Assembly (NCBI GenBank): GCA_900637705.1
Contig: LR134390.1
Span: forward strand, 434,001 to 498,000
Source of the DNA: Fusobacterium varium
GTDB taxonomy: Bacteria; Fusobacteriota; Fusobacteriia; Fusobacteriales; Fusobacteriaceae
DNA length: 64,000 nucleotides
Reading direction: 5' to 3'
The notes below the pieces were generated by a model. It saw only the letters and a program-made list of their open reading frames with translations, was not told the origin of the DNA and searched no databases. The position numbers and the translations under genes are program-made. How positions within the stretch are numbered: position 1 is the first letter of the stretch; the number at the start of each line of letters is the position of its first letter. Of this stretch, positions 1 to 64,000 are shown in pieces.

Positions 1-697
1 ATTTCATCATATTTTTTAAATAACTTGTGGTTATGTTTTTCACAAGTATCAGTATCTAAATATATAGAAGTAATTATATGATGTTCTTTTCTACCTTTTT
101 TTCCAGTGATAGCCCAATTAGACTTATCAATTGGAGGGAAAGTAATATCTCTAATTTCTACTCCTTCCATCATTTGAGCTATAGTTCCATCTAATAGCAA
201 CATTACAGGATTTCTATATTTATCAGCCATATAAAAAGCTTTTTGTGTCAAGTCAGAAAGTTCTTGAAGATTATAAGGTGCATATACTATAACACGATAA
301 TCTCCATTTCCACCACCTCTTGTAGCTTGAAAATAATCTGACTGTGCAGGTTGTATACTTCCTAAGCCAGGACCTCCTCGACTTACACTTCCAATAACAC
401 AAGGAAGTTCAGCACCACAGCAGTATGCAATTCCTTCCTGTTTTAAAGCTATTCCAGGAGAAGAGGAGGAAGTCATACATCTTACTCCAGTAGAGGCAGA
501 ACCATATACCATATTAATTGCTGCTACTTCAGATTCTGCTTGAACAAAAGTCCCACCTTCTATTTTTGGAAGTTCTTTTGACATATACTCAGGAATTTCA
601 TTTTGAGGAGTTATAGGATAACCAAAAAAATGTAAACATCCAGCTTTAATAGCAGAAGCTCCTAAAACTTCAGATCCTTTCATCAATTTTTTTTCAT
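1..697 (-). CDS. vorB: 2-oxoacid:ferredoxin oxidoreductase alpha subunit, VorB type (partial, frameshifted at start)
   Basis: The gene runs off the left edge, and about 227 residues from its N-terminus are visible. After the start region the protein reads KGSEVLGASAIKAG, then FFGYPITPQNEIPEY, QAESEVAAINMVYGSASTG and TSSSSPGIALKQEG, which is typical of the pyrimidine-binding alpha chain of 3-methyl-2-oxobutanoate (VorB) and related ferredoxin oxidoreductases. These oxidatively decarboxylate a 2-oxoacid to acyl-CoA in the cytoplasm. In the sequence as given translation can begin at the ATG at 683, but that site has no ribosome-binding site. Adding one A to the 8-base run at 687-694 joins an ATG at 697 (GGACGG upstream) to the frame. 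The beta and gamma chains should lie beyond the edge. It follows the ferredoxin gene in one operon. Confidence 0.85.
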
Positions 698-724
698 TTC
701 ACACCGTCCTTTTATGTAAGTATT

Positions 725-966
725 TTATAGTTTTTTAATGGTTATGACTGAGTCAGGACACATTAAAGCACAGCTTTTACAACCAATACATTTATTTTTT
801 GATCTTCATACACAGGATGATATCCTTTAGAATTAACTACATTTTCATTAAGTTTCAGTATTTTTAAAGGACATACTTCAACACATAAACCACAGCCTTT
901 GCAAATATCAATTTTAAAGTTAAGGTCAATTTTAGTCATAATTTTTTTATGATATTTAAATATCAT
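725..966 (-). CDS. 2x[4Fe-4S] ferredoxin of the Vor-type complex (frameshifted)
   Basis: The first cluster motif, CKGCGLCVEVCP, is read directly. The frame then breaks in the 6-base T run (plus strand) at 795-800. Restoring one base gives a second motif, KCIGCKSCALMCP, and a stop at 725-727. The product would be a small dicluster ferredoxin that accepts electrons from the adjacent VorB-type oxidoreductase. The start is uncertain. AGGAGG lies only 2 bases before the ATG at 966, while the ATG at 939 gives the more usual beginning (MTKIDLNF) but sits about 27 bases from that site. Confidence 0.85.
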
Positions 967-1014
967 AACCTCCTTATATAAATTTAGATTGATAAAGGTA
1001 ATCTATAACCCATT

Positions 1015-1689
1015 TTATTTCATCCAATTTTTTCTGTTAAAAAGTTCATCTATATAAAATATATTTTCACTTTTTAATTTCTTTTGAACATTTTTATTTT
1101 TTTGTAAAAGTACAGTATAAATAAGAGGTATATTTAATTTATAACTTACATTAAGAATAATTTTTTCTGCTGTTATAAGATCTTCTTCGGTTGAATATTC
1201 TAAGAGATTTGAGTTATTAATAATACCTGTTATTTTAAAGCCAGAAAAATTTTCATATTCTTTGATTAAATGAATAATTTTTTCTTCACTATCAGTTTCT
1301 TCTCTGTATATATTACAAATTAACCACATATCATATGTAAAACTTTTATCTTTTAATGCTGTTAAAAGTTTTAAACCATTGATACTTCCAGCAAGGTCTA
1401 TAATAATATTCTCTTTTTTTTCAGTTAAAAGAGATTCAAAGCCATAGCTTATTGCTGGAAGATCAATTCCATTATAATCAAAATTTGAAGAACCCCAGAT
1501 TTTTATTCCTAATTTTTCTAACATTTCTCTGTTTTCCCGTGAACGATAATAAACATTTATTACATCTAAATCAACTAAATTTATTTTTTCTTTCTGTTTT
1601 GCTAAAAAAAGAGAATATTGAATAGAAAATTCAGTTTTTCCACTTCCCGTATTTCCAGTTAAAATTAAAACTTTATTATGTTTTTTCAT
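1015..1689 (-). CDS. P-loop NTPase in the Vor/CoA-transferase operon
   Basis: This is a 224-aa cytoplasmic protein with a clear Walker A motif at residues 12-19 (GNTGSGKT) and an internal DLAGS that could be the Walker B or switch region. The fold looks like the MinD/CobQ (SIMIBI) class. No substrate-binding or membrane segment is visible. It sits between the HMG-CoA-lyase-like gene and the ferredoxin/VorB genes on the same strand with short gaps, so it is probably co-transcribed. A role in cofactor loading or in assembling the oxidoreductase is only a guess. I do not recognise the family more closely than this. Confidence 0.6.
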   Translation of the reverse strand: MKKHNKVLILTGNTGSGKTEFSIQYSLFLAKQKEKINLVDLDVINVYYRSRENREMLEKLGIKIWGSSNFDYNGIDLPAISYGFESLLTEKKENIIIDLAGSINGLKLLTALKDKSFTYDMWLICNIYREETDSEEKIIHLIKEYENFSGFKITGIINNSNLLEYSTEEDLITAEKIILNVSYKLNIPLIYTVLLQKNKNVQKKLKSENIFYIDELFNRKNWMK

Positions 1690-1717
1690 AAAATATTCTC
1701 CTTTTTTTAGTAATTAT

Positions 1718-2628
1718 TTATAAAGAACATTTTGATTTGTGAACTGAATACATATGGCTATTATTAAGATTTACATCAACATATTGGTCAATTAAATCTA
1801 ATGTATGATATAATTTTTCAAGATGTATGTTATGATTTATTCCCATTCCATTTAACATATTAACAAAATCTTCAGTAGCAACATTTCCTGCTGCTCCAGG
1901 AGCAAAGGGACATCCTCCTAAGCCACCAATAGAAGTTTCAAAAATAGAATATCCTAATTGCAGTGCAACAAGCATATTTGCTAATCCCATTCCACGAGTA
2001 TCATGAATATGTAAAATAATATTTTCAGTTCCTACTTGTTCTTTTACTTGTTTTAATATCTTTTCAACTAATACAGGGTTACCTAGTCCAACAGTATCAG
2101 CAAGCATTATTTCTTTGACCCCTATTTTTTTTGCTTTTTCTATAAGTTCAGAAACTCTTTCAGGTTTTATTTCTTCACCAAAAGGGCAACCAAATACTGT
2201 GGCGAGGTCTAAACGAAATTTCATATTAGGATATTTATATACCATTTCTTCTAATTCCTTAAAACTTTCTTCTACAGTGCGATTTACATTTGCTTTGTTA
2301 TGAGCTTCACTTACAGAAATAACTACAGAAATAACTTCAGCACCAGAGGAAATAGCATTTTCTATACCTTTTTTATTTGGACAAAGAACAATAACTTCAT
2401 ATTTTCTTTCATTTTTTTAACACAAGTTTCACATATTTCTTTTGAATCTACCATTTGAGGAATCCATTTTGGATTTACAAATGAGGTAATTTCTATTTTA
2501 TTACATCCTGCTTCTTCTAATGAGTCTATTATTTCTAATTTATGTTTAGTTTCAATGAAAGTTTTTATATTTTGAAAGCCATCACGAGGTCCTACTTCAA
2601 CAATTTGGACTTTTTCAGGTAAATTCAT
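1718..2628 (-). CDS. Hydroxymethylglutaryl-CoA lyase-like enzyme (frameshifted)
   Basis: The N-terminal part reads VEVGPRDGFQN, the family signature that includes the catalytic Arg-Asp. The C-terminal part has DTRGMGLANMLVAL and GGLGGCPFAPGAAGNVATED, where the Cys in GGCPFAPGA is the hallmark catalytic cysteine of HMG-CoA lyase. The two halves are in different frames. Adding one base to the 7-base T run (plus strand) at 2412-2418 joins them into about 303 aa, the usual family length. The reaction in the family is HMG-CoA to acetyl-CoA plus acetoacetate. GGAGG lies just before the ATG at 2628. The gene follows a family III CoA-transferase, which could form the CoA thioester that this enzyme cleaves. 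A related hydroxyacyl-CoA substrate is possible. Confidence 0.85.
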
Positions 2629-2652
2629 TTAAGTACCTCCTATTTAGATAAA

Positions 2653-3849
2653 TTACATAACTCCTTTTTCTTGATAATTTTTTATCTCTTCTTCAGACAG
2701 GTTTAATATTTTTTTATATATTTCTTCTGTATGTTGACCAAGAAGAGGAGCACAAGTTCTTATTTTTGGCATAGTATCCATAAGTTTTATAGGATTTCCA
2801 TTTACTCTCATAGTTCCTATTATTGGGTGTTCTATAGTGACAAACATTTCTCTTTCTTCTGCAATATGTTTATCCTCAGTAATATCTTTAAGATTTAGAA
2901 TAGGAGCAGCAGGAACTCCAGCAGCGAGAATCATCTCTACAGCTTCTTTTGAAGTAACAGTTACAGACCATTTTTCAATTTCTATTTTTAAAGAAGCATG
3001 ATTCTCACATCTTAAATGATTTGTAAGAAATAGTGGATTTTCAAGCAAATCAGGTCGTTTAAGCACTTGATTACAAAGAAGAGTAAAGAGTTTTTGATTT
3101 CCACATCCTATGACAAACATTCCATCTTTTGATTTAAAAGAATCATATGGAGAAACAGCAGCATATCTATTTCCTAATAATTTAGGAATTTCATTATTTA
3201 CAAAATATCTTTGAGTTCCTGTTTCTAAAGCAGATACAACAGAATCTACAAGAGAAACATCAACTCTCTGTCCTCTTTTTATAATTTGTCTTGCATTTAA
3301 AGCTGCTAAGATTCCAATTGTCAGATTCATTCCTCCAAGTACATCTCCCATGGCATTTCCTGCTCTTGTAGGAGTACCATTTTCAGGACCTGTAATACTC
3401 ATAAGTCCACCCATAGCTTGAGCAATGATATCATAACCAGGTCTTTCATGATAAGAACCATAAAATCCAAATCCAGAAACAGCTGCATATATAATTTGAG
3501 GATTAACTTCTTTTAAAACTTCATACCCTAATCCTAATTTATCCATAACACCTGGACGATAGTTTTCAACAACAACATCTGCTTTTTTTACTAGTTCTTT
3601 AAATATGCGTTTTCCTTCATCAGACTTTAAATTAAGAGTTACACCATATTTATTTCTGTTTATATTTGCATAATACATACTTTCTCCATTTTTAAAAGGA
3701 CCCATTCCTCTTGTATCATCTCCTTTACCAGGAATTTCTATTTTTATAACTTCAGCTCCCATATCAGCCAGCATTGCAGTACAATATGGACCAGCTAAAA
3801 CACGAGTTAAATCTAAGACTGTAATATTGCTAAGTGCTCCTTTTTCCAT
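2653..3849 (-). CDS. Family III CoA-transferase (CaiB/BaiF; SUGCT/formyl-CoA transferase-like)
   Basis: This is a full-length 398-aa protein. It has the N-terminal signature VLDLTRVLAGPYCTAMLADMGAEVIKIE and the catalytic aspartate at residue 169 in GNAMGDVLGG, the position known for formyl-CoA transferase. The family moves CoA between carboxylic acids through an aspartyl-CoA intermediate. One member, SUGCT, uses succinyl-CoA with glutarate or 3-hydroxy-3-methylglutarate. Its place directly before an HMG-CoA-lyase-like gene and after a dicarboxylate-type transporter suggests it activates the imported acid. The exact acyl donor and acceptor cannot be read from the sequence. Confidence 0.9.
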   Translation of the reverse strand: MEKGALSNITVLDLTRVLAGPYCTAMLADMGAEVIKIEIPGKGDDTRGMGPFKNGESMYYANINRNKYGVTLNLKSDEGKRIFKELVKKADVVVENYRPGVMDKLGLGYEVLKEVNPQIIYAAVSGFGFYGSYHERPGYDIIAQAMGGLMSITGPENGTPTRAGNAMGDVLGGMNLTIGILAALNARQIIKRGQRVDVSLVDSVVSALETGTQRYFVNNEIPKLLGNRYAAVSPYDSFKSKDGMFVIGCGNQKLFTLLCNQVLKRPDLLENPLFLTNHLRCENHASLKIEIEKWSVTVTSKEAVEMILAAGVPAAPILNLKDITEDKHIAEEREMFVTIEHPIIGTMRVNGNPIKLMDTMPKIRTCAPLLGQHTEEIYKKILNLSEEEIKNYQEKGVM

Positions 3850-3883
3850 TTATTGTGCCTCCTAGAAATTGTTTCAAATTTAT

Positions 3884-5254
3884 TTATGCTACTCCAATCA
3901 TTATCGCTGCAAGAACCATAATAGTTGATACAGCTATAAAATATTTTAAAGAAAATTTTATATGATCTTTAAGTTCGACTCCAGCAAGACCAATTGCCAA
4001 GAATGTTGTTGGTATGCATGGAGAAATAACTACTCCTACATTTTCTCCAATAAGCATAGCAAGACCTACTTTCACAGGACTTCCACCTAATGCTTTTACT
4101 ACTTCTCCAACCACTGGCAAAAGTGAATAATAATATAAATCTGGACTTAGTATTATTCCTATTGCAGATCCTAAAGCTCCAAATACACGTCCAATTTGAG
4201 GAAGGAAAACATTAGGAAGATTATCTAAAACTACATTAGCAAGGGCAATTGTCATACCAGTTTCTTTAAAAATACCCAAGAAAATACCAGCTGCTAAAAA
4301 TGTTGCAGCAGTTCCTACAGCAGTAGGAGCATGAGCTTGAATTCTTTCATTTTGGATTTTTAATCCTTTGTAATTGATTACCAAAGCTATGGCTGTAGCA
4401 ATTAAAAACACTAGATAACTAGGTATTTTTGAATTTACTATCATAACTATAATAATTGCAGCTGTTAAAATTAGATTTAAAGGTAAAAGTTTTGGACGTT
4501 TTAAGTCAGTTATTTCTTGTGAGATAACAGGTTCCTCTGTAATTGCTTTATCAAAATAATCTGCTCCATATTCTTTTATTAATCTTTTTTTGTCTTGAAT
4601 TCCAAATAATACTCCTAATCCTATTCCAAGAAACATACCTAAAATCTCTATTGGAAGAATCATTTTCCAGAGTTCTTGAGGAGTAACAGGTATCCCAAGA
4701 TTAGTAATTGTTGTAGCAGTACGAATTATAGTTCCACCCCAAGGAACCATATTCCATGAACCTGTGACAATTCCAATAACAGTAAGCATTCCTAAAACAT
4801 TAAGTTTTAATTTCTTAAATATTGGAAGCATAGCTGGAATAGTTATTAGATAAGTAGTGGCAGTAGCACCATCTAATTGAGAAACTAAAGCAATTAATGC
4901 AGTTGTAAGATATATCATGACAGGACTTTTTCCAGCAATTTTAACAAGCCCCTTAACTATAGGATCAAACATACCAGCATCGCTCATTATTCCAAAATAA
5001 ATAATTGAAAAGATAAAAAGTGTAGCATTACTCATTGTAGTTTTTACTCCACCAGAACACCAGTTAACCATAGTATTAAATTGAGTTCCTATTGGAATAG
5101 CTTCTCCAGCTGGACCAGTAAAGGTTCCTGTTAAAATTAAAATTACAGCAGAAATGATAGGTAAACATACAAAGGCAACAATAGGTGACACTTTATTTTT
5201 TAATAATAAATACATCATTGAACATATAAGCAACAATGCTACAAAAACAACCAT
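3884..5254 (-). CDS. CitMHS-family di/tricarboxylate transporter
   Basis: This is a hydrophobic protein of 456 aa with about 11-12 membrane spans. It contains blocks typical of the CitMHS (metal-citrate:H+ symporter) family, such as FSIIYFGIMSDAGMFDPIV, SQLDGATATTYLITIPAMLP and WGGTIIRTATT. I chose the ATG at 5254 because AAGGAGG precedes it at good spacing; an ATG 33 bases upstream lacks such a site. It is the first gene of the operon, immediately behind a strong promoter and palindromic operator. The substrate is probably an organic acid fed to the CoA-transferase and lyase; citrate itself is less likely because no citrate lyase is present. Confidence 0.85.
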   Translation of the reverse strand: MVVFVALLLICSMMYLLLKNKVSPIVAFVCLPIISAVILILTGTFTGPAGEAIPIGTQFNTMVNWCSGGVKTTMSNATLFIFSIIYFGIMSDAGMFDPIVKGLVKIAGKSPVMIYLTTALIALVSQLDGATATTYLITIPAMLPIFKKLKLNVLGMLTVIGIVTGSWNMVPWGGTIIRTATTITNLGIPVTPQELWKMILPIEILGMFLGIGLGVLFGIQDKKRLIKEYGADYFDKAITEEPVISQEITDLKRPKLLPLNLILTAAIIIVMIVNSKIPSYLVFLIATAIALVINYKGLKIQNERIQAHAPTAVGTAATFLAAGIFLGIFKETGMTIALANVVLDNLPNVFLPQIGRVFGALGSAIGIILSPDLYYYSLLPVVGEVVKALGGSPVKVGLAMLIGENVGVVISPCIPTTFLAIGLAGVELKDHIKFSLKYFIAVSTIMVLAAIMIGVA

Positions 5255-5289
5255 ATGATATCCCTCCTTAAAATTTATTCCCCTCACTT

Positions 5290-5301
5290 CTTGTCGACAA
5301 G
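5290..5301. promoter_or_regulatory. Palindromic operator CTTGTCGACAAG (GntR/FadR-like)
   Basis: This is a perfect 12-base palindrome lying a few bases downstream of the -10 element of the transporter promoter. The TTGT...ACAA form is characteristic of operators for FCD-subfamily GntR regulators, so repression relieved by the transported acid or its CoA product is likely. No GntR gene is in the window. Confidence 0.6.
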
Positions 5302-5312
5302 TTTATAACAAG

Positions 5313-5342
5313 ATTATAATCATAAAAAAATAAAAAAGTCAA
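5313..5342 (-). promoter_or_regulatory. Promoter of the hydroxy-acid operon
   Basis: On the minus strand TTGACT (5337-5342) is followed after 18 bases by TATAAT (5313-5318). The palindromic operator at 5290-5301 sits just downstream, where it would block initiation. Confidence 0.65.
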
Positions 5343-5501
5343 TAAAAATTTAGAATAAAATGTATTATTAAAGTAGAAATAGTCTAAAATTCGGCTTGTA
5401 AAATAAAAAAATAATATTAAATAACATTTTTAAAAAAATAGAATGGTATATAATTATAGTATTTTTATTATTGAAAATACTATTTTATATAAAAATGAAT
5501 A

Positions 5502-5543
5502 ATAAAAAAATCGCAAATAATTATTTAAAATTACTTACGATTT
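5502..5543 (-). terminator. Terminator of comM
   Basis: Immediately at the comM stop, arms at 5508-5522 and 5529-5543 pair at 13 of 15 positions. On the minus strand the hairpin is followed by a run of seven T. Confidence 0.7.
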
Positions 5544-7056
5544 ATAAAATATAAATTTTATTTTTTCTAAAAGAAACAGCTTCCATTAAATGTTTCTTTT
5601 TTATGTCTTTAGATTCATCTAAATCAGCAATAGTTCTTGCTACTTTTAAAATTTTGTCATAGCCTCTGGCAGATATTTCCATTATTCTCATAGCATTTTT
5701 AAAATATTCCTTATCTTCATCAGATATTTTACAATACTTTTTTATCTCTTTTTGTCCTAAATTTCCATTTAAAAGATCACTATTATATCTTTTTCTTTGT
5801 ATTTTTCTAGCTTTTATTACTCTTTCTTTTATAATATTTGAGTTCTCGGCTTCAACTGAATTCATTAGTTCATCTTCTGACAGTCTTCTCATTTCGATAT
5901 GAATATCAATTCTATCCATAATGGGACCAGAAAGTTTTTTCATATATTTATTTACTTCATGTTGAGTACATGTACATGAAGCACCTTCATAATAATTTCC
6001 ACAAAAACAGGGATTGCTTGTAGCAAGAAGCTGAAATTTGCTTAAAAATTCAACTCTGTATTGAGCTCTTGTAATAGAAACCAATCCATCTTCTAAAGGT
6101 TGTCTTAAGCTTTCCAATATACTTCTGGGAAATTCTGCAAGTTCATCTAATAATAAAACACCATTAGATGCTAAACTTATTTCTCCAGGTTTTATTCTCT
6201 TTCCTCCACCTATAATTGAAGTGAGTGAACTGGTATGGTGAGGGGAACGAAAAGGTCTATGGTTAATTATTGGTTTTTTACTATTAAGTTCTCCAGCAAC
6301 ACTATATATTTTTGTAGACTCAATTATTTCTTCTTCACTCATTGAAGGGAGTATAGTTATCATTCTTTTAGCAAGCATTGATTTTCCAGAACCAGGACTT
6401 CCTATCAATATTATATTATGTCCTCCAGCAGCAGCAATTTCTAGTCCTCTTTTTCCTAATGCTTGTCCTTTTACTTCTGAAAAATCAATACTATAATCTT
6501 TTTCTTCAAGAAATGGCTTTATATTTAATGGCTTTACTTCACCTTTAGAAATAAAGTCAGCAACTTCTCTTAAAGTTGAAACAGGAACAATATTTATTCC
6601 TTTAATAAGAGAAGCTTCTTGAACATTGTCTTCAGGAATGATTACACCTTTGTAACCTTTTTCTTTTACTAAAATCATTGTGTTTATTATTCCTTTTACT
6701 CCTCTAACTTTTCCGTCTAAGGAAAGTTCTCCAAGAAAAAGATAATTATCAAGAACAGAATTTCGATCTTTGATAAACCCCATAGCAACCATAATTCCAA
6801 CAGCTATAGGGAGATCAAATTGAGCTCCTTCTTTTTTTATTCCAGCTGGGGAAAGATTTACTATTATTTTTTTAGGTTCCATTTTATAATCACTATTTTT
6901 TAAAGCAGTTCTCACTCTATCCTTACTTTCTGATATAGCAGTATCTCCTAGACCTACTATTGAAAAGAAAGGAAGCCCACTACTGATATCTATTTCTGTT
7001 TCCACTAAAAAAGGTTCTACTCCTATATAACTGGAACTTAAGACTCTTATATTCAT
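5542..7056 (-). CDS. comM: ComM/YifB family AAA+ helicase (Mg-chelatase-like)
   Basis: This is a complete 504-aa protein. It has the N-terminal ChlI/Lon-protease-like domain (about residues 1-170, VGLGDTAISESKDRVRTALKNS), then an AAA+ domain with Walker A GSPGSGKS and Walker B LLLDELAEFP, a CxC/CxCTC cysteine cluster, and a C-terminal magnesium-chelatase lid. In naturally competent bacteria ComM is a hexameric branch-migration helicase that extends recombination of incoming DNA; YifB proteins also occur in non-competent species. AAGGAG precedes the ATG. It is a single gene between the porB terminator and its own terminator. Confidence 0.93.
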   Translation of the reverse strand: MNIRVLSSSYIGVEPFLVETEIDISSGLPFFSIVGLGDTAISESKDRVRTALKNSDYKMEPKKIIVNLSPAGIKKEGAQFDLPIAVGIMVAMGFIKDRNSVLDNYLFLGELSLDGKVRGVKGIINTMILVKEKGYKGVIIPEDNVQEASLIKGINIVPVSTLREVADFISKGEVKPLNIKPFLEEKDYSIDFSEVKGQALGKRGLEIAAAGGHNIILIGSPGSGKSMLAKRMITILPSMSEEEIIESTKIYSVAGELNSKKPIINHRPFRSPHHTSSLTSIIGGGKRIKPGEISLASNGVLLLDELAEFPRSILESLRQPLEDGLVSITRAQYRVEFLSKFQLLATSNPCFCGNYYEGASCTCTQHEVNKYMKKLSGPIMDRIDIHIEMRRLSEDELMNSVEAENSNIIKERVIKARKIQRKRYNSDLLNGNLGQKEIKKYCKISDEDKEYFKNAMRIMEISARGYDKILKVARTIADLDESKDIKKKHLMEAVSFRKNKIYIL

Positions 7057-7090
7057 AATTTAAGGTGCTCCTTTAATAATTTTTTGGCAC

Positions 7091-7120
7091 AAAAAATGAG
7101 TGGAACCTTAGGTCCCACTC
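7091..7120 (-). terminator. Terminator of the porCDAB operon
   Basis: Arms GAGTGGAACC and GGTCCCACTC (7098-7107, 7111-7120) form a 10-base stem with one mismatch and a 3-base loop. On the minus strand it is followed by a T-rich stretch, directly after porB. Confidence 0.75.
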
Positions 7121-7132
7121 TCACATGTATGG

Positions 7133-8071
7133 TTAAATTTCTTCTCCACATCTTTTAAGAAGTCTTTCCCATTTTAAATCCACATCTTTTTGAATTCTAT
7201 CTATGATGTGTCTGTTTTCTGGTTTAAATAGATGTTTAAATCTTCCCTGCTTTTTCAAAAATTCCTCTACTGGTAATTTTACTTTTGGTCTATAACTTAA
7301 TTTCCATTCTCCATTTATTACTTCAAATAGTGGCCAATAGCAAGTTTCTACTGCTAATTTACACATTTCCATCAAGTCTTCTCCCTCATATCTCCATCCT
7401 CTTGGGCATGGGGCTAATATATTTAGGAATGCTGCTCCTTCTGTATAGATTGCTTTTTCTGCTTTCTCATGAAGGTCTTTAAAGTTCCCCATAAATGTTG
7501 TCTGAGCTACATATGGTACATTGTGAGCTGATATTACATCTGTAAGATCTTTTCTTCCTTGTGGCTTTCCTGCGCTTTCTTTTCCTATTGGTGTTGTTGT
7601 TGTATCTGCTCCTATAGGTGTCGCTGATGATCTTTGAATTCCTGTATTCATGTATGCTTCATTATCATAACATACATACACCATATCATGTCCTCTTTCC
7701 ATTGCTCCTGAAAGTGATTGGAATCCTATATCATAAGTTCCTCCATCTCCTCCAAAAGCTATGAATTTATATGACTCATCTATTTTTCCTTTTTTCTTTA
7801 ATACCTTATATGCAGTTTGTGCTCCACTTATTGTTGCTGCTGCATTTTCAAATGCTGAGTGAATAAATGAATCTTTCCATGCTGTATATGGATATAGGAA
7901 AGTTGATACTTCAAGACAGCTTGTTGCACTACATATTACTGCTTCATCTTCCTCTTTTAATGCTCTTAATACTCCTCTTACTGCTACTGGCGCTCCACAC
8001 CCTGCACACATTCTGTGTCCTCCAGTAAGTCTTTCAGGTTTTTCCATTTCTTTTTTGAAATTATATGCCAT
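7133..8071 (-). CDS. porB: Pyruvate:ferredoxin oxidoreductase beta subunit
   Basis: This 312-aa protein is the thiamine diphosphate-binding chain. It contains CAGCGAPVAVRGVL near the N-terminus and the TPP/Mg motif GGDGGTYDIGFQSLSGAMERG ending in CYDNEAYMNTGIQ. With PorA, PorC and PorD it catalyses pyruvate + CoA + oxidised ferredoxin to acetyl-CoA + CO2 + reduced ferredoxin in the cytoplasm, the main energy step of amino-acid and sugar fermentation. It is the last gene of porCDAB, 12 bases after porA. A related 2-oxoacid substrate cannot be ruled out from sequence alone. Confidence 0.9.
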   Translation of the reverse strand: MAYNFKKEMEKPERLTGGHRMCAGCGAPVAVRGVLRALKEEDEAVICSATSCLEVSTFLYPYTAWKDSFIHSAFENAAATISGAQTAYKVLKKKGKIDESYKFIAFGGDGGTYDIGFQSLSGAMERGHDMVYVCYDNEAYMNTGIQRSSATPIGADTTTTPIGKESAGKPQGRKDLTDVISAHNVPYVAQTTFMGNFKDLHEKAEKAIYTEGAAFLNILAPCPRGWRYEGEDLMEMCKLAVETCYWPLFEVINGEWKLSYRPKVKLPVEEFLKKQGRFKHLFKPENRHIIDRIQKDVDLKWERLLKRCGEEI

Positions 8072-8083
8072 ATTCCTTTCCTC

Positions 8084-9262
8084 CTACTCTCTTACACCAA
8101 AATGTCTATATGTATCTTTAACTTCCTGATCTTTTTCTGCCAATAGAGTATTAAATATCTCTTTTATATGATTTACAGTTATATCTCTTCCTCCAAGTCC
8201 ATATACATAGTTGATCATTTTTGGTCTTGGACTGCAGTCATAAAGGGCTGATCTTACCTCTGCAAACACTGGTCCTCCAGCTGCTGAGAATCCTTCACAT
8301 TTATCCATTACTGCTACCATTTTGACATTTTTAAGCGCCTGTGCTATTTCTTCCATTGGGAATGGTCTGAATACTCTGATTTTTAGAAGTCCTACTTTTT
8401 TACCTTCTTTTCTCAATTCTTCTATTGCTGCTTTAGCTGTTCCAGCAGTTGAGTTGATAACTACTATTGCAACTTCTGCATCATCAAGTCTATATTCTTC
8501 AAATAATCCATATTTTCTTCCAGTAAGTTTTTCATATTCTGCTGCTACTTCAAGAATTACTTTTTTAGCATTCATCATAGCATGAGCTTGATTTACTTTA
8601 TGCTCCATATAGTAAGAAACTATATCATAAGGTCCTACTGCTGTAGGTCTTTTAGCATTTAAAAGATAATCTTCTGGTTTATACTCTCCAACAAATGCTT
8701 TAGCTTTGTCATCTTCTAATAGTTCTATATTTTCTACAGCATGGCTTGTTATAAATCCATCTTGACATACCATTACTGGAAGCTGAACATCTGGGTGCTC
8801 TCCTATTCTGTTAGCTTGAAGCATATTATCATAAGCTTCCTGATTTGTTTCGCTATATAGTTGAATCCAACCAGTATCTCTTGCTCCCATAGAGTCACTA
8901 TGATCTGCATTGATATTAATAGGTCCTGTAAGAGCTCTGTTTACACATGCTAAAGTTACAGGAAGTCTTGCAGAAGCTACAACATAAAGCATTTCCCACA
9001 TCAATGCAAGTCCACATGATGAAGTAGCTGTCATAGTTCTCGCTCCAGCTGCCTGTGATCCCATTGCTGCTGACATAGCGCTGTGTTCTGATTCTACTGG
9101 AATAAATTCACTATCTACTGATCCATCTGCAACATATTGAGAGAAATATTGTGGTATCTCTGTTGATGGAGTGATTGGAAAAGCAGGTACTACATCTGGA
9201 TTTATTTGTCTCATTGCTATTGCAACAGCTTCATTTCCTGACATTCTTTCTCTTATACTCAT
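8084..9262 (-). CDS. porA: Pyruvate:ferredoxin oxidoreductase alpha subunit
   Basis: This is a complete 392-aa alpha chain with GNEAVAIAMRQINPDVVPAFPITPSTEIPQ, SEHSAMSAAMGSQAAGART and TATSSCGLALMWEM, typical of archaeal-type four-subunit pyruvate oxidoreductases. The C-terminal domain (GLLKIRVFRPFPMEEIAQAL) is the transketolase-like domain II. It lies between porD (16 bases) and porB (12 bases), so the four chains are co-expressed. It is clearly longer than, and different from, the VorB chain at the left edge, so the genome holds at least two 2-oxoacid oxidoreductases. Confidence 0.92.
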   Translation of the reverse strand: MSIRERMSGNEAVAIAMRQINPDVVPAFPITPSTEIPQYFSQYVADGSVDSEFIPVESEHSAMSAAMGSQAAGARTMTATSSCGLALMWEMLYVVASARLPVTLACVNRALTGPININADHSDSMGARDTGWIQLYSETNQEAYDNMLQANRIGEHPDVQLPVMVCQDGFITSHAVENIELLEDDKAKAFVGEYKPEDYLLNAKRPTAVGPYDIVSYYMEHKVNQAHAMMNAKKVILEVAAEYEKLTGRKYGLFEEYRLDDAEVAIVVINSTAGTAKAAIEELRKEGKKVGLLKIRVFRPFPMEEIAQALKNVKMVAVMDKCEGFSAAGGPVFAEVRSALYDCSPRPKMINYVYGLGGRDITVNHIKEIFNTLLAEKDQEVKDTYRHFGVRE

Positions 9263-9278
9263 TAATTCTACCTCCGAA

Positions 9279-9581
9279 CTACTCTTTTATAAATTCTATC
9301 GCTTTAAATGGACATGCTTTTACACAAATTCCACAACCTTTGCAATGATCCATATCAAAATCTAATCTCTTTCCATCTTTTACAGGTATTGCTGAATCTG
9401 GACAGCAAGGCACACATAAAAGACAGTCAACACATTTATCTCTCAACAATACTGGCTTCATTGATCTCCAATCTCCAGTTCTAAAATGTTGAGCACTTCC
9501 AGCTTCATAGACTACTCCACCAGGAGTTATATCTTTCCAGTTAATATCTTCAGTTATTAGTACACCAGCTTTATTTTTCAT
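9279..9581 (-). CDS. porD: Pyruvate:ferredoxin oxidoreductase delta (ferredoxin) subunit
   Basis: This 100-aa protein has two [4Fe-4S] motifs, CVDCLLCVPCCP and CKGCGICVKACP, preceded by the delta-chain segment TGDWRSMKPV. It passes electrons from the TPP site to free ferredoxin. Its ATG overlaps the porC stop by one base (TAATG), showing translational coupling. Confidence 0.93.
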   Translation of the reverse strand: MKNKAGVLITEDINWKDITPGGVVYEAGSAQHFRTGDWRSMKPVLLRDKCVDCLLCVPCCPDSAIPVKDGKRLDFDMDHCKGCGICVKACPFKAIEFIKE

Positions 9582-10156
9582 TATTCCTTCACCTCATTCA
9601 TAGAACGTACTAATGCTGCCATATTTCCCTTTAGTACTTCTGGTTTACTTGCAAATTTATGCGCAAAAGAGTTTTCCATTGCTTCAAGAAAAGATTTTTC
9701 TTCCATTACTCCACTTACTTTTACTACTGCTCCAAGCATAGGAGTATTAGGGAAGTTTTTACCAAGAGTTTCTTCAGAAATAGTTCTTGCATCACAAGTA
9801 TAAACTCTTCCTTTGTACCCTTTTAAAAGAGCTTTAAATTCAGAAGCAGGTTTAGAACTATTGATGATGATAGCACCATCTTCCTTAAGTCCTTTAGTTA
9901 CATCAACACTTTCAATAAGAGTTTCATCAACAACAACAACGAAATCAGGTTCATAAATATTAGAATGAACTGTAACTCTCTCTTTAGAGATACGATTGTA
10001 AGCAGTAATAGGAGCTCCCATTCTTTCAGGTCCATATTCTGGGAAACCTTGAACATACATTCCACCACTGAATGCTGCATCTGCTAAAAGTAAAGAAGCT
10101 GTTTTGGCTCCTTGACCGCCTCTTCCATGCCATCTTATTTCAAAAATTTCTTTCAT
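9581..10156 (-). CDS. porC: Pyruvate:ferredoxin oxidoreductase gamma subunit
   Basis: This 191-aa gamma chain has the family N-terminus FEIRWHGRGGQGAKTAS, followed by GFPEYGPERMGAPITAYNRIS. It is the first gene of porCDAB. The upstream leader contains a strong hairpin (10188-10218) that may act as an attenuator or simply end abgT transcription. Confidence 0.92.
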   Translation of the reverse strand: MKEIFEIRWHGRGGQGAKTASLLLADAAFSGGMYVQGFPEYGPERMGAPITAYNRISKERVTVHSNIYEPDFVVVVDETLIESVDVTKGLKEDGAIIINSSKPASEFKALLKGYKGRVYTCDARTISEETLGKNFPNTPMLGAVVKVSGVMEEKSFLEAMENSFAHKFASKPEVLKGNMAALVRSMNEVKE

Positions 10157-10181
10157 AAATCCCCTTCCCTTTCTAAAATTT

Positions 10182-10218
10182 TTTAAAAAAGAGAAAGACG
10201 GAAATTGTCCTTCTCTTT
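10182..10218 (-). terminator. Hairpin with T-run between abgT and porC
   Basis: Arms at 10188-10199 and 10207-10218 pair at 11 of 12 positions and are followed on the minus strand by six T. It lies about 160 bases after abgT and 30 bases before porC. It could therefore terminate abgT or act as a leader attenuator of the por operon. A TATAAT (minus, 10269-10274) lies upstream of it, without a convincing -35. Confidence 0.6.
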
Positions 10219-10377
10219 ATTTAATACTTGTTAAAACTTAACCATTTTAAACATACCTATATAAAACTATTATATACCATTTTCAATCTAAATGCCATAT
10301 TTTTTTGACAAATTATTTGAAAAAAATACTTATTTTATTTTTTTAATTTTCTATTCTGACAAAATAATTTATATTTA

Positions 10378-11988
10378 TTACATAAACATATTTACTCCAG
10401 GTCCAATAGGAATACCTAAGAAAGTCCATGCTAAGAATAAAATTGTCCAAGCTACTAAAAATACTATTGAATAAGGAAGCATCATTGCAATAACAGTTCC
10501 CAATCCCATATCTTCCTCATTTTTAGCATATTTAGCTGCAAATCCAACTATAATAGGAAAATATGACATTAATGGAGATATAATATTTGTAGTAGAATCT
10601 CCTATTCTATAAGCTAATTGAGTATATTCAGGAGTAAGACCAAGTTCAACAAACATTGGAATAAAAACAGGAGAAAGCATAAGCCATTTTGAAGAAGCTC
10701 CTCCAATGAAAAGATTGACAAAAGCAGTAAGAAAGATTAGACCTACTGCTGCTGCAACTCCTGTAATTCCCATATCTTTTAATATGTTAGCTAATTTTAC
10801 AGCTATTACAATACCAATATTAGATTTAGTAAAAACATAAACGAATTGAGCAGAAATAAAAATAATAACAAATACCTGTCCACATGAAGCCATAGCTTTT
10901 ACTAATGCTTTAATAACATCTTTGTGTGATTTAACTGTTCCAGCAGAAATTCCATAAAATAGACCTGGAATAAAAAATGCAAGCATTAAGACAAAAACAA
11001 TAGATTCACTAAAGAATGGCTTTAAAAGCTCCATTGTTCCAGGTTGTCTATGATTAGCAGCAATGAAAGCTTCAATTTCTTTTGCATTTAATTTAAGAAT
11101 AGCATTTTGAGGTAGAACCATAAATAAAATAACCACCACAAAAATAATTATTGAAACAACAGAAACTTTCAACCCTTTTTTTTCACCAGGAGTTAGTTGA
11201 GAATTACTGTCGATTTCTAATTTAGGTCCTGTATATTCACCAAGTCTAGGCTCTACTATTTTATCTGTAATCCATGCTCCAATAATAGTAATAAGAAAAG
11301 TAGAAACAAACATAAAGAAATAATTTGCAGTTGCATCAACTGAATACCCTGGAAGAACTATTTGAGCAGCAGAAGTACTGATACCTCCTAAAAGAGGATC
11401 AGTTGTTCCTATAAGCAAGTTAGCTGAAAATCCTCCAGATACCCCAGCAAATGCAGCAGCTATACCAGCTAGTGGGTGTCTTCCAAATGAAGCAAAAATC
11501 ACAGCACCTAATGGAATTAAAACAACATATCCAGCATCAGAAGCTATATTTGACATAACTCCAGCAAATACAACTATAGCAGATACCATAACTTTTGGAG
11601 TAGATAAAACTAATTTTTTAATAAGAGCACTTAAAAGCCCTGTTCCATCAGCAAGACCAACTCCAAGCATAGCCACAACTATTGACCCAAGAGCAGCATG
11701 CCCTGTAAAATTTTTAACAGCTGAAGTAAAAATTCCCCTAATGCCACTTACAGTTAAAAGATTTTGTACCATAGTAGTTTTTTGAACTACTTTACCAGTA
11801 CCTTTAGCAATTTCTGAATAAGTAACAGAAACTCCTGCTTTTGAAAGTATAAACGAGAAAATAATAGTTATTACGAAAAATCCAAAGAACATTGCTACTG
11901 GATGAGGTAATTTATTTCCTGCAACTTCAACAAAATTCAAGAATCTTTCAAACAATCCATTTTTTTTCATTTGTACATTTTTTTCCAT
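10378..11988 (-). CDS. abgT: AbgT-family transporter
   Basis: This is a 536-aa polytopic inner-membrane protein. It shows the AbgT pattern: FVEVAGNKLPHPVAMFFGF near the N-terminus, NIASDAGYVVLIPLGAVIF, FIGGASSKWLMLSPVFIPMF and RIGDSTTNIISPLMSYFPII. The family takes up p-aminobenzoyl-glutamate or exports sulfonamides. In fusobacteria a role in importing folate fragments or small acyl-amino acids is possible. It is monocistronic, with its own promoter about 160 bases upstream. An in-frame ATG five codons in could also be used. Confidence 0.9.
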   Translation of the reverse strand: MEKNVQMKKNGLFERFLNFVEVAGNKLPHPVAMFFGFFVITIIFSFILSKAGVSVTYSEIAKGTGKVVQKTTMVQNLLTVSGIRGIFTSAVKNFTGHAALGSIVVAMLGVGLADGTGLLSALIKKLVLSTPKVMVSAIVVFAGVMSNIASDAGYVVLIPLGAVIFASFGRHPLAGIAAAFAGVSGGFSANLLIGTTDPLLGGISTSAAQIVLPGYSVDATANYFFMFVSTFLITIIGAWITDKIVEPRLGEYTGPKLEIDSNSQLTPGEKKGLKVSVVSIIIFVVVILFMVLPQNAILKLNAKEIEAFIAANHRQPGTMELLKPFFSESIVFVLMLAFFIPGLFYGISAGTVKSHKDVIKALVKAMASCGQVFVIIFISAQFVYVFTKSNIGIVIAVKLANILKDMGITGVAAAVGLIFLTAFVNLFIGGASSKWLMLSPVFIPMFVELGLTPEYTQLAYRIGDSTTNIISPLMSYFPIIVGFAAKYAKNEEDMGLGTVIAMMLPYSIVFLVAWTILFLAWTFLGIPIGPGVNMFM

Positions 11989-12143
11989 TTGTTCACATCC
12001 TTTTATAATTATTTTATATATGTTAAAAAAATATTTTTAATATTTTGATTAATAAAATATTATTTTATTAATACTGAAAAATAAATACAGATAATATTTA
12101 TATTATAAAATTTATGTTATAAATTTATTGACGAACAAAAATC

Positions 12144-12172
12144 ATTTTATCATATGTTGTGTCTTTTTTCAA
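12144..12172 (-). promoter_or_regulatory. Promoter of abgT
   Basis: On the minus strand TTGAAA (12167-12172), a 17-base spacer and TAAAAT (12144-12149) with an extended -10 TG (TGATAAAAT) are seen. The resulting 5' leader is about 150 bases long and very AT-rich. The rest of the 470-base gap up to mntP shows no other gene. Confidence 0.6.
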
Positions 12173-12457
12173 CTTTTTTCGTTTTAAAATAGTGAATAAA
12201 ATTTAAAAATAATATTATTTTCATAGAAAATTAAAATTATTTTTTAGAAAAAGTGTTTTAAAAACAAACTAAAAAGATTAAAAAAGTTCAAAAAATAATA
12301 AAAATAAAAAAGATAAATATCATTTATTTTTTTAGTTGAATTATTTAAAAGTTATATAAATGGAATATTCTTAATCATTTTATAAATAATATTTAATTTT
12401 AGAAAGGATTGTGGTAGAATAAAAGAATTATAAAATTTAAAATATGAGGTGTTGGGA

Positions 12458-13014
12458 TTGGGAATTTTTCAAATTTTTTTTATGGGATTGGGACTTTCAA
12501 TGGATGCTTTTGCTATTTCTTTATGTCAGGGACTTATAATGGGAAAGATAAAAATAGGAAAAACTACAAAGATAGCATTTACTTTTGGAATATTTCAAAC
12601 AATTATGCCAATATTAGGTTTTTACATTGGAAATATTTTAGTGGAAAAGTTTCACAATACAGTAATATAATAGCTTTTATTATTTTGGGGTATTTAGGAA
12701 TTAATATGATAAGGGAAGCTAGAAAAACAGATGATTGTTGCACAGAAGATGGTTGTAGTTCAAAAGCTCTTTTAGCATTAGGAATAGCAACAAGTATTGA
12801 TGCATTGGCAATAGGATTTACTTTTTCATTTTTAAAAGATTTTAACATTTTTATATCATCTGGTGAAATTGGAATAATTACTTTTATAATATCAGCTGCT
12901 GGGGTAGTTTTAGGAACAAAGTTTGGAACTTTGTTAGAAAGCAAAGCTCAATATCTAGGAGGAATAATACTTATAATTATAGGAATTAAAAGTTTAGCAG
13001 GGAATTTCGCTTAA
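12458..13014 (+). CDS. mntP: Manganese efflux pump MntP (frameshifted)
   Basis: The sequence shows the MntP (DUF204) pattern, with six predicted membrane spans in two repeats. GLGLSMDAFAISLCQGL begins the first repeat and GIATSIDALAIGFTFSFL the second, each with the conserved Asp needed for Mn2+ transport. The frame breaks near 12661-12668; one added A gives HNTVNIIAFIILGYLGINMI and a protein of about 185 aa, the usual length. I prefer a TTG start at 12458, since GAGGTG lies 6 bases before it; a GTG at 12449 overlaps that site. Confidence 0.85.
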
Positions 13015-13238
13015 TGCTTTTAAATAGAAAATTAGAATATTTGAATAAATTTAAGAATAAAAGAAGATTGTTAGTTTTACAGTCTTTTTTTATTTTTTGT
13101 ATAAATATTGGAAAATTATACATTGGTATTATATTTATTTTTCTAATAAGTGATATAATAATTAATATAAATACTTTGAGCATTTATTTAAATTTATAGC
13201 TTCATTTCAACTTAAATAGATTAAGGAGGATATTGGAT

Positions 13239-14864
13239 ATGAAAGTGATAATAGTAGGTGGAGTAGCAGCAGGAACTAAAGTAGCTGCAAAATTGAAAAG
13301 AGAAAATCGTAGTAATGAAGTAATTGTTTTAACTAAAAGTAAAGAGATATCTTATGCTGGTTGTGGATTACCTTATTATGTTGGAAATGTAATAAAAAAT
13401 AAAGAACAACTTATTGTAAATACTCCTGAGAAATTTTCTAAACTTACTGATGCTGAAGTTCATACAGAAGTTGAAGTCATTAGTTTGGACAGAGAGAAAA
13501 AAATAATAAAAGCAAAAGATTTAAAGTTAAATAAAGAGATTGAATATTCATATGATAAACTAGTTATAGCTACTGGAGCAAGTCCTGTGAAACCACCAAT
13601 AAAAGGATTGGATCTTTCAGGAGTTTATTTTATGAGAACTCCAGATGATGCTATTAATTTAAGAGCTGATATAGAAGCTGGAAAAATAAAAAAGGCAGCT
13701 GTAATAGGTGGAGGATATATAGGATTGGAAGTTGCTGAAAATTTAGCTCTTCAAAATATAAAAGTGTCTGTTGTAGAGATGGCTCCTCATATTCTTACAG
13801 GATTTGATAAAGAATTTGCTGAATATGCAGAAGATTATTTAATAGATCACGGAATAATGGTTTTTACTGAAACTAAATTAGAATCAATAGAAGGAACTGA
13901 AAGGGTAGAAAAGATACAAACTTCAAAAAAAGTTATGGAAGTGGATGCAGTCATTATGTCTGTTGGAATTCGTCCAAATACTGAATTTTTAGCAGATACT
14001 GGAATAGAACTTTTACCTAACAAAACAATAAAAGTAAATGAATATTTTCAAACAAATGATGAAAATATATATGCTGCAGGAGATTGTGTTTCAGTAAAAA
14101 ATATACTTACAGATAAATTAGTATGGTCTCCAATGGGATCTTCAGCCAATATAGAAGGACGTATCATAGCTCAAAATTTAAGTGGTAAAAAAATAAAATT
14201 TAAAGGAGTTCTTGGAACTGCTGTAGCAAAACTTCCAGGATTAAATGTTGGAAGAACAGGGCTCACAGAAACTGCTGCTAGAGAAATGGGATTTGATGTT
14301 GTAAGTGTAGTAACTGTTGAAGATGATAAAGCACACTATTATGCTGGAGCATCAAATTTTATAATAAAACTTATTGCTGATAGAAAAACATTAAAAATAC
14401 TTGGAGTACAAGTTTTTGGAACAGGAGCAGTGGATAAAGTAGTAGATGTAATAGTGACTGCTATGTCTATGAGAGGAACGCTTCATGATATAGAAGATTT
14501 AGATCTTGCATATGCACCACCATTTTCTACAGCAATACATCCAATAGTTCACACAGTAAATGTTCTTTTTAATAAAATAAATGGAGTATTAGAAAGTATA
14601 ACACCAGCTGAATATTTAGATGGTAATGGAATGGGATATACAGTATTTGATTCATGTACTGTTCCAACAATAGAAGGAGCACCTTATTTGGAATTAACTG
14701 AAGTAAATGGAAAACTTCCTGGCTATGATTTAGACGATAGGTTGCTGTTGGTATGTAATAGAGGAAGAAAAGCATATCTTATTCAAAATCGTTTAAAATA
14801 TTATGGTTATACAAATACAAGAGTGTTAGAAGGTGGAGTAACTTTTAATAAAGTAAAAATTTAA
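13239..14864 (+). CDS. CoA-disulfide reductase with C-terminal rhodanese domain
   Basis: This 541-aa flavoprotein has an FAD-binding GGVAAGTKVA motif at residues 7-16, the single active cysteine C42 in SYAGCGLPYYVG, an NAD(P)H-binding GGGYIGLE motif, and an ATGASPVKPP. The last 85 residues form a short rhodanese-like domain with C506 in CNRGRKAY. CoADR-Rhd enzymes reduce CoA-disulfide, CoA-persulfide or polysulfide with NAD(P)H, giving protection from oxygen and sulfur stress. AAGGAGG stands at good distance before the ATG at 13239; an in-frame TTG at 13233 is less likely. It is monocistronic with its own terminator. Confidence 0.9.
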   Translation: MKVIIVGGVAAGTKVAAKLKRENRSNEVIVLTKSKEISYAGCGLPYYVGNVIKNKEQLIVNTPEKFSKLTDAEVHTEVEVISLDREKKIIKAKDLKLNKEIEYSYDKLVIATGASPVKPPIKGLDLSGVYFMRTPDDAINLRADIEAGKIKKAAVIGGGYIGLEVAENLALQNIKVSVVEMAPHILTGFDKEFAEYAEDYLIDHGIMVFTETKLESIEGTERVEKIQTSKKVMEVDAVIMSVGIRPNTEFLADTGIELLPNKTIKVNEYFQTNDENIYAAGDCVSVKNILTDKLVWSPMGSSANIEGRIIAQNLSGKKIKFKGVLGTAVAKLPGLNVGRTGLTETAAREMGFDVVSVVTVEDDKAHYYAGASNFIIKLIADRKTLKILGVQVFGTGAVDKVVDVIVTAMSMRGTLHDIEDLDLAYAPPFSTAIHPIVHTVNVLFNKINGVLESITPAEYLDGNGMGYTVFDSCTVPTIEGAPYLELTEVNGKLPGYDLDDRLLLVCNRGRKAYLIQNRLKYYGYTNTRVLEGGVTFNKVKI

Positions 14865-14976
14865 AATTAAAAATATAAAATAGGAAAAATGATAATTGCT
14901 ATTGATATTATCAAACAGTATAAAAGAGATACTTATTTAATTAAAGATACTAGCTATATATTCATTATACAAAATC

Positions 14977-15004
14977 AGCTCCATTGAAAAATGGAGCTTT
15001 TTTG
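14977..15004 (+). terminator. Terminator of the CoA-disulfide reductase gene
   Basis: AGCTCCATT (14977-14985), a GAAA loop and AATGGAGCT (14990-14998) form a perfect 9-base stem followed by a T-run. Confidence 0.9.
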
Positions 15005-15097
15005 TACTTATTAAAGATAGGATATTTTATTAAATTGAACAAATTTTATTTTATTTAAAAAAATAAAAATCTTTTTTTAGTTCTAAGAAGATTTTAT

Positions 15098-15126
15098 TTG
15101 ATTAAGAATAACTGTTGTGGTAGTAT
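15098..15126 (+). promoter_or_regulatory. Promoter of the ATP-grasp/esterase cluster
   Basis: TTGATT (15098-15103), a 17-base spacer and TAGTAT (15121-15126) lie about 45 bases before the ATP-grasp start, in the gap after a terminator. Confidence 0.5.
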
Positions 15127-15169
15127 GTAAAGAAAATATTTTTTATACTTACATAAAGGAGGGAACTGT

Positions 15170-16359
15170 ATGAATTTTATTTTTATTTCACCAAATTTTC
15201 CAAAAAATTATTGGAATTTTTGCAAAGGATTGAAAAATAATGGAATAAATACTTTAGCGATAGGAGATGAAGAATATTACAGTTTAACAGATGAATTAAA
15301 AAAATCTTTAAATGAATATTATAAAGTATCTTCGCTAGAAAATTATGATGAAGTATATCGTGCATGTGCATATTTTGCATATAAATATGGACATATAGAT
15401 TGGTTGGAATCTAATAATGAATATTGGCTTTTGAGAGATGCACAGCTTCGTACAGATTTTAATATTAATACAGGCCTCAAAAATGATAAAATAGCAGGAA
15501 TAAAATATAAGAGTATAATGAAAAAATTTTATGAAAAAGCTGGAGTACCAAGTGCTCGTTATCATATTGTAACTAATTATGAAGAAGGAAAAGCGTTTGT
15601 TGATAAAGTTGGATATCCTGTAGTTGTAAAACCTAATAATGGAGTAGGAGCAACTGCAACATATAAATTAATAAATGATGTAGAATTAGGATATTTTTAC
15701 AGAGATATTCCATCAGTTGAATATATTATGGAAGAATTTATAGATGGAGAATTATTATCATATGATGGTATAGCAGGAAAAGATAAAGAAATAATATTTG
15801 AAACAGCTCATGCATATCCTGTTCCTATAATGGATATAGTAAATGAACAGGCTGATGTAATGTATTATTCATATAAAGAGATTCCTGAAGATTTAAAGGA
15901 AGCTGGAAGAAAAGTAGTACAAGCATTTGATACTAACAGTCGTTTTTTTCACTGTGAATTTTTTAGACTTTTGAATGATAAAAAAGGTCTTGGAAAAAAG
16001 GAGATATAATTGGACTTGAAGTAAATATGCGTCCACCAGGTGGATATACTCCAGATATGATGAACTTTGCAAATGATATAGATGTTTATCAAATATGGGC
16101 GAATATGGTGGCATATAATCAAGGATATTTTGATGTACAATCTAGACCATATAATTGTGTATATGCAGCTAGAAGAGATAATCATAGATATGTTTATAGT
16201 AAGGAGGAAACCTTAGCTAAATATAAAGATAATATAGTAATGAAGGAAAGAATGCCAGATATATTCTCAATTGCCATGGGAAATGATATGCTTACTGCAA
16301 GATTCTGTAACATAGAAGAATGTTTTGAATTTATTAATTTCTATTTAAAAAAATATTAA
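15170..16359 (+). CDS. ATP-grasp domain protein (frameshifted)
   Basis: The N-terminal part resembles the pre-ATP-grasp domain. It is followed by YPVVVKPNNGVGATATYKL, the ATP-binding lysine loop, and EYIMEEFIDGELLSYDGIAG. The magnesium-binding end, EVNMRPPGGYTPDMMNFA, lies in another frame. Adding one A to the run at 15994-15999 joins the two parts into about 396 aa. ATP-grasp enzymes link a carboxylate to an amine or thiol through an acyl phosphate. Two alpha/beta-hydrolase esterases follow within 20 bases each, so the three probably make and process one small molecule or peptide. The substrate is unknown. AGGAGGGA precedes the ATG. Confidence 0.8.
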
Positions 16360-16377
16360 AATATAGGAGGTCATAAA

Positions 16378-17132
16378 ATGCATACAGCTTATTATAAAGA
16401 GTACAGTCATATATTAGAAAGAGATATGGAATTTGCAGTATATGGTCATAATGGAAAACCTTGTATAGTTTTCCCAGCACAAGATGGAAGATTTTATGAT
16501 TTTTTTAATTTTGGAATGGTAGATGCTGCTTCAAAATTTATTGAAGAAGGAAAGTTACAGCTTTTTGTGTAGATGGAATAGATTGGGAAAGTTGGTCACA
16601 AATAGGTGGCGATTATCATTGGAGAATAATGCAGCATGAAAAATGGTTTAATTATATTATAGAGGAAGCAATACCAAAATTTAGAGAAATTTATGGAGAA
16701 ACTTCTGGAGAATACTATAAAGGAAAATTTTTTACAACAGGATGCAGTATGGGTGCATATCATGCATTGAATTTTTTTCTTCGTCGCCCAGATATTTTTG
16801 ATGGAGTAATAGCTTTAAGCGGACTTTATCACGCAGGATATTTTTTTCCAAACTATAATAACGAAATAATTTATAATAATTCTCCAGTTGATTATATGAA
16901 AAATATGCCATGGAATCATTACTATTTGGACATGTATAGAAATTCAAAAATAATACTTTGTTGTGGACAGGGAAGATGGGAAAAAGAAGCTATAGAAGAT
17001 ACAAAGAGGTTAAAAGAAATTTTTAATCATCTTCAAGTACCAGTATGGACAGATTTTTGGGGATATGATGTAGATCATGACTGGCCATGGTGGAAAATAC
17101 AGTTTCCATATTTTTTAGATATAGTACTATAA
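16378..17132 (+). CDS. Esterase-family alpha/beta hydrolase (frameshifted)
   Basis: One added T in the run at 16562-16566 joins the N-terminal part to CVDGIDWESWS and the remainder, giving about 251 aa. The nucleophile elbow is GCSMGA (Ser about 124 in the corrected protein), and a His-Asp pair (DVDHDW) near the C-terminus fits the triad. It resembles the putative esterase (EstD/S-formylglutathione hydrolase-like) family. No signal peptide is present, so it acts in the cytoplasm. AGGAGG precedes the ATG. It is paired with a second, different esterase downstream. Confidence 0.8.
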
Positions 17133-17151
17133 TTTATAAAAGGAGCTGGCT

Positions 17152-17910
17152 ATGGTTTTAAAACATGAAATTTTTATTGAACCTTTTGATTTGAATAGAC
17201 TTTTACATATATATATTCCTGATAATATAAAAGAGGGAGAAAGATTTCCAGTAATGTATATGTTTGATGGACATAACTTATTTTTTGATTCAGATGCAAC
17301 TTATGGAAAATCTTGGGGAATAAAAGATTTTTTGGATAGCTCTAATACAAGGATAATGATTGTAGGAATAGAATGTAACCATGAAGGAAATAAAAGACTT
17401 TGGGAATTTTCACCTTATTCTTTTAAAGATAAATATTTTGGAAGTGTAAAAGGATATGGTAAAATATTAATAGATTGGATAGCAGATCATTTAAAACCTA
17501 TGATAGATGAAAACTTCCCAACACTTCCTGAAAGAAAATTTACTGGACTTGGTGGAAGTTCTATGGGTGGACTTATGTCAGTTTATGGAACTGCTATAAG
17601 ATCAGATATATTTTCTATGGGAGCTTGTTTGTCACCTTTTTATGAGCATATATTTAAAAAGTTAGTAGAGGAACTTTCAAAAGCTGAAGTAAATCCAGAA
17701 ACAAAATTTTATATTAGTTGGGGAAGATACGAAGTGCATTCTAAAAAGCAGCTAGCTGTAGAATCTGAAAAAAATCTTATTATAAGTAGAATACTTACAT
17801 TTAAAGGAGTTCAAGTATTTCCTCATCTAATGGTAGAAGGTGGACATAATGAGGCTTCTTGGGAAAAAGAAAATCTGATATGGATGACTGAACTGGGATT
17901 TATAAAATAA
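17152..17910 (+). CDS. Second esterase-family alpha/beta hydrolase
   Basis: This 252-aa cytoplasmic protein has YMFDGHNLFFD near the N-terminus, the elbow GGSSMGG (Ser137) and a C-terminal EGGHNEASW carrying the likely catalytic His. This is the pattern of the esterase-D/enterochelin-esterase-like superfamily. It starts 20 bases after the first esterase with AAAGGAG upstream, as the third gene of the ATP-grasp cluster. A role in hydrolysing an ester or peptide product of the ATP-grasp enzyme is inferred from neighbourhood only. Confidence 0.85.
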   Translation: MVLKHEIFIEPFDLNRLLHIYIPDNIKEGERFPVMYMFDGHNLFFDSDATYGKSWGIKDFLDSSNTRIMIVGIECNHEGNKRLWEFSPYSFKDKYFGSVKGYGKILIDWIADHLKPMIDENFPTLPERKFTGLGGSSMGGLMSVYGTAIRSDIFSMGACLSPFYEHIFKKLVEELSKAEVNPETKFYISWGRYEVHSKKQLAVESEKNLIISRILTFKGVQVFPHLMVEGGHNEASWEKENLIWMTELGFIK

Positions 17911-17930
17911 TATTAAATATGGAGGGGTAT

Positions 17931-18209
17931 ATGTATTATAGTATTTTTTTAGAAATGGAAAATAATCCTGAAATAAAGAAATGGCTCAATATGAATACTA
18001 AAGATGAAATTACTGAAATATTAAGAAAATTAAATGACAAGGAGATAAAAAAAGTACAAATAGTTGAAACTTCTATTGAAACTACTGGAGAGTATGAGCT
18101 TATAAAAAGATTCATTAAAGAAACTCAAATTTTAGGAGAAAAATTTTTTAATGAAAAATATCCTTTTTACTATGCGAAAGATATTACAAATGAAATTTTA
18201 GAAAAATAA
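17931..18209 (+). CDS. Small hypothetical protein at the end of the esterase cluster
   Basis: This soluble, charged protein of 92 aa begins MYYSIFLEMENN. I see no motif, membrane segment or signal peptide; it is predicted mostly helical. The ATG at 17931 follows GGAGGGG closely; an in-frame ATG at 17919 overlaps that site. It lies 20 bases after the second esterase on the same strand and just before a terminator, so it is likely the last gene of the cluster. I do not recognise the family. Confidence 0.6.
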   Translation: MYYSIFLEMENNPEIKKWLNMNTKDEITEILRKLNDKEIKKVQIVETSIETTGEYELIKRFIKETQILGEKFFNEKYPFYYAKDITNEILEK

Positions 18210-18220
18210 TAATGAGTATG

Positions 18221-18306
18221 AGAGGATGACTTACAGGGAGAAATACAATTTTAGAATTTTTTATTTCTAAAGTTTAGTCTAGCTTTTAGGTTGTTCTCTT
18301 TTTTTA
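18221..18306 (+). terminator. Branched terminator after the esterase cluster
   Basis: Outer arms 18221-18228 and 18292-18299 pair over 8 bases with wobbles. An inner stem, TTTAGAA/TTCTAAA (18250-18256, 18265-18271), lies inside, and a T-run follows. The same branched layout occurs at 56711-56780. Confidence 0.55.
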
Positions 18307-18329
18307 TTGAAAGGGGAGAAGAGGAAAAG

Positions 18330-19680
18330 ATGATACATCATTTGATAAAAAAATTATTTATGATTTTTTACATACCTGTTGCTGCTAATATTCCTTTGCT
18401 CATATATTGTTATTATAAGAATAATGGAAATTTTTGTTATCAATTTTAATTACTTTAATAATATTTATTTTATGGATATATCTTAATCTCTTTCCATATA
18501 GAAAAGAAGAATATGCAAGAAAACGATTGAGAATAATGATAGGTGGAAGAACTTTATGTTTTTATTCTTTTTATGGTCTTTTAACTCAAATATGTATAAT
18601 TATATTTCTATATTCTTTGTTAAGAGAAAAAATAGATGATAGTGAAATATTATGGCTCAATGGAGTATACGCTTTAGGAATAAATTTTTTTCTTTTTCTC
18701 AATGGAATTATTCGTATATTTTTTACTTCAAAATGGTTAAGTGTTAGAAAGAGAGTTCTGCTGATACTTACTGTTTGGATACCAATAATAAATATTTTAG
18801 TTCTTTGCTATATTTTAAGAATTATAAAATGGGAATATGAATTTGAATGTTATAAAGTTTCTTTGAGGGAAACAAGGGCAGAATCAGATATATGTAAAAC
18901 GAAGTATCCAATAATACTTGTACATGGGGTAGGTTTTAGAGATTTTAGACATTTTAACTATTGGGGACGGATTCCAAGAGAGTTAATGAGATATGGAGCT
19001 TCTATTTATTACGGAAATCAAGAAGCTTTTGGAACTATTGAATATAATGGAGAGGATATCAAGAAAAAAATATTAGAAGTAGTACAAGAAACTGGTTGTG
19101 AAAAAGTTAATATAATAGCACATTCTAAAGGTGGATTGGATTCACGTTATGCTATAAGTATATTAGGAATGGATAAATATACAGCTTCGCTTACAACTAT
19201 AAGTACTCCTCATAGAGGGTGTCTTTTTGTTGATAAAATGTGTAAATTACCTGAAAAACTTTATAGATTAGTTGCTAAATTTTATGATAATATTTTTAAA
19301 AAATTAGGTGATAAAAGACCAGATTTTTATGTTGCAACTCATCAATTTACTACTTATAATAGTAAAAAGTTCAATGAAAAAGTAATAGATTCTCCAGAAG
19401 TTTATTATCAAAGTTATATCTCTGTGATGAAAGACTGTTTAAGTGATATTTTACTTACTATTCCATATTTTTTATAAAAATTTTAGAAGGAGAAAATGAT
19501 GGACTGGTAAGCATTTCATCAGCTAAGTGGGGAAATTTTAAAGGAGTCATAAAAAATAAATACCATAGAGGAATATCTCATGGAGATATTATAGATTTGA
19601 AAAGACAAGACTACAAAGGATTTGATGTTATAGAATTTTATGTACAACTTGTTTCTGAATTAAAGAAAATGGGATTTTAA
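18330..19680 (+). CDS. Membrane-anchored triacylglycerol lipase-like hydrolase (two frameshifts)
   Basis: Three pieces join when one T is added to each of the runs at 18431-18435 and 19468-19473, giving about 450 aa. The first roughly 125 residues hold about four membrane spans. Then come LVHGVGFRDF (oxyanion region), the nucleophile elbow AHSKGG, the Asp-bearing GENDGLVSISSAKWG, and HRGISHGD with the likely catalytic His, in the order of bacterial lipases of the LipA type. The last two motifs lie after the second frameshift, so the shorter reading would lack part of the triad. GAGG precedes the ATG at 18330. It is a single gene between terminators. Confidence 0.8.
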
Positions 19681-19714
19681 AGAGATTATTGTAAATTTAA
19701 AATAGCTCAATTAT

Positions 19715-19756
19715 AAAAAAGCTGACTTGATAGTTTTTCCTCTTGTCAGTTTTTTC
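19715..19756. terminator. Terminator between lipase and AEP-locus genes
   Basis: A-rich CTGAC (19722-19726) and GTCAG (19745-19749) arms are flanked by A6 and T6, with one bulged G. It lies between convergent genes and can work in both directions. Confidence 0.75.
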
Positions 19757-19837
19757 TTTTAAAATAAAAAGGTATAAAATACTAGAAAATTTTTAAAATT
19801 TCTAATAATTTATACCAATATAAAATTCAGTTAATAA

Positions 19838-22060
19838 TTATATTTCTTTTGTTTTTTCAGAAAGGTATCTGCTAGGACTCATTTCTTCTTTCCAGTCAGG
19901 ATCTGAAATATTGAAATTTTTTCCATATATTTCAAGAAGTCTTTTCAAAGAATTTCTTGGAATATAAGTTTCTATTCCCATAAATTTAGTTTCTTTCAAT
20001 GTAGAATTTGAAAGCTTATATGCTGAAATAATTCCATTTTTATCTTCTAAATAGCATATTACTTTATTGTCTTTTCTATCAAAAAGGAAGATTTCTATTT
20101 CAATTCCTTTATATTCATATTTGATATTTTTAAGTCCTTCATTTTTTAAACTTAATGAGGAAATTCTTTTAAATCCTTCATTTTCTATGTCTATTATAAA
20201 TTTAGGAATGAGCTCTTCTTTCATTATTCCAATATCAAAGTTAATATCATGTCCTATAAAGTTATTTTCTCTAATTTTTCCAAGTAATGTCCCAAATTCC
20301 AACCAATATTTTACACCAGTTTTTTGGGAAGTTTTATTTAATATTTCAAGAACTTCTTTCCCAGTTAAAAGTAAATTTTCACCTTGTTTTTCTTTCTTTA
20401 TTGAATCTTTTCTCTTTTTATTATAGCTTCTGTTTCTTATATATTTTGTTGAAAGATCAAAAATTATTTTGAAAAATATATTCACAAGAATAATCATTAC
20501 AGAGATTGCAGCAGCAGCTCCTATATCTCCAGCATCATTTTTACTTATCATCATTACAGAAATAAGCCTTGTTTTTGTTGTATAAAGGAAAATAACTGCT
20601 GAAATAGTTATCATGGAATTTATAAAATAATATGAAAAACTTTCAATAATAGAATCTATAGATAAAGGAATTATAACTTTAAAAATAGTTCTATACCATG
20701 ATACCCCCATTATATTAGATATAGTTTCATATTCACTGTCTAAAGTCTTCAATCTTGCAGTTATAGTTAAAAAAGGTGTTGCAAAGAAATGAACTATGTT
20801 TGCAAGTATAATTATTCCAAAGCTTCCATAGAGAAAATTTAGAATATTATCTTTAGAGTTAAAGAAGAAAATATATGCAAGTCCTATTGTTAAACCAGGA
20901 AGAGCATTGGGAAGTATAGAAAGAAAATATCCTATTTTTCTGATAATAATATATTTTTTTTCTCTTTCAATCATATATGCTGCAAGGAAACATAGAATAG
21001 TTCCAAGTATTGCAGAAAAAATTGAAACAAGAATACTATTGCCAAATATTTTCCAGATACTTTCACCCATTATTGTAAAATTATATGATTTAAAAGATAA
21101 AGTCATATCATAAGGCCATGTTTTTACAAGAGAGGCTAAGATAACTATTATAAAGAAAGAGATTATAACCAAACTTAAAATATAATTAAAAAATTTAAAA
21201 AAGATATCTCTTATTTTATTTTCCTTTATAATATATTTAGTAGACTTTGAATCTATTTTAGAACTCTTACTTTTGATGATTATATCAAATATAAAAGCGA
21301 GAAAAGCAGGAATTATAAGTAGTATTCCAACAGCTGATCCCATAGAGAAATTTTGTTGTCCTATTACCTGTTTAAATATATCAGTAGCAAGAACATTATA
21401 ATTTCCACCAACTACTTTTGGAGCTCCAAAGTCTGTAAAACTTAAAGTAAACCCAGAGAAAAAGCAAGTTATTAGTGTATATTTAATATTGGGAATAGTT
21501 ATTGTAAAAAATTGGTTTATTTTGCTTATTCCCATTATTTCTGCCATTTCATATTTTCTATAATCTTCTGAATCAAAAGCTAGGACAAGCATAAAGAAAA
21601 GCACTGGAAATATAAAAATAGTTTCTGCAAAAACTATTCCCCAGAATCCATATATAGAAATTGAAAGATTAAGAGCTTTTGTTATAATTCCCTGTCTTCC
21701 AAAAAGGTATATAAGTGCAATACCATGTGTCATAGTTGGAGAGAATAAAGGTAAAAGAGCAATTCCTTTTAAAAGAGATTTTCCTCTTATATTACTTCTA
21801 TTTATTCCATATGAAAAAAGAAAAGCAAGAATTATTGTAAAGATAGTTACAGTTATAGAAACTGCTAAACTATTAGTAAGAGAACTTGCTGTAACTGGAC
21901 TGCTAAAATACTCAGCAAAGTTTTTTAAACCTATATAACTACCATTCTTTCCTTGAAAAGCTTTTATAAAAAGACTAAATATAGGAAAAATTATGGAAAT
22001 AACAAGAAAAAGAACTAAAACTAAAGACAGGATTATTTTTATTAATTTATCTTTTTTCAT
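19838..22060 (-). CDS. aepW: Double-length AEP-type ABC permease fused to a LicD-like transferase domain
   Basis: The 740-aa protein has two permease halves of about six spans each (roughly residues 1-275 and 290-550), the arrangement of Fe3+/AEP-type importers. A hydrophilic domain follows from about residue 555. That domain has the LicD signature: EFGTLLG (residues 588-594), then HDINFD with acidic residues at 605 and 609, and near the end EIYGKNF...DPDW. LicD proteins transfer phosphocholine or similar groups from CDP-activated donors onto glycans. The domain is predicted cytoplasmic. No start codon for a separate LicD gene exists at the junction, so the fusion appears real. AGGAG precedes the ATG. 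Confidence 0.85.
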   Translation of the reverse strand: MKKDKLIKIILSLVLVLFLVISIIFPIFSLFIKAFQGKNGSYIGLKNFAEYFSSPVTASSLTNSLAVSITVTIFTIILAFLFSYGINRSNIRGKSLLKGIALLPLFSPTMTHGIALIYLFGRQGIITKALNLSISIYGFWGIVFAETIFIFPVLFFMLVLAFDSEDYRKYEMAEIMGISKINQFFTITIPNIKYTLITCFFSGFTLSFTDFGAPKVVGGNYNVLATDIFKQVIGQQNFSMGSAVGILLIIPAFLAFIFDIIIKSKSSKIDSKSTKYIIKENKIRDIFFKFFNYILSLVIISFFIIVILASLVKTWPYDMTLSFKSYNFTIMGESIWKIFGNSILVSIFSAILGTILCFLAAYMIEREKKYIIIRKIGYFLSILPNALPGLTIGLAYIFFFNSKDNILNFLYGSFGIIILANIVHFFATPFLTITARLKTLDSEYETISNIMGVSWYRTIFKVIIPLSIDSIIESFSYYFINSMITISAVIFLYTTKTRLISVMMISKNDAGDIGAAAAISVMIILVNIFFKIIFDLSTKYIRNRSYNKKRKDSIKKEKQGENLLLTGKEVLEILNKTSQKTGVKYWLEFGTLLGKIRENNFIGHDINFDIGIMKEELIPKFIIDIENEGFKRISSLSLKNEGLKNIKYEYKGIEIEIFLFDRKDNKVICYLEDKNGIISAYKLSNSTLKETKFMGIETYIPRNSLKRLLEIYGKNFNISDPDWKEEMSPSRYLSEKTKEI

Positions 22061-22068
22061 AAAATCTC

Positions 22069-23034
22069 CTAAATACTATTTTTTTCATTTAACTTAATAT
22101 AAAGAGAATCATTGATTTTGAGATTCAGTTTTTCTTTTTCTTTAGATAGTATATCAATATAGATATTATCCCCAAAAAGTTCTAATGTTATTCTATAAAA
22201 AGCACCTCTAAATTCAATGTTTTTAATAGTTCCTCTATGTGCATCTTCTTTTTCTTCTATAAAATATTCTATATCTTCAGGTCTTATAGTATAGATATCA
22301 TTATTTTTATCAGTGATAAAATTTATTTTTCCTATAAAATCAGCCACAAATATATCTTTTGGTTTACTATATACTTCTTCTGGAGTTCCAAATTGAACTA
22401 TTTCTCCACCATTGATAATAGCAATTTTATCTCCCATTGTAAGAGCTTCCTCTTGATCATGAGTTACCATAATTGTAGTTATTTTTAATTTCTGTTGAAT
22501 TTCTCTTATTTCTTTTCTTAAAGATTCTCTTACTTTTGCATCTAGAGCTGAGAGAGGCTCATCAAGTAATAAAATATTAGGTTCAAGAGCCAGAGCTCTA
22601 GCTAATGATACTCTTTGTTGCTGGCCACCACTCATTTCATCGGGATATTTAGAAGTTATGTGATCAAGTCCTACCATTTTAAGGACTTCCATAATTTTGT
22701 TTTTTCTTTGATGTTTATCTTTTATTTTCTTTTTTAATCCGTATTCTATATTTTCAAATACTGTCATATTTGGAAAAAGAGCATATGATTGAAATACCAT
22801 GCTTAAATTTCTTTGTGAAGGTTCCAAAGTAGTTATTTCTTTTCCATTAACCAAGATACTTCCAGAATCAAGTTTTTCAAGTCCAGCTATTATACGAAGC
22901 AAAGTTGTTTTACCACAACCACTTGGTCCTAGAAAACATATAAATTCTCCTTTTTCTATTTCTAGATCAATGCCTTTTAGAACTTCTACTTTATTAAATT
23001 GTTTTTTTACTTTTTTTATAGCTAAATAAGGCAT
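22069..23034 (-). CDS. aepV: AEP-type ABC transporter ATP-binding protein
   Basis: This is a 321-aa ATPase with Walker A GPSGCGKT, Q-loop, signature MSGGQQQR, Walker B ILLLDEPLSALD and switch His in VTHDQEEA. A C-terminal TOBE-like regulatory domain starts with IRPEDIEYF. It powers the fused permease with the lipoprotein SBP. I chose the ATG at 23034 because AAGGAG precedes it; an in-frame ATG at 23052 overlaps the SBP gene. Family members transport spermidine, iron or phosphonates; the phosphonate assignment comes from the neighbouring SBP. Confidence 0.9.
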   Translation of the reverse strand: MPYLAIKKVKKQFNKVEVLKGIDLEIEKGEFICFLGPSGCGKTTLLRIIAGLEKLDSGSILVNGKEITTLEPSQRNLSMVFQSYALFPNMTVFENIEYGLKKKIKDKHQRKNKIMEVLKMVGLDHITSKYPDEMSGGQQQRVSLARALALEPNILLLDEPLSALDAKVRESLRKEIREIQQKLKITTIMVTHDQEEALTMGDKIAIINGGEIVQFGTPEEVYSKPKDIFVADFIGKINFITDKNNDIYTIRPEDIEYFIEEKEDAHRGTIKNIEFRGAFYRITLELFGDNIYIDILSKEKEKLNLKINDSLYIKLNEKNSI

Positions 23035-23035
23035 T

Positions 23036-24055
23036 TTATTCTCCTTTACCATATCTAGTTTCCCATTTTTTAAGTAATCTTTCTCTGTTATCTGAAGCCC
23101 ATTTGAAATCTATTTTAGCCAGTTTTTCTTTAAAGTTTGTTGGATATCCTTCAAGTTTTGTGTTTATACCTTTATATGAAACTAATCCAATATTTTTTGA
23201 ATATTCTTCCATCATTTTTTGTGAAAGTGCCCAATTAATAAAATCAACAGCTTCTGGTTTAATTGTATTTTTATTTACAAGAGCAATTCCTTCCATATCC
23301 CAGCCATATCCTTCACTGGGAAGAATAGTAACTATAGATTCATTAGTTTTTCCAAGTCTTATACTTTCACTGTCCATTCCAACTCCAATTAGTTGTTCTC
23401 CCTGCATAGCCATTTTAACTGGAGCACTTCCAGAATGAGTATATTGAGATATATTTTTGTGTAGTTGATCCATATATTCCCATGCTTTTTCTTCACCCCA
23501 GATACTTATCCAACCTAATATAGTAAGATAACCAGTTCCAGAAGAAGCAGGATTAGGCATAACTATTTCTTTAGAATATTTCTCATCAAGAAGGTCTGTA
23601 TATGAAGCAGGAATAGGTAAATTTTTAGCTGCAAGTTCATATTTATTAGCTGTGATAGCAGAAGTCCAAGCAGTCATCCCTGTCCATTGTGGTTTTTCAC
23701 TAATAGAATCAATATAAGCAGGATCAATATTTGTAAGCCATTCACTTTTTAATTCAGCTAATCTTCCTTGCTTAGCAAGATCAATAAGGTTTATACTTGC
23801 CATGCCCCATAAGACATCAGCAACAGGATTATTTCCTTCAGCAATTACTTTAGCAGCAATAGCTCCTTGAGAATCTCTTATTATATTTAGTTCAACATTT
23901 GGAAAATCTGATTTATACATTTCAATATAATGGTTCAGATATTCCTCTTCAAGACCAGTATAAACATTTAAAACAGTTTTATTTTCTTTACTTCCACATC
24001 CAAAAAGAAATGCAGAAAGAATAAAAAGTATAGAAATTTTAAATAGTTTTTTCAT
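23036..24055 (-). CDS. aepX: 2-aminoethylphosphonate-binding lipoprotein (AepX/PhnS2-like)
   Basis: This 339-aa protein has a lipoprotein signal peptide with the lipobox cysteine at residue 20 (LFGC). Mature blocks closely match the AEP-binding family as I know it: NVYTGLEEEYLNHY, NIIRDSQGAIAAKVIAE, ADVLWGMAS, IVMPNPASSGTGYLTI, ISQYTHSGSAPVKMAMQGE and GWDMEGIALV. It would capture AEP in the periplasm and deliver it to the AepVW importer. Ferric-iron binders share the fold but not this set of motifs. The gene precedes aepV and aepW and follows two nucleotidyltransferase genes in one transcription unit. Confidence 0.85.
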   Translation of the reverse strand: MKKLFKISILFILSAFLFGCGSKENKTVLNVYTGLEEEYLNHYIEMYKSDFPNVELNIIRDSQGAIAAKVIAEGNNPVADVLWGMASINLIDLAKQGRLAELKSEWLTNIDPAYIDSISEKPQWTGMTAWTSAITANKYELAAKNLPIPASYTDLLDEKYSKEIVMPNPASSGTGYLTILGWISIWGEEKAWEYMDQLHKNISQYTHSGSAPVKMAMQGEQLIGVGMDSESIRLGKTNESIVTILPSEGYGWDMEGIALVNKNTIKPEAVDFINWALSQKMMEEYSKNIGLVSYKGINTKLEGYPTNFKEKLAKIDFKWASDNRERLLKKWETRYGKGE

Positions 24056-24057
24056 AA

Positions 24058-24785
24058 TTAATTTTCTCCTTTTTCTAATAGTTTAGGATAAATAGTTTCC
24101 ATCACTCTGTTTAATTGAAATTCATCATCAATTTCAGACCAAATGATACCATCTACTCTTTTACAGTTAATTTTTCTATCTTTTGCTATTTTTTCCATAC
24201 AATATTCATAACCTAATTTGAGATTTTTCTCATCTTCATATTTTTTAAACATAAGTTGACATAATTCATTAGATAGTTTTTGTAATCCTGTAAGTTCTCC
24301 ATATTCTCCTTTAATTTCAAAGAGATTGAAAGTAAGTTTTCCAATTCCATTATCTATTATCTCAAAGTAATAATCATCAGACATCTTTTTATCTTCTGAT
24401 AAAAGAATTGTATCTTTTTCAGGAGTATTTATTAGTATATCAAGACAATTTTTTCATATATAAGATCTCCTTCTAAAAGAAGAATGTCATCATTGCCAAT
24501 TAATTCTTTAGCACAATAGAAACTTCCCATACTGCTTGTATTAGCATAATTATTATTTTTTATTGTTATAATGCTGTTATATTTTTTTTTAAGAGGTTCA
24601 AAAAAATAATCTAGGTGTCCAGTAACCAGTATTATTTTTTTAATACCTGAATCTAATAATTTCTCTATTGATCTTTCAATAAGAGATAACCCATTTATTG
24701 TTAAAAAAGGTTTAGGAATTTCGTCATTGGTTACTCCTCTCAGTCTTGTTCCCATACCTGCCACAAGTATTACAGCTGTTTTCAT
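24058..24785 (-). CDS. LicC/PntC-like cytidylyltransferase (frameshifted)
   Basis: The N-terminus has the canonical nucleotide-binding signature VAGMGTRL...IPKPFLTING and an Asp in LLEGDLIYE typical of LicC and PntC enzymes. Adding one base to the run at 24449-24454 joins LIYEKNCLDIL to the C-terminal half, giving about 242 aa, normal for the family. LicC makes CDP-choline and PntC makes CMP-AEP. Beside an AEP importer and a LicD-like domain, CMP-AEP is the more likely product. The start overlaps the stop of the upstream NTase gene by 4 bases, which shows coupling. Confidence 0.82.
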
Positions 24786-25717
24786 AAATCTTTCTCCTTT
24801 TTAATTAAACTCTTTAATATATTATTCTTTATATATTCATATTGTTTTTGATTATCTATTTCCCCCCATAATTTTTCTTCTGAAGATATACACTTTAAAT
24901 CTGGAAAAATATTTTTATCTAAAAAACTATATTCGTAAAAAAATAATTTATTTTCTATCTGAGTGAATTTATCCAGCATTTTTAAATATGAGTTATATTT
25001 TAATTTACTGATTCCTATAAGCTCCCCTGAAATTTTTTCAAGACTATATTTTCCTTTGGAGATATTTAAAAGTTCTCCATTTTTTATAGTAACATAGAGA
25101 GAATCTTCCTTATTTGAAACAGAAGTATCAATCAGTGTTACATTTTTTTCTTTAGAATTTAATAAAAGTGGAATTAAAGTTTCTTCAAAAACAAGATCTC
25201 CTTCTAAAAGAATAAAGTCTTCTTGTAAATATTTTCTTAAAAGATAAAGAGAGTACATATTTCCTGTAGTTTTATATTTTTTATTTTCTATAATTTTGAT
25301 ATTTTGATATTTTTTTAATAATTTTTTATAAAATTCTGATTTATATCCAGAAGCAATTATTATTTTTTCAATATTGTATTTTGATAAAAGTTTTATTGTT
25401 CTTTCAATGAGTGTGGAATCAAATATCTTAAGAAAGCCTACAGGTTTATCAAAATCCAAAGTTTCTCCAGCAGCTAAGATAACAGCAACTTTTATAGAAT
25501 TTTTGTTGGTTAAAAATTCTTCACCAGAAGGTGTAATGAAGTATTTTATTTTTCTATAGGAGATAATTTCTTTGGTAAGGCAACCATCATTTAAAAGAGA
25601 ATTGATATATTTATTGACAGAACCAAGAGAAATATTTAGATATTCAGATATTTTTCTTTGACTGATTATATTATTTTCATGAATAAGAGATATGATTTTT
25701 CTCTTTATTTGAATCAC
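24782..25717 (-). CDS. Winged-helix protein fused to a divergent nucleotidyltransferase domain
   Basis: Residues 1-65 form a winged helix-turn-helix (QRKISEYLNISLGSVNKYINSLL). Residues 75-311 form a sugar-phosphate nucleotidyltransferase domain with LEGDLVFEETL. The signature loop is degenerate: AAGETLDFDKPVGFLKI replaces the GxGxRL...PK pattern. It may therefore sense ligand rather than catalyse, though activity is possible. It is the first gene of the AEP operon and probably its regulator. The listed GTG start overlaps the AGGAGGTG ribosome-binding site. The codon at ideal spacing is ATA, so the true start is uncertain. Confidence 0.75.
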   Translation of the reverse strand: MIQIKRKIISLIHENNIISQRKISEYLNISLGSVNKYINSLLNDGCLTKEIISYRKIKYFITPSGEEFLTNKNSIKVAVILAAGETLDFDKPVGFLKIFDSTLIERTIKLLSKYNIEKIIIASGYKSEFYKKLLKKYQNIKIIENKKYKTTGNMYSLYLLRKYLQEDFILLEGDLVFEETLIPLLLNSKEKNVTLIDTSVSNKEDSLYVTIKNGELLNISKGKYSLEKISGELIGISKLKYNSYLKMLDKFTQIENKLFFYEYSFLDKNIFPDLKCISSEEKLWGEIDNQKQYEYIKNNILKSLIKKEKDL

Positions 25718-25733
25718 CTCCTAATATTAAAAA

Positions 25734-25773
25734 TGAACGATAATATTTTTACACTGTGAACGATTTTTGTCAA
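25734..25773 (-). promoter_or_regulatory. Promoter and TGAACGAT direct repeats of the AEP operon
   Basis: On the minus strand TTGACA (25768-25773) is followed after 16 bases by TAAAAA (25746-25751). Two copies of ATCGTTCA (plus-strand TGAACGAT at 25734-25741 and 25757-25764) lie 23 bases apart, about two helical turns. One copy is inside the promoter spacer and one downstream of the -10. This fits autorepression by the winged-helix protein. Confidence 0.6.
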
Positions 25774-26002
25774 GAATAAAAAACTTACAATTTTTAATTT
25801 TAAAATTAAAGGTATAAAAAGATAGATAATTATTTTTTTAATATCGAACAAATTATTTAAGAGATAGTGGGAGATAAACCTTAAAAAATAAAAGAAGTAT
25901 GTAAAAAAGTACGAACAAAAAATATTTTTATTTGAAGGTGTTAATTTACATCAAATAATGTTAATATATAAACTGAGAAAAATTTGTCAGGAGGATATTG
26001 TA

Positions 26003-27349
26003 TTGGAAAGTATAAGAACCGTAATTGATTTTGTAAATAACTTGTTGTGGGGTAAAAATATTCTTGTAGTGATGCTTATAGGAACAGCAGTTTATTTTAC
26101 TTTTAAAACAAGGTTTATGCAATTTAGATTATTTGGAGATATAATAAAAATATTAAAAGGAAATGGAGAAGAGAAGAAAGATGGAATAAGTTCTTTAGAA
26201 ACTTTTTTTCTAGGAACAGCATGCAGAGTAGGAGCAGGAAATATTTCTGGAGTTGTAGCAGCAGTATCTATTGGAGGACCAGGAGCCCTTTTTTGGATGT
26301 GGCTTGTAGCTCTACTTGGAGCAGCAACATCTTTTGTTGAATCAAGTCTTGCAGTAATGTATAGAACAAAAATAAAAAAGGGAGTATATCAAGGGGGAAC
26401 TCCTTGGATTATAAAGAATAGACTCAATATGAAATGGTTGGGAGCTATATATGTATTAGCATCTATTATTTGCTATATAGGAGTAATCCAAGTAATGTCG
26501 AACTCTGTAACTGAGTCAGTTGTAAGTGCATATGGTTTTGATTCTAAAATAATAGCTGTGATATTAGCAATTGTAGTTGGTTTGATTATATTTGGAAAAA
26601 GTAAAAAAGATAAAATAATATTAGCACTGAATAAAATAGTTCCTATAATGGCAGTTATGTATCTTTTAGTAGTAATTTATGTTATTATTACTAATATAAC
26701 AGGTATTCCAGCAATGATTGGAAACATATTTTACCAAGCTTTTGGAGGAAAAGAATTTCTAGGAGGAACAGTTGGTGGAATAATTATGCAAGGAGTAAGA
26801 AGAGGATTATTTTCTAATGAAGCAGGAAGTGGAAATTCTAATTATGCAGCAGCAGTAGTTGATATAGAGGAGCCAGCAAAACAAGGAATGGTACAAGCAT
26901 TAGGTGTTTTTGTGGATACACTTGTAATATGTAGTGCTACAGCATTTGTAATTCTTTTAGCAGATACAAAGGTGATAAATGGATTTACAGGAATGACTCT
27001 TTTCCAAGAATCGTTAAAGAGTCATATAGGTTGGATAGGAATACCATTTACTGTGATAGTATTATTTTTCTTTTCTTTGAGTACAATATTAGGAGTTACA
27101 TATTATGGAAAAAATGCTATAAATTTTATAAGTACAAAGCCAGTTATAAAAGAAATATATCATATAATAGTTGTTCTTATGGTATATATTGGTGGAATAG
27201 AACAGAATTTTTTTGTGTGGTCTTTAGCAGATTTTGGATTAGGAATAATGACTGTAATTAATATAATCTGTATTATTCCTATTTCTGGAGAGGCTTTGAA
27301 TGAATTAAAAAAATATGAAATAAAACTTAAAAATAACAAAAGAGCTTAA
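26003..27349 (+). CDS. AGCS-family sodium:alanine/glycine symporter
   Basis: This polytopic protein of 448 aa shows AGCS features: ETFFLGTACRVGAGNISGVVAAVSIGGPGALFWMW, VRRGLFSNEAGSGNSNYAAA and a C-terminal SGEALNELKKYE. It imports a small neutral amino acid with Na+ across the inner membrane. I chose the TTG at 26003 because AGGAGG lies 8 bases before it and the protein then begins at the family's usual position; an upstream in-frame ATG at 25958 lacks a site. It converges on the two-component genes with a shared terminator that overlaps its stop codon. Confidence 0.9.
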   Translation: MESIRTVIDFVNNLLWGKNILVVMLIGTAVYFTFKTRFMQFRLFGDIIKILKGNGEEKKDGISSLETFFLGTACRVGAGNISGVVAAVSIGGPGALFWMWLVALLGAATSFVESSLAVMYRTKIKKGVYQGGTPWIIKNRLNMKWLGAIYVLASIICYIGVIQVMSNSVTESVVSAYGFDSKIIAVILAIVVGLIIFGKSKKDKIILALNKIVPIMAVMYLLVVIYVIITNITGIPAMIGNIFYQAFGGKEFLGGTVGGIIMQGVRRGLFSNEAGSGNSNYAAAVVDIEEPAKQGMVQALGVFVDTLVICSATAFVILLADTKVINGFTGMTLFQESLKSHIGWIGIPFTVIVLFFFSLSTILGVTYYGKNAINFISTKPVIKEIYHIIVVLMVYIGGIEQNFFVWSLADFGLGIMTVINIICIIPISGEALNELKKYEIKLKNNKRA

Positions 27350-27366
27350 GAAGCTCTTTTATTTTT
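27341..27366. terminator. Bidirectional terminator overlapping a stop codon
   Basis: AGAGCTT, AAG, AAGCTCT (27341-27357) contains the TAA stop of the AGCS gene and abuts the end of the convergent response-regulator gene. T-rich sequence follows in the plus direction. Confidence 0.7.
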
Positions 27367-28000
27367 TCCAATAATATTCATTTCTTGGTCTTCCAATTTT
27401 CCCATAAATAATTTTTAAATCAACCATTTTCATTTCTACAAGATAATTCATATATTTGTTTACTGTTTGAGAAGCAAGACCAGTAGCTTCTGATATTTCT
27501 TCAATTGTAATATAAGAATCTATCTGCTTCATTTTATTTTCTATCAATGAAATAGTATTTACACTTATTCCTTTTTTATAGTCACCATATTTTTCTTTTT
27601 TTGTTGTTGAAGTTTCAAAAGAAAGATTTTTTACTTTTTTCTTGTTAAGATGAACATTTACTCTTGAATATAAATCGAGAACTTTGATTGGTTTTATGGC
27701 AAAATCATCAGCTCCAGCAAGAAAAAATTCTTCTGCAATATTTTCCACTCCTTCAATAGTAAGAGCTATAATAGGCACATTTTCGTTCATTTGTCTTATT
27801 AGTTTTACCCCTAGTACTCCATTTATATATGGCATGTGATAATCAATTATTATAATATTAAGTTCTTTAGTACTAACTATTTTTAAGGCTTCTTCTACTG
27901 AAAGCGCTGTGTATACTTCCCAATCTTTCATAAGAAAAAATTCTGAAATAGCAAATATAATATCTTTAGAATCATCTATGATAAGAATTTTATTTTTCAT
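27359..28000 (-). CDS. Response regulator with C-terminal helix-turn-helix (CitB-like)
   Basis: This 213-aa protein has a receiver domain (phosphoacceptor D53 in IIIIDYHMP; acidic DD at 9-10; K104 in IKPIKV) and a C-terminal DNA-binding domain with EEISEATGLASQTVNKYMNYL. The layout resembles CitB/DcuR regulators of transport and fermentation genes. It overlaps the histidine-kinase gene by 11 bases. The pair is divergent from the PGA locus and next to an amino-acid symporter, so either may be its target. Confidence 0.85.
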   Translation of the reverse strand: MKNKILIIDDSKDIIFAISEFFLMKDWEVYTALSVEEALKIVSTKELNIIIIDYHMPYINGVLGVKLIRQMNENVPIIALTIEGVENIAEEFFLAGADDFAIKPIKVLDLYSRVNVHLNKKKVKNLSFETSTTKKEKYGDYKKGISVNTISLIENKMKQIDSYITIEEISEATGLASQTVNKYMNYLVEMKMVDLKIIYGKIGRPRNEYYWKK

Positions 28001-29387
28001 TCTCTAAAACCTCCCCAAGCATTACAATATATACACCAATACCTCTTTTTTTTCTATTACAAATAAATAATTTACATTTGTGTTCTTCCATAACTGTTTT
28101 TACAAAATTTAATCCAACACCACTGGAATTTTTAGTTGAAAATCCGTTTATAAAAGCATTTTCAAGTTCATTTTCAGACATTCCCTTTCCAGAATCTTCA
28201 ATTTTTATGAGAATAAATTTTTTATAATCTTTTATAGTAAGGTCAATTTTATTATTTTCATATTCTGTAAAAGCTTCATAAGAATTTATAATAAGATTAG
28301 TAATAGCTCTTGAAAAAACTATTTTATTAACTTTTATTTTCCTTCCTGTACAATAATTCTTGTAACTTAAAAATTCAACACATTTATGTGTAGAAAGATA
28401 AGAAAGGATGAAATTAAATACTTTATTTATATCAATAGGATTTTTATGAGTATCTCTTAAAATTTCAGATACCATTATATTACACCGTTCTAAAGATTTT
28501 TCAATTCTGTTATAATAATCTTTTTTCTTTTCATTTTCTTCTTGCATATCAAGTATTTCAATAAGTGTGCCAATAGAAAATAATGGAGTTTTCAAATCAT
28601 GTACTAAGTATTGAATTTCTTTTAGATATCTATTTTCAACTTCTTGTAATTTCAAATCCGAAATAGCTTTAGTCATATCTTTTTCTTTTTCATATATATT
28701 TTGTCTTCTTTCTTGTTCAAAAAATACAAGGAGTAGAGTTATAGAAAATATAAAGAAGAGGATAAAAAATAAAAAACCAATAAGATTTAAAATATTATCA
28801 GCTTCCATTAATGAAGAAATATTTTTTAAATCAAAAAATATTTCTCCAGTTGATTTATAATCTAATACAGAAAAATATTTTGTAATATCCAGCCATTGTA
28901 TACCTGTAAAAACAAGAAGAAGAACAACATTTCTTTTAAATAAGCTAATATTTTTGAAACGATTGCTTGAATGAAAGGCTAAATAAATCATTTCAAGCAT
29001 TGACACTTTACCAAAATAATAATCCATATCATAGTATACTTTATATATTATAAAATAAATTATTTGAATTATCAACATTCCAAATATTACTTTTAAAGTA
29101 TTATTTAATTTTCCATTTATTTCTATGTCCATAGAATCCATAAGTAAAAAAACGGAAAAGAATATTGGAAACGATTTTATTGTATTTAAAAAAACTAGAC
29201 CAAATGCAGCATGAAGTAAATATTCTTTATCCCAAAAGTTTATACTTTTTTCTAGAGAATTATAAATATCAAAATTTTTATACAATAAAAAATTAGGTAA
29301 AACTATACTTATAAGTACCATTAGTATTCCTAATAAAAGTTCAGTTTTATGAATTTGAATATGAAATTTTTTCCCCAAGATTTTCAT
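27990..29387 (-). CDS. Membrane sensor histidine kinase
   Basis: This protein of 465 aa has roughly seven to eight N-terminal membrane spans (residues 15-225), a short coiled coil, the H-box YLVHDLKTPL with His263, an N-box NLIINSYEAF, G1 EDSGKGMS and G2 SGVGLNFV. There is no large periplasmic domain, so the sensed signal is probably in the membrane or a small ligand. I chose the ATG at 29387 because AAGGGGAA lies at good spacing; further in-frame starts upstream lack this. It is co-transcribed with the response regulator. Confidence 0.85.
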   Translation of the reverse strand: MKILGKKFHIQIHKTELLLGILMVLISIVLPNFLLYKNFDIYNSLEKSINFWDKEYLLHAAFGLVFLNTIKSFPIFFSVFLLMDSMDIEINGKLNNTLKVIFGMLIIQIIYFIIYKVYYDMDYYFGKVSMLEMIYLAFHSSNRFKNISLFKRNVVLLLVFTGIQWLDITKYFSVLDYKSTGEIFFDLKNISSLMEADNILNLIGFLFFILFFIFSITLLLVFFEQERRQNIYEKEKDMTKAISDLKLQEVENRYLKEIQYLVHDLKTPLFSIGTLIEILDMQEENEKKKDYYNRIEKSLERCNIMVSEILRDTHKNPIDINKVFNFILSYLSTHKCVEFLSYKNYCTGRKIKVNKIVFSRAITNLIINSYEAFTEYENNKIDLTIKDYKKFILIKIEDSGKGMSENELENAFINGFSTKNSSGVGLNFVKTVMEEHKCKLFICNRKKRGIGVYIVMLGEVLENEK

Positions 29388-29547
29388 GAGCATTCCCCTT
29401 AAATACAAGCAATATTGAATTTTTTTTAAATACAAATTAAATTAATGATACCATATTTTAAATAAAAAAAGTAGAAAAAAGATGAAAGGAAAAAGAGGAA
29501 AAAGAGAAATAAAAGTATAAGATTTACTTTTTATATATCTTGAAATA

Positions 29548-29575
29548 TACTTAATAGTAAGTAAAATGATATAAA
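29548..29575 (+). promoter_or_regulatory. PGA-locus promoter with TACTTA-atag-TAAGTA operator
   Basis: A perfect 6-4-6 inverted repeat, TACTTA and TAAGTA (29548-29563), lies where the -35 element would be. It is followed by an extended -10, TGATATAAA (29567-29575). A poor -35 overlapped by a dyad is typical of an activator-dependent promoter, and the divergent two-component system is the obvious candidate. Confidence 0.5.
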
Positions 29576-29615
29576 AATTTGAAAATAGAACAAAAAAATA
29601 AAAAAGGGGGAAAAT

Positions 29616-31319
29616 ATGATTTCTTTGAAGAGGTTTATGAAAATTGGAAGTGTAATAGTTGGTTTGATGGTAAATGTTTTTACAACATCTAGTGCAGCAC
29701 ACCCATTAAATCTTTATGGAAGACATGCTGAAGGAAAAAATGGAATAGTTGCAGCAGCTAAGCCAGAAGTATCCCAAATAGGAGTAGAAGTATTACAAAA
29801 AGGTGGAAATGCTGTAGATGCTGCAGTAGCAACAGCATTTGCTATCAGTGTTTTTGAACCAAATGCCTCTGGAATAGGTGGAGGAGGATTTATGTTAATC
29901 AGAATGGCTAAAACAGGAAAAACAGTAGTCATAGATTATAGAGAAAAGGCTCCAGCTAAAGCTACACCTGATATGTTTGTACTTGATGAAAATGGAAAAG
30001 TGATAAATGATGAAATAATTGTTGGAGGAAAAGCTTCAGGAGTTCCAGGAACAGTAGCAGGACTTTTAACTGCATTGGAAAAATATGGAACTATGAAAAG
30101 AGCAGATGTAATGGCTCCAGCCATAAAATATGCAAAAGAAGGTATTCCTGTAACTGTAAATTTAGAAAGTATAATAAAAGATAATTATGAAAAACTTGCA
30201 CAATTTGATGCAGCAGCAGAAATATATTTAAAAGATGGACTTCCTTATGAAATAGGAGATATTATAAAAAATCCTGATTTAGCAAGAACTCTTACAAAAA
30301 TATCGAAAGAAGGTAAAAAAGCTTTTTATGAAGGAGAGATAGCTAAGAAAATAGCTGATGAAGTTCAAAAACAAGGTGGTCTTATGACTGTCGAAGACCT
30401 TAAAAATTATACAATAGAAGAAAGAGAACCAGTAGTTGGAAAATATAGAGATTATACAATTATTTCTTGCCCACCAGCAAGTTCTGGTGGAACTCATATA
30501 GTACAGCTGTTAAATATGGTTGAGAATTATGATCTAAAAGCAATGGGAGATAACACTCCTGAAAGCTGGCATGTATGGGCTGAAAGTATGAGACAAGCTT
30601 TTGCAGATAGAGCAGAATACATGGGAGATACAGCTTATGTAAAAGTTCCTTTAAAAGGATTGACTTCTAAAGAATATGCAAAAGAACTTGTTAAAAAGAT
30701 AGACTTAGAAAAAGCTGGTAAAGATATAAAAGCTGGTGATCCTAGTAAATATGAAAGTGGAAGTACAACTCATTTTTCTGTGATGGATAAAGAAGGAAAT
30801 ATGGTTGCAGTAACTCAAACTATTAATTATTTCTTTGGATCTGGGGTAGTAGTTCCAGGAACTGGAATAATGATGAATAATGAAATGGATGATTTTGTTC
30901 CTCAAAAAAATATGAAAAATTCAATTGAAGGAGGAAAAAGACCTTTAAGTAGTATGTCGCCTACTTTAGTTCTTGATCCTAAAAATAGACCACTTATGAC
31001 AATTGGTTCTCCAGGAGCAACAAGAATTATACCAGCAGTAGCTTTGACTATAAGTAATGTAATAGACCATGGTATGACTATTCAAGAAGCTATTAATGCA
31101 CCAAGAATAGCTCAATTTCAATCTGGGAAATTGAATATTGAAGGAAGAGTGTCACATGAATCATACAATAAATTGAAAGAAATGGGGCATGAAATAAATG
31201 TAAGAGATAGTTATGATGCATATTTTGGGGGAGTTCATGGAGTAATGATGGATTACAATACAAAAACTCTTCAAGGTGGAGCAGATCCAAGAAGAGATGG
31301 ACAAGCAGCATCATTTTAG
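29616..31319 (+). CDS. ggt: Gamma-glutamyltransferase 1 (CapD-like), secreted
   Basis: This 567-aa proenzyme has a signal peptide (hydrophobic residues 10-27). It shows DAAVATAFAISVFEPNASGIGGGGFML, the autoprocessing and nucleophile threonine T384 in STTHFSVMD, and PLSSMSPTLVLD with the catalytic region near the C-terminus. GGT cleaves itself into two chains and then moves or hydrolyses gamma-glutamyl groups in the periplasm. At the head of a PGA locus it probably acts like CapD, cutting or attaching PGA, though glutathione use is also possible. A GGGGG ribosome site precedes the ATG. Confidence 0.92.
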   Translation: MISLKRFMKIGSVIVGLMVNVFTTSSAAHPLNLYGRHAEGKNGIVAAAKPEVSQIGVEVLQKGGNAVDAAVATAFAISVFEPNASGIGGGGFMLIRMAKTGKTVVIDYREKAPAKATPDMFVLDENGKVINDEIIVGGKASGVPGTVAGLLTALEKYGTMKRADVMAPAIKYAKEGIPVTVNLESIIKDNYEKLAQFDAAAEIYLKDGLPYEIGDIIKNPDLARTLTKISKEGKKAFYEGEIAKKIADEVQKQGGLMTVEDLKNYTIEEREPVVGKYRDYTIISCPPASSGGTHIVQLLNMVENYDLKAMGDNTPESWHVWAESMRQAFADRAEYMGDTAYVKVPLKGLTSKEYAKELVKKIDLEKAGKDIKAGDPSKYESGSTTHFSVMDKEGNMVAVTQTINYFFGSGVVVPGTGIMMNNEMDDFVPQKNMKNSIEGGKRPLSSMSPTLVLDPKNRPLMTIGSPGATRIIPAVALTISNVIDHGMTIQEAINAPRIAQFQSGKLNIEGRVSHESYNKLKEMGHEINVRDSYDAYFGGVHGVMMDYNTKTLQGGADPRRDGQAASF

Positions 31320-31341
31320 ATTAAAAATTTAAGTTATAAGT

Positions 31342-31375
31342 ACTGCTTCTGAAGATTTTCAGAAGCAGTTTATAA
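31342..31375 (+). terminator. Perfect 12-base hairpin between the two ggt genes
   Basis: ACTGCTTCTGAA (31342-31353), loop gatt, TTCAGAAGCAGT (31358-31369). The sequence that follows is only moderately T-rich, so it may reduce rather than end transcription, or stabilise the upstream mRNA. Confidence 0.6.
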
Positions 31376-31405
31376 AAATAAATAAATAAATTGGGAGGAA
31401 GAATA

Positions 31406-33160
31406 ATGAAAAAAAGGTTCTTTTTTGCAAGTGTTATAGCTGCATTAGCTTTATCACTAGTAGCATGTACAACTGCTCAAACAAATTTAGACTCTAAAAG
31501 TAAAACTTTAGCAGTTCAGCAATCAAAAGAATGGGTTCCTTATGATGAAAATGGGAATATATTAAGAACAGATAGAGATGCTACTGGAGTTAATGGAGTG
31601 GTTTCAACAGGGAAGTATGAAGCAACAAAAATAGGAGTAGATATAATTAAAAAGGGTGGAAATGCGATAGATGCTGCAGTAGCAGTAGGATTTGCATTAG
31701 GAGTGTGTGAACCTCAATCTTCTGGAATTGGAGGAGGAGGATTTATGGTAATCCGTTTTGCAAAAACAGGAGAAACTAAATTTATAGATTTTAGAGAAAT
31801 AGCTCCTAAGAATGCAACCCCAGATATGTGGAAATTAGATAAAGATGGAAAAGTAGTAAATAATGAAAAAGCTGTAGGAGGAAAAGCTATTGGAGTTCCA
31901 GGAGAAGTAAAAGGAATGATGTATGCTTTAGAAAAATATGGAACTATGTCCAGGAAAGATGTAATTCAGCCATCTGTAGAACTTGCAGAAAACGGATATG
32001 AAGTATCAGCAGTTTTAAGCAGAGATATAAAAAATAAATATGACATGATAGAAATGTTTCCAGAAACATCAAAAATATATTTAAATGATGGATTTCCATA
32101 TGAAGTTGGAGAAACTATAAAAAATCCTGATTTAGCAAATACATTAAGAAAAATAATTAAAGATGGAGAAAAAGCTGTATATAGTGGTGAGATAGCTGAA
32201 GCAATAGTAAAATCAGCTCAAGCAGCTGGAGGCCCTTTAACTATGGAAGATATGCAAAATTATAATATAAGAGTTAATGACCCATTAGTAGGGCATTATA
32301 GAGGATATGAAATAATAACATCAGCACCACCTTCATCTGGAGGGGCTCATGTAGTACAAATTCTTAATATTTTAGAAAATTATGATATGAAAAATATAAA
32401 ACCAGGATCAGCAGAATATTATCATTTATTTTCAGAGGCTATTAAAATGGCTTTTGCAGATAGAGCAAAATTCTGTGGAGATACTGAATTTGTAAATGTT
32501 CCTGTTGATGGAATAACTTCTAAAGCTTATGCAAAAGAATTAGTAAAACAATTAGATTCTAAAAAATCTAAGAAATATATTGCAGGAAACCCTTGGGCAT
32601 GGGATGGATCAAAAGATACAACTCATTATTCAATAGTTGATAAAGAAGGCAATATAGTAGCAGTTACAAAAACTGTAAATAATGTTTTTGCATCTGGAGT
32701 AGTAGCTGAGGGGACAGGAATTATTCTAAATAATGAAATGAATGATTTTGATACTGGACATGGAAAAGCTAATTCAGTAGAACCAGGGAAAAAACCTTTA
32801 AGTTCAATGAGTCCAACAATAGTGTTAAAAAATGGGAAACCAATAATGAGTTTAGGAGCCCCAGGAGCAACAAGAATTATAACAGGAGTAGCTCAAGTAA
32901 TAAGTCTTGTTCTTGATTATGGAATGGATATTCAAGATGCAATAGATTTTCCAAGAATTCATGATGATTATGATAAATTAGTTTGTGAAACAAGAATAGA
33001 TTCAGCAGTTATAGCTAAATTAAAAACTATGGGGCATAATGTCGTGGAGGAAGCTGATTATTTTGAATATCCATGTGTTCAAGGTGTAACAATGGGAGAA
33101 GATGGAAAACTTAGAGGTGGAGCAGATCCAAGAAGAGATGGAAAAGCTTTAGGATTTTAA
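31406..33160 (+). CDS. ggt: Gamma-glutamyltransferase 2, lipoprotein
   Basis: This 584-aa paralogue of the preceding gene has a lipoprotein signal (LVAC, Cys21) and an extra linker of about 30 residues before the catalytic domain. The processing threonine is T405 in DTTHYSIVD, and PLSSMSPT is conserved. It would be tethered to a membrane leaflet while the first GGT is soluble. The ATG at 31406 follows GGGAGGAAG well; an in-frame TTG at 31391 overlaps that site. Two GGTs with different location suggest separate jobs in PGA processing or gamma-glutamyl peptide use. Confidence 0.92.
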   Translation: MKKRFFFASVIAALALSLVACTTAQTNLDSKSKTLAVQQSKEWVPYDENGNILRTDRDATGVNGVVSTGKYEATKIGVDIIKKGGNAIDAAVAVGFALGVCEPQSSGIGGGGFMVIRFAKTGETKFIDFREIAPKNATPDMWKLDKDGKVVNNEKAVGGKAIGVPGEVKGMMYALEKYGTMSRKDVIQPSVELAENGYEVSAVLSRDIKNKYDMIEMFPETSKIYLNDGFPYEVGETIKNPDLANTLRKIIKDGEKAVYSGEIAEAIVKSAQAAGGPLTMEDMQNYNIRVNDPLVGHYRGYEIITSAPPSSGGAHVVQILNILENYDMKNIKPGSAEYYHLFSEAIKMAFADRAKFCGDTEFVNVPVDGITSKAYAKELVKQLDSKKSKKYIAGNPWAWDGSKDTTHYSIVDKEGNIVAVTKTVNNVFASGVVAEGTGIILNNEMNDFDTGHGKANSVEPGKKPLSSMSPTIVLKNGKPIMSLGAPGATRIITGVAQVISLVLDYGMDIQDAIDFPRIHDDYDKLVCETRIDSAVIAKLKTMGHNVVEEADYFEYPCVQGVTMGEDGKLRGGADPRRDGKALGF

Positions 33161-33215
33161 TAGTAAAAAATTTGTTTAAAAAAGACAATAATAAAATACA
33201 GGAGGAATAAATAAA

Positions 33216-33748
33216 ATGAAAAAATTATTAACAGTATTGATGTTTATTTTAACAGCAGTAGTTGCTATGGCAGCAAAATTTGAAAAACCTATTATGCTTA
33301 CTTCAGTAGGACAAAGTGCTGATGTACAGATGGTAAAGGCTTTACTAAAAAAGGTGGGTTAGAAGCTGGATTTGATAAGTCAATAACAGCAGAAGGATTA
33401 ACAAATGAAAAAACTTTAATACTTGCTATTGGAGGAAGTTCGAAAGGGCTTGGAGCAGCTGGGATAAAAGTTGAAGACGAACTTGACAGAACAGCTAAAT
33501 TAATAAAAGGTGCAAGAGATAAAGGTATAAAAATAATTGGAATGCACATTGGAGGAGCAGCTAGAAGAGGAGAATTATCTGATAAATTTGTAAATGCAGC
33601 TGCACCAAATGTAGATTATTTAATTATTGTAGAGGAAGGAAATAAAGACGGACTATTTACAAAAATGTCAACTGAAAAGAATATTCCTATGGATACAGTT
33701 CCAAAGATTACTAATGCAGTGGATCCACTGAAGAAAGCATTTGAATAA
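33216..33748 (+). CDS. DUF6305-like secreted protein (frameshifted)
   Basis: Adding one A to the run at 33347-33352 joins a signal-peptide start (MKKLLTVLMFILTAVVAMA) to the remainder, giving about 177 aa. The mature start, KPIMLTSVGQSADVQMVKALLKKGGLEAGFDK, and DLDRTAKLIKGARDKGIKIIGMHIGG-like blocks resemble DUF6305 proteins. It is predicted periplasmic, with no catalytic motif that I recognise. AGGAGG precedes the ATG. It sits between the GGTs and a TRAP-like permease that lacks a normal binding protein, so it may serve as that binding component. Confidence 0.7.
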
Positions 33749-33755
33749 TTTGATT

Positions 33756-33783
33756 AATAGGGGACAATATATTGTCCCCTATT
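33756..33783 (+). terminator. 28-base perfect inverted repeat inside the PGA locus
   Basis: AATAGGGGACAAT and ATTGTCCCCTATT are separated by two bases, between the DUF6305-like gene and the TRAP-like permease. No long T-run follows on either strand. It may act as a partial terminator, RNA processing site or operator, setting different levels for upstream and downstream genes. Confidence 0.55.
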
Positions 33784-33805
33784 ATTTAAAGGAGGGAAAG
33801 AAGAT

Positions 33806-35076
33806 ATGTCACTTGAACTTATATTATTTTTAGCTATGGTAGCTGTATTTATGATTGCATGTTTTGCAGCAAAACTACCAGTAAGCATAGCTATGGTATT
33901 ATCGTCTATAACAGCAACATTAATAGCAGGAAAAGGTATTCCTATTAGACATTTAGTAGAGGGAACTTTTGGTTATATTGATACAATCCTTGTAATAGCA
34001 ACAGCTATGATTTTTATGAAGGTTATTCAAGAAATAGGAACATTGAATGCTTTGAGTGCTTCAATAATTCGTAAATTTCATAAGACACCTTGGCTTTTAC
34101 TTATATTATTAATGTTTATTTCAATGTTTCCAGGAATGATAACAGGCTCATCAACAGCATCTGTATTGACAGCAGGAAGTATTGTTGCCCCTATATTAAT
34201 ACTTATAGGAATTCCTATGGTAGAAACAGCTACTATAATAGCTTTAGGTGGAATTTTAGGTATGATAGCTCCTCCTGTAAATGTTCCAGCTATGATTATT
34301 GGCGGGGAATAGATATGCCTTATGTTGGATTTACTATTCCATTACTATTACTAACTGTACCAGTTGCAATATTTTCAGTATTATATCTTGGATTAAAACA
34401 TGTAAAATCAATAGATTATTCTGAAATAAAAAATGAAATAGATTTTACAGCAATTGATGAATATGGAATGAAATTATATATTCCAATTATCATAGCAATA
34501 TTTTTAATGACAATGGATAAAGTGGCTCCAAGTTTGTTTGGATTAGGAATGCCTCTGATATTTATATTAAGTGCTGTATCAGGACTTTTTTGTGGAAAGA
34601 AAATAAACTTTTTTAAAGTTTCGAAAGAAGCAGTAAATCAAACTCTTCCAGTAATGGGAATACTTATGGGAGTTGGAATGTTTATTCAAGTAATGACACT
34701 AACAGGAGTAAGGGGATATATTGTTGTAAGTAGTTTAAGCCTTCCTCCATCTCTTATATATATTGCAATGGCTGTGACTATACCACTATTTGGAGCAGTA
34801 TCATCATTTGGAGCAGCTTCAGTTTTGGGAGTTCCTTTCTTAATGGTATTTTTATCACAAAATCAAATTATTACAGGATCAGCTATATCATTTATAGCTT
34901 CTCTTGGAGATTTAATGCCACCTACAGCATTAGCAGGAATATTTGCAGCTCAAGTGGTTGGAATGAAAGAGTATAGTCCTGTATTAAAGAAAGCAGCAGT
35001 TCCAGCAGTAGTTATCATAGTTTATTCTATAATTATGATAATCTTTTCCAACCAATTAGGTTCTATCATATACTAG
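33806..35076 (+). CDS. TRAP-type large permease subunit (frameshifted)
   Basis: Joining two frames at 34304-34309 (one missing G or A) gives about 423 aa with 11-12 membrane spans, the length of DctM proteins. Blocks include TGSSTASVLTAGSIVAPILILIGIP, GMIAPPVNVPAMIIGG and SLGDLMPPTALAGIFAAQVVG. No DctP binding protein or normal DctQ small permease is nearby; a DUF6305-like secreted protein and a 48-aa membrane peptide flank it instead. Possible cargo is glutamate, a gamma-glutamyl peptide or an organic anion. AGGAGGG precedes the ATG. Confidence 0.78.
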
Positions 35077-35093
35077 GGTGAGGTGATAAAAAT

Positions 35094-35240
35094 ATGATGA
35101 TGTATATATATTTAGCTTTGGTTTTATATGTTTTAATAATGGTTGTTTTAAATCTATTAGAGGAAAAAGATTTGATGAAACAAGTAAATGCAGCTCTTGT
35201 TATAATTCCTCTATTATTAAGAATATTGATGATAAAATAA
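35094..35240 (+). CDS. 48-aa membrane peptide in the PGA locus
   Basis: This is a short reading frame with GGTGAGGTGAT upstream at good spacing. The product begins MMMYIYLALVLYVL, has a central charged EEKDLMKQ segment and a second hydrophobic stretch (VNAALVIIPLLLRIL), so it forms two short membrane spans as a hairpin. It lies 17 bases after the TRAP-like permease and 12 bases before the next gene. It could be a small partner subunit that replaces DctQ or stabilises the permease. It has no family I recognise. Confidence 0.7.
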   Translation: MMMYIYLALVLYVLIMVVLNLLEEKDLMKQVNAALVIIPLLLRILMIK

Positions 35241-35252
35241 GGGGGAAAGAAA

Positions 35253-36380
35253 ATGAAAGGAAATAGAGGAACAGGAATTGCAATGATTTTTCTTTCTCTG
35301 ATTGTTGCATTTCTAGCAGGAAAAGAATTTTTGAAGATGAGAGAACCAGAACCTATAGTTAAAGGAGAGGGAGTAACTTCAATGCAGAAACTGAGTGATT
35401 ATCTTCCAGATTTAAAAGGAACCTCTGGAGATAGTGATGTCTATATTTTTCAGGGAAAAGAAGAGGGGGGAAGTGTCCTTGTACTTGGTGGAACTCATGG
35501 AAATGAACCTTCTGGATATATGACAGCAATACTTATGATAGAAAATTTAAAAGTAGATAAAGGAACTGTTTATATACTTCCGAGAACTAATGGAAGTGGA
35601 ATGACACATAATGATCCTCAAGAAGGTTCACCTCAAAGGTTTACATTAAAAACTCCATATGGAGAAAGGTGGTTCAGATATGGTTCAAGAGCAACTAATC
35701 CTCTTGATCAATGGCCTGATCCTGATGTGTATATTCATGCTGCATCAGGGCAACAGCTTTCAGGAAATGAAACAAGAAATATTAATAGAGCATATCCAGG
35801 AAGACCAGATGGAACTTATACAGAGAAAATGGCTTATGCAATAACTGAAATGATAAGACAAAACAAAATTGATATGACTATTGACCTTCATGAAGCATCT
35901 CCAGAATATCCAGTAATAAATGCTATAGTATCTCATGAAAGAGCAATGCCTATAACATCACAAGTAGTTATGAATATGGAATTTGAAGATATAGCAATTG
36001 GATTAGAACCATCTCCAGTGTCTTTAAGAGGTCTTACTCATAGAGAATTAGGGGACTATACTGATACTTATGCAGTACTTATGGAATCAGCAAATGCAGC
36101 TCAAGGAAGACTTAGAGGAAGAACAGATGAAGCTTTAGTTTTAACAGGGAAAGATCCAAGATATGTAGAAGCACAAAAATTAGGAAGATTATTTGTGCCT
36201 TATGATGAAAATGGGCATCCTTTAGAAGAAAGAGTAGGAAGACACTTGACAGGAGTTGTTCAACTTGTTACAGTAATGGGTGAAAATGAACCTGAAAAAG
36301 AAATCATAATGGAAGGACTTCCATCTTATTCAGAGCTTCTTGAAAACGGTGTAGGACAGTATCTGAAAGAGGTAAAATAA
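35253..36380 (+). CDS. Membrane-anchored AstE/aspartoacylase-like zinc deacylase 1
   Basis: This 375-aa protein has one N-terminal membrane span (residues 8-24), with the catalytic domain in the periplasm. Zinc ligands are visible in GGTHGNEPSG (HxxE) and IDLHEA (His), and the fold is that of the succinylglutamate desuccinylase/aspartoacylase group of M14-like hydrolases. In this locus a role in trimming or cleaving gamma-linked glutamate is plausible. AGGGGGAAAG precedes the ATG. The C-terminal 120 residues go beyond the core domain. Confidence 0.8.
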   Translation: MKGNRGTGIAMIFLSLIVAFLAGKEFLKMREPEPIVKGEGVTSMQKLSDYLPDLKGTSGDSDVYIFQGKEEGGSVLVLGGTHGNEPSGYMTAILMIENLKVDKGTVYILPRTNGSGMTHNDPQEGSPQRFTLKTPYGERWFRYGSRATNPLDQWPDPDVYIHAASGQQLSGNETRNINRAYPGRPDGTYTEKMAYAITEMIRQNKIDMTIDLHEASPEYPVINAIVSHERAMPITSQVVMNMEFEDIAIGLEPSPVSLRGLTHRELGDYTDTYAVLMESANAAQGRLRGRTDEALVLTGKDPRYVEAQKLGRLFVPYDENGHPLEERVGRHLTGVVQLVTVMGENEPEKEIIMEGLPSYSELLENGVGQYLKEVK

Positions 36381-36399
36381 TATTAAAGGGAGTATAAGT

Positions 36400-37077
36400 T
36401 TGATAAAAAAACTTTTATTTATATTCGTTACTAATTCTATTATTTGTTATGCAGCTGAAAAAACTTCATTGCCTGAAGTCGATTATTTTAAAATTGGAAG
36501 TGGAAAGCCAGTAGTTATGATAATTGCTGGGATACATGGAGATGAAATATCTGGAATAGAAAAGGCAAGGGAACTTAAAGAATATAAAATTTCAAAAGGA
36601 ACTCTTGTGATTATTCCAGAAGCGAATAAAGAAGCAGTAAAAAATGGAAATAGAACTGAGTATTATATGGAAGATTTAAACAGAACTTTTTTTCAGAATA
36701 ATAATGATAAAGCTTCTGAAATTGCAAAAGAAATTATAAATATAATAGAAGAATATAAGCCTAATATAATATTAGATTATCATGAATCTTATTATAACTA
36801 TGATGAGGATAAAGATCCAAATTTTTATATTGGAAATACTTTAATTTTTCAACAAAATGCAGTAGATGAGTATTCAGAACTTATATTCAGCTTTCTTGAA
36901 GAGGGATTTATTCCTCTTCAAGGAGCTGGAAAAGGAAGTCTAAACAGGGAAATTTCAGAAAAAATGAATATTTCAGTAATAACTATTGAAAGTTCTAGAG
37001 AAGATAAAATAGAAAAGAGAAAAGAAAAGTATGAAACTGTTTTTAAGAAAACCTTAAAATATTTAAAAATGGAGTAA
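36400..37077 (+). CDS. Secreted AstE/M14-like zinc deacylase 2
   Basis: This 225-aa protein has a signal peptide (MIKKLLFIFVTNSIICYA). Zinc ligands lie in AGIHGDEISG and LDYHES, and a likely catalytic Glu in TIESSRED. It is shorter than and divergent from the preceding deacylase. It has a TTG start behind AAGGGAG and lies 4 bases before pgsB. Periplasmic location and neighbours suggest cleavage of PGA or of a gamma-glutamyl precursor, but substrate specificity cannot be read. Confidence 0.75.
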   Translation: MIKKLLFIFVTNSIICYAAEKTSLPEVDYFKIGSGKPVVMIIAGIHGDEISGIEKARELKEYKISKGTLVIIPEANKEAVKNGNRTEYYMEDLNRTFFQNNNDKASEIAKEIINIIEEYKPNIILDYHESYYNYDEDKDPNFYIGNTLIFQQNAVDEYSELIFSFLEEGFIPLQGAGKGSLNREISEKMNISVITIESSREDKIEKRKEKYETVFKKTLKYLKME

Positions 37078-37080
37078 ATT

Positions 37081-38226
37081 ATGGAAAAAATAATTCTTAT
37101 ATTATGTTTTATCTGTATAGGGTATCTTTTTTTTGAGAAAAGAAGATCTGTAAAACAGAGGAAAACTTTTAAATATGTTATTCATGTAAATGGAATAAGG
37201 GGGAAATCAACAGTTTCTAGGCTTATAGATGCAGGAGTACGTTCTGGAGGATATAAAACATTTACAAAAACCACTGGAACATCTCCTAGAATCATATCTG
37301 TTTCTGGAGAAGAAAGAGAGATAAATAGAAGAGGAAAAGCAAATATTAAAGAGCAGATAAAAGCGATAAATTGGGCATATAAAGAAAGAGCAGAAGTTCT
37401 AATTTTGGAATGCATGGCTGTAAAACCAGAACTACAATATATATGTGAGAATAAAATATTAAATTCAGATATTGGAGTAATTACCAATGTAAGAGAAGAT
37501 CATCTTGATGAAATGGGAAAAACTTTAGATGAGATAGCAGAATCACTTTCTAACACGATTCCAAAGAATGGAGCTTTTTTCACAAGTGATAAAGAATATT
37601 TTGAATTTTTTAAAAGAAAAGCTGAAAAAAGAAATTCAAAAGCTTTTATAAATAGAAATGAAAAAGAGCAATATTGGGATATTGATTTTGCTAGTAATGT
37701 ATCATTGGCAATAGAAGTATGTAAATATATAGGAATAGATGAAAAAAAGGCTTTAGAAAGTATGAGAAATTATCACAGAGATCCTGGCTGTTTAAAGACA
37801 TTGTTATACAAAAATAGGAAGGGACATGAAGTATTTTTTGTAAATGCTATGGCTGCAAACGATCCTAACTCTACAGATATAATTTTGGAGAGAATTTCTA
37901 AAAGGTATTACTGGAATAATAAAAGATATCTTTTAGTAAATAATAGAGGGGATAGGGTAAGTAGATGGGAACAATATATAAAATTTGTAAAAAATGTTGA
38001 AGAAAAATTTGATAAAGTAATAATATCTGGAGAAAATAGAGAACTTTTTAAAAAATATCTATTGAAAAATAAGATAGATGAAAATAAAATAGAAATATTA
38101 CAAAATGAAAAATATTTTGATGAAATAGAAGATGGAATACTTATTTTTGCTGTTGGAAATATATGTGGACATGGAAAAAAATTAGTAGACTATTTAGAAA
38201 TCAGGGGAGAGGTAATAGATGGCTAA
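37081..38226 (+). CDS. pgsB: Poly-gamma-glutamate synthase PgsB/CapB
   Basis: This 381-aa protein has one N-terminal membrane span and a Mur-ligase-like ATP domain with the P-loop HVNGIRGKSTVSRLI (about residues 38-52), TKTTGTSPRI, LECMAVKPELQ, and TNVREDHLDEMG. The enzyme uses ATP to form glutamyl phosphate and adds glutamate by the gamma-carboxylate to the growing polymer. Length and motifs match the family. It overlaps pgsC by 8 bases. Confidence 0.93.
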   Translation: MEKIILILCFICIGYLFFEKRRSVKQRKTFKYVIHVNGIRGKSTVSRLIDAGVRSGGYKTFTKTTGTSPRIISVSGEEREINRRGKANIKEQIKAINWAYKERAEVLILECMAVKPELQYICENKILNSDIGVITNVREDHLDEMGKTLDEIAESLSNTIPKNGAFFTSDKEYFEFFKRKAEKRNSKAFINRNEKEQYWDIDFASNVSLAIEVCKYIGIDEKKALESMRNYHRDPGCLKTLLYKNRKGHEVFFVNAMAANDPNSTDIILERISKRYYWNNKRYLLVNNRGDRVSRWEQYIKFVKNVEEKFDKVIISGENRELFKKYLLKNKIDENKIEILQNEKYFDEIEDGILIFAVGNICGHGKKLVDYLEIRGEVIDG

Positions 38227-38677
38227 TGACATAATAATATTTGGTATCATATTGAGTATAATATTTTATGAAATAACAGAAATATCTCCAGGAGGATTAA
38301 TTGTTCCAGCATATATAGCTTTTTATATAAATGACCCCCAAAGAATTTCCATAACTATAGTTGCAGGAATATTAACTTTTCTTGTTGTAAAACTTATATC
38401 AAATCATACTATAATATATGGGAGAAGAAAATTTGCCTTATGTATAATGATAAGTTTTATAATAAGGCTTATAGTCAAATATTTTAATATTTATGTAGTA
38501 AATGAATATGAAATCTATATTCTGGGAGGCAGTATAATTGGAGTAATAATTCCAGGGATAATAGCACAAGAAATGGATAAACATGGAGTTGTAAAAACTG
38601 TATCTTCTTTGATGATGCTTTCAATATTTATAAAAGCTGTAGTAGAAGTTATCTATAAGGCAGGTGGAGCGAATTGA
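38219..38677 (+). CDS. pgsC: Poly-gamma-glutamate biosynthesis protein PgsC/CapC
   Basis: This 152-aa membrane protein with about five spans begins with EITEISPGGLIVPAYIAFY, the hallmark of PgsC. It partners PgsB in the membrane synthase. The start is embedded in the end of pgsB and its stop overlaps the next TTG start by 4 bases, so the three genes are translationally coupled. Confidence 0.92.
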   Translation: MANDIIIFGIILSIIFYEITEISPGGLIVPAYIAFYINDPQRISITIVAGILTFLVVKLISNHTIIYGRRKFALCIMISFIIRLIVKYFNIYVVNEYEIYILGGSIIGVIIPGIIAQEMDKHGVVKTVSSLMMLSIFIKAVVEVIYKAGGAN

Positions 38678-39747
38678 ATAAGAAAGTTGATAATATTATT
38701 CTTACAGCAATAGCTCTATTATTTATCTTCATTCAATATGGATTAAAAAATAAAGAAATAAAAATAAAAAGTCCTTATTATAGCGAAATGGTTGAAGCTT
38801 CAGAAAAAATGAAAATTATAAGTACAGAAATAAAAAATGAAAGAATAAGAAGAGGAATAACAATAGATAAAAATTTAGATATTAATGAAACTGGTCTTAT
38901 TGGAGAAGAATGGAGTGGAATAACAACTACTTTAGGAAATTTAGAAAGTAAAAGGACAAGTACAAATCCTGATTTTGCAGCTCTTTTGGTAAAATTATTT
39001 AAAGAAAAAGGTTTAAAAAAAGGAGATATAATAGCTGCAAATCTTTCAAGTTCTTTTCCAGCATTAAATTTATCTCTGATAGCAGCAGCAGACACTTTGG
39101 GGTTAGAAGCTGTAATGGTAAACTCAGTTGGATCTTCTACATATGGGGGAAATATTGAAGATTTTACATATCTTGATATGGAGAACCATCTTTTTTCTAA
39201 AGGAATGATTAGAAATAGGAGCAGAGGATTTTCTTTGGGTGGAATAGGAGATATAGGGAAAGAATTTGAAAAAGAGATAAAAGAAAAAATAGTAGCAAGA
39301 AATAAAAAATATGGGCTTAAGTTTTTCTATAATGAAAATTTAGAGAAAAATATAGAGGAAAGATATAATTATTTTGTAGAAGAGAGTAATGACCAAATAA
39401 AAATTTTTGTAAATATTGGGGGCAATCTTTTATCTATTGGAGATAGTGTAGATATTATAGTAAATTCTAAAGTGATTTTAAATGAAAATACAAATATAAA
39501 AAAAGGATTAGTAGGAAGATTTTTAAAAAATAAAATACCAGTATTTTACCTCTTAAATCTTAAAGGAATTACAACAGCATACAATTTACCCTTTGATCAA
39601 TATGACTTAAAAAAAATGTCAGAATCTGATATATATTTTGAAAAAAATAAAAGTATTTGGAATTATCTGATCATTGGAATTTTCTTAATGTTTATATTAA
39701 AAATGATATTTATGAAAAAAAATAAAAAAATTTACGAAAACTATTGA
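38674..39747 (+). CDS. pgsW: Poly-gamma-glutamate system protein PgsW
   Basis: This 357-aa protein has a membrane span near each end (residues 9-24 and about 331-348) and a periplasmic middle domain with GLIGEEWSGITTTLGNLESKRTSTNPDFAALL and DTLGLEAVMVNSVGSSTYGGN. It matches the protein found beside pgsBC in some bacteria. No PgsA/CapA is present in this locus, so PgsW may supply the export or extracytoplasmic function. A TTG start is used behind AGGTGGAG. Confidence 0.85.
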   Translation: MNKKVDNIILTAIALLFIFIQYGLKNKEIKIKSPYYSEMVEASEKMKIISTEIKNERIRRGITIDKNLDINETGLIGEEWSGITTTLGNLESKRTSTNPDFAALLVKLFKEKGLKKGDIIAANLSSSFPALNLSLIAAADTLGLEAVMVNSVGSSTYGGNIEDFTYLDMENHLFSKGMIRNRSRGFSLGGIGDIGKEFEKEIKEKIVARNKKYGLKFFYNENLEKNIEERYNYFVEESNDQIKIFVNIGGNLLSIGDSVDIIVNSKVILNENTNIKKGLVGRFLKNKIPVFYLLNLKGITTAYNLPFDQYDLKKMSESDIYFEKNKSIWNYLIIGIFLMFILKMIFMKKNKKIYENY

Positions 39748-39821
39748 GTTTATTTAAAAAAAATGCTACTGTAATAGTAATAGCAACACAATATCATATA
39801 AAATAGTTGGGAGTGATAAGA

Positions 39822-40142
39822 ATGACAAAAAAAGAATTTGTAGAATTATTTGGAACTAAAGCTGGAATAAAAACTAAAGTAGAGGCAGACAAACTTACAA
39901 AAGCATTTATAGATACTCTTGAAGAAATTTTAGTAAAAGGTGAAAATGTGTCATTTATAGGATTTGGAAAATTTGAAGCTGCTGAAAGAGCTGCAAGAAC
40001 TTGTGTTAATCCACAAACTAAAAAACCTATGAAAGTAGAAGCTAAGAAAGTTGCTAAATTTAGAGCTGGAAAAAATTTATTAGAAAAAATGAATCCAGTT
40101 GTTGAAAAAAAAGCTGCAAAATCTAAGAAAAAAGGAAAATAA
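39822..40142 (+). CDS. hup: HU-family DNA-binding protein
   Basis: This 106-aa protein has the HU beta-arm signature GFGKFEAAERAARTCVNPQTKKPMKVEAKKVAKFRAGK and a lysine-rich tail (KKAAKSKKKGK) that makes it longer than the common 90-aa HU. It bends and compacts DNA. GGGAGTGATAAGA precedes the ATG at 39822. It is monocistronic, followed by a terminator. Confidence 0.93.
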   Translation: MTKKEFVELFGTKAGIKTKVEADKLTKAFIDTLEEILVKGENVSFIGFGKFEAAERAARTCVNPQTKKPMKVEAKKVAKFRAGKNLLEKMNPVVEKKAAKSKKKGK

Positions 40143-40154
40143 TTAAACATATGA

Positions 40155-40184
40155 AATGGCTGCTTACGGGCAGCTATTTTTTAT
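40155..40184 (+). terminator. Terminator of hup
   Basis: AATGGCTGC and GCAGCTATT arms with a 5-base loop and a T-run follow 12 bases after hup. Confidence 0.85.
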
Positions 40185-40276
40185 ATATTCAACTATTAAT
40201 TTTAAATTAGTTTTTATTAAAATAAAATTTTATAAAAAATAAGATTAGAAACTTTGAAAAAATAAAGTTTTGCGCA

Positions 40277-40321
40277 AAGGAAGTAGAGAATTTTGAATTC
40301 TAGCTTTATACTTCTTTTTTT
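40277..40321 (+). terminator. Second branched hairpin with T-run before plsY
   Basis: Outer arms AAGGAAGTA and TACTTCTTT (40277-40285, 40309-40317) enclose an inner AGAATT/AATTCT stem, and T's follow. It sits directly before the plsY promoter and probably isolates the two units. Confidence 0.5.
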
Positions 40322-40324
40322 ATA

Positions 40325-40333
40325 TGATATAAT
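40325..40333 (+). promoter_or_regulatory. Extended -10 promoter of plsY operon
   Basis: TGATATAAT, a perfect extended -10 element without a clear -35, lies about 80 bases before plsY. The same core (TATATGATATAATTT or close) is found at 44118 and 61331. Confidence 0.6.
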
Positions 40334-40414
40334 TTAAAATAAGAAAAAATCTATTAAAAAATTAGCAGAAGTCTATTTAATCTATAGAAGAGATATAAAC
40401 ATAGGAGAGAAGTT

Positions 40415-41017
40415 ATGAAAGAAATATTATTTTTAGTTTTAGGTTATGTAATGGGAGCACTTCCTAATGGAGTATGGATAGGAAAATATTTTAAAAAAAT
40501 AGATATAAGAGAACATGGAAGTAAAAATTCAGGTGCTACAAATGCATATAGAGTATTAGGACCTAGATATGGGCTTATGGTACTAGTGGCAGATGCTTTA
40601 AAGGGTTTTCTTCCACCATTTTTAGCCAGTAGATATGGAGTAAGTGGAAATATGTTACTATTGATAGGAGTTTTGGCCATTATTGGACATTCTTTATCTT
40701 TTTTCCTTCATTTTAAAGGTGGGAAAGGTGTAGCAACAAGTTTAGGAGTATTTCTTTTTTTAATACCTAATGTGACACTTGCTTTACTAATAGTTTTTAT
40801 TCTTGTGGTTTATTTTACAAGATATATTTCTTTAGGTTCAATCGTAGCAGCAGCAGCATTGCCAATTCTTACTGCATTAAGTCCAGTGGGATATGGAATA
40901 GGAAAGACACCTCTTCTAGTAATGACCACTTTAATAGGTGTTTTTGTAATATATAGACATAGAACAAATATCAAAAGACTTATAGAAGGAACAGAAAATA
41001 AATTTAAGCTTAAATAA
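40415..41017 (+). CDS. plsY: Glycerol-3-phosphate acyltransferase PlsY
   Basis: This 200-aa polytopic inner-membrane protein has the PlsY motifs DIREHGSKNSGATNAYRVLG, HFKGGKGVATSLGVF and YRHRTNIKRLIEGTENKF. It transfers acyl from acyl-phosphate to position 1 of glycerol-3-phosphate, the first step in phospholipid synthesis. gpsA, which makes the substrate glycerol-3-phosphate, follows within 15 bases. Confidence 0.95.
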   Translation: MKEILFLVLGYVMGALPNGVWIGKYFKKIDIREHGSKNSGATNAYRVLGPRYGLMVLVADALKGFLPPFLASRYGVSGNMLLLIGVLAIIGHSLSFFLHFKGGKGVATSLGVFLFLIPNVTLALLIVFILVVYFTRYISLGSIVAAAALPILTALSPVGYGIGKTPLLVMTTLIGVFVIYRHRTNIKRLIEGTENKFKLK

Positions 41018-41029
41018 GGAGTGATTGGC

Positions 41030-42030
41030 ATGAAAAAAGTAGTAATCATAGGAGCAGGAAGTTGGGGGACAGCCTTAGGACTGGTACTAGCTAGAAAGGG
41101 TTATGATATTACTTTGTGGGAATTTAATAAGGAAAGAGCAGAGGAAATACAAAAAAATAGAGAAAATAAAAGATATTTACCTGGAATAAAATTTCCAGAT
41201 AACTTGAATGTAACATATAGGAAAGAAAATCTTCTTGAAGGAATAAAATATGTAGTATTTCGGTTCCTTCACAGGTGCTAAGAGGAGTAATAAGAGAATT
41301 TTCGAATAATTTGACTGAAGATATGCTTTTAGTTAATACTGCTAAAGGAATAGAAGTATCAACAGGAATGAGGCTTTCAGAAGTTATGAAAGATGAAATA
41401 AAAGGAAAGTTTCATAAGAATATAGTAGTTTTATCAGGACCTACACATGCAGAGGAAGTTGCAGTAGGAATACCAACAACTATAGTAGCAGCTGGAGAAA
41501 GAGAAAAAGCTGCTGAAATACAGGAACTTTTTAATAGTAAAGTATTTAGAGTATATTTAAGTGAAGATGTAGTAGGAGTAGAATTAGGTGCTGCAGTAAA
41601 AAATTGCCTGGCTATAGGAGCTGGTATTGCTGATGGAATGGGATTTGGAGATAACACAAAGGCAGCCTTGATAACTAGAGGAATTGCTGAAATGATAAGA
41701 TATGGAAAAGCATGTGGTGCCAAAGAAATAACCTTTTCTGGGCTTAGTGGAATAGGTGATCTAATAGTAACATGTGCAAGTAAACATAGCAGAAATAGAC
41801 ATGTAGGAGAATGTTTAGGAAAAGGTCAAGATATACAAACTATTTTAAGTGAAATGACTATGGTTGCTGAAGGAGTTCCAACAGTAAAAGCAGTATATGA
41901 GCAAATTCAAAAATTAAATATTTCAATGCCGATATTAGAAGCCACATACAATATCATATATAAAAATGCAAATGCTGGAAATATGGTAGAAGAACTTATG
42001 GAAAGAACTTTAAAAGAGGAATTTTACTAA
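41030..42030 (+). CDS. gpsA: Glycerol-3-phosphate dehydrogenase [NAD(P)+] GpsA (frameshifted)
   Basis: The N-terminal Rossmann motif GAGSWGTALGLVLARKGY and the C-terminal SGPTHAEEV, ELGAAVKNCLAIGAGIADG and GLSGIGDLIVTCASKHSRN are all present, but in two frames. Adding one T at 41258-41260 gives VFSVPSQVLRGVI and a protein of about 333 aa, the expected size. The enzyme reduces dihydroxyacetone phosphate for phospholipid synthesis and is normally essential, so the break is almost certainly not real. The ATG at 41030 follows AAGGAGTG. Confidence 0.93.
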
Positions 42031-42059
42031 AATAAAATTGACAAAAGTGGGGAATGGCA

Positions 42060-42863
42060 ATGATAGAGAAGGATCTTATTTCACTTTATTTAGCAGATAT
42101 AAGAAAATATAAAATATTAGATAAAGATGAGGAGCTAAATCTTTTAATTAAGGCTAAGGCTGGAGATGAAGAATCTAAAAATCAATTGATTTTATCTAAT
42201 CTCAGGTTAGTTGTTAATATTGCAAAAGGTTATATAAATAAAGGGTTAAGTTTCATAGATTTGATTAGTGAAGGAAACTTAGGACTTATTTATGCAATAG
42301 AAAAATTTGATATTACAAAAGGTTTTAGATTTTCAACATACGCAGTGTGGTGGATTAAACAATCTATAAGTAAGGCTGTTATAGTAAAAGGAAGAGAAAT
42401 AAGAATTCCTTCATATAAATATGATTTGCTAAATAAAGTAAATCGTTATGTTATGTCACGATTAAAAGATGAAGGTAATTATCCGCCAGTGGAAGAAATA
42501 GCTGCAGAGCTAAATATAGATGTAGATAAAATACAAGATATAATAATGGATTTTCAAGATCCAATGTCTTTAAGCACACAAATAGGAGATGATATTTATC
42601 TCGAAGACACTTTAGCCCAACAAGAAGATTTTTCTATGGAAGAGGAAATTTTTAATGAAATGGGTAGAAAACAAGTGAGAGATATGGTCAATCAATTAGA
42701 AGAACGTGAAAAAGAAATACTTAAGTTGAGATATGGGTTAGATGGGTATGAAATACATACTTTAGAAGAAATTGGGAATACTCTTAATATAACAAGAGAA
42801 AGAGTAAGACAGATAGAGAAAAAACTTTACAAAAACTTAGATCAAAATATACTAAAGAATTGA
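42060..42863 (+). CDS. RpoD-family sigma factor lacking region 1.1
   Basis: This protein of 267 aa has region 1.2 (DLISLYLADIRKY), region 2 (NLRLVVNIAKGYINKGLSFIDLISEGNLGLIYAIEKFD and FSTYAVWWIKQSISKAV), region 3 and region 4 (LEEIGNTLNITRERVRQIEKKLYKNL). It lacks region 1.1 and the long insert of the main sigma factor, so it looks like a group 2 sigma. The ATG at 42060 gives better spacing from GTGGGG than the one at 42054. It lies between gpsA and dnaN in one operon. Confidence 0.88.
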   Translation: MIEKDLISLYLADIRKYKILDKDEELNLLIKAKAGDEESKNQLILSNLRLVVNIAKGYINKGLSFIDLISEGNLGLIYAIEKFDITKGFRFSTYAVWWIKQSISKAVIVKGREIRIPSYKYDLLNKVNRYVMSRLKDEGNYPPVEEIAAELNIDVDKIQDIIMDFQDPMSLSTQIGDDIYLEDTLAQQEDFSMEEEIFNEMGRKQVRDMVNQLEEREKEILKLRYGLDGYEIHTLEEIGNTLNITRERVRQIEKKLYKNLDQNILKN

Positions 42864-42903
42864 AAGGTGATCTTTTTTAGAAGCTTAAACAGGAGGAAAA
42901 AAA

Positions 42904-44033
42904 GTGATTGTAAAATTAAAAAGACAGGATTTTTTAAAAAGATTAAAAATAGTTGAAAAGGCTATAAATGAAAATAAGATAAAGCCAATAATTTCTTGTG
43001 CATATATAGAAACTAGAGAAGAGAATCTATTTTTTTGTGGTACAAATCTTGAAACTACTATTACTACAGAAATGAAGTGTGAAGAGATAGTGGAAGAGGG
43101 AAAAATAGTATTTCAACATCAGTTGGTAGATGAATATTTAAGAGAAATTAAAGATGAAATTGTGACTTTAAGTGTAAGAGATAATAATCTTTTTATTGAG
43201 AGTTCTGACTCTTCTTCTGAATTTTCCCTTATGGAAGCAGAGGACTTTCCAAGAATACTTGTAGAGGCTGATTTTTTTCAAAGACAAGAGGATTTTAAAA
43301 TTAATAGTACAGAATTAGCTGATATATTTGAAAAAGTAAAATTTGCTGCTTCTAGTTCAAGTGAAAATCTTCCTATAAATTGTGTAAGACTGGAAAGTGA
43401 AGGAAATAATTTGAAATTCATAACTACAGATACTTATAGACTTGTATTTTTAGAAAAAGAACTAGAAAAAGTTAATGAGAAACTTGGAGTAAGTATTCCT
43501 TTAAATACAATTGAAGCTTTAGCAAAGCTTTTAAGAAGTATAGAAGAAACAGAAATAAAGTTTTATTTTTACAATAAGCAAGTATATTTTAAATTAGAGG
43601 ATACTCTTATAATAAGTAGAGTCATTGACTTAGCATTTCCTAATTATAGAGGAATATTAGGAAATGATACATATAATAAGACGCTTATTATAAATAGTGA
43701 AAAATTTTTAAAAGTTCTTAGAAGAATAATAATATTTGTAAGAAATAATGTAGAATCAAAATATGGGGCAACTTTTGAACTTGAAGGAAAAGAGCTTAAA
43801 GTAAATGGTGTAAATGATATTGCTAAGATAAATGAGCAGTTAGAAGTAGAATATGAAGGCGATAGAATAAAAATTTCTCTGAATGCTAAGTTTCTTTCTG
43901 ACTTTATTCAAAATTTAAATAAAGAAAGCAATATTATGCTTAATTTTATTAGTTCAAATAGTTCAGTTAAAATAAAAAAGAAAATGATGACAATTATCTT
44001 TATATAGTAATGCCACTAGCATTAAAAGATTAA
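42904..44033 (+). CDS. dnaN: DNA polymerase III beta sliding clamp (frameshifted near the end)
   Basis: The three clamp domains are recognisable over about 365 residues (VDEYLREI, INCVRLESEGNNLKFITTDTYRLVFLEKEL, LNAKFLSDFIQNL). In the given frame the end reads KKKMMTIIFI. Adding one A to the run at 43974-43979 restores ENDDNYLYIVMPLALKD, the typical C-terminus that forms the client-binding groove. The clamp tethers replication and repair polymerases to DNA. A GTG start is used behind CAGGAGG. dnaA is not nearby. Confidence 0.9.
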
Positions 44034-44042
44034 TTTTAAATG

Positions 44043-44075
44043 AGAGCTAATAGAAAATATTAGCTCTATTTTTTC
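44043..44075 (+). terminator. Terminator after dnaN
   Basis: AGAGCTAATA (44043-44052) and TATTAGCTCT (44058-44067) form a perfect 10-base stem followed by ATTTTTTC. Confidence 0.9.
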
Positions 44076-44097
44076 TTAATGATTAAATTTTGATTGT

Positions 44098-44126
44098 TTG
44101 AAATATGGACTTAAATATGATATAAT
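44098..44126 (+). promoter_or_regulatory. Promoter of the DUF116-TPR-TonB operon
   Basis: TTGAAA (44098-44103), a 17-base spacer and TATAAT (44121-44126) with an extended -10 TG (TGATATAAT) lie 30 bases before the first gene. Confidence 0.8.
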
Positions 44127-44155
44127 TTTCTTAATAATTTTGAAGAGGTAAAAAG

Positions 44156-44703
44156 ATGAACAGTAATTTTTTTAAAAAAATAGTATATGAATTTTACTAT
44201 CTATTATTTTTGCTTACAGATAGAAAAAAGCAAGAAATAGAGGTAAATAATATAGCTATAAAGTTTTTGAATTATAATAATAAAAAGTAATGTCTTCTTT
44301 AAAAGGAAAGGATATAAAAAAACTGTTAATTTTACTTCCACATTGTGTTCAAAAATATACATGTCCATATAAAGTAACATCAAATATAGAAAACTGTAAG
44401 AATTGTGGTCAGTGTGTGATAGGTGAACTTCTGAATATGAAAAAAGATTTTCCTATAGAAATAAGAATTGCTACAGGAGGAACTCTTGCTAGAAAACATA
44501 TAAAGGAATTAAGACCAGATTTGGTAGCTGCAGTAGCATGTAAGAGAGATCTTATGTCAGGTATACATGATGCGTTTCCAGTGAAAGTATATGGGATATT
44601 TAATAAAATTGTAAATGAACCATGTGTAAATACGACGGTTTCTGGAGAAAAAATAAGGAGTTTTTTAAAAGAAGTATATAAAACTCAAGGAGGAGAAATG
44701 TGA
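44156..44703 (+). CDS. DUF116-like protein with cysteine cluster (frameshifted)
   Basis: A 44-codon frame from 44156 (GAAGAGG upstream) runs into TAATG at the next frame. Adding one A to the run at 44282-44286 fuses them into one protein of about 182 aa. It has the DUF116 block LLPHCVQKYTCPYKV, CKNCGQC (likely metal or FeS site), IATGGTLARKHIKELRPDLVAAVACKRDL and a later conserved NEPCVNT. The function of DUF116 is unknown; its cysteines suggest a redox or metal role. It opens the TPR/TonB operon, and its stop overlaps the next start by 4 bases. Confidence 0.8.
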
Positions 44704-47552
44704 AAAAGATACATTTGATACTTGCATTATTATTAAGCACAAATATCATTTTAGCTGCCTCAGAGAGAGAAGATATTGCGTTCTTAGATGAACTTTATAA
44801 ACAAAAAAAATTCTCAATGGCTATAACAGAATCAGTTAGTTTTTTAAAAAGATATCCTGATTCTAGATACACAAGAAATATTCAAGATAGAATAGCAAAG
44901 ACTTATTTTCTTCAAGAAGATTATAATAATGCTATAAAATATTTTAAAATTATATTAATGAATAATGATGTAAAGGCAAAAGAAAAAGATGAAATAAATT
45001 TTTATCTTATGAAAAGTTATACAGCATTAGAAGATACAAAAAATAGTGATTTTTATATGGAGGCTCTAGATAAAAATGGTGATTTTTATGAAAGAGCTTT
45101 ATATGACTCTGGAATGACTTATTTAGCTAAAGAAAATTATTCGAAAGCAGAAGAAATGTTTCAAAGAGTAATACAAATGAATAAAAAATATTATAGTGAA
45201 GCTATTTTGAGTATGGCTATGTCCTCATATAATAAAGCAGATTATAAAAAAACACTTTTATTTTTAAATGAGTATTCAAATGGAAAAGATAAAAATAAAA
45301 ATCAATCTCTTTTATATTATTTATATGGTTCAACTTATTATAAGTTAAATTCAACAGAAGATGCAATAGTATACTTTCAAAAAGTAGCTAATAAAGATAA
45401 AATAAGTTCGTATGGGAAAAAGTCTATATTGAGTTTAATAGAAATATATAGCAATAGAGGCGATGTAAACTCTATGCAGAGATATCTTACTATGCTTGAA
45501 AACACTAAAGAATATGGTGAAGCAATGAGAATGATAGGGGACCTTTATGCTACAAGAGGAGAGTATGAAAAAGCTGTTGGTTATTATTCAAAAACTAATA
45601 CTCCAAATGATCCAAAACTTATGTATGGGTATGGATTTTCATTATATAAATTAAATAGATTAAAAGAAGCCCAAAAATATTTTGAAGGCTTAAGAAATAC
45701 TACTTATTATAATCAATCTTTATATTATATCTTTGCAATTGATTACAAACTAAAAAATTATAAAAAAATAGTAAGAAACAGAGATGAAGTAAAAAGAGTG
45801 GTTGTAAATCAACAGGACACTGATAATATTAATTTAATGATAGCTAATTCAGCTTATGAGGTTGGAGAGTATACTCTTTCAAAAGACTACTATGGAAGAC
45901 TTTATGCAAGAAATCCAAATAAAGAAAATCTTTATAGAATAATAGTCATAGATAATAAAGTTGGAGATATTGAAGATATTACAAGAAGATTTACAGAATA
46001 TAAAGCTAAATATTCAGATGATAAGGAATACAAAAGAAATATATATTTTTCTGTAGGAGAAGCATATTACAAGGGAAATAAAGTGTCAGAAGCAATAGAT
46101 GTGTATAAAGAATTTTTAGCAACAGATAAAGATTTTAGTATTTTGAATAATCTCATTGTTTCATTATTGAGTGAACAGAGATATGATGAAATGCTTACTT
46201 ATTTAAATGATGAAGGAACAGAAAGTTCAAAAGAAAACATATACTTAAAAGGAATAGCTTTTGTTGGAATGGGAAAATATGCTGAAGCAGAAACAGTTTT
46301 TAATCAATTGGAAGTAGATGATGCTTCTGACACAGTTCTCCAAACAAAAGTAAAATTCAATAAAATGAGGAATTATTTCTTGTGGGGAAAATATGAAGAT
46401 GCTATAAAATATGGAGAAGAGTATCTTCAATTAGAAAATCCTGAAGGAAAAAATGAGGTGATGGATAAACTAGCTATCAGTTACTTTAGGTTGGATAATT
46501 TTGAAAAAAGTAGAGAATATTATAATAAACTTTCTACAGTTCCAGAATTTGAAGCTTATGGAAGATTTCAAATAGCAGATACTTATTATGCTGAAAAGAA
46601 TTTTGAGAAGGCTAAAGAAGAGTATAAACATGTTGCAGAACAGTATGGTGATGGTCAGTATGGAGAAAAAGCATATTATTGGTATCTTACTACTTTAATT
46701 AATTTAGGAGAAACAGATATTTTTGAAAAAGAAAAAGATGCATTTCTCATAAAGTATCCTGGAAGTAAGATGAAAGATAATCTTTTAATATTATCTGGAG
46801 AAGTATATGAAAGTGGCAATAATAATGACAAAGCTCTTGAAAGTTATAAAGAAATTCTTTCAACTTCTGAAGATAAAGTAGTTAAAGAAAGTACTGTTTC
46901 TAAGATATTGGATATACATTTGAGTAAAAATAATATTGAGGAAGCAAAAAAATACATAGAGGATATAACAAATATAGATACTAAAAATTATTATAATTCT
47001 CTTATATATGAAAAGCAAAACAATAAAGAAGCTGCAATGAAAGAGTATGAAAAACTTTTAGAAAGCAGCAGATATAAAGATTATGCTTGTGTAAATATAG
47101 CTTCTAAATTATTTGCTGAAAAGAACTACAAGAAAGCAAGGGAATATTATAATCAAGTAAATAATATGGAGAACAGTATATACAAAGATCTTGTTTTATT
47201 CCAAATTGCTTCAATTGATGAAATTGAAAAGAAAAATGAAGAAGCTTTAAGAGGATATACAAAAGGATATGTTATGTATGATGGAAAGTATTCTCAGGTG
47301 TCAAAATTAAAAGCAGCCCAATTGAATGAAAAAATGGGAAAAGAAAAAGATGCAGAAGTTTTGTATAAAGAACTTTATAATCTTGATAAAAAACTTATTT
47401 ATAAGGAATTTGTTCTTGAAAAGATGATTTATTTTGCTTTAAAAAATGAAAATAAAGTAGAAGGTAAAAAATATTATTTAGAATTGAAAGCAATAAATGC
47501 TAAAAAAGCAGAGAAATATGTTGATTTTTTTAAAGAGGAGGAAAATAAATGA
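44700..47552 (+). CDS. 950-aa secreted TPR-repeat protein upstream of TonB genes
   Basis: A signal peptide (residues 1-19, LILALLLSTNIILA) is followed by tetratricopeptide repeats through most of the length (for example YNNAIKYFKIILMNN, YSKAEEMFQRVIQMN, YEKAVGYYSK, FEKAKEEYKHVAEQYG). It is predicted to be a periplasmic or outer-membrane-associated scaffold. GTG start behind AAGGAGGAG. Being transcribed with exbB-exbD-tonB, it may organise a TonB-powered complex in the envelope. It has a few charged C-terminal residues and no membrane anchor. Confidence 0.85.
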   Translation: MKKIHLILALLLSTNIILAASEREDIAFLDELYKQKKFSMAITESVSFLKRYPDSRYTRNIQDRIAKTYFLQEDYNNAIKYFKIILMNNDVKAKEKDEINFYLMKSYTALEDTKNSDFYMEALDKNGDFYERALYDSGMTYLAKENYSKAEEMFQRVIQMNKKYYSEAILSMAMSSYNKADYKKTLLFLNEYSNGKDKNKNQSLLYYLYGSTYYKLNSTEDAIVYFQKVANKDKISSYGKKSILSLIEIYSNRGDVNSMQRYLTMLENTKEYGEAMRMIGDLYATRGEYEKAVGYYSKTNTPNDPKLMYGYGFSLYKLNRLKEAQKYFEGLRNTTYYNQSLYYIFAIDYKLKNYKKIVRNRDEVKRVVVNQQDTDNINLMIANSAYEVGEYTLSKDYYGRLYARNPNKENLYRIIVIDNKVGDIEDITRRFTEYKAKYSDDKEYKRNIYFSVGEAYYKGNKVSEAIDVYKEFLATDKDFSILNNLIVSLLSEQRYDEMLTYLNDEGTESSKENIYLKGIAFVGMGKYAEAETVFNQLEVDDASDTVLQTKVKFNKMRNYFLWGKYEDAIKYGEEYLQLENPEGKNEVMDKLAISYFRLDNFEKSREYYNKLSTVPEFEAYGRFQIADTYYAEKNFEKAKEEYKHVAEQYGDGQYGEKAYYWYLTTLINLGETDIFEKEKDAFLIKYPGSKMKDNLLILSGEVYESGNNNDKALESYKEILSTSEDKVVKESTVSKILDIHLSKNNIEEAKKYIEDITNIDTKNYYNSLIYEKQNNKEAAMKEYEKLLESSRYKDYACVNIASKLFAEKNYKKAREYYNQVNNMENSIYKDLVLFQIASIDEIEKKNEEALRGYTKGYVMYDGKYSQVSKLKAAQLNEKMGKEKDAEVLYKELYNLDKKLIYKEFVLEKMIYFALKNENKVEGKKYYLELKAINAKKAEKYVDFFKEEENK

Positions 47553-47889
47553 AAAATTATTAGTATCTTTATTTTTATTAAGTGCTCTTGTAGTGAGTGC
47601 AGAAGATAGTATGACAGCAATAGACAAAGAAGTAACTGGTGTTAACAAAGAACAGCTTGAAATGAAAGAAATAGAAACAAAAGAAATGTTATTAAAAGGA
47701 CAAAAAATTGATTCTGGATCAGTTGAGTTGTCGGGAGAAAATCTTAAAAATCAGCAACAAAAAATAAAAGTAGTTCAAAATGAAAAATCAACATTAGAAG
47801 ATGAACTGTCACAAGGTGTGGAAAAAAAATCATTTCTTAAATATATAATAGGGGCATTGGGAGTAGTAGTTTTAATCATAGCGCTTTAA
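47549..47889 (+). CDS. Small coiled-coil protein with signal peptide and C-terminal anchor (frameshifted)
   Basis: The ATG at 47549 overlaps the preceding stop (ATGA) behind GAGGAGG but closes after four codons. Adding one A to the run at 47552-47556 gives about 114 aa starting MKKLLVSLFLLSALVVSAEDS. A signal peptide, a charged helical middle (residues 20-93, likely coiled coil) and a last hydrophobic span (YIIGALGVVVLIIAL) are visible. It lies between the TPR protein and exbB, so it may join the periplasmic scaffold to the inner-membrane motor. Confidence 0.75.
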
Positions 47890-47927
47890 TTAAATTTGCA
47901 TAAGAGCAGTATAAAGGAGAAATAAAT

Positions 47928-48539
47928 ATGTATTGGATTAAAAATGGTGGAATTTTAATGTATTTCATTTTAGCTATGTCTATTATAGGATTAGCTGTAG
48001 TAATAGAAAGATTTATTTATTTTAAGCTTAGCGAAAAAGACAGCTTTAATAGAATAAATCCAGAACTTAGACAACTTATAGAAAAAGGCTCTATAAAAGA
48101 AGCTATAGTTTTATTAAATAATAAAAAAGCCTCAGCAGCTAGAGTATTGAAAGATATATTGATACAATATTATAAAAGTAATAGTAAAGATCCTACTATG
48201 TTAGAAGAAAAGGGAAAGGAAAGTGCAATGGTACAAATACCTCTTTTAGAAAAACATATGTGGATACTTTCATTGGTTGCTCATATAACTCCTTTATTGG
48301 GATTGTTAGGAACTGTAACAGGAATGATTAAGGCATTTCAAGCAGTATCTATTCATGGAACAGGAGATGCCTCTGTTTTAGCTAAAGGAATATCAGAAGC
48401 ATTATTCACTACTGCAGGAGGGCTTTTTGTAGCTATTCCTGCTACCATCTTCTATAATTATTTTAATAAAAAGATAGATGAAACAATAAATGATATGGAA
48501 AAAACTAGTACAGAGTTGATAAATTACTTCAGAAGATAG
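47928..48539 (+). CDS. exbB: ExbB/TolQ/MotA-family proton channel protein
   Basis: This 203-aa protein has three membrane spans and the family block VAHITPLLGLLGTVTGMIKAFQAVSIHGTGDASVLAKGISEALFTTAGGLFVAIPATIFYNYF. With ExbD it forms the proton-driven motor that energises TonB. It starts 38 bases after the coiled-coil gene and is followed at once by exbD and tonB, so ExbB rather than TolQ is preferred. Confidence 0.9.
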   Translation: MYWIKNGGILMYFILAMSIIGLAVVIERFIYFKLSEKDSFNRINPELRQLIEKGSIKEAIVLLNNKKASAARVLKDILIQYYKSNSKDPTMLEEKGKESAMVQIPLLEKHMWILSLVAHITPLLGLLGTVTGMIKAFQAVSIHGTGDASVLAKGISEALFTTAGGLFVAIPATIFYNYFNKKIDETINDMEKTSTELINYFRR

Positions 48540-48547
48540 GAGAAATT

Positions 48548-48985
48548 ATGAAAATAGAAAGGACAAAAAGACGTGGAAAAGGAGAATTGGCATTAGAAAT
48601 AACTCCTCTTATTGATGTTGTGTTTCTTTTATTAATATTTTTTCTGGTTGCAACTACTTTTGAAGATATTAACAGTGGAATTAAAATAGATTTGCCTCAG
48701 TCTACAATCAGAGAGATAAAGAATATAAAAGAAATACAAGTTGCAATAAATAAAAATAAAGAAATTGTTCTTAATTTTAAAGAAAAAGGAAAAAATCAAA
48801 AAGTTAAAGTAAATAAGAACAATTTAAAAACAGAGTTGGAAAATAAATTAAAAGAATCTGAAGAAAAAAATATAGTAATAAGTGCTGATAAGAATCTAGA
48901 TTATGGATTTATAGTAGAAATAATGACTATTTCTAAAGAGGCAGGAGCGGCTTCCTTGGACATTGATACAGCAAGCAGTAAATAA
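48548..48985 (+). CDS. exbD: ExbD/TolR-family protein
   Basis: This 145-aa protein has one N-terminal span with the proton-carrying Asp in ITPLIDVVFLLLIFFLV and a periplasmic C-terminal domain. It partners ExbB. It lies 8 bases after exbB and 10 bases before tonB. Confidence 0.9.
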   Translation: MKIERTKRRGKGELALEITPLIDVVFLLLIFFLVATTFEDINSGIKIDLPQSTIREIKNIKEIQVAINKNKEIVLNFKEKGKNQKVKVNKNNLKTELENKLKESEEKNIVISADKNLDYGFIVEIMTISKEAGAASLDIDTASSK

Positions 48986-48995
48986 GGAGAGGATT

Positions 48996-49931
48996 ATGAA
49001 AAGAGTCGATTATGTAAGTTTTGGTCTTTCTATACTTCTAAACCTACTTATTATATTGCTTATACCAGGTCTTTCAGTTGAAACAATAGTAGATAAAAAA
49101 ATTAAGGTGGGGTTAGTTTCTTATGATAATAACAGTAGGATAAAAATGGAAGGAACTAAAAATACTAACTCTAAAACTAAAAATCTAACAGCTGAAACTA
49201 GAAAAAAGACAGAGAAAGTTGAAACTCAGGTTAAAAAAGAGAGTACAGTAAAAAAAGAACCTATCACAAAGATAAAATCAAAAGAACCTGAAAAAAAACC
49301 AACTTTAAGTGATATAGCTAAATCTATATCTGGTCCTGAAATAGATGTTTTGTCTGGAATAAATGATATAAGTCATTCTGTTGCTAGAGAAAAAGTAAAA
49401 ACAATTCCTAAAAAACAAAATAATGATAAAGAGGGCATTGTTTCAAAAGATAATCTTGTTGGAGAAAAACTTGATTTAGCATCTGATTCAGATATGAATA
49501 TTCAAGGCAAAGAACAATTTTTAGTTGAAGAAGATGGAAAACTTGCATTCAACTCAGAAGAAGGAAAAGATTTGGAATTTGAAAGAATATTGAAAGCTGA
49601 TGGAGATGTAGAAGGACTTCCAAGTGGTTATAGGCTAGGAACAGAAGATGGAAATATTGTTGCTAGATGGGATAATACTAATAGGGAACCTATATATCCT
49701 GAGAGTGCTCAATTAAGGGGATTACATGGAACAGTAAAGATAAGAATGAATATTGACGAAAATGGAAATGTAAATTCTTTATTTTTAGAAAAAGGAAGTG
49801 GAGTTCCAGAGATTAATAGTGCTATAGAAGAAATAGGAAGAACTTGGAAAATATATTTAAGTAAAAATGGAATGAATGTAAAAGGTGATGTTATTTTGGA
49901 GTATAATTTTATATTAAGAGGAAAAAATTAA
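48996..49931 (+). CDS. tonB: TonB-family energy transducer
   Basis: This 311-aa protein has an N-terminal span (VSFGLSILLNLLIILLIPGL), a long lysine/glutamate-rich linker (about residues 50-110) in place of the usual proline-rich one, and a C-terminal TonB domain (YPESAQLRGLHGTVKIRMNIDENGNVNSLFLEKGSG). It carries energy from ExbBD to outer-membrane receptors. AAGGAGAGG precedes the ATG at 48996. No TonB-dependent receptor is in the window. Confidence 0.9.
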   Translation: MKRVDYVSFGLSILLNLLIILLIPGLSVETIVDKKIKVGLVSYDNNSRIKMEGTKNTNSKTKNLTAETRKKTEKVETQVKKESTVKKEPITKIKSKEPEKKPTLSDIAKSISGPEIDVLSGINDISHSVAREKVKTIPKKQNNDKEGIVSKDNLVGEKLDLASDSDMNIQGKEQFLVEEDGKLAFNSEEGKDLEFERILKADGDVEGLPSGYRLGTEDGNIVARWDNTNREPIYPESAQLRGLHGTVKIRMNIDENGNVNSLFLEKGSGVPEINSAIEEIGRTWKIYLSKNGMNVKGDVILEYNFILRGKN

Positions 49932-49948
49932 TATGTGAGGTGGATGGT

Positions 49949-51340
49949 TTGATTCTTTTAGGGTTTAGATTAGATAGAAGTTTAAAAGAGGAATTAGAAA
50001 ATAACTTTGAGAATGAATTAACTTTCGCAGAAAATATAACTGATTTTATAGAATATCTAAAAAACAAAAAGTATGAAACTATAGTTATAGAAGAAAGAAA
50101 TCTTCAGGAAGAAGCTCTTATTAATTTAGTAAAAAAAGTAGGAGAATATCAAAAAAAAGGTGTTATAATAATTCTTGGAGAAACTTCTAATTTAAAAGTA
50201 GTAGCAGGAAGTGTAAAAGCTGGAGCATATGATTATATATTAAAACCAGTTGACAATAGTACTGTTATAAAAATAATAGAAAAATCTGTAAAAGACTATA
50301 AATTATTAGCCGAAAGAGTGGATAAACATAAAAGTTCTGGAGATAAACTTATAGGTCAGACAAAAGAAATAGTAGAACTATATAAGATGATAGGAAAAGT
50401 TGCAAGTAGTAGGGTACCAGTTCTAGTAGTGGGAGAAAAGGGGACTGGAAAAACGAGTGTAGCAAAATCTATACATCAATTCAGTGATTGGTCAAATGAA
50501 CCACTTATAAGTATTAACTGTACATCTTTCAAAAATGAATTATTAGAAAGAAAAATGTTTGGTTATGAAAAGGGTGCTTTTGCTGGAGCCGTTTTTTCTC
50601 AAATAGGTGATCTTGAAAAAGCCAATGGAGGAACACTTCATCTAGGAAATGTAGAGTCTTTAAGTTTGGACTTACAATCTAAGGTGCTTTATTTTTTAGA
50701 AGAAGGAGAATTCTTTAGAATGGGTGGAGCTGATCCAATTAAAATTGATTTAAGAGTAGTAGCTAGTACAAGCGAAAATCTTGAAGAACTTATAAATCAA
50801 GGTAAATTTATTGATGAACTATATAGAAAATTAAAAGTTCTTGAAGTAAATATTCCACCATTGAGAGAAAGAAAAGATGATATCCCTCTGATAATAGATC
50901 ATTATTTAATAGAATGTAATGAAGAACTTCATAAAAATATAAAAGGTGTAAGTAAACCAGCTTTGAAAAAAATATTGAGGTATGACTGGCCGGGAAATGT
51001 AAATGAACTTAAAAATGCTATAAAATCTGCTGTTGCATTATGCAGAGGAGGTTCTATACTTATAGAAGACCTTCCAAGTAATGTACTTGGAACAAAAATT
51101 ACAAAAAGAAAAGGAGATGCCCAAATGGGGGCTCTTAAAGAATGGATAAAGGTAGAAATGGAAATGTATAAAACTAGTAATCAAAAAGGTTATTATGGAA
51201 ATATTATTTCAAAAGTAGAAAAAGAGCTTATACATCAAGTTTTAGAAATGACCAATGGAAAAAAAGTAGAAACAGCAGAAATATTAGGAATAACGAGAAA
51301 TACGTTAAGGACAAAAATGAGTAACTATGGTTTGGAGTAG
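49949..51340 (+). CDS. Degenerate NtrC-like regulator (pseudo-receiver, inactive-looking AAA+, Fis HTH)
   Basis: The three-domain layout of a sigma-54 activator is present in about 463 aa, but key residues are gone. The receiver has ETIVIEERN where the phosphoacceptor Asp should be. Walker A is intact (GEKGTGKTS), the sigma-54 loop reads GAFAGA instead of GAFTGA, and Walker B reads GGTLHLGNV instead of a DE pair. The Fis-type helix-turn-helix (AEILGITRNTLRTKMSNY) is intact. It is likely a DNA-binding regulator without ATP-driven sigma-54 activation. A TTG start at 49949 suits the AGGTGG site; a GTG at 49940 overlaps it. Confidence 0.82.
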   Translation: MILLGFRLDRSLKEELENNFENELTFAENITDFIEYLKNKKYETIVIEERNLQEEALINLVKKVGEYQKKGVIIILGETSNLKVVAGSVKAGAYDYILKPVDNSTVIKIIEKSVKDYKLLAERVDKHKSSGDKLIGQTKEIVELYKMIGKVASSRVPVLVVGEKGTGKTSVAKSIHQFSDWSNEPLISINCTSFKNELLERKMFGYEKGAFAGAVFSQIGDLEKANGGTLHLGNVESLSLDLQSKVLYFLEEGEFFRMGGADPIKIDLRVVASTSENLEELINQGKFIDELYRKLKVLEVNIPPLRERKDDIPLIIDHYLIECNEELHKNIKGVSKPALKKILRYDWPGNVNELKNAIKSAVALCRGGSILIEDLPSNVLGTKITKRKGDAQMGALKEWIKVEMEMYKTSNQKGYYGNIISKVEKELIHQVLEMTNGKKVETAEILGITRNTLRTKMSNYGLE

Positions 51341-51345
51341 ATGAA

Positions 51346-52799
51346 ATGCATATAACATTATATAGAAAATATAGACCTAAAAATTTTGAAGAGATAGCAG
51401 GGCAAAAAGAAATAGTGAAAACATTAAAAGCTTCATTAAGAAATGGCAAAACTTCTCACGCATATCTTTTCACAGGTCCAAGAGGTGTAGGAAAAACTAC
51501 AATAGCTAGACTTATAGCTAAAGGTGTTAATTGCCTAGAAAATGGTATTACAGATGAACCATGTAACAAATGTGAAAACTGTTTGTCAATAAATGATGGA
51601 AGTTTTATGGATATGATTGAAATTGATGCTGCTTCTAACAGAGGAATAGATGAAATTAGACAGTTAAAGGAAAAAATAAATTATCAACCATCAAAAGGAA
51701 GAAAAAAAATATATATTATAGATGAGGTACACATGCTTACAAAAGAAGCATTTAATGCTCTTTTAAAAACATTAGAAGAACCTCCTGAACATGTAATATT
51801 TATACTGGCAACAACAGAAGCAGATAAAATATTACCAACTATTATATCAAGATGCCAGAGATATGATTTTAAGACACTTTCTCCAGCTGAAATGAAAGAA
51901 AAACTTGAAGAGATATCGAAGAATGAAGGAGTTTCTGTACCTGACGATGTATTGAATCTTATTTATGAAAATTCTGGTGGAAGTATGAGAGATGCAACTT
52001 CTATACTGGAAAGGCTCATGATAACTTGTTTGAATGAAGAAATAACTTTAGAAAAATGTGAAAAAGTTCTTGGGGTAACTCCAGTAAAGAAAATGAAAGA
52101 GTTTTTAGATAACGTTATGGAGAAAAAGTATAAAGAACTTATCAAATTACTAGATGAGTTTTGGAGTGAATCTTTAGAGATAGAACTTTTTTTAAAGATT
52201 TTGCTAAATATTGTAAAACTCTTATGAGTAAGTCAGAGTTAGAAGTGAATAAAGGACTTGAAATAATTGGAGCTGTTTATGATTCATTGAATAAATTTAA
52301 GTATGAAGAAGATAAAAGAATGGTAGGCTATGTGGTTATTAATAATCTTCTAAGCTCTAAAACAAATGTTGTTCAAGAAAAAATAGTGGAAAAAATAATT
52401 GAAAAACCTGTAACTGTATATAAGGATAGTTCTAGAAATGAGGAGAGTATTGATCTTTCAGGAATAACCTTGGAGTATGTAATAAGCCAGTGGAAAGATA
52501 TAGTTGAAGAAGCTAAAAAAGAAAAAATAACATTAGGAGCATTTTTGATAAGTGCCAAACCATATAAAATTGAAGGAGATACATTATTTATTGGTTTTGA
52601 AGGAGAAAATTCTTTTGCTAAAGAACAGATGGAAACAAATGCATATGATGATGTATTTTTAAGAGTAGTAAGGAAAATAATCAATTCCAAAATAAAAGTG
52701 AAGTATGTACTTGTTGGTAAAAAGAAGGAAGTCAACAAAGGAGAAAATGACTTTACTAAAAAAATAGTAGATTTTTTTGGTGGAGAGATTATGAAATAA
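51346..52799 (+). CDS. dnaX: DNA polymerase III gamma/tau subunit (frameshifted)
   Basis: AAA+ clamp loader with YRKYRPKNFEEIAGQ, Walker A GPRGVGKTTIARL, a four-Cys zinc finger (CLENG...CNKCENC), Walker B IIDEVHML and sensor TTEADKILPTIISRCQRYDFK. Adding one A at 52194-52196 turns LLNIVKLL-stop into FLKDFAKYCKTLMSKSEL and a protein of about 484 aa. dnaX uses programmed frameshifting in some bacteria. Here the break fits the deletion pattern seen elsewhere and would cut inside domain III, so I take it as an error. Confidence 0.9.
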
Positions 52800-52823
52800 A
52801 TACTAATAAAAACAGGGGGAAAA

Positions 52824-53645
52824 ATGTTTGTAGTTCACGGAATGGCAGTAGCAGCATTATTTATGATTTCTTTGATGATGCCAATATTTAGTTTTTTATT
52901 GCCAGTTTATAAGATAAAAAAAATGAGAGATTTAGATTTTAAACAAAAAGTATTAATCAATATTATTGCTATTATACTTATAATATTGATGAACCCCATG
53001 CTTTTAGGAGTATATATAGGATTTTTTATAGTAATAGAACTTTTTTATTATTACTTTGAAAAAATAAATTATTCTATAAAGAAGTTTGATAGAATAACTA
53101 TTACAGCAATAATAGTAACAGCTTTTATGGCAGGAATATTTCTTTTTGTAAAAAAGGATATAGATGCTAATATAGGTACATTGATGGATATATATCAGCA
53201 AAGAACAAATTTTAGCATGGAAGATGTTCAAATGATATTTAAAGAGCTAAAAGCTAATTCTCTATGGCTTATGTTTACTTATTCTATGCTGTGCTCATTT
53301 ATGACATATTTTTCTTTAGATAAGAAAGATTATGAGAAGTGGGAAGTATCATATGGGTGGATATTGATCTATATAATAACGTTTTTTATATCAAAAATAT
53401 TTAAGATAGATAATTTTTATATAAATAATTTAATGGAAATAGGAAAAGTTATATTTATATTTTTTGGATTAAAAAGTATTTATACAATATTAAATAAAGT
53501 ATTAAAAGTGAAAATTTTAAATAGCTTTATAGCAGTACTTACTTCTGTGATGTTTCCTTTTTTAGCTTTTGTTATTGGAGTATTTTCAGGATTTAAGTTA
53601 GATAAAGTAATATTTAATGAAAAAAATAATTTGGAGGAAAAGTAG
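52824..53645 (+). CDS. DUF2232/YybS-like membrane protein
   Basis: This 273-aa hydrophobic protein has about eight spans. Its position directly before rplI and dnaB matches yybS in Firmicutes, and the hydrophobic pattern (MISLMMPIFSFLLPVYKIKKMRDL start, FIVIELFYYYFEK, FPFLAFVIGVFSGFKLDK end) fits DUF2232. The function is unknown. GdpP (yybT), often next in Firmicutes, is not present here. Confidence 0.7.
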   Translation: MFVVHGMAVAALFMISLMMPIFSFLLPVYKIKKMRDLDFKQKVLINIIAIILIILMNPMLLGVYIGFFIVIELFYYYFEKINYSIKKFDRITITAIIVTAFMAGIFLFVKKDIDANIGTLMDIYQQRTNFSMEDVQMIFKELKANSLWLMFTYSMLCSFMTYFSLDKKDYEKWEVSYGWILIYIITFFISKIFKIDNFYINNLMEIGKVIFIFFGLKSIYTILNKVLKVKILNSFIAVLTSVMFPFLAFVIGVFSGFKLDKVIFNEKNNLEEK

Positions 53646-54091
53646 ATGGCAAAAATACAAGTTATCTTAACACAAGATGTAGCAGGACAAGGAAGAAAAG
53701 GAGATTTAATAACTGTTTCTGATGGTTATGCTCATAATTTTTAATAAAAAATAAAAAGGGATAATAGCAACTGAAGAGGAATTAAAAAAATAGAGAGTAA
53801 AAAGAGAAGAGAAGAGAAAAAGCTTCAGGAAGACAAAGAAAAATCAATTGAATTAAAAAAACAACTTGAATCTAAAAAATAGAAATTGGAGTAAAGATTG
53901 GGGAGAATGGGAAGTTATTTGGTGCTATTACTAATAAAGAGGTTTCAGCAGCAATAGAACAAACCTTTGGAGTAGCTATAGATAGAAAAAAAATAGAATG
54001 TAATATAAAGACTTTGGGAGAACATATTGCTGTTATAAAACTTCATACAGATGTTAAAGCAGAAGTTAAAATTGTAGCAAAAGCTCAATAA
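53646..54091 (+). CDS. rplI: Ribosomal protein L9 (four frameshifts)
   Basis: The start MAKIQVILTQDVAGQGRKGDLITVSDGYAHNF is a clear L9 N-terminus. Later stretches (TEEELKKIESKKR, IEIGVKIGENGKLFGAITNKEVSAAIEQTFGVAIDRKKIE, HTDVKAEVKIVAKAQ) complete a normal 149-aa protein when one base is added at each of 53738-53742, 53753-53760, 53784-53790 and 53874-53879. L9 binds 23S rRNA. Gene order yybS-rplI-dnaB is conserved widely. L9 can be lost in bacteria, but four clean homopolymer deletions with otherwise perfect coding point to poor sequence here. Confidence 0.85.
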
Positions 54092-54117
54092 TTTTTTGTT
54101 AAAAGTAAGGAGAAAAA

Positions 54118-55458
54118 ATGCCAGAAATTGAAAATTTAAGAAAAATTCCAAGTGACCTAGAAGCTGAAAGGTCTGTTTTAGGAGGTATATTCCTTAAACA
54201 AGATGTATTTGGTGATATAATAGAGATACTTTCTCCTGATGATTTTTATAAAAATGCTCATAAAATAATTTATGAAACTATGAGGGAGATATACAATAAA
54301 GGAGAAGTTCTTGATCCTCTAGTAGTAATGAATAGATTAAGAAAAAATGAAAAATTTGAAGAAGTAGGAGGGGAACAGATATTCTATGACATAGTAGAAG
54401 AGGTTCCTACTGCTGCAAATATTACTGCTTATGCAAAAATAGTTAAGGAAAAAGCTATTTTGAGAAGATTAGGAGATGTTGGAACTAAAATAGTAGAGAT
54501 GACATATAGTGGATATGAAGAGGCTGAAAGCATTTTGGATAGAGCAGAAGGAATGATATTTAAAATATCAGAAAACAGTGAGTCAAAAGACTTAGTAAAA
54601 ATTAGAGATGCTATGACAGATGAGTTTCTCAGACTTGAAAAAGTATATGCAAATAAAGGAACAACAATTGGTATTTCATCAGGGTTTACAGACTTTGATC
54701 AAATGACAAGTGGTTTTCAACCATCTGACCTTATAATACTAGCTGCCAGACCAGCTATGGGAAAAACAGCCTTTGCCCTCAATCTTGCCCTTAATGCTGC
54801 ACTTAAAAGTGACAAAGCAGTACTTTTATTCAGTATGGAGATGTCGAGTTCTCAATTGCTTCAAAGACTTTTAGCTGTAGAAGCAGGAATAGGACTTCAA
54901 AAAATAAAAACAGGATTTTTAGCACCAGAAGACTGGGGAAGGCTAGGTATAGCTAGTGGAAGACTTTCTAATACAGAGATAAATATAGCAGATGTACCTA
55001 ACTTAGGAGTACTTGAAATAAGGGCTATTGCCAGAAGGTTAAAAGCAGCAGGAAAATTAGATATGATACTTATTGACTATTTACAATTGATAAAGGGAAG
55101 TAGTGGAAAATCAGAAAATAGGCAGCAAGAGATATCTGACATTTCAAGATCTTTAAAGGGAATAGCAAGAGAACTTGATGTACCAATTATAGCCCTTTCA
55201 CAGTTATCAAGAGCTACAGAGCAGAGAGCTGATAGAAGACCTATGCTTTCAGATTTAAGGGAATCCGGAGCTATAGAACAAGATGCTGATATGGTAATGT
55301 TTTTATATAGAGATGATTATTATAACGAAGAAACAGAAGACAAAGGAATAACAGAAGTAATCATTGGTAAACATAGAAATGGACCAACAGGAACAGTTAA
55401 ATTGAGATTTTTCCATGAACTTACTAAGTTTGCGGATTATACTAATAAAGTAGAATAA
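54118..55458 (+). CDS. dnaB: Replicative DNA helicase DnaB
   Basis: This is a full-length 446-aa helicase. The N-terminal domain (LEAERSVLGGIFLKQDVFGDIIEIL) and RecA-like domain with Walker A AARPAMGKTAFALNLA, LFSMEMSSSQLLQRLL, LILIDYLQLI-type Walker B and LSQLSRATEQRADRRPMLSDLRESGAIEQDAD are present. It unwinds DNA at the replication fork. AAGGAG precedes the ATG; no frameshift is present here. Confidence 0.96.
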   Translation: MPEIENLRKIPSDLEAERSVLGGIFLKQDVFGDIIEILSPDDFYKNAHKIIYETMREIYNKGEVLDPLVVMNRLRKNEKFEEVGGEQIFYDIVEEVPTAANITAYAKIVKEKAILRRLGDVGTKIVEMTYSGYEEAESILDRAEGMIFKISENSESKDLVKIRDAMTDEFLRLEKVYANKGTTIGISSGFTDFDQMTSGFQPSDLIILAARPAMGKTAFALNLALNAALKSDKAVLLFSMEMSSSQLLQRLLAVEAGIGLQKIKTGFLAPEDWGRLGIASGRLSNTEINIADVPNLGVLEIRAIARRLKAAGKLDMILIDYLQLIKGSSGKSENRQQEISDISRSLKGIARELDVPIIALSQLSRATEQRADRRPMLSDLRESGAIEQDADMVMFLYRDDYYNEETEDKGITEVIIGKHRNGPTGTVKLRFFHELTKFADYTNKVE

Positions 55459-55477
55459 TTAAGAGAGGAATGATAAA

Positions 55478-56698
55478 GTGAAAAAAGTAGAATTATTAGC
55501 TCCAGTAGGAAACATGGAGAAGTTTAAAATGGCTATCCATTATGGGGCTGATGCAGTGTTCTTAGGTGGAAAGATGTTTAATCTAAGAGCTGGAAGCAGT
55601 AATTTTTCAGATGATGAATTAGAAGAAGCTGTAAATTATGCTCATAATTTTGGAAAAAAAGTATATGTTACTTTAAATATAATACCACATAATGATGAAT
55701 TGGATCTTTTACCTGACTATGTAAAATTTTTAGAAAAGATTGGAATAGATGGAGTAATAGTTGCTGATTTAGGAGTATTTCAGATAGTAAAAGAAAATAG
55801 TAATCTTCGTATTAGTGTGAGTACTCAAGCAAGTAATACAAACTGGCGTTCTGTACAAATGTGGAGAGATTTAGGAGCAAAAAGAGTAGTGTTAGCAAGA
55901 GAAATATCTCTTGAAAATATAGCAGAAATAAGAGCTAAAGTACCAGATATAGAGCTTGAAGTATTTATACATGGAGCTATGTGTATGTCAATTTCAGGAA
56001 GATGCCTATTGAGCAACTATATGACAGGAAGAGATGCAAACAGAGGTGACTGTGCTCAATCTTGCAGATGGAAATATTCACTTGTAGAGGAAACAAGACC
56101 TGGAGAATACATGCCTGTATTTGAAGATGAACATGGAACATATATATTTAATTCAAAAGATTTATGTACAATAGAATTTATAGATAAAATTCTTGATATA
56201 GGAGTAGATTCTCTAAAGATAGAAGGAAGAATGAAAGGAATATATTATGTAGCTAACTGTGTAAAAGTATATAGAGATGCTATAGACAGCTATTATTCAG
56301 GAAATTATAAATTTAATCCTAAGTGGTTGGAAGAACTAGAATCAGTTTCACATAGGTCATATACAGATGGATTTTATATGGGAAGACCTGGTGTAGATGG
56401 ACAAAATTATAATGATAGAAATTCTTATAGTCAATCACATCAATTAGTAGCAAAAGTGGAAAAAAAGCTTTCTAAAAACGAATATATTCTTGCTATAAGA
56501 AATAGACTTGAAGTTGGAGAAAAACTGGAAGTTGTAAGTCCAGGAATAAATGTAAGAGAGATAACTCTTCCTAAAATGACTCTTATTACAAGAGGAAAAG
56601 AGGGAGAAGAAGTAGAAGCAGCAAATCCTAATTCTTTTGTAAAAATAACTATAGATACTGAATTAAATGAATTGGATATGCTTAGAAAAAGAATTTAA
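55478..56698 (+). CDS. U32 family protein (TrhP/YegQ-like)
   Basis: This 406-aa protein begins VELLAPVGNMEKFKMAIHYGADAVFLGGKMFNLRAGSSNF and contains the U32 cysteine block MCMSISGRCLLSNYMTGRDANRGDCAQSCRWKY. Members such as TrhP use prephenate to make 5-hydroxyuridine at tRNA position 34; others act on 23S rRNA (RlhA) or ubiquinone. Length and sequence are nearest the tRNA group. GTG start behind AGAGGAA. It is the last gene of the long operon, before a branched terminator. Confidence 0.88.
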   Translation: MKKVELLAPVGNMEKFKMAIHYGADAVFLGGKMFNLRAGSSNFSDDELEEAVNYAHNFGKKVYVTLNIIPHNDELDLLPDYVKFLEKIGIDGVIVADLGVFQIVKENSNLRISVSTQASNTNWRSVQMWRDLGAKRVVLAREISLENIAEIRAKVPDIELEVFIHGAMCMSISGRCLLSNYMTGRDANRGDCAQSCRWKYSLVEETRPGEYMPVFEDEHGTYIFNSKDLCTIEFIDKILDIGVDSLKIEGRMKGIYYVANCVKVYRDAIDSYYSGNYKFNPKWLEELESVSHRSYTDGFYMGRPGVDGQNYNDRNSYSQSHQLVAKVEKKLSKNEYILAIRNRLEVGEKLEVVSPGINVREITLPKMTLITRGKEGEEVEAANPNSFVKITIDTELNELDMLRKRI

Positions 56699-56710
56699 AT
56701 AATTATGCAA

Positions 56711-56782
56711 AAAAGAAGCTGATTAAGAGAAAAAAGTAAGTTTAAAAATTTTACTTTAACTTCTAGGTTAGCTTCTTTTTTA
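56711..56782 (+). terminator. Branched terminator after the U32 gene
   Basis: Outer arms AAAAGAAGCT (56711-56720) and AGCTTCTTTT (56770-56779) enclose an inner stem AAAGTAA/TTACTTT (56733-56739, 56751-56757). The layout is the same as at 18221-18306. The other roughly 255 bases up to 57039 are AT-rich and show nothing further. Confidence 0.8.
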
Positions 56783-57039
56783 TTAATTAAAATTTAATTA
56801 ATTTTTCTTTTCTACTTTTGATAAAAATTTAAAATAAGATAAATTAAAATAATAAGTATAAACAATAGTTATTATTGAATTTCTACTTTTAGAAAAGAGA
56901 ATAAACAGATTAGTGTAAATGCTGTAATAAAAATAATAGAAATCTCTGGAGGAATCTAAATAATTCTCTTTAAAATAGAATTGGGAAATTTTTTATTCTG
57001 TAATTTAATTATATTGTATTTTAATAATTTTAATTCAAT

Positions 57040-57636
57040 TTATTCAGGAAGAGATAATCTTCCAATAATTCTTTTAGATTCTATATACCAGAGATTATTA
57101 ATATTTATAAGATTAAAACTTTCTCTAGTTTTTTTCCAAACATTCTGCTGAATAATTTCAATAGCACTTTCATCAACTTTTGATATTATGGCAACATGAC
57201 CATATGGGTTTAAGAGAGATGGTTTAAATATTATTATATCTCCAACAGAAGGTTTTTTGAAACTGGGGTTAGAAAATTGTAATAATCCTCTTTTAACATT
57301 CATTTCCGCATCTTTTAGCTTGTTATCATAAAAATCTTTAGCATTCCCATAAGTGTCTGGCATTTTATGATTGTAATATTCAAAATAATATCTTTTTATA
57401 AATTCGACACATTGATACTTCATTCCAAGATTATAGCCATCTTCAGCAAGATTTCTTCCAAAGGATTTATTTGGAAATCCATTGAAATAAATTTTTACAT
57501 TATTAAGGCTATCTAATTCTTTTCCAACTTCTTTATCTATTTTCATTTTAAAAAAGACTATTCCAATTATAATAATAAAAATAATTTTAGGAAAAGTACT
57601 TCTTTTTTTCTTTTTATGAAAAATTGAATTATTCAT
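57040..57636 (-). CDS. Membrane-anchored CHAP-domain hydrolase
   Basis: This 198-aa protein has one N-terminal span (residues 13-30) followed by a CHAP domain with catalytic Cys in KYQCVEFIKRYY, His in YGHVAIISKV and Asn/Gln in IIQQNVW. The spacing resembles the amidase half of glutathionylspermidine synthetase/amidase and peptidoglycan amidases. It would face the periplasm and may cut peptidoglycan cross-bridges or an amide adduct. It lies 22 bases after the OLD-nuclease gene on the same strand, so they may share a transcript. Confidence 0.8.
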   Translation of the reverse strand: MNNSIFHKKKKRSTFPKIIFIIIIGIVFFKMKIDKEVGKELDSLNNVKIYFNGFPNKSFGRNLAEDGYNLGMKYQCVEFIKRYYFEYYNHKMPDTYGNAKDFYDNKLKDAEMNVKRGLLQFSNPSFKKPSVGDIIIFKPSLLNPYGHVAIISKVDESAIEIIQQNVWKKTRESFNLININNLWYIESKRIIGRLSLPE

Positions 57637-57658
57637 ATAATCCCCCAGGATATTTGGA

Positions 57659-59002
57659 TTAACTAAATATTTTTCTTATTTTTTTTTCTAATTGAGCTGG
57701 TATGATATAATTTTCTTCTGAAACTGTTTTAAGAGCATTAAAAGGTTTATTTTTATAGTTTTTTCTTTCTCTTTTTTCACTATAAAGCTCTTCTTCTATA
57801 TCATTGTCAAATTCAACAAAATCACCAAAATCATAGTTGATACTTTTTTGAATGGAGTGATTTTTTAAGTTTGAATTCTCTATTTCTAGCTCAGTTCGCC
57901 AGAAATGATTGTCTTTATCATAAATAGCAATATATGGTAATTTAAAAGCATTTAAAAGTTTTATAAATTGTGGAATAATACTTTTACTACCACATTCAAG
58001 AATAGAATAATCATATTTAAAAATTCCTAATTTTTTAGAAAGATATCCAAGAACTATTTTATCTGTTTGTCCTTCTACTAAAATAACTTTTTTAGCAAAA
58101 AAAAGTTCACTCCGATCAGGATTTATCCAATAGTTCATATTAAAATATTTTACCTCATCACCAGAGAAAAGTTTTCCCTTAAATTGAAAAGCTCTACTTC
58201 CATTATCGGAATTTCTTATAATACATATGGACTTATAGTGTTTTAAGCTTATAAAATTACTTGAGTGTGTAGAAATATATAGTTGTACACCTAATTTACT
58301 TAATGCAATAAAGCAATCATATAGCTCTTTTTCTGCTTGAGGATGGAGATATAATTCAGGTTCTTCAAAAAATATCATAGTGTTTCCTATTATACTTGTT
58401 TCGATTTTTTTTGATTCTGCAGCTAATGCTCTAAATAGCTCAAATAATAATGTTCTGTATAATCCTTTACTAACATATTCAGAGGTTAGAGTATCAGATA
58501 AATTTTTCATTTCTTTCAATACAAATTTTTCATCTATATTTCTTTTTTTCAGGATATTTAGGAAAGAAGTAACAAAATATTCTGCTTGTTCATTTTCTGC
58601 AAAAGGTGGAATAAAAAGAATGGGAATATTAGACACAATGTTTATATAAGTATCATAATTTATTTCCACCCATTCTCTATTTTTTCCAATTTTATATTGG
58701 ATTTCATGATTAGGATATTTAGTTATTCTTATTTTTAATTCTTTATTGTAAATATATTCTTTTAATTCTTTAAATGTTCTTCGAGAAAAATTAGAAAAAC
58801 TTCCTTCTAATTCTAAAGGAATATTTTGATTTCGAATATCTTTTGTTCTTAAATTACGATAACCTAAAAAAAACATTATAGAAGACATAATGCTGGATTT
58901 TCCATTATTAGCTGGGCCTATAAAAAGCATAAGATTCTCAAAATCTATTTTTGTATATTCTATACACTGCCAATTGACAATTTTTAATTTTTTCAAATAC
59001 AT
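57659..59002 (-). CDS. OLD-family ATP-dependent endonuclease (AAA ATPase + TOPRIM)
   Basis: This 447-aa protein has an ABC-type ATPase N-domain with Walker A GPANNGKSS, Walker B MIFFEEPELYLHPQ and H-loop STHSSNF. A TOPRIM nuclease domain follows with the acidic residues in ILVEGQTDK and AIYDKDNH. OLD nucleases defend against phage, or act with a UvrD-like helicase (GajAB) in Gabija. No helicase is adjacent here, so this is an orphan member. AAAGGAG precedes the ATG. The partner downstream is a CHAP hydrolase. Confidence 0.85.
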   Translation of the reverse strand: MYLKKLKIVNWQCIEYTKIDFENLMLFIGPANNGKSSIMSSIMFFLGYRNLRTKDIRNQNIPLELEGSFSNFSRRTFKELKEYIYNKELKIRITKYPNHEIQYKIGKNREWVEINYDTYINIVSNIPILFIPPFAENEQAEYFVTSFLNILKKRNIDEKFVLKEMKNLSDTLTSEYVSKGLYRTLLFELFRALAAESKKIETSIIGNTMIFFEEPELYLHPQAEKELYDCFIALSKLGVQLYISTHSSNFISLKHYKSICIIRNSDNGSRAFQFKGKLFSGDEVKYFNMNYWINPDRSELFFAKKVILVEGQTDKIVLGYLSKKLGIFKYDYSILECGSKSIIPQFIKLLNAFKLPYIAIYDKDNHFWRTELEIENSNLKNHSIQKSINYDFGDFVEFDNDIEEELYSEKRERKNYKNKPFNALKTVSEENYIIPAQLEKKIRKIFS

Positions 59003-59032
59003 AAAAAACTCCTTTCTATATATTTATTTCTA

Positions 59033-59061
59033 TTGACATTTTAACGGAAAAAAAATATAAT
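59033..59061 (+). promoter_or_regulatory. Perfect consensus promoter of the L,D-transpeptidase gene
   Basis: TTGACA (59033-59038), exactly 17 bases, then TATAAT (59056-59061). It matches both consensus boxes fully, so strong constitutive expression is expected. Confidence 0.9.
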
Positions 59062-59114
59062 TTCAATGTAAACTTTCTATATATAAAAATTTTCTAGGAG
59101 GACAGTGTAGAATT

Positions 59115-59771
59115 ATGATAAAAAAAGTTTTATTAGCGTTAACTTTATTTAGCACTTTGTCTTTTGGAGCAGAAAGAAACTTGGAGGAAGATTATATCCA
59201 AAAAATGTATAACGATTTGAATTTAAATCAAAAAGTTGAATACACAATTTTTAGAAAAGCATATAAAGGTTATATGCAGATACCAGATAAGAGAGAGGGA
59301 CTACTTACAATAGTTGACTATACAAAACCATCAAATGTTGAAAGATTTTTTGTATTAGATTTGAATAAGAGAAAAATTGCATACAGTACATATGTAACAC
59401 ATGGAAAAAATTCTGGTTTAACTTCAGCTCTTAATTTTTCAAATAATAAGAATTCATATATGAGTTCCCTAGGATTTTATATGACTAATGATTCATATGT
59501 AGGAAGTAATGGGTATTCACTGAGATTGAAGGGATTAGAAGCTGGAATAAATTCAAATGCTCTCAGTAGAAATATAGTTGTTCATGGAGCAGATTATGCA
59601 GAACCTGATTTTATAGAAAAGTATGGATTTCTAGGAAGAAGTGAAGGATGTCCAGCTATACCTACTACTATTTCTAGAGATGTTATAGATTCTATAAAGG
59701 ATAGGACAGTTTTATTTATTATAGGAAATGACAGACATTATTATGAAAAGAGTAGTTATGCATCTTTATAA
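59115..59771 (+). CDS. Secreted murein L,D-transpeptidase-like protein
   Basis: This 218-aa protein has a signal peptide (KVLLALTLFSTLSFGA). The catalytic region has IVVHGADYAEPDFI and GRSEGCPAIP, where the Cys is the nucleophile, matching the YkuD-related murein L,D-transpeptidase catalytic family. It would act in the periplasm on peptidoglycan stem peptides (cross-linking or attaching proteins). AGGAGG precedes the ATG. It is monocistronic with a very strong promoter, divergent from the OLD-nuclease operon. Confidence 0.85.
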   Translation: MIKKVLLALTLFSTLSFGAERNLEEDYIQKMYNDLNLNQKVEYTIFRKAYKGYMQIPDKREGLLTIVDYTKPSNVERFFVLDLNKRKIAYSTYVTHGKNSGLTSALNFSNNKNSYMSSLGFYMTNDSYVGSNGYSLRLKGLEAGINSNALSRNIVVHGADYAEPDFIEKYGFLGRSEGCPAIPTTISRDVIDSIKDRTVLFIIGNDRHYYEKSSYASL

Positions 59772-59800
59772 AAAGAATATATAAGTATTAAGTTAAAATT

Positions 59801-59828
59801 AGCTCCATTAATATGGGGCTTTTTTTAT
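59801..59828 (+). terminator. Terminator of the L,D-transpeptidase gene
   Basis: AGCTCCAT (59801-59808), loop taat, ATGGGGCT (59813-59820), then seven T. One G-T wobble. Confidence 0.9.
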
Positions 59829-59981
59829 ATTCCAATAATAAAATTATGTTTATTAAATGTTGATAAAGTGTTTGAATGTGTATAAAAAATATATTTAATT
59901 CATAAAAAATTCATAATTCCATATTATAGTATCAATATGAAAGAAAAGATTTAAGTGCTAATTTTTCTTGATTTTAAGGTA

Positions 59982-60047
59982 AGGCAGCGATAAAATTCCC
60001 AGATTGAAACTGCCTTGAGTAAATTATTATAATGCTTAAAAAGCATA
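59982..60047 (+). promoter_or_regulatory. Structured 5' leader of the FomA-like porin gene
   Basis: AAGGCAG (59982-59988) pairs with CTGCCTT (60011-60017) around a 22-base loop, followed by a small ATGCTT/AAGCAT hairpin (60033-60047). There is no T-run, so this is not a terminator. It may control mRNA stability or bind a small RNA. A convincing promoter could not be picked in the AT-rich stretch upstream. Confidence 0.45.
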
Positions 60048-60083
60048 TATAATTTAATATAAAAAAGTACAGGGGGTATTTTT

Positions 60084-61190
60084 ATGAAAAAATCTTTATT
60101 ATTAGTTGGTGCATTTTTAACAGTTGCAGCAATGGCACAGGCTAAAGAAGTTGTACCTGCTCCAGTTGTAGTTGAAGAAGCACCAGTACAAGTAGTTGAA
60201 AAAGAAGTTATTGTTTACAGAGATAAGGAAGAAGGATTTAGACCAAATGGTTATGTAAATTTACATTACAAATATTATGGTGATGCTGAAGAGTTGAACT
60301 ATAAAAATGATGGAAAAAATAACAACTATGGAAGAGTTGAATTAAAAGGTAAAATTAATATGACAGAAAATCAGTCATTAGAGTACAGAATAAGAGATTA
60401 CAATAGTTGGAATTCAACAGGAAACAAAGAAGATAAAGGAATAGATGGAACACAGGCAAGATTCAGATATTTCTATAACCATGGTTATTTAGGAGATTCT
60501 AAAGTAAACTTGACTTCAAGAATTCATTATCAGGATAATGGAGATAGTGATGATACTCAAGAATTGGAATATCAAGCAAGATTTAATTTTGCTGATTATA
60601 TGTTCAACAATGACTTTGTAAAAACTACAGACTTTGTAGTGGCTCCAAAGTATAAATATGCATGGTTAAATAGCGATGATTATGATAACCAAATAGGTGT
60701 AGACTTATATACAATGCATGAATTTCCATTAGGATTCTCATTTGAATTTAATGTATATGCAACTCAACATTTCTATGGAAAAGACCAAGAAACTGGAGCA
60801 AACAGTAAAACAGATGATAACTTTGGAGTAGATGTAGAGGCATACTTATACAATACTACTAACCTATATTCAAATGGAAAACTTAATATAGATTTCTATT
60901 TTGAAGGTGGATTTGATCCATATTCTTGGAACTCAGAAAATGTTCTAAAAAGAGAGTATAGAACTAATAACTTTGATAAAAAATCTGAGCCTGTAAAAGT
61001 ATCATATGAAGATTCAAAATATAAATTATATGCTTGGCCTCAAATAATTACTTCATATAATGCAACTGATTCGTTTAAGGCTTATGTATCTTTAGGTGCT
61101 GAATATGCAAATGGATATAGATATGGAAGTGATGCACAAGATTGGAGATGGCAACCAGTTGCTGTAGTAGGATTTAGAACTACATTCTAA
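60084..61190 (+). CDS. FomA-like major outer-membrane porin
   Basis: This 368-aa protein has a signal peptide ending AMAQA. The mature start, KEVVPAPVVVEEAPVQVVEKEVIVYRDKEEGFRPNGYVNLHYKYYG, is the typical FomA periplasmic linker leading into the barrel. Aromatic alternating strands run through the protein, and it ends in Phe (GFRTTF), the signal for barrel assembly. FomA porins are the main outer-membrane channel and adhesin of fusobacteria. GGGGG precedes the ATG; the codons suggest high expression. It is monocistronic with its own terminator. Confidence 0.88.
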   Translation: MKKSLLLVGAFLTVAAMAQAKEVVPAPVVVEEAPVQVVEKEVIVYRDKEEGFRPNGYVNLHYKYYGDAEELNYKNDGKNNNYGRVELKGKINMTENQSLEYRIRDYNSWNSTGNKEDKGIDGTQARFRYFYNHGYLGDSKVNLTSRIHYQDNGDSDDTQELEYQARFNFADYMFNNDFVKTTDFVVAPKYKYAWLNSDDYDNQIGVDLYTMHEFPLGFSFEFNVYATQHFYGKDQETGANSKTDDNFGVDVEAYLYNTTNLYSNGKLNIDFYFEGGFDPYSWNSENVLKREYRTNNFDKKSEPVKVSYEDSKYKLYAWPQIITSYNATDSFKAYVSLGAEYANGYRYGSDAQDWRWQPVAVVGFRTTF

Positions 61191-61244
61191 TAGGGTGAAA
61201 AATAGTTACTATATTTTATAATGAAATTAATTATGGCATTTTTA

Positions 61245-61284
61245 AAAAGCCGATTTCTGCTGAAGTTCAGGAATCGGTTTTTAT
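61245..61284 (+). terminator. Terminator of the FomA-like gene
   Basis: CCGATTTCTG (61250-61259) and CAGGAATCGG (61268-61277), with one wobble pair, followed by TTTTTATTTT. Confidence 0.9.
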
Positions 61285-61330
61285 TTTAAATAAAAATAAC
61301 AAGTATTATCTTTTTATTATTTTTTATATA

Positions 61331-61339
61331 TGATATAAT
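61331..61339 (+). promoter_or_regulatory. Extended -10 promoter of the two-component pair
   Basis: TGATATAAT lies about 36 bases before the response-regulator start, with no good -35. The element is the same as at 40325 and 44118. Confidence 0.6.
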
Positions 61340-61374
61340 TTGGAAACAAGAACTTTTTAGTTGATGGAGGGATT

Positions 61375-62037
61375 GTGAAAAAGATTCTAATAGTAGAGGA
61401 TGAAAAAGAAATAAGAAATATTTTAAAGGTATATTTGCTGACAGCAGGATATGAGGTAACTGAAGCAGCAGATGGAGAAGAGGCAATGAGAATTTTTTAT
61501 GAAAAACCTTTTGATCTTGTGGTATTGGATATAATGCTTCCTAAGAAAGATGGCTGGAGTATATGTAGAGAAATAAAAGAATATAGCTCTGTTCCAGTGA
61601 TAATTATAACTGCAAGAGATAATGAAAATGATGAAGTATTTGGTTTTGAAATAGGAGCAGATGATTATATAACAAAGCCTTTTAGTAATAAAGTATTTCT
61701 AGCTAGAGTAAAAACAATTTTAAAAAATAAAAGTAATATTAATATTAACAATGAGATAGAAATAGGAAACCTTAAAATAAATGATATTTCTCATAGTGTA
61801 AGAAAAGGAGAAGGAGATTTGGATCTTGCTCCTAAAGAATATGAAATTTTAATGTATTTTATAAAAAATAAAAATATAGCTTTAAGTAGAGAAAAAATGC
61901 TTACAGAAATATGGGGATATGATTATACAGGAAATGACAGAATAGTAGATGTTCATATAAAAAATCTTAGGAAAAAAATAGGAGATGAGTATATTAAGAC
62001 AATAAGGAGTGTTGGATATAAATTTGAAATAAAATAA
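61375..62037 (+). CDS. OmpR/PhoB-family response regulator
   Basis: This 220-aa protein has a receiver domain (acidic E8-D9, phosphoacceptor D52 in VVLDIMLP, Lys in ITKPFS) and a winged-helix output domain (LAPKEYEILMYFIKN, RIVDVHIKNLRKKIG, IRSVGYKFE). GTG start behind GGAGGG. It is followed after 21 bases by its kinase. Targets are unknown; an envelope role is suggested only by the neighbouring porin and transpeptidase. Confidence 0.93.
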   Translation: MKKILIVEDEKEIRNILKVYLLTAGYEVTEAADGEEAMRIFYEKPFDLVVLDIMLPKKDGWSICREIKEYSSVPVIIITARDNENDEVFGFEIGADDYITKPFSNKVFLARVKTILKNKSNININNEIEIGNLKINDISHSVRKGEGDLDLAPKEYEILMYFIKNKNIALSREKMLTEIWGYDYTGNDRIVDVHIKNLRKKIGDEYIKTIRSVGYKFEIK

Positions 62038-62058
62038 AGCAAAGGAATATGGTTATTT

Positions 62059-63450
62059 ATGAAGAAAATTTTTTATAAAATATTTTTTATACTTATTATT
62101 GTTACATATATGCCTCTTATTATAATATATGGATTTAACAGTTTATATGTTAACGAATATATTAAAAAGAAAAAAGCTAAAGATTTAAAAGAAATAACAG
62201 AGTTTGTAAATATAAATTCTTTTTCACTTAAATATAAAAAAAAGATAGAGGAAACAGAAGATATAAAAATAGATATTGTAGATTTAGAAGCTGAGAAGCC
62301 TAAAGCCTATATTTTCGAATATCTTAATAAAAGAGATCTAAAAATTGATATAGAACATATGAAGATAAATGAGAGCATTGTGAAATTTGTAAAAAGGACA
62401 AATCTTTTAAATAATATATATATTATAAAAAAGGTAGATAAAGAAAAATTTATTGTAATATCTTCATTGATGGTAGTTCCAGAGGTAATAAGCCATATAA
62501 TTTTATCTGCATATTTTTATGTTACAGCTCTTATTATACCAGTGTTATTTATTTTAACATATTTTATTTCAAAAAAAATGTCAAAACCAATAGAGCTTTT
62601 AGAAGAAGTGTCAAAAAAAATGTCAAACCTTGATTTTTCAAAAAAAATTGAATTTAAAAGTGATGATGAACTTACAAGACTTGGAAGAAATATAAATAAC
62701 ATGGCTGAAGTATTGAAAAATAACATAGATGAATTGAGTCTTGTAAATAAAAAATTGAAAAAAGAACTAGAAACAAATGAAAAACTTATGAAATTTGAGA
62801 AAAACTTTATGAATTCAATAAGTCATGAACTTAAAACGCCTATTGCTATTATAAATGGGTATATAGAAATGCTTCAAGATAAAATTATTAAGAATCCTGA
62901 AGAAATAGAAAAAATATATGCAGTCATGTTTGATGAAGGTGTTTATCTTAATAAGATGATAAAAGATTTAAATTCTTATCATAGATATGAATCTAATTTC
63001 TTTAAAATAGAAAAAAGAGAGATAAGAATAAAAGATTTTATAACTGGGCTTTTAAGTAAATATCATCTTGATATAGAAGAAAGAAAAATAAACTTAATAG
63101 TTGATATAGAGGATAAAATTATAATAGGAGATTTAGGAAAACTTTCGATTATATTAAACAATCTTTTAACTAATGCAATTTCATATACTGATAAAAGGGG
63201 AATAATAGAAATAAATTATAAAAATAATAATTTGAGAATATCAAATAGTGCAGAAATTATTTCAGAAGAAAAATTTGCTCAAATATTTCAACCTTTTTAT
63301 AAAATAGATTTTTCAAGAAATAGAAAATATGGAGGTACAGGATTAGGGCTTTCCATTGTAAAGAATATTTTAGAACTTCTTCATCTTGAATATAATATGA
63401 AGTTTGATAAAAAAAGAAATTTTGTTATATTTGACATAAGGTTTAATTAA
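62059..63450 (+). CDS. Sensor histidine kinase
   Basis: This 463-aa inner-membrane kinase has two spans (residues 8-30 and about 145-170) around a small lysine-rich periplasmic domain of about 115 aa. A HAMP linker follows (KKMSKPIELLEEVSKKMSNLDF), then H-box FMNSISHELKTPIAI with His256, N-box ILNNLLTNAISYT, and G-box GGTGLGLSIVKNIL. It lies 21 bases after the OmpR-type regulator. The sensor domain is not recognised. Confidence 0.92.
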   Translation: MKKIFYKIFFILIIVTYMPLIIIYGFNSLYVNEYIKKKKAKDLKEITEFVNINSFSLKYKKKIEETEDIKIDIVDLEAEKPKAYIFEYLNKRDLKIDIEHMKINESIVKFVKRTNLLNNIYIIKKVDKEKFIVISSLMVVPEVISHIILSAYFYVTALIIPVLFILTYFISKKMSKPIELLEEVSKKMSNLDFSKKIEFKSDDELTRLGRNINNMAEVLKNNIDELSLVNKKLKKELETNEKLMKFEKNFMNSISHELKTPIAIINGYIEMLQDKIIKNPEEIEKIYAVMFDEGVYLNKMIKDLNSYHRYESNFFKIEKREIRIKDFITGLLSKYHLDIEERKINLIVDIEDKIIIGDLGKLSIILNNLLTNAISYTDKRGIIEINYKNNNLRISNSAEIISEEKFAQIFQPFYKIDFSRNRKYGGTGLGLSIVKNILELLHLEYNMKFDKKRNFVIFDIRFN

Positions 63451-63463
63451 AACAGAATAAAAT

Positions 63464-63510
63464 AAAAAAAGAAGCTTCTTTAAAACTAGAGAAGCTTCCC
63501 TTTTATTAAA
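63464..63510. terminator. Bidirectional terminator after the kinase gene
   Basis: GAAGCTTCT (63471-63479) and the matching arm ending GAAGCTTC (63488-63498) are flanked by an A-run and T-rich sequence. It lies between convergent genes. Confidence 0.8.
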
Positions 63511-64000
63511 ATTTATTTATTTGTTTTTTTAATTTTATAGAATTTCGTAAATCTATTTTTTTCTTTATTTTATTATATCTTCTTATTTTATAATATATTT
63601 GAGAAAAAGTAGAAACAAATACTATTCCTACTGTAATAGCAACTGTTATAAGAATAGTTTCAGTTCCTTTAGCTACAGCTTTTTCTATTTTATTTTCAAC
63701 GAGATAAGACATTGTGAAATACACTCCACTTCCAGGAACCAGAGGTATAAGACTAGCTATTAAAGTAGAAGTAACTGGTGTTTTTAAAAATCTAGCAATT
63801 ATTTCAGAGTATATAGTAATTGCTATTGAAGAGTATAAGAATGAGGCTGGAATAGAACTCCCATTGTATTTAAAAAATATATACACAGCCCAGCCTAATG
63901 CTCCACCAGCACTTGCACAAAATAATTTCTTTCCTTTAAGATTGAATATAATACCAAAAGCAAAAGTACTTGCAGCAGCCCATAAAATCTCTAATAACAT
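63506..64000 (-). CDS. ThrE-like threonine/serine exporter small subunit (YjjB/DUF3815)
   Basis: This 164-aa protein has four or five membrane spans. The blocks LCASAGGALGWAVYIFFK, IYSEIIARFLKTPVTSTLIASLIPLVPGSGVYFTMSYLVEN match the small half of split ThrE exporters (YjjB), which works with a larger YjjP half to export threonine/serine or, in E. coli, succinate. Its ATG is the last codon of the window, so the upstream signals and a probable YjjP partner lie beyond the edge. Confidence 0.85.
   Translation of the reverse strand: MLLEILWAAASTFAFGIIFNLKGKKLFCASAGGALGWAVYIFFKYNGSSIPASFLYSSIAITIYSEIIARFLKTPVTSTLIASLIPLVPGSGVYFTMSYLVENKIEKAVAKGTETILITVAITVGIVFVSTFSQIYYKIRRYNKIKKKIDLRNSIKLKKQINKF

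Follow-up and report, generated by a model that had tools for sequence, protein, structure and literature searches.

A predicted import-fed Pnt operon with two degenerate pathway enzymes as putative sensors in Fusobacterium varium

Positions 19838–25717 (minus strand) of the 64,000-nucleotide stretch of DNA analysed here (the window), from the anaerobe F. varium, probably encode an import-fed Pnt operon: 2-aminoethylphosphonate (AEP) would be taken up, activated with CMP and passed to a surface glycan, and two former pathway enzymes would act as sensors. We put the probability of this reading, which is drawn from sequence comparisons, at about 0.6. The preliminary description of this region had proposed that AEP is imported, activated and used for decoration, an idea that the comparisons largely support.

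Organization of the operon

All five parts are present and co-directional, in the order first described: a winged helix-turn-helix (wHTH) nucleotidyltransferase (NTase), a LicC/PntC-like NTase, a PhnS2-like lipoprotein, a PhnT2-like ATPase and a double permease with a C-terminal LicD-like domain. Open reading frames (ORFs) and family searches name every part.

The second gene, pntC (24058–24785), had been called canonical. The family assignment stands, but in this record the frame is broken by a one-base homopolymer deletion near 24448 (placed at 24443–24453 by alignment with three relatives), leaving ORFs at 24432–24785 and 24058–24384. pntC is intact in genomes G007, G002, G001 and G076 (loci L019, L020, L021 and L054). 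Unrelated genes of the window contain or adjoin further single-base homopolymer deletions, at approximately 16000, 16567, 18432 and 19470, and no corresponding single-base insertions were found inside window genes. Given these four additional deletions without matching insertions within genes, the pntC frameshift is likely a sequencing or assembly error.

The PntC-type cytidylyltransferase

pntC is predicted to encode an AEP cytidylyltransferase. The best PDB match of this NTase is PntC (6pd1; 6.4e-28, vs 5.6e-15 for LicC), and in a tree it falls with PntC, with a 100/100 split from six LicCs. The GXG(T/S)RX4-8PK loop of PntC, with R15 and K25, is present as GMGTRLRGVTNDEIPKPF in the N-terminal half of the window pntC and recurs in the four intact relatives. 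In a residue comparison, R15, K25, E104, D106 and E196 are retained as in Tde-PntC. The four intact Fusobacteriota PntCs have LLLEGDLIYE and YEY/YES, corresponding to Glu104 and Glu196, at positions where most LicCs have IDAD and WDD; in PntC these two glutamates contact the AEP amine, and LicC has Asp (PMC6697681). The position of Tde-PntC K153 is occupied by Phe or Ser in these PntCs, and LicCs likewise lack Lys153; this lysine is partially conserved in PntC, and the K153A variant is less than 10% active (PMC6697681). The PDB match, the tree split and the retained AEP-contact residues bear out a PntC-type NTase, supporting the assignment of the window protein to PntC and not LicC.

A PntC search of genome contigs returned four loci, one of them useful. 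The closest PntCs beyond the phylum are found in pntC-ppm-ppd-phnW operons of three Clostridia, one of whose genomes has no PhnU2 match. In all five genomes bearing the permease-LicD fusion, pntC adjoins the transporter, and its dN/dS is below 0.08 where measurable.

The transporter

The importer is encoded by genes for a PhnS2/AepX-like substrate-binding lipoprotein (23036–24055), a PhnT2/AepV-like ABC ATPase (22069–23052) and a PhnU2-type double permease (20411–22060; residues 1–550). Profile searches had been suggested as a check in the preliminary description: PhnU2 (TIGR03262; 640.6 bits vs a cut-off of 593.25) and Pfam LicD (below) are above their cut-offs, but PhnS2 (TIGR03261; 372.7 bits vs 392.75) and PhnT2 (TIGR03265; 439.8 bits vs 457.7) fall slightly below theirs. 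The closest solved structures to the binding protein are annotated as iron binders or as a pyridoxal-phosphate binder, and phnS2 is its closest family in both sequence sets. The window permease groups in a clade (100/100) that excludes the catabolic permeases linked to phnX; the window's own genome (G000) has both types. The same clade takes in permeases of G022, G079 and G036, all without LicD, and pntC was not found beside the transporter in these three genomes where examined. At the level of the PhnS2/T2/U2 families, the AEP-type importer first described is supported, as a probable transporter of PhnS2/T2/U2 (AepXVW) type with predicted AEP import.

The LicD-fold domain of the permease

The C-terminal domain of the permease (19838–20395; residues 556–740) has a LicD fold and is catalytically degenerate. 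Pfam LicD matches residues 579–617 with 26.7 bits (cut-off 22.6), rising to 31.8 bits with the domain alone; the best Foldseek match is FKRP with CMP (6kal; E 8.5e-4), VIA-align gives an NTase fold, and an A4 profile against FKRP gives 0.0019. D360, D362, D364 and D416 are each reported to be essential in FKRP (PMC6965139). The equivalent of D362 is Asn in all five copies of the domain and that of D364 is Asn in G076, the motif being HDINFDIG or YDVNFNIG where the canonical form is WDDDIDIG. D605 and an acidic third position (Glu) are retained, and approximately 70 residues of the canonical C-terminal half are missing. No other part of the operon is as constrained as this domain, whose dN/dS is 0.015–0.074.

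The preliminary description had this domain attach AEP to the glycan. Because essential metal-binding Asp is lost, the residue comparison with FKRP led us to demote it as a plain active transferase; the pseudo-LicD domain looks like a sensor and not a catalyst. Viral contigs gave no hit to the fused domain, 398 clostridial-phylum genomes gave weak partial matches only, and none of 621 plasmid records had a match covering 80% of the permease-LicD fusion. As far as our search reached, no ABC permease carrying a LicD-fold domain has been described.

The wHTH-pseudo-NTase and its predicted operator

The first gene (24782–25717) encodes a 311-residue protein with HTH_24 and NTP_transf_3 domains by Pfam search; its best PDB match is again PntC (6pd1; 1.5e-29). 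It had been described as an NTase, a function contradicted by its sequence, which is that of a pseudo-enzyme: the GxGxR loop is deleted and K25 is lost in all copies, with E104, D106, K153 and E196 retained. The wHTH, the PntC-like domain with these losses and the GTTCA boxes upstream place it in a wHTH-pseudo-NTase family; the dN/dS of the gene is 0.05–0.12. Elsewhere, in lic operons, the same pseudo-cytidylyltransferase family is fused to LicA kinase; the window protein has no kinase domain. The structure model of the protein (mean pLDDT 55.7) is usable for the wHTH part only. Glu or Asp at position 104 was considered as a marker of AEP versus choline in the pseudo-NTases and dropped, since fusobacterial lic copies have Asp and clostridial ones have Glu. 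We propose that the protein is a regulator sensing AEP or CMP-AEP.

Upstream of this gene lies a conserved block (25730–25775, minus strand), a predicted promoter/operator in which TTGACA and AAAAAT are separated by 17 nt and accompanied by two CGTTCA boxes (25757–25762 and 25734–25739). The block is near-invariant in four species and its flanks diverge; its exact 29-base core occurs once in the window and in none of the shuffles. Promoter-like matches in the region are at chance level (45 vs 42.5 expected), and for this reason the conserved block alone was used. GTTC[AG] boxes number four in 240 bp, vs 0.43 expected (fraction of shuffles 0.0005). Two of these are GTTCG boxes (25912–25916 and 25845–25849, within 25845–25917 of the minus strand), both conserved in the four-species alignment and lying toward a divergent Na+/alanine symporter gene. 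In Clostridia, GTTCA-N5-TGAAC, a palindrome, occurs preferentially at lic and pnt loci; GTTCA boxes are present at the window operon.

Genomic context

The absence of a transaminase and a phosphonatase, noted in the preliminary description, is true of the window operon but not of the genome: a catabolic phnS2-T2-U2-phnX-phnW operon lies outside the window (G000, contig C1, 757–763 kb), so AEP can also be broken down. With a model that gives a genuine PEP mutase a score of 418.7, none of 12 genomes of the genus yielded such an enzyme, and to this extent the suggestion that the cell does not make AEP is borne out.

A survey of gene neighbourhoods, also suggested earlier, located the operon in an LPS-core setting in G076, which belongs to another genus. 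There it lacks the HTH gene and is accompanied by GT9 heptosyltransferase, LPS kinase, DegT and two GT2 genes. In G000, a canonical licD (C1:2227292) lies within an LPS locus that also contains GT9-like genes; neither a recognisable LicA/LicC choline pathway nor a LicC-type match better than its own pntC was found in this genome. No canonical LicD was found in G076, where the fused domain is the sole LicD-like sequence found. Transfer by a canonical LicD encoded elsewhere was rejected as a general rule: it is possible in G000, G001, G002 and G007, and no such LicD was found in G076.

Proposed mechanism and alternatives

In the import-fed Pnt reading, PhnS2-T2-U2 would import AEP or a close analogue and PntC would join it to CMP. 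A kinase would be unneeded because AEP already carries a phosphonate, and PEP mutase because AEP is scavenged. A transferase, perhaps the canonical LicD of the LPS locus in G000, would then move AEP from CMP-AEP onto a surface glycan, most likely the LPS core or O-chain. The wHTH-pseudo-PntC would bind AEP or CMP-AEP and act on GTTCA-type boxes to control the operon; the pseudo-LicD of the permease would sense the cytoplasmic pool of CMP-linked product and tune import. A broader version, which we hold tentatively and at slightly under even odds, is that such sensors are dead copies of pathway enzymes: DNA-binding pseudo-cytidylyltransferases would sense CMP-AEP/CDP-choline or their precursors and control phosphonate and phosphocholine tagging through GTTCA-N5-TGAAC (Clostridia) or GTTCA-type boxes (Fusobacteriota), and the pseudo-LicD would gate the importer by sensing activated product.

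Were the fused LicD-like domain an active transferase, CMP-AEP would be made at the membrane and AEP put on a lipid-linked glycan by the same complex. The LicD/FKRP fold with CMP-bound FKRP as best match, the constraint (the strongest in the operon), the retained D605 and acidic third position, and the lack of any other LicD-like sequence found in G076 are consistent with activity. We nevertheless consider it unlikely, as the D362 equivalent is Asn in every copy and the D364 equivalent in G076, both positions being essential in FKRP, and the C-terminal half is shortened.

The substrate could instead be a near-isostere such as phosphoethanolamine, or a small phosphate ester, with CDP-ethanolamine or similar made for a like surface tag. 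A single bridging atom distinguishes AEP from phosphoethanolamine, the two are inseparable by sequence, and a pyridoxal-phosphate binder is among the solved relatives of the binding protein; phnS2 being the closest family in both sets, the tie of the G000 catabolic copy to phosphonatase and AEP transaminase, and the grouping of PntC with ppm-linked enzymes all argue for AEP, and we regard another substrate as decidedly improbable. Least credible is a purely nutritional role, in which the transporter feeds phnX/phnW encoded elsewhere, with the NTases as passengers: the genome does have a full AEP degradation operon, but that operon has its own importer in a separate clade, pntC remains beside the transporter in the five fusion-bearing genomes, under constraint where measurable, and the operon has an LPS context in G076.

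Genome-based inference of surface phosphonate tagging in bacteria has mostly relied on finding PEP mutase. If AEP is scavenged and activated as in the import-fed reading, surface phosphonates would occur in organisms missed by such surveys, and the tag, like phosphocholine, would hinge on environmental supply. The regulator family offers a testable answer to how zwitterionic surface tags are controlled, and the operator, if true, would make regulons readable directly from genomes. The open papers covered by the literature search yielded no report of importer-fed Pnt tailoring or of AEP on Fusobacterium LPS.

Comparison with known systems

The AepXVW/PhnS2-T2-U2 AEP transporter (PMC8316502) has the same three components, with the window PhnU2 above the equivalog cut-off; the window transporter differs in its link to activation and not degradation, and in the LicD-fold domain at the permease C-terminus. 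That domain shares the NTase fold and the FGTLLG..R motif with FKRP/LicD transferases (PMC6965139), a family with CMP-linked donors, but lacks the D362 equivalent (in G076 also D364) and has a shortened C-terminal half. With the Pnt pathway (Rice et al. 2019, PMC6697681), the operon shares a PntC-type enzyme, its catalytic and AEP-contact residues, and a surface-tailoring context. Known pnt clusters make AEP via Ppm-Ppd-AEPT (Rice et al. 2019, PMC6697681), whereas the window operon has an AEP importer in their place, with no Ppm found in the genus, and adds two pseudo-enzyme parts.

The lic operon (LicA, LicB, LicC, LicD) shares the logic of import, CTP activation and transfer to a glycan, and the wHTH-pseudo-NTase module is common to fusobacterial and clostridial lic operons. 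Unlike it, the window operon has no choline kinase or LicB, possesses an ABC importer and PntC instead of LicC, and carries a degenerate LicD-like part fused to the permease. The window operon is most likely the phosphonate equivalent of a lic operon that imports choline.

Operon structure and transporter families

The operon (19838-25717, minus strand) encodes a wHTH-NTase of 311 aa, a second NTase, a lipoprotein, an ABC ATPase and a double permease of 740 aa with a C-terminal extension. A family search identifies the transport genes as a PhnS2/PhnT2/PhnU2 set (TIGR03261, TIGR03265 and TIGR03262), with PhnU2 above its curated cut-off and PhnS2 and PhnT2 slightly under theirs. Pfam LicD matches the permease extension across its first 40 positions; the preliminary description had already named a LicD-like domain there. 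A Na+:alanine symporter gene (25958-27349) is divergent from the operon; this position is kept in 4/4 species, and the two share an intergenic region with GTTC boxes.

Although the five genes do run in one direction, as first described, the second NTase gene (pntC) is split into two ORFs in the window record (24432-24785 and 24058-24384, minus strand). It is one uninterrupted gene of 242-247 aa in G007, G002 and G001 (same genus) and in G076 (a Fusobacteriota genome of another genus), and in relatives it is under strong coding constraint (dN/dS 0.03-0.08). Compared with three relatives, the record has single-base losses at approximately 16000, 16567, 18432, 19470 and 24448, all adjoining homopolymers and mostly within unrelated neighbour genes; no comparable one-base insertions within genes were seen in this comparison. 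Because these homopolymer deletions lack matching insertions inside genes, sequencing or assembly error explains the split better than decay. Against the three relatives, single-base losses in homopolymers likewise break up or shorten ATP-grasp, esterase and lipase-like genes at 15170-19477, and ORF calls from this record need caution.

Identity of the second NTase

Judged from its sequence, the second NTase is PntC, not LicC, which narrows its initial description as LicC/PntC-like. Its N-terminal half matches PntC-AEPT (6pd1) at 6.4e-28 versus 5.6e-15 for LicC (1jyk). According to published work, R15 and K25 of Tde-PntC (an AEP cytidylyltransferase) are catalytic and E104 and E196 contact the AEP amine, while LicC has Asp at the latter two positions. 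The four intact copies retain R15, K25, E104, D106 and E196; the amine-contact residues differ in most LicCs compared. K153, reported to be partially conserved in PntC, is not retained. PntCs stand apart from LicCs in the tree with full support, and in the window's genome no LicC-type match outranks the resident pntC.

G076 carries a second, degenerate PntC copy without transporter neighbours (C14; L055:6977-7648), in which the loop reads KMSTKL, YGE replaces YEY and one stretch is missing; this is perhaps another retired copy. In G010, a genome of the window's genus without the operon, a 604-aa protein (C205; L082:3956-5770) has a PntC-like N-terminal domain (30%) and lies two genes from a canonical LicD.

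Two domains resembling inactive enzymes

The structure model of the LicD-fold domain of the permease (mean pLDDT 75.5) has FKRP with CMP as its best Foldseek match in the PDB (E 8.5e-4). VIA-align 2 returns a nucleotidyltransferase fold, matching LnuA (Z 9.6, rmsd 4.5 over 132) and FKRP (Z 7.6, rmsd 3.9 over 133). FKRP requires D360, D362, D364 and D416. The motif is WDDDIDIG or near in the canonical LicDs of these genomes, HDINFDIG in the fused domain and YDVNFNIG in that of G076: the D362 position is Asn in 5/5 fused domains, as is the D364 position in G076. The domain has Glu as its third acid, a residue that some canonical LicDs share, and its C-terminal half is approximately 70 residues short. 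The proposal that this domain is the transferase is thus not upheld. Since the essential Asp is lost yet dN/dS is the lowest in the operon (0.015-0.074), a conserved non-catalytic role fits best; the domain may sense a CMP-linked product, tuning import.

The wHTH-NTase matches PntC at 1.5e-29, and its sequence marks it as a pseudo-enzyme from a wider family. All copies have the GxGxR loop deleted and K25 lost; D/E104, D106, K153, E196 and the metal Glu-x-Asp are mostly retained. The wHTH-NTases form one group within the PntC clade (support 98/99). Clostridia and three further Fusobacteriota genomes encode relatives of approximately 535-640 aa, in which a LicA choline kinase follows the same NTase domain; their lic operons also include LicB and LicC. 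The operon's protein lacks the kinase domain, and the window's genome has no LicA-type fusion apart from this wHTH gene; AEP would need no kinase, matching this architecture. The finding of two conserved pseudo-enzyme domains is new.

A candidate operator

The block upstream of the operon, TTGACA with two CGTTCA boxes, is nearly invariant across four species, and GTTC[AG] boxes number 4 in 240 bp (0.43 expected). GTTCA also lies 28-29 nt ahead of the wHTH genes in the three fusobacterial lic operons. Two clostridial wHTH-pseudo-NTase-LicA genes, one licB and two pntC operons are preceded by a 15-bp palindrome, GTTCA-N5-TGAAC; at these loci in Fusobacteriota genomes only half-sites were seen. 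Whole genomes of six Clostridia contain 23 palindromes, of which 12 are no more than 10 kb from a pnt or lic NTase, versus 0.22 expected. The associated probability is approximate, as the palindrome was first noticed at two of the 12 sites; the remaining ten do not depend on that choice. Palindrome totals in each genome match chance, and the striking feature is where the palindromes lie. An operator-like palindrome common to phosphonate and phosphocholine tagging loci is new. In two genomes the palindrome also precedes a small SAM methyltransferase gene near clostridial pnt operons (L058:18253-18813 and L071:12914-13474), whose product might methylate AEP or merely share the regulon.

Proposed import and activation of AEP and its probable surface target

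The main idea of import, activation and decoration largely stands, supported by the transporter families, PntC and the LPS setting in G076, but without its transferase assignment. The G076 locus runs GT9 heptosyltransferase, LPS-kinase-like gene, GT2, pntC, phnS2, phnT2, phnU2-LicD, GT2 and DegT aminotransferase, with no wHTH gene; this setting provides independent evidence, at the level of gene content, for LPS as the probable target. A canonical LicD in the window's genome lies in a glycan locus beside GT9-like genes. Beyond gene identification, we infer that the lipoprotein would bind AEP for entry via PhnU2, PntC would join it to CMP, and a LicD-type or other transferase would move AEP onto LPS; the wHTH protein would signal AEP or CMP-AEP to the promoter, and the LicD-fold domain the activated pool to the permease.

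AEP was initially thought not to be degraded, no transaminase or phosphonatase having been noticed, but the window's genome encodes both with their own importer in a second operon, phnS2-phnT2-phnU2-phnX-phnW (C1 757-763 kb), the two enzymes scoring well above cut-offs. Catabolic and fusion-type permeases separate in the tree, the latter group with full support; phnX adjoins every catabolic permease checked and none of the fusion-group permeases that could be examined. The fusion occurs in 5 of 98 Fusobacteriota genomes (four of the window's genus and G076), and no PhnU2-like match covering 80% of the query was found among 621 plasmid records. Two regions, L022 (G022 C30) and L088 (G079), hold fusion-clade transporters without the LicD domain, with neither pntC nor phnX found adjoining.

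The suggestion that the cell does not make AEP is supported: PEP mutase was found in 0/12 genomes of the genus, using a model with which a true PEP mutase scores 418.7 bits. The closest pntC copies beyond the phylum are all clostridial (47, 43 and 41% identity), and each is the first gene of a pntC-ppm-ppd-phnW operon that carries the PEP mutase motif EDKxxxxxNS; PhnU2 had no match in the one of these clostridial genomes searched. From the missing PEP mutase and these ppm operons, gene content indicates that AEP synthesis in these Clostridia is replaced by import in the window's genus, and an importer standing in for PEP mutase is new.
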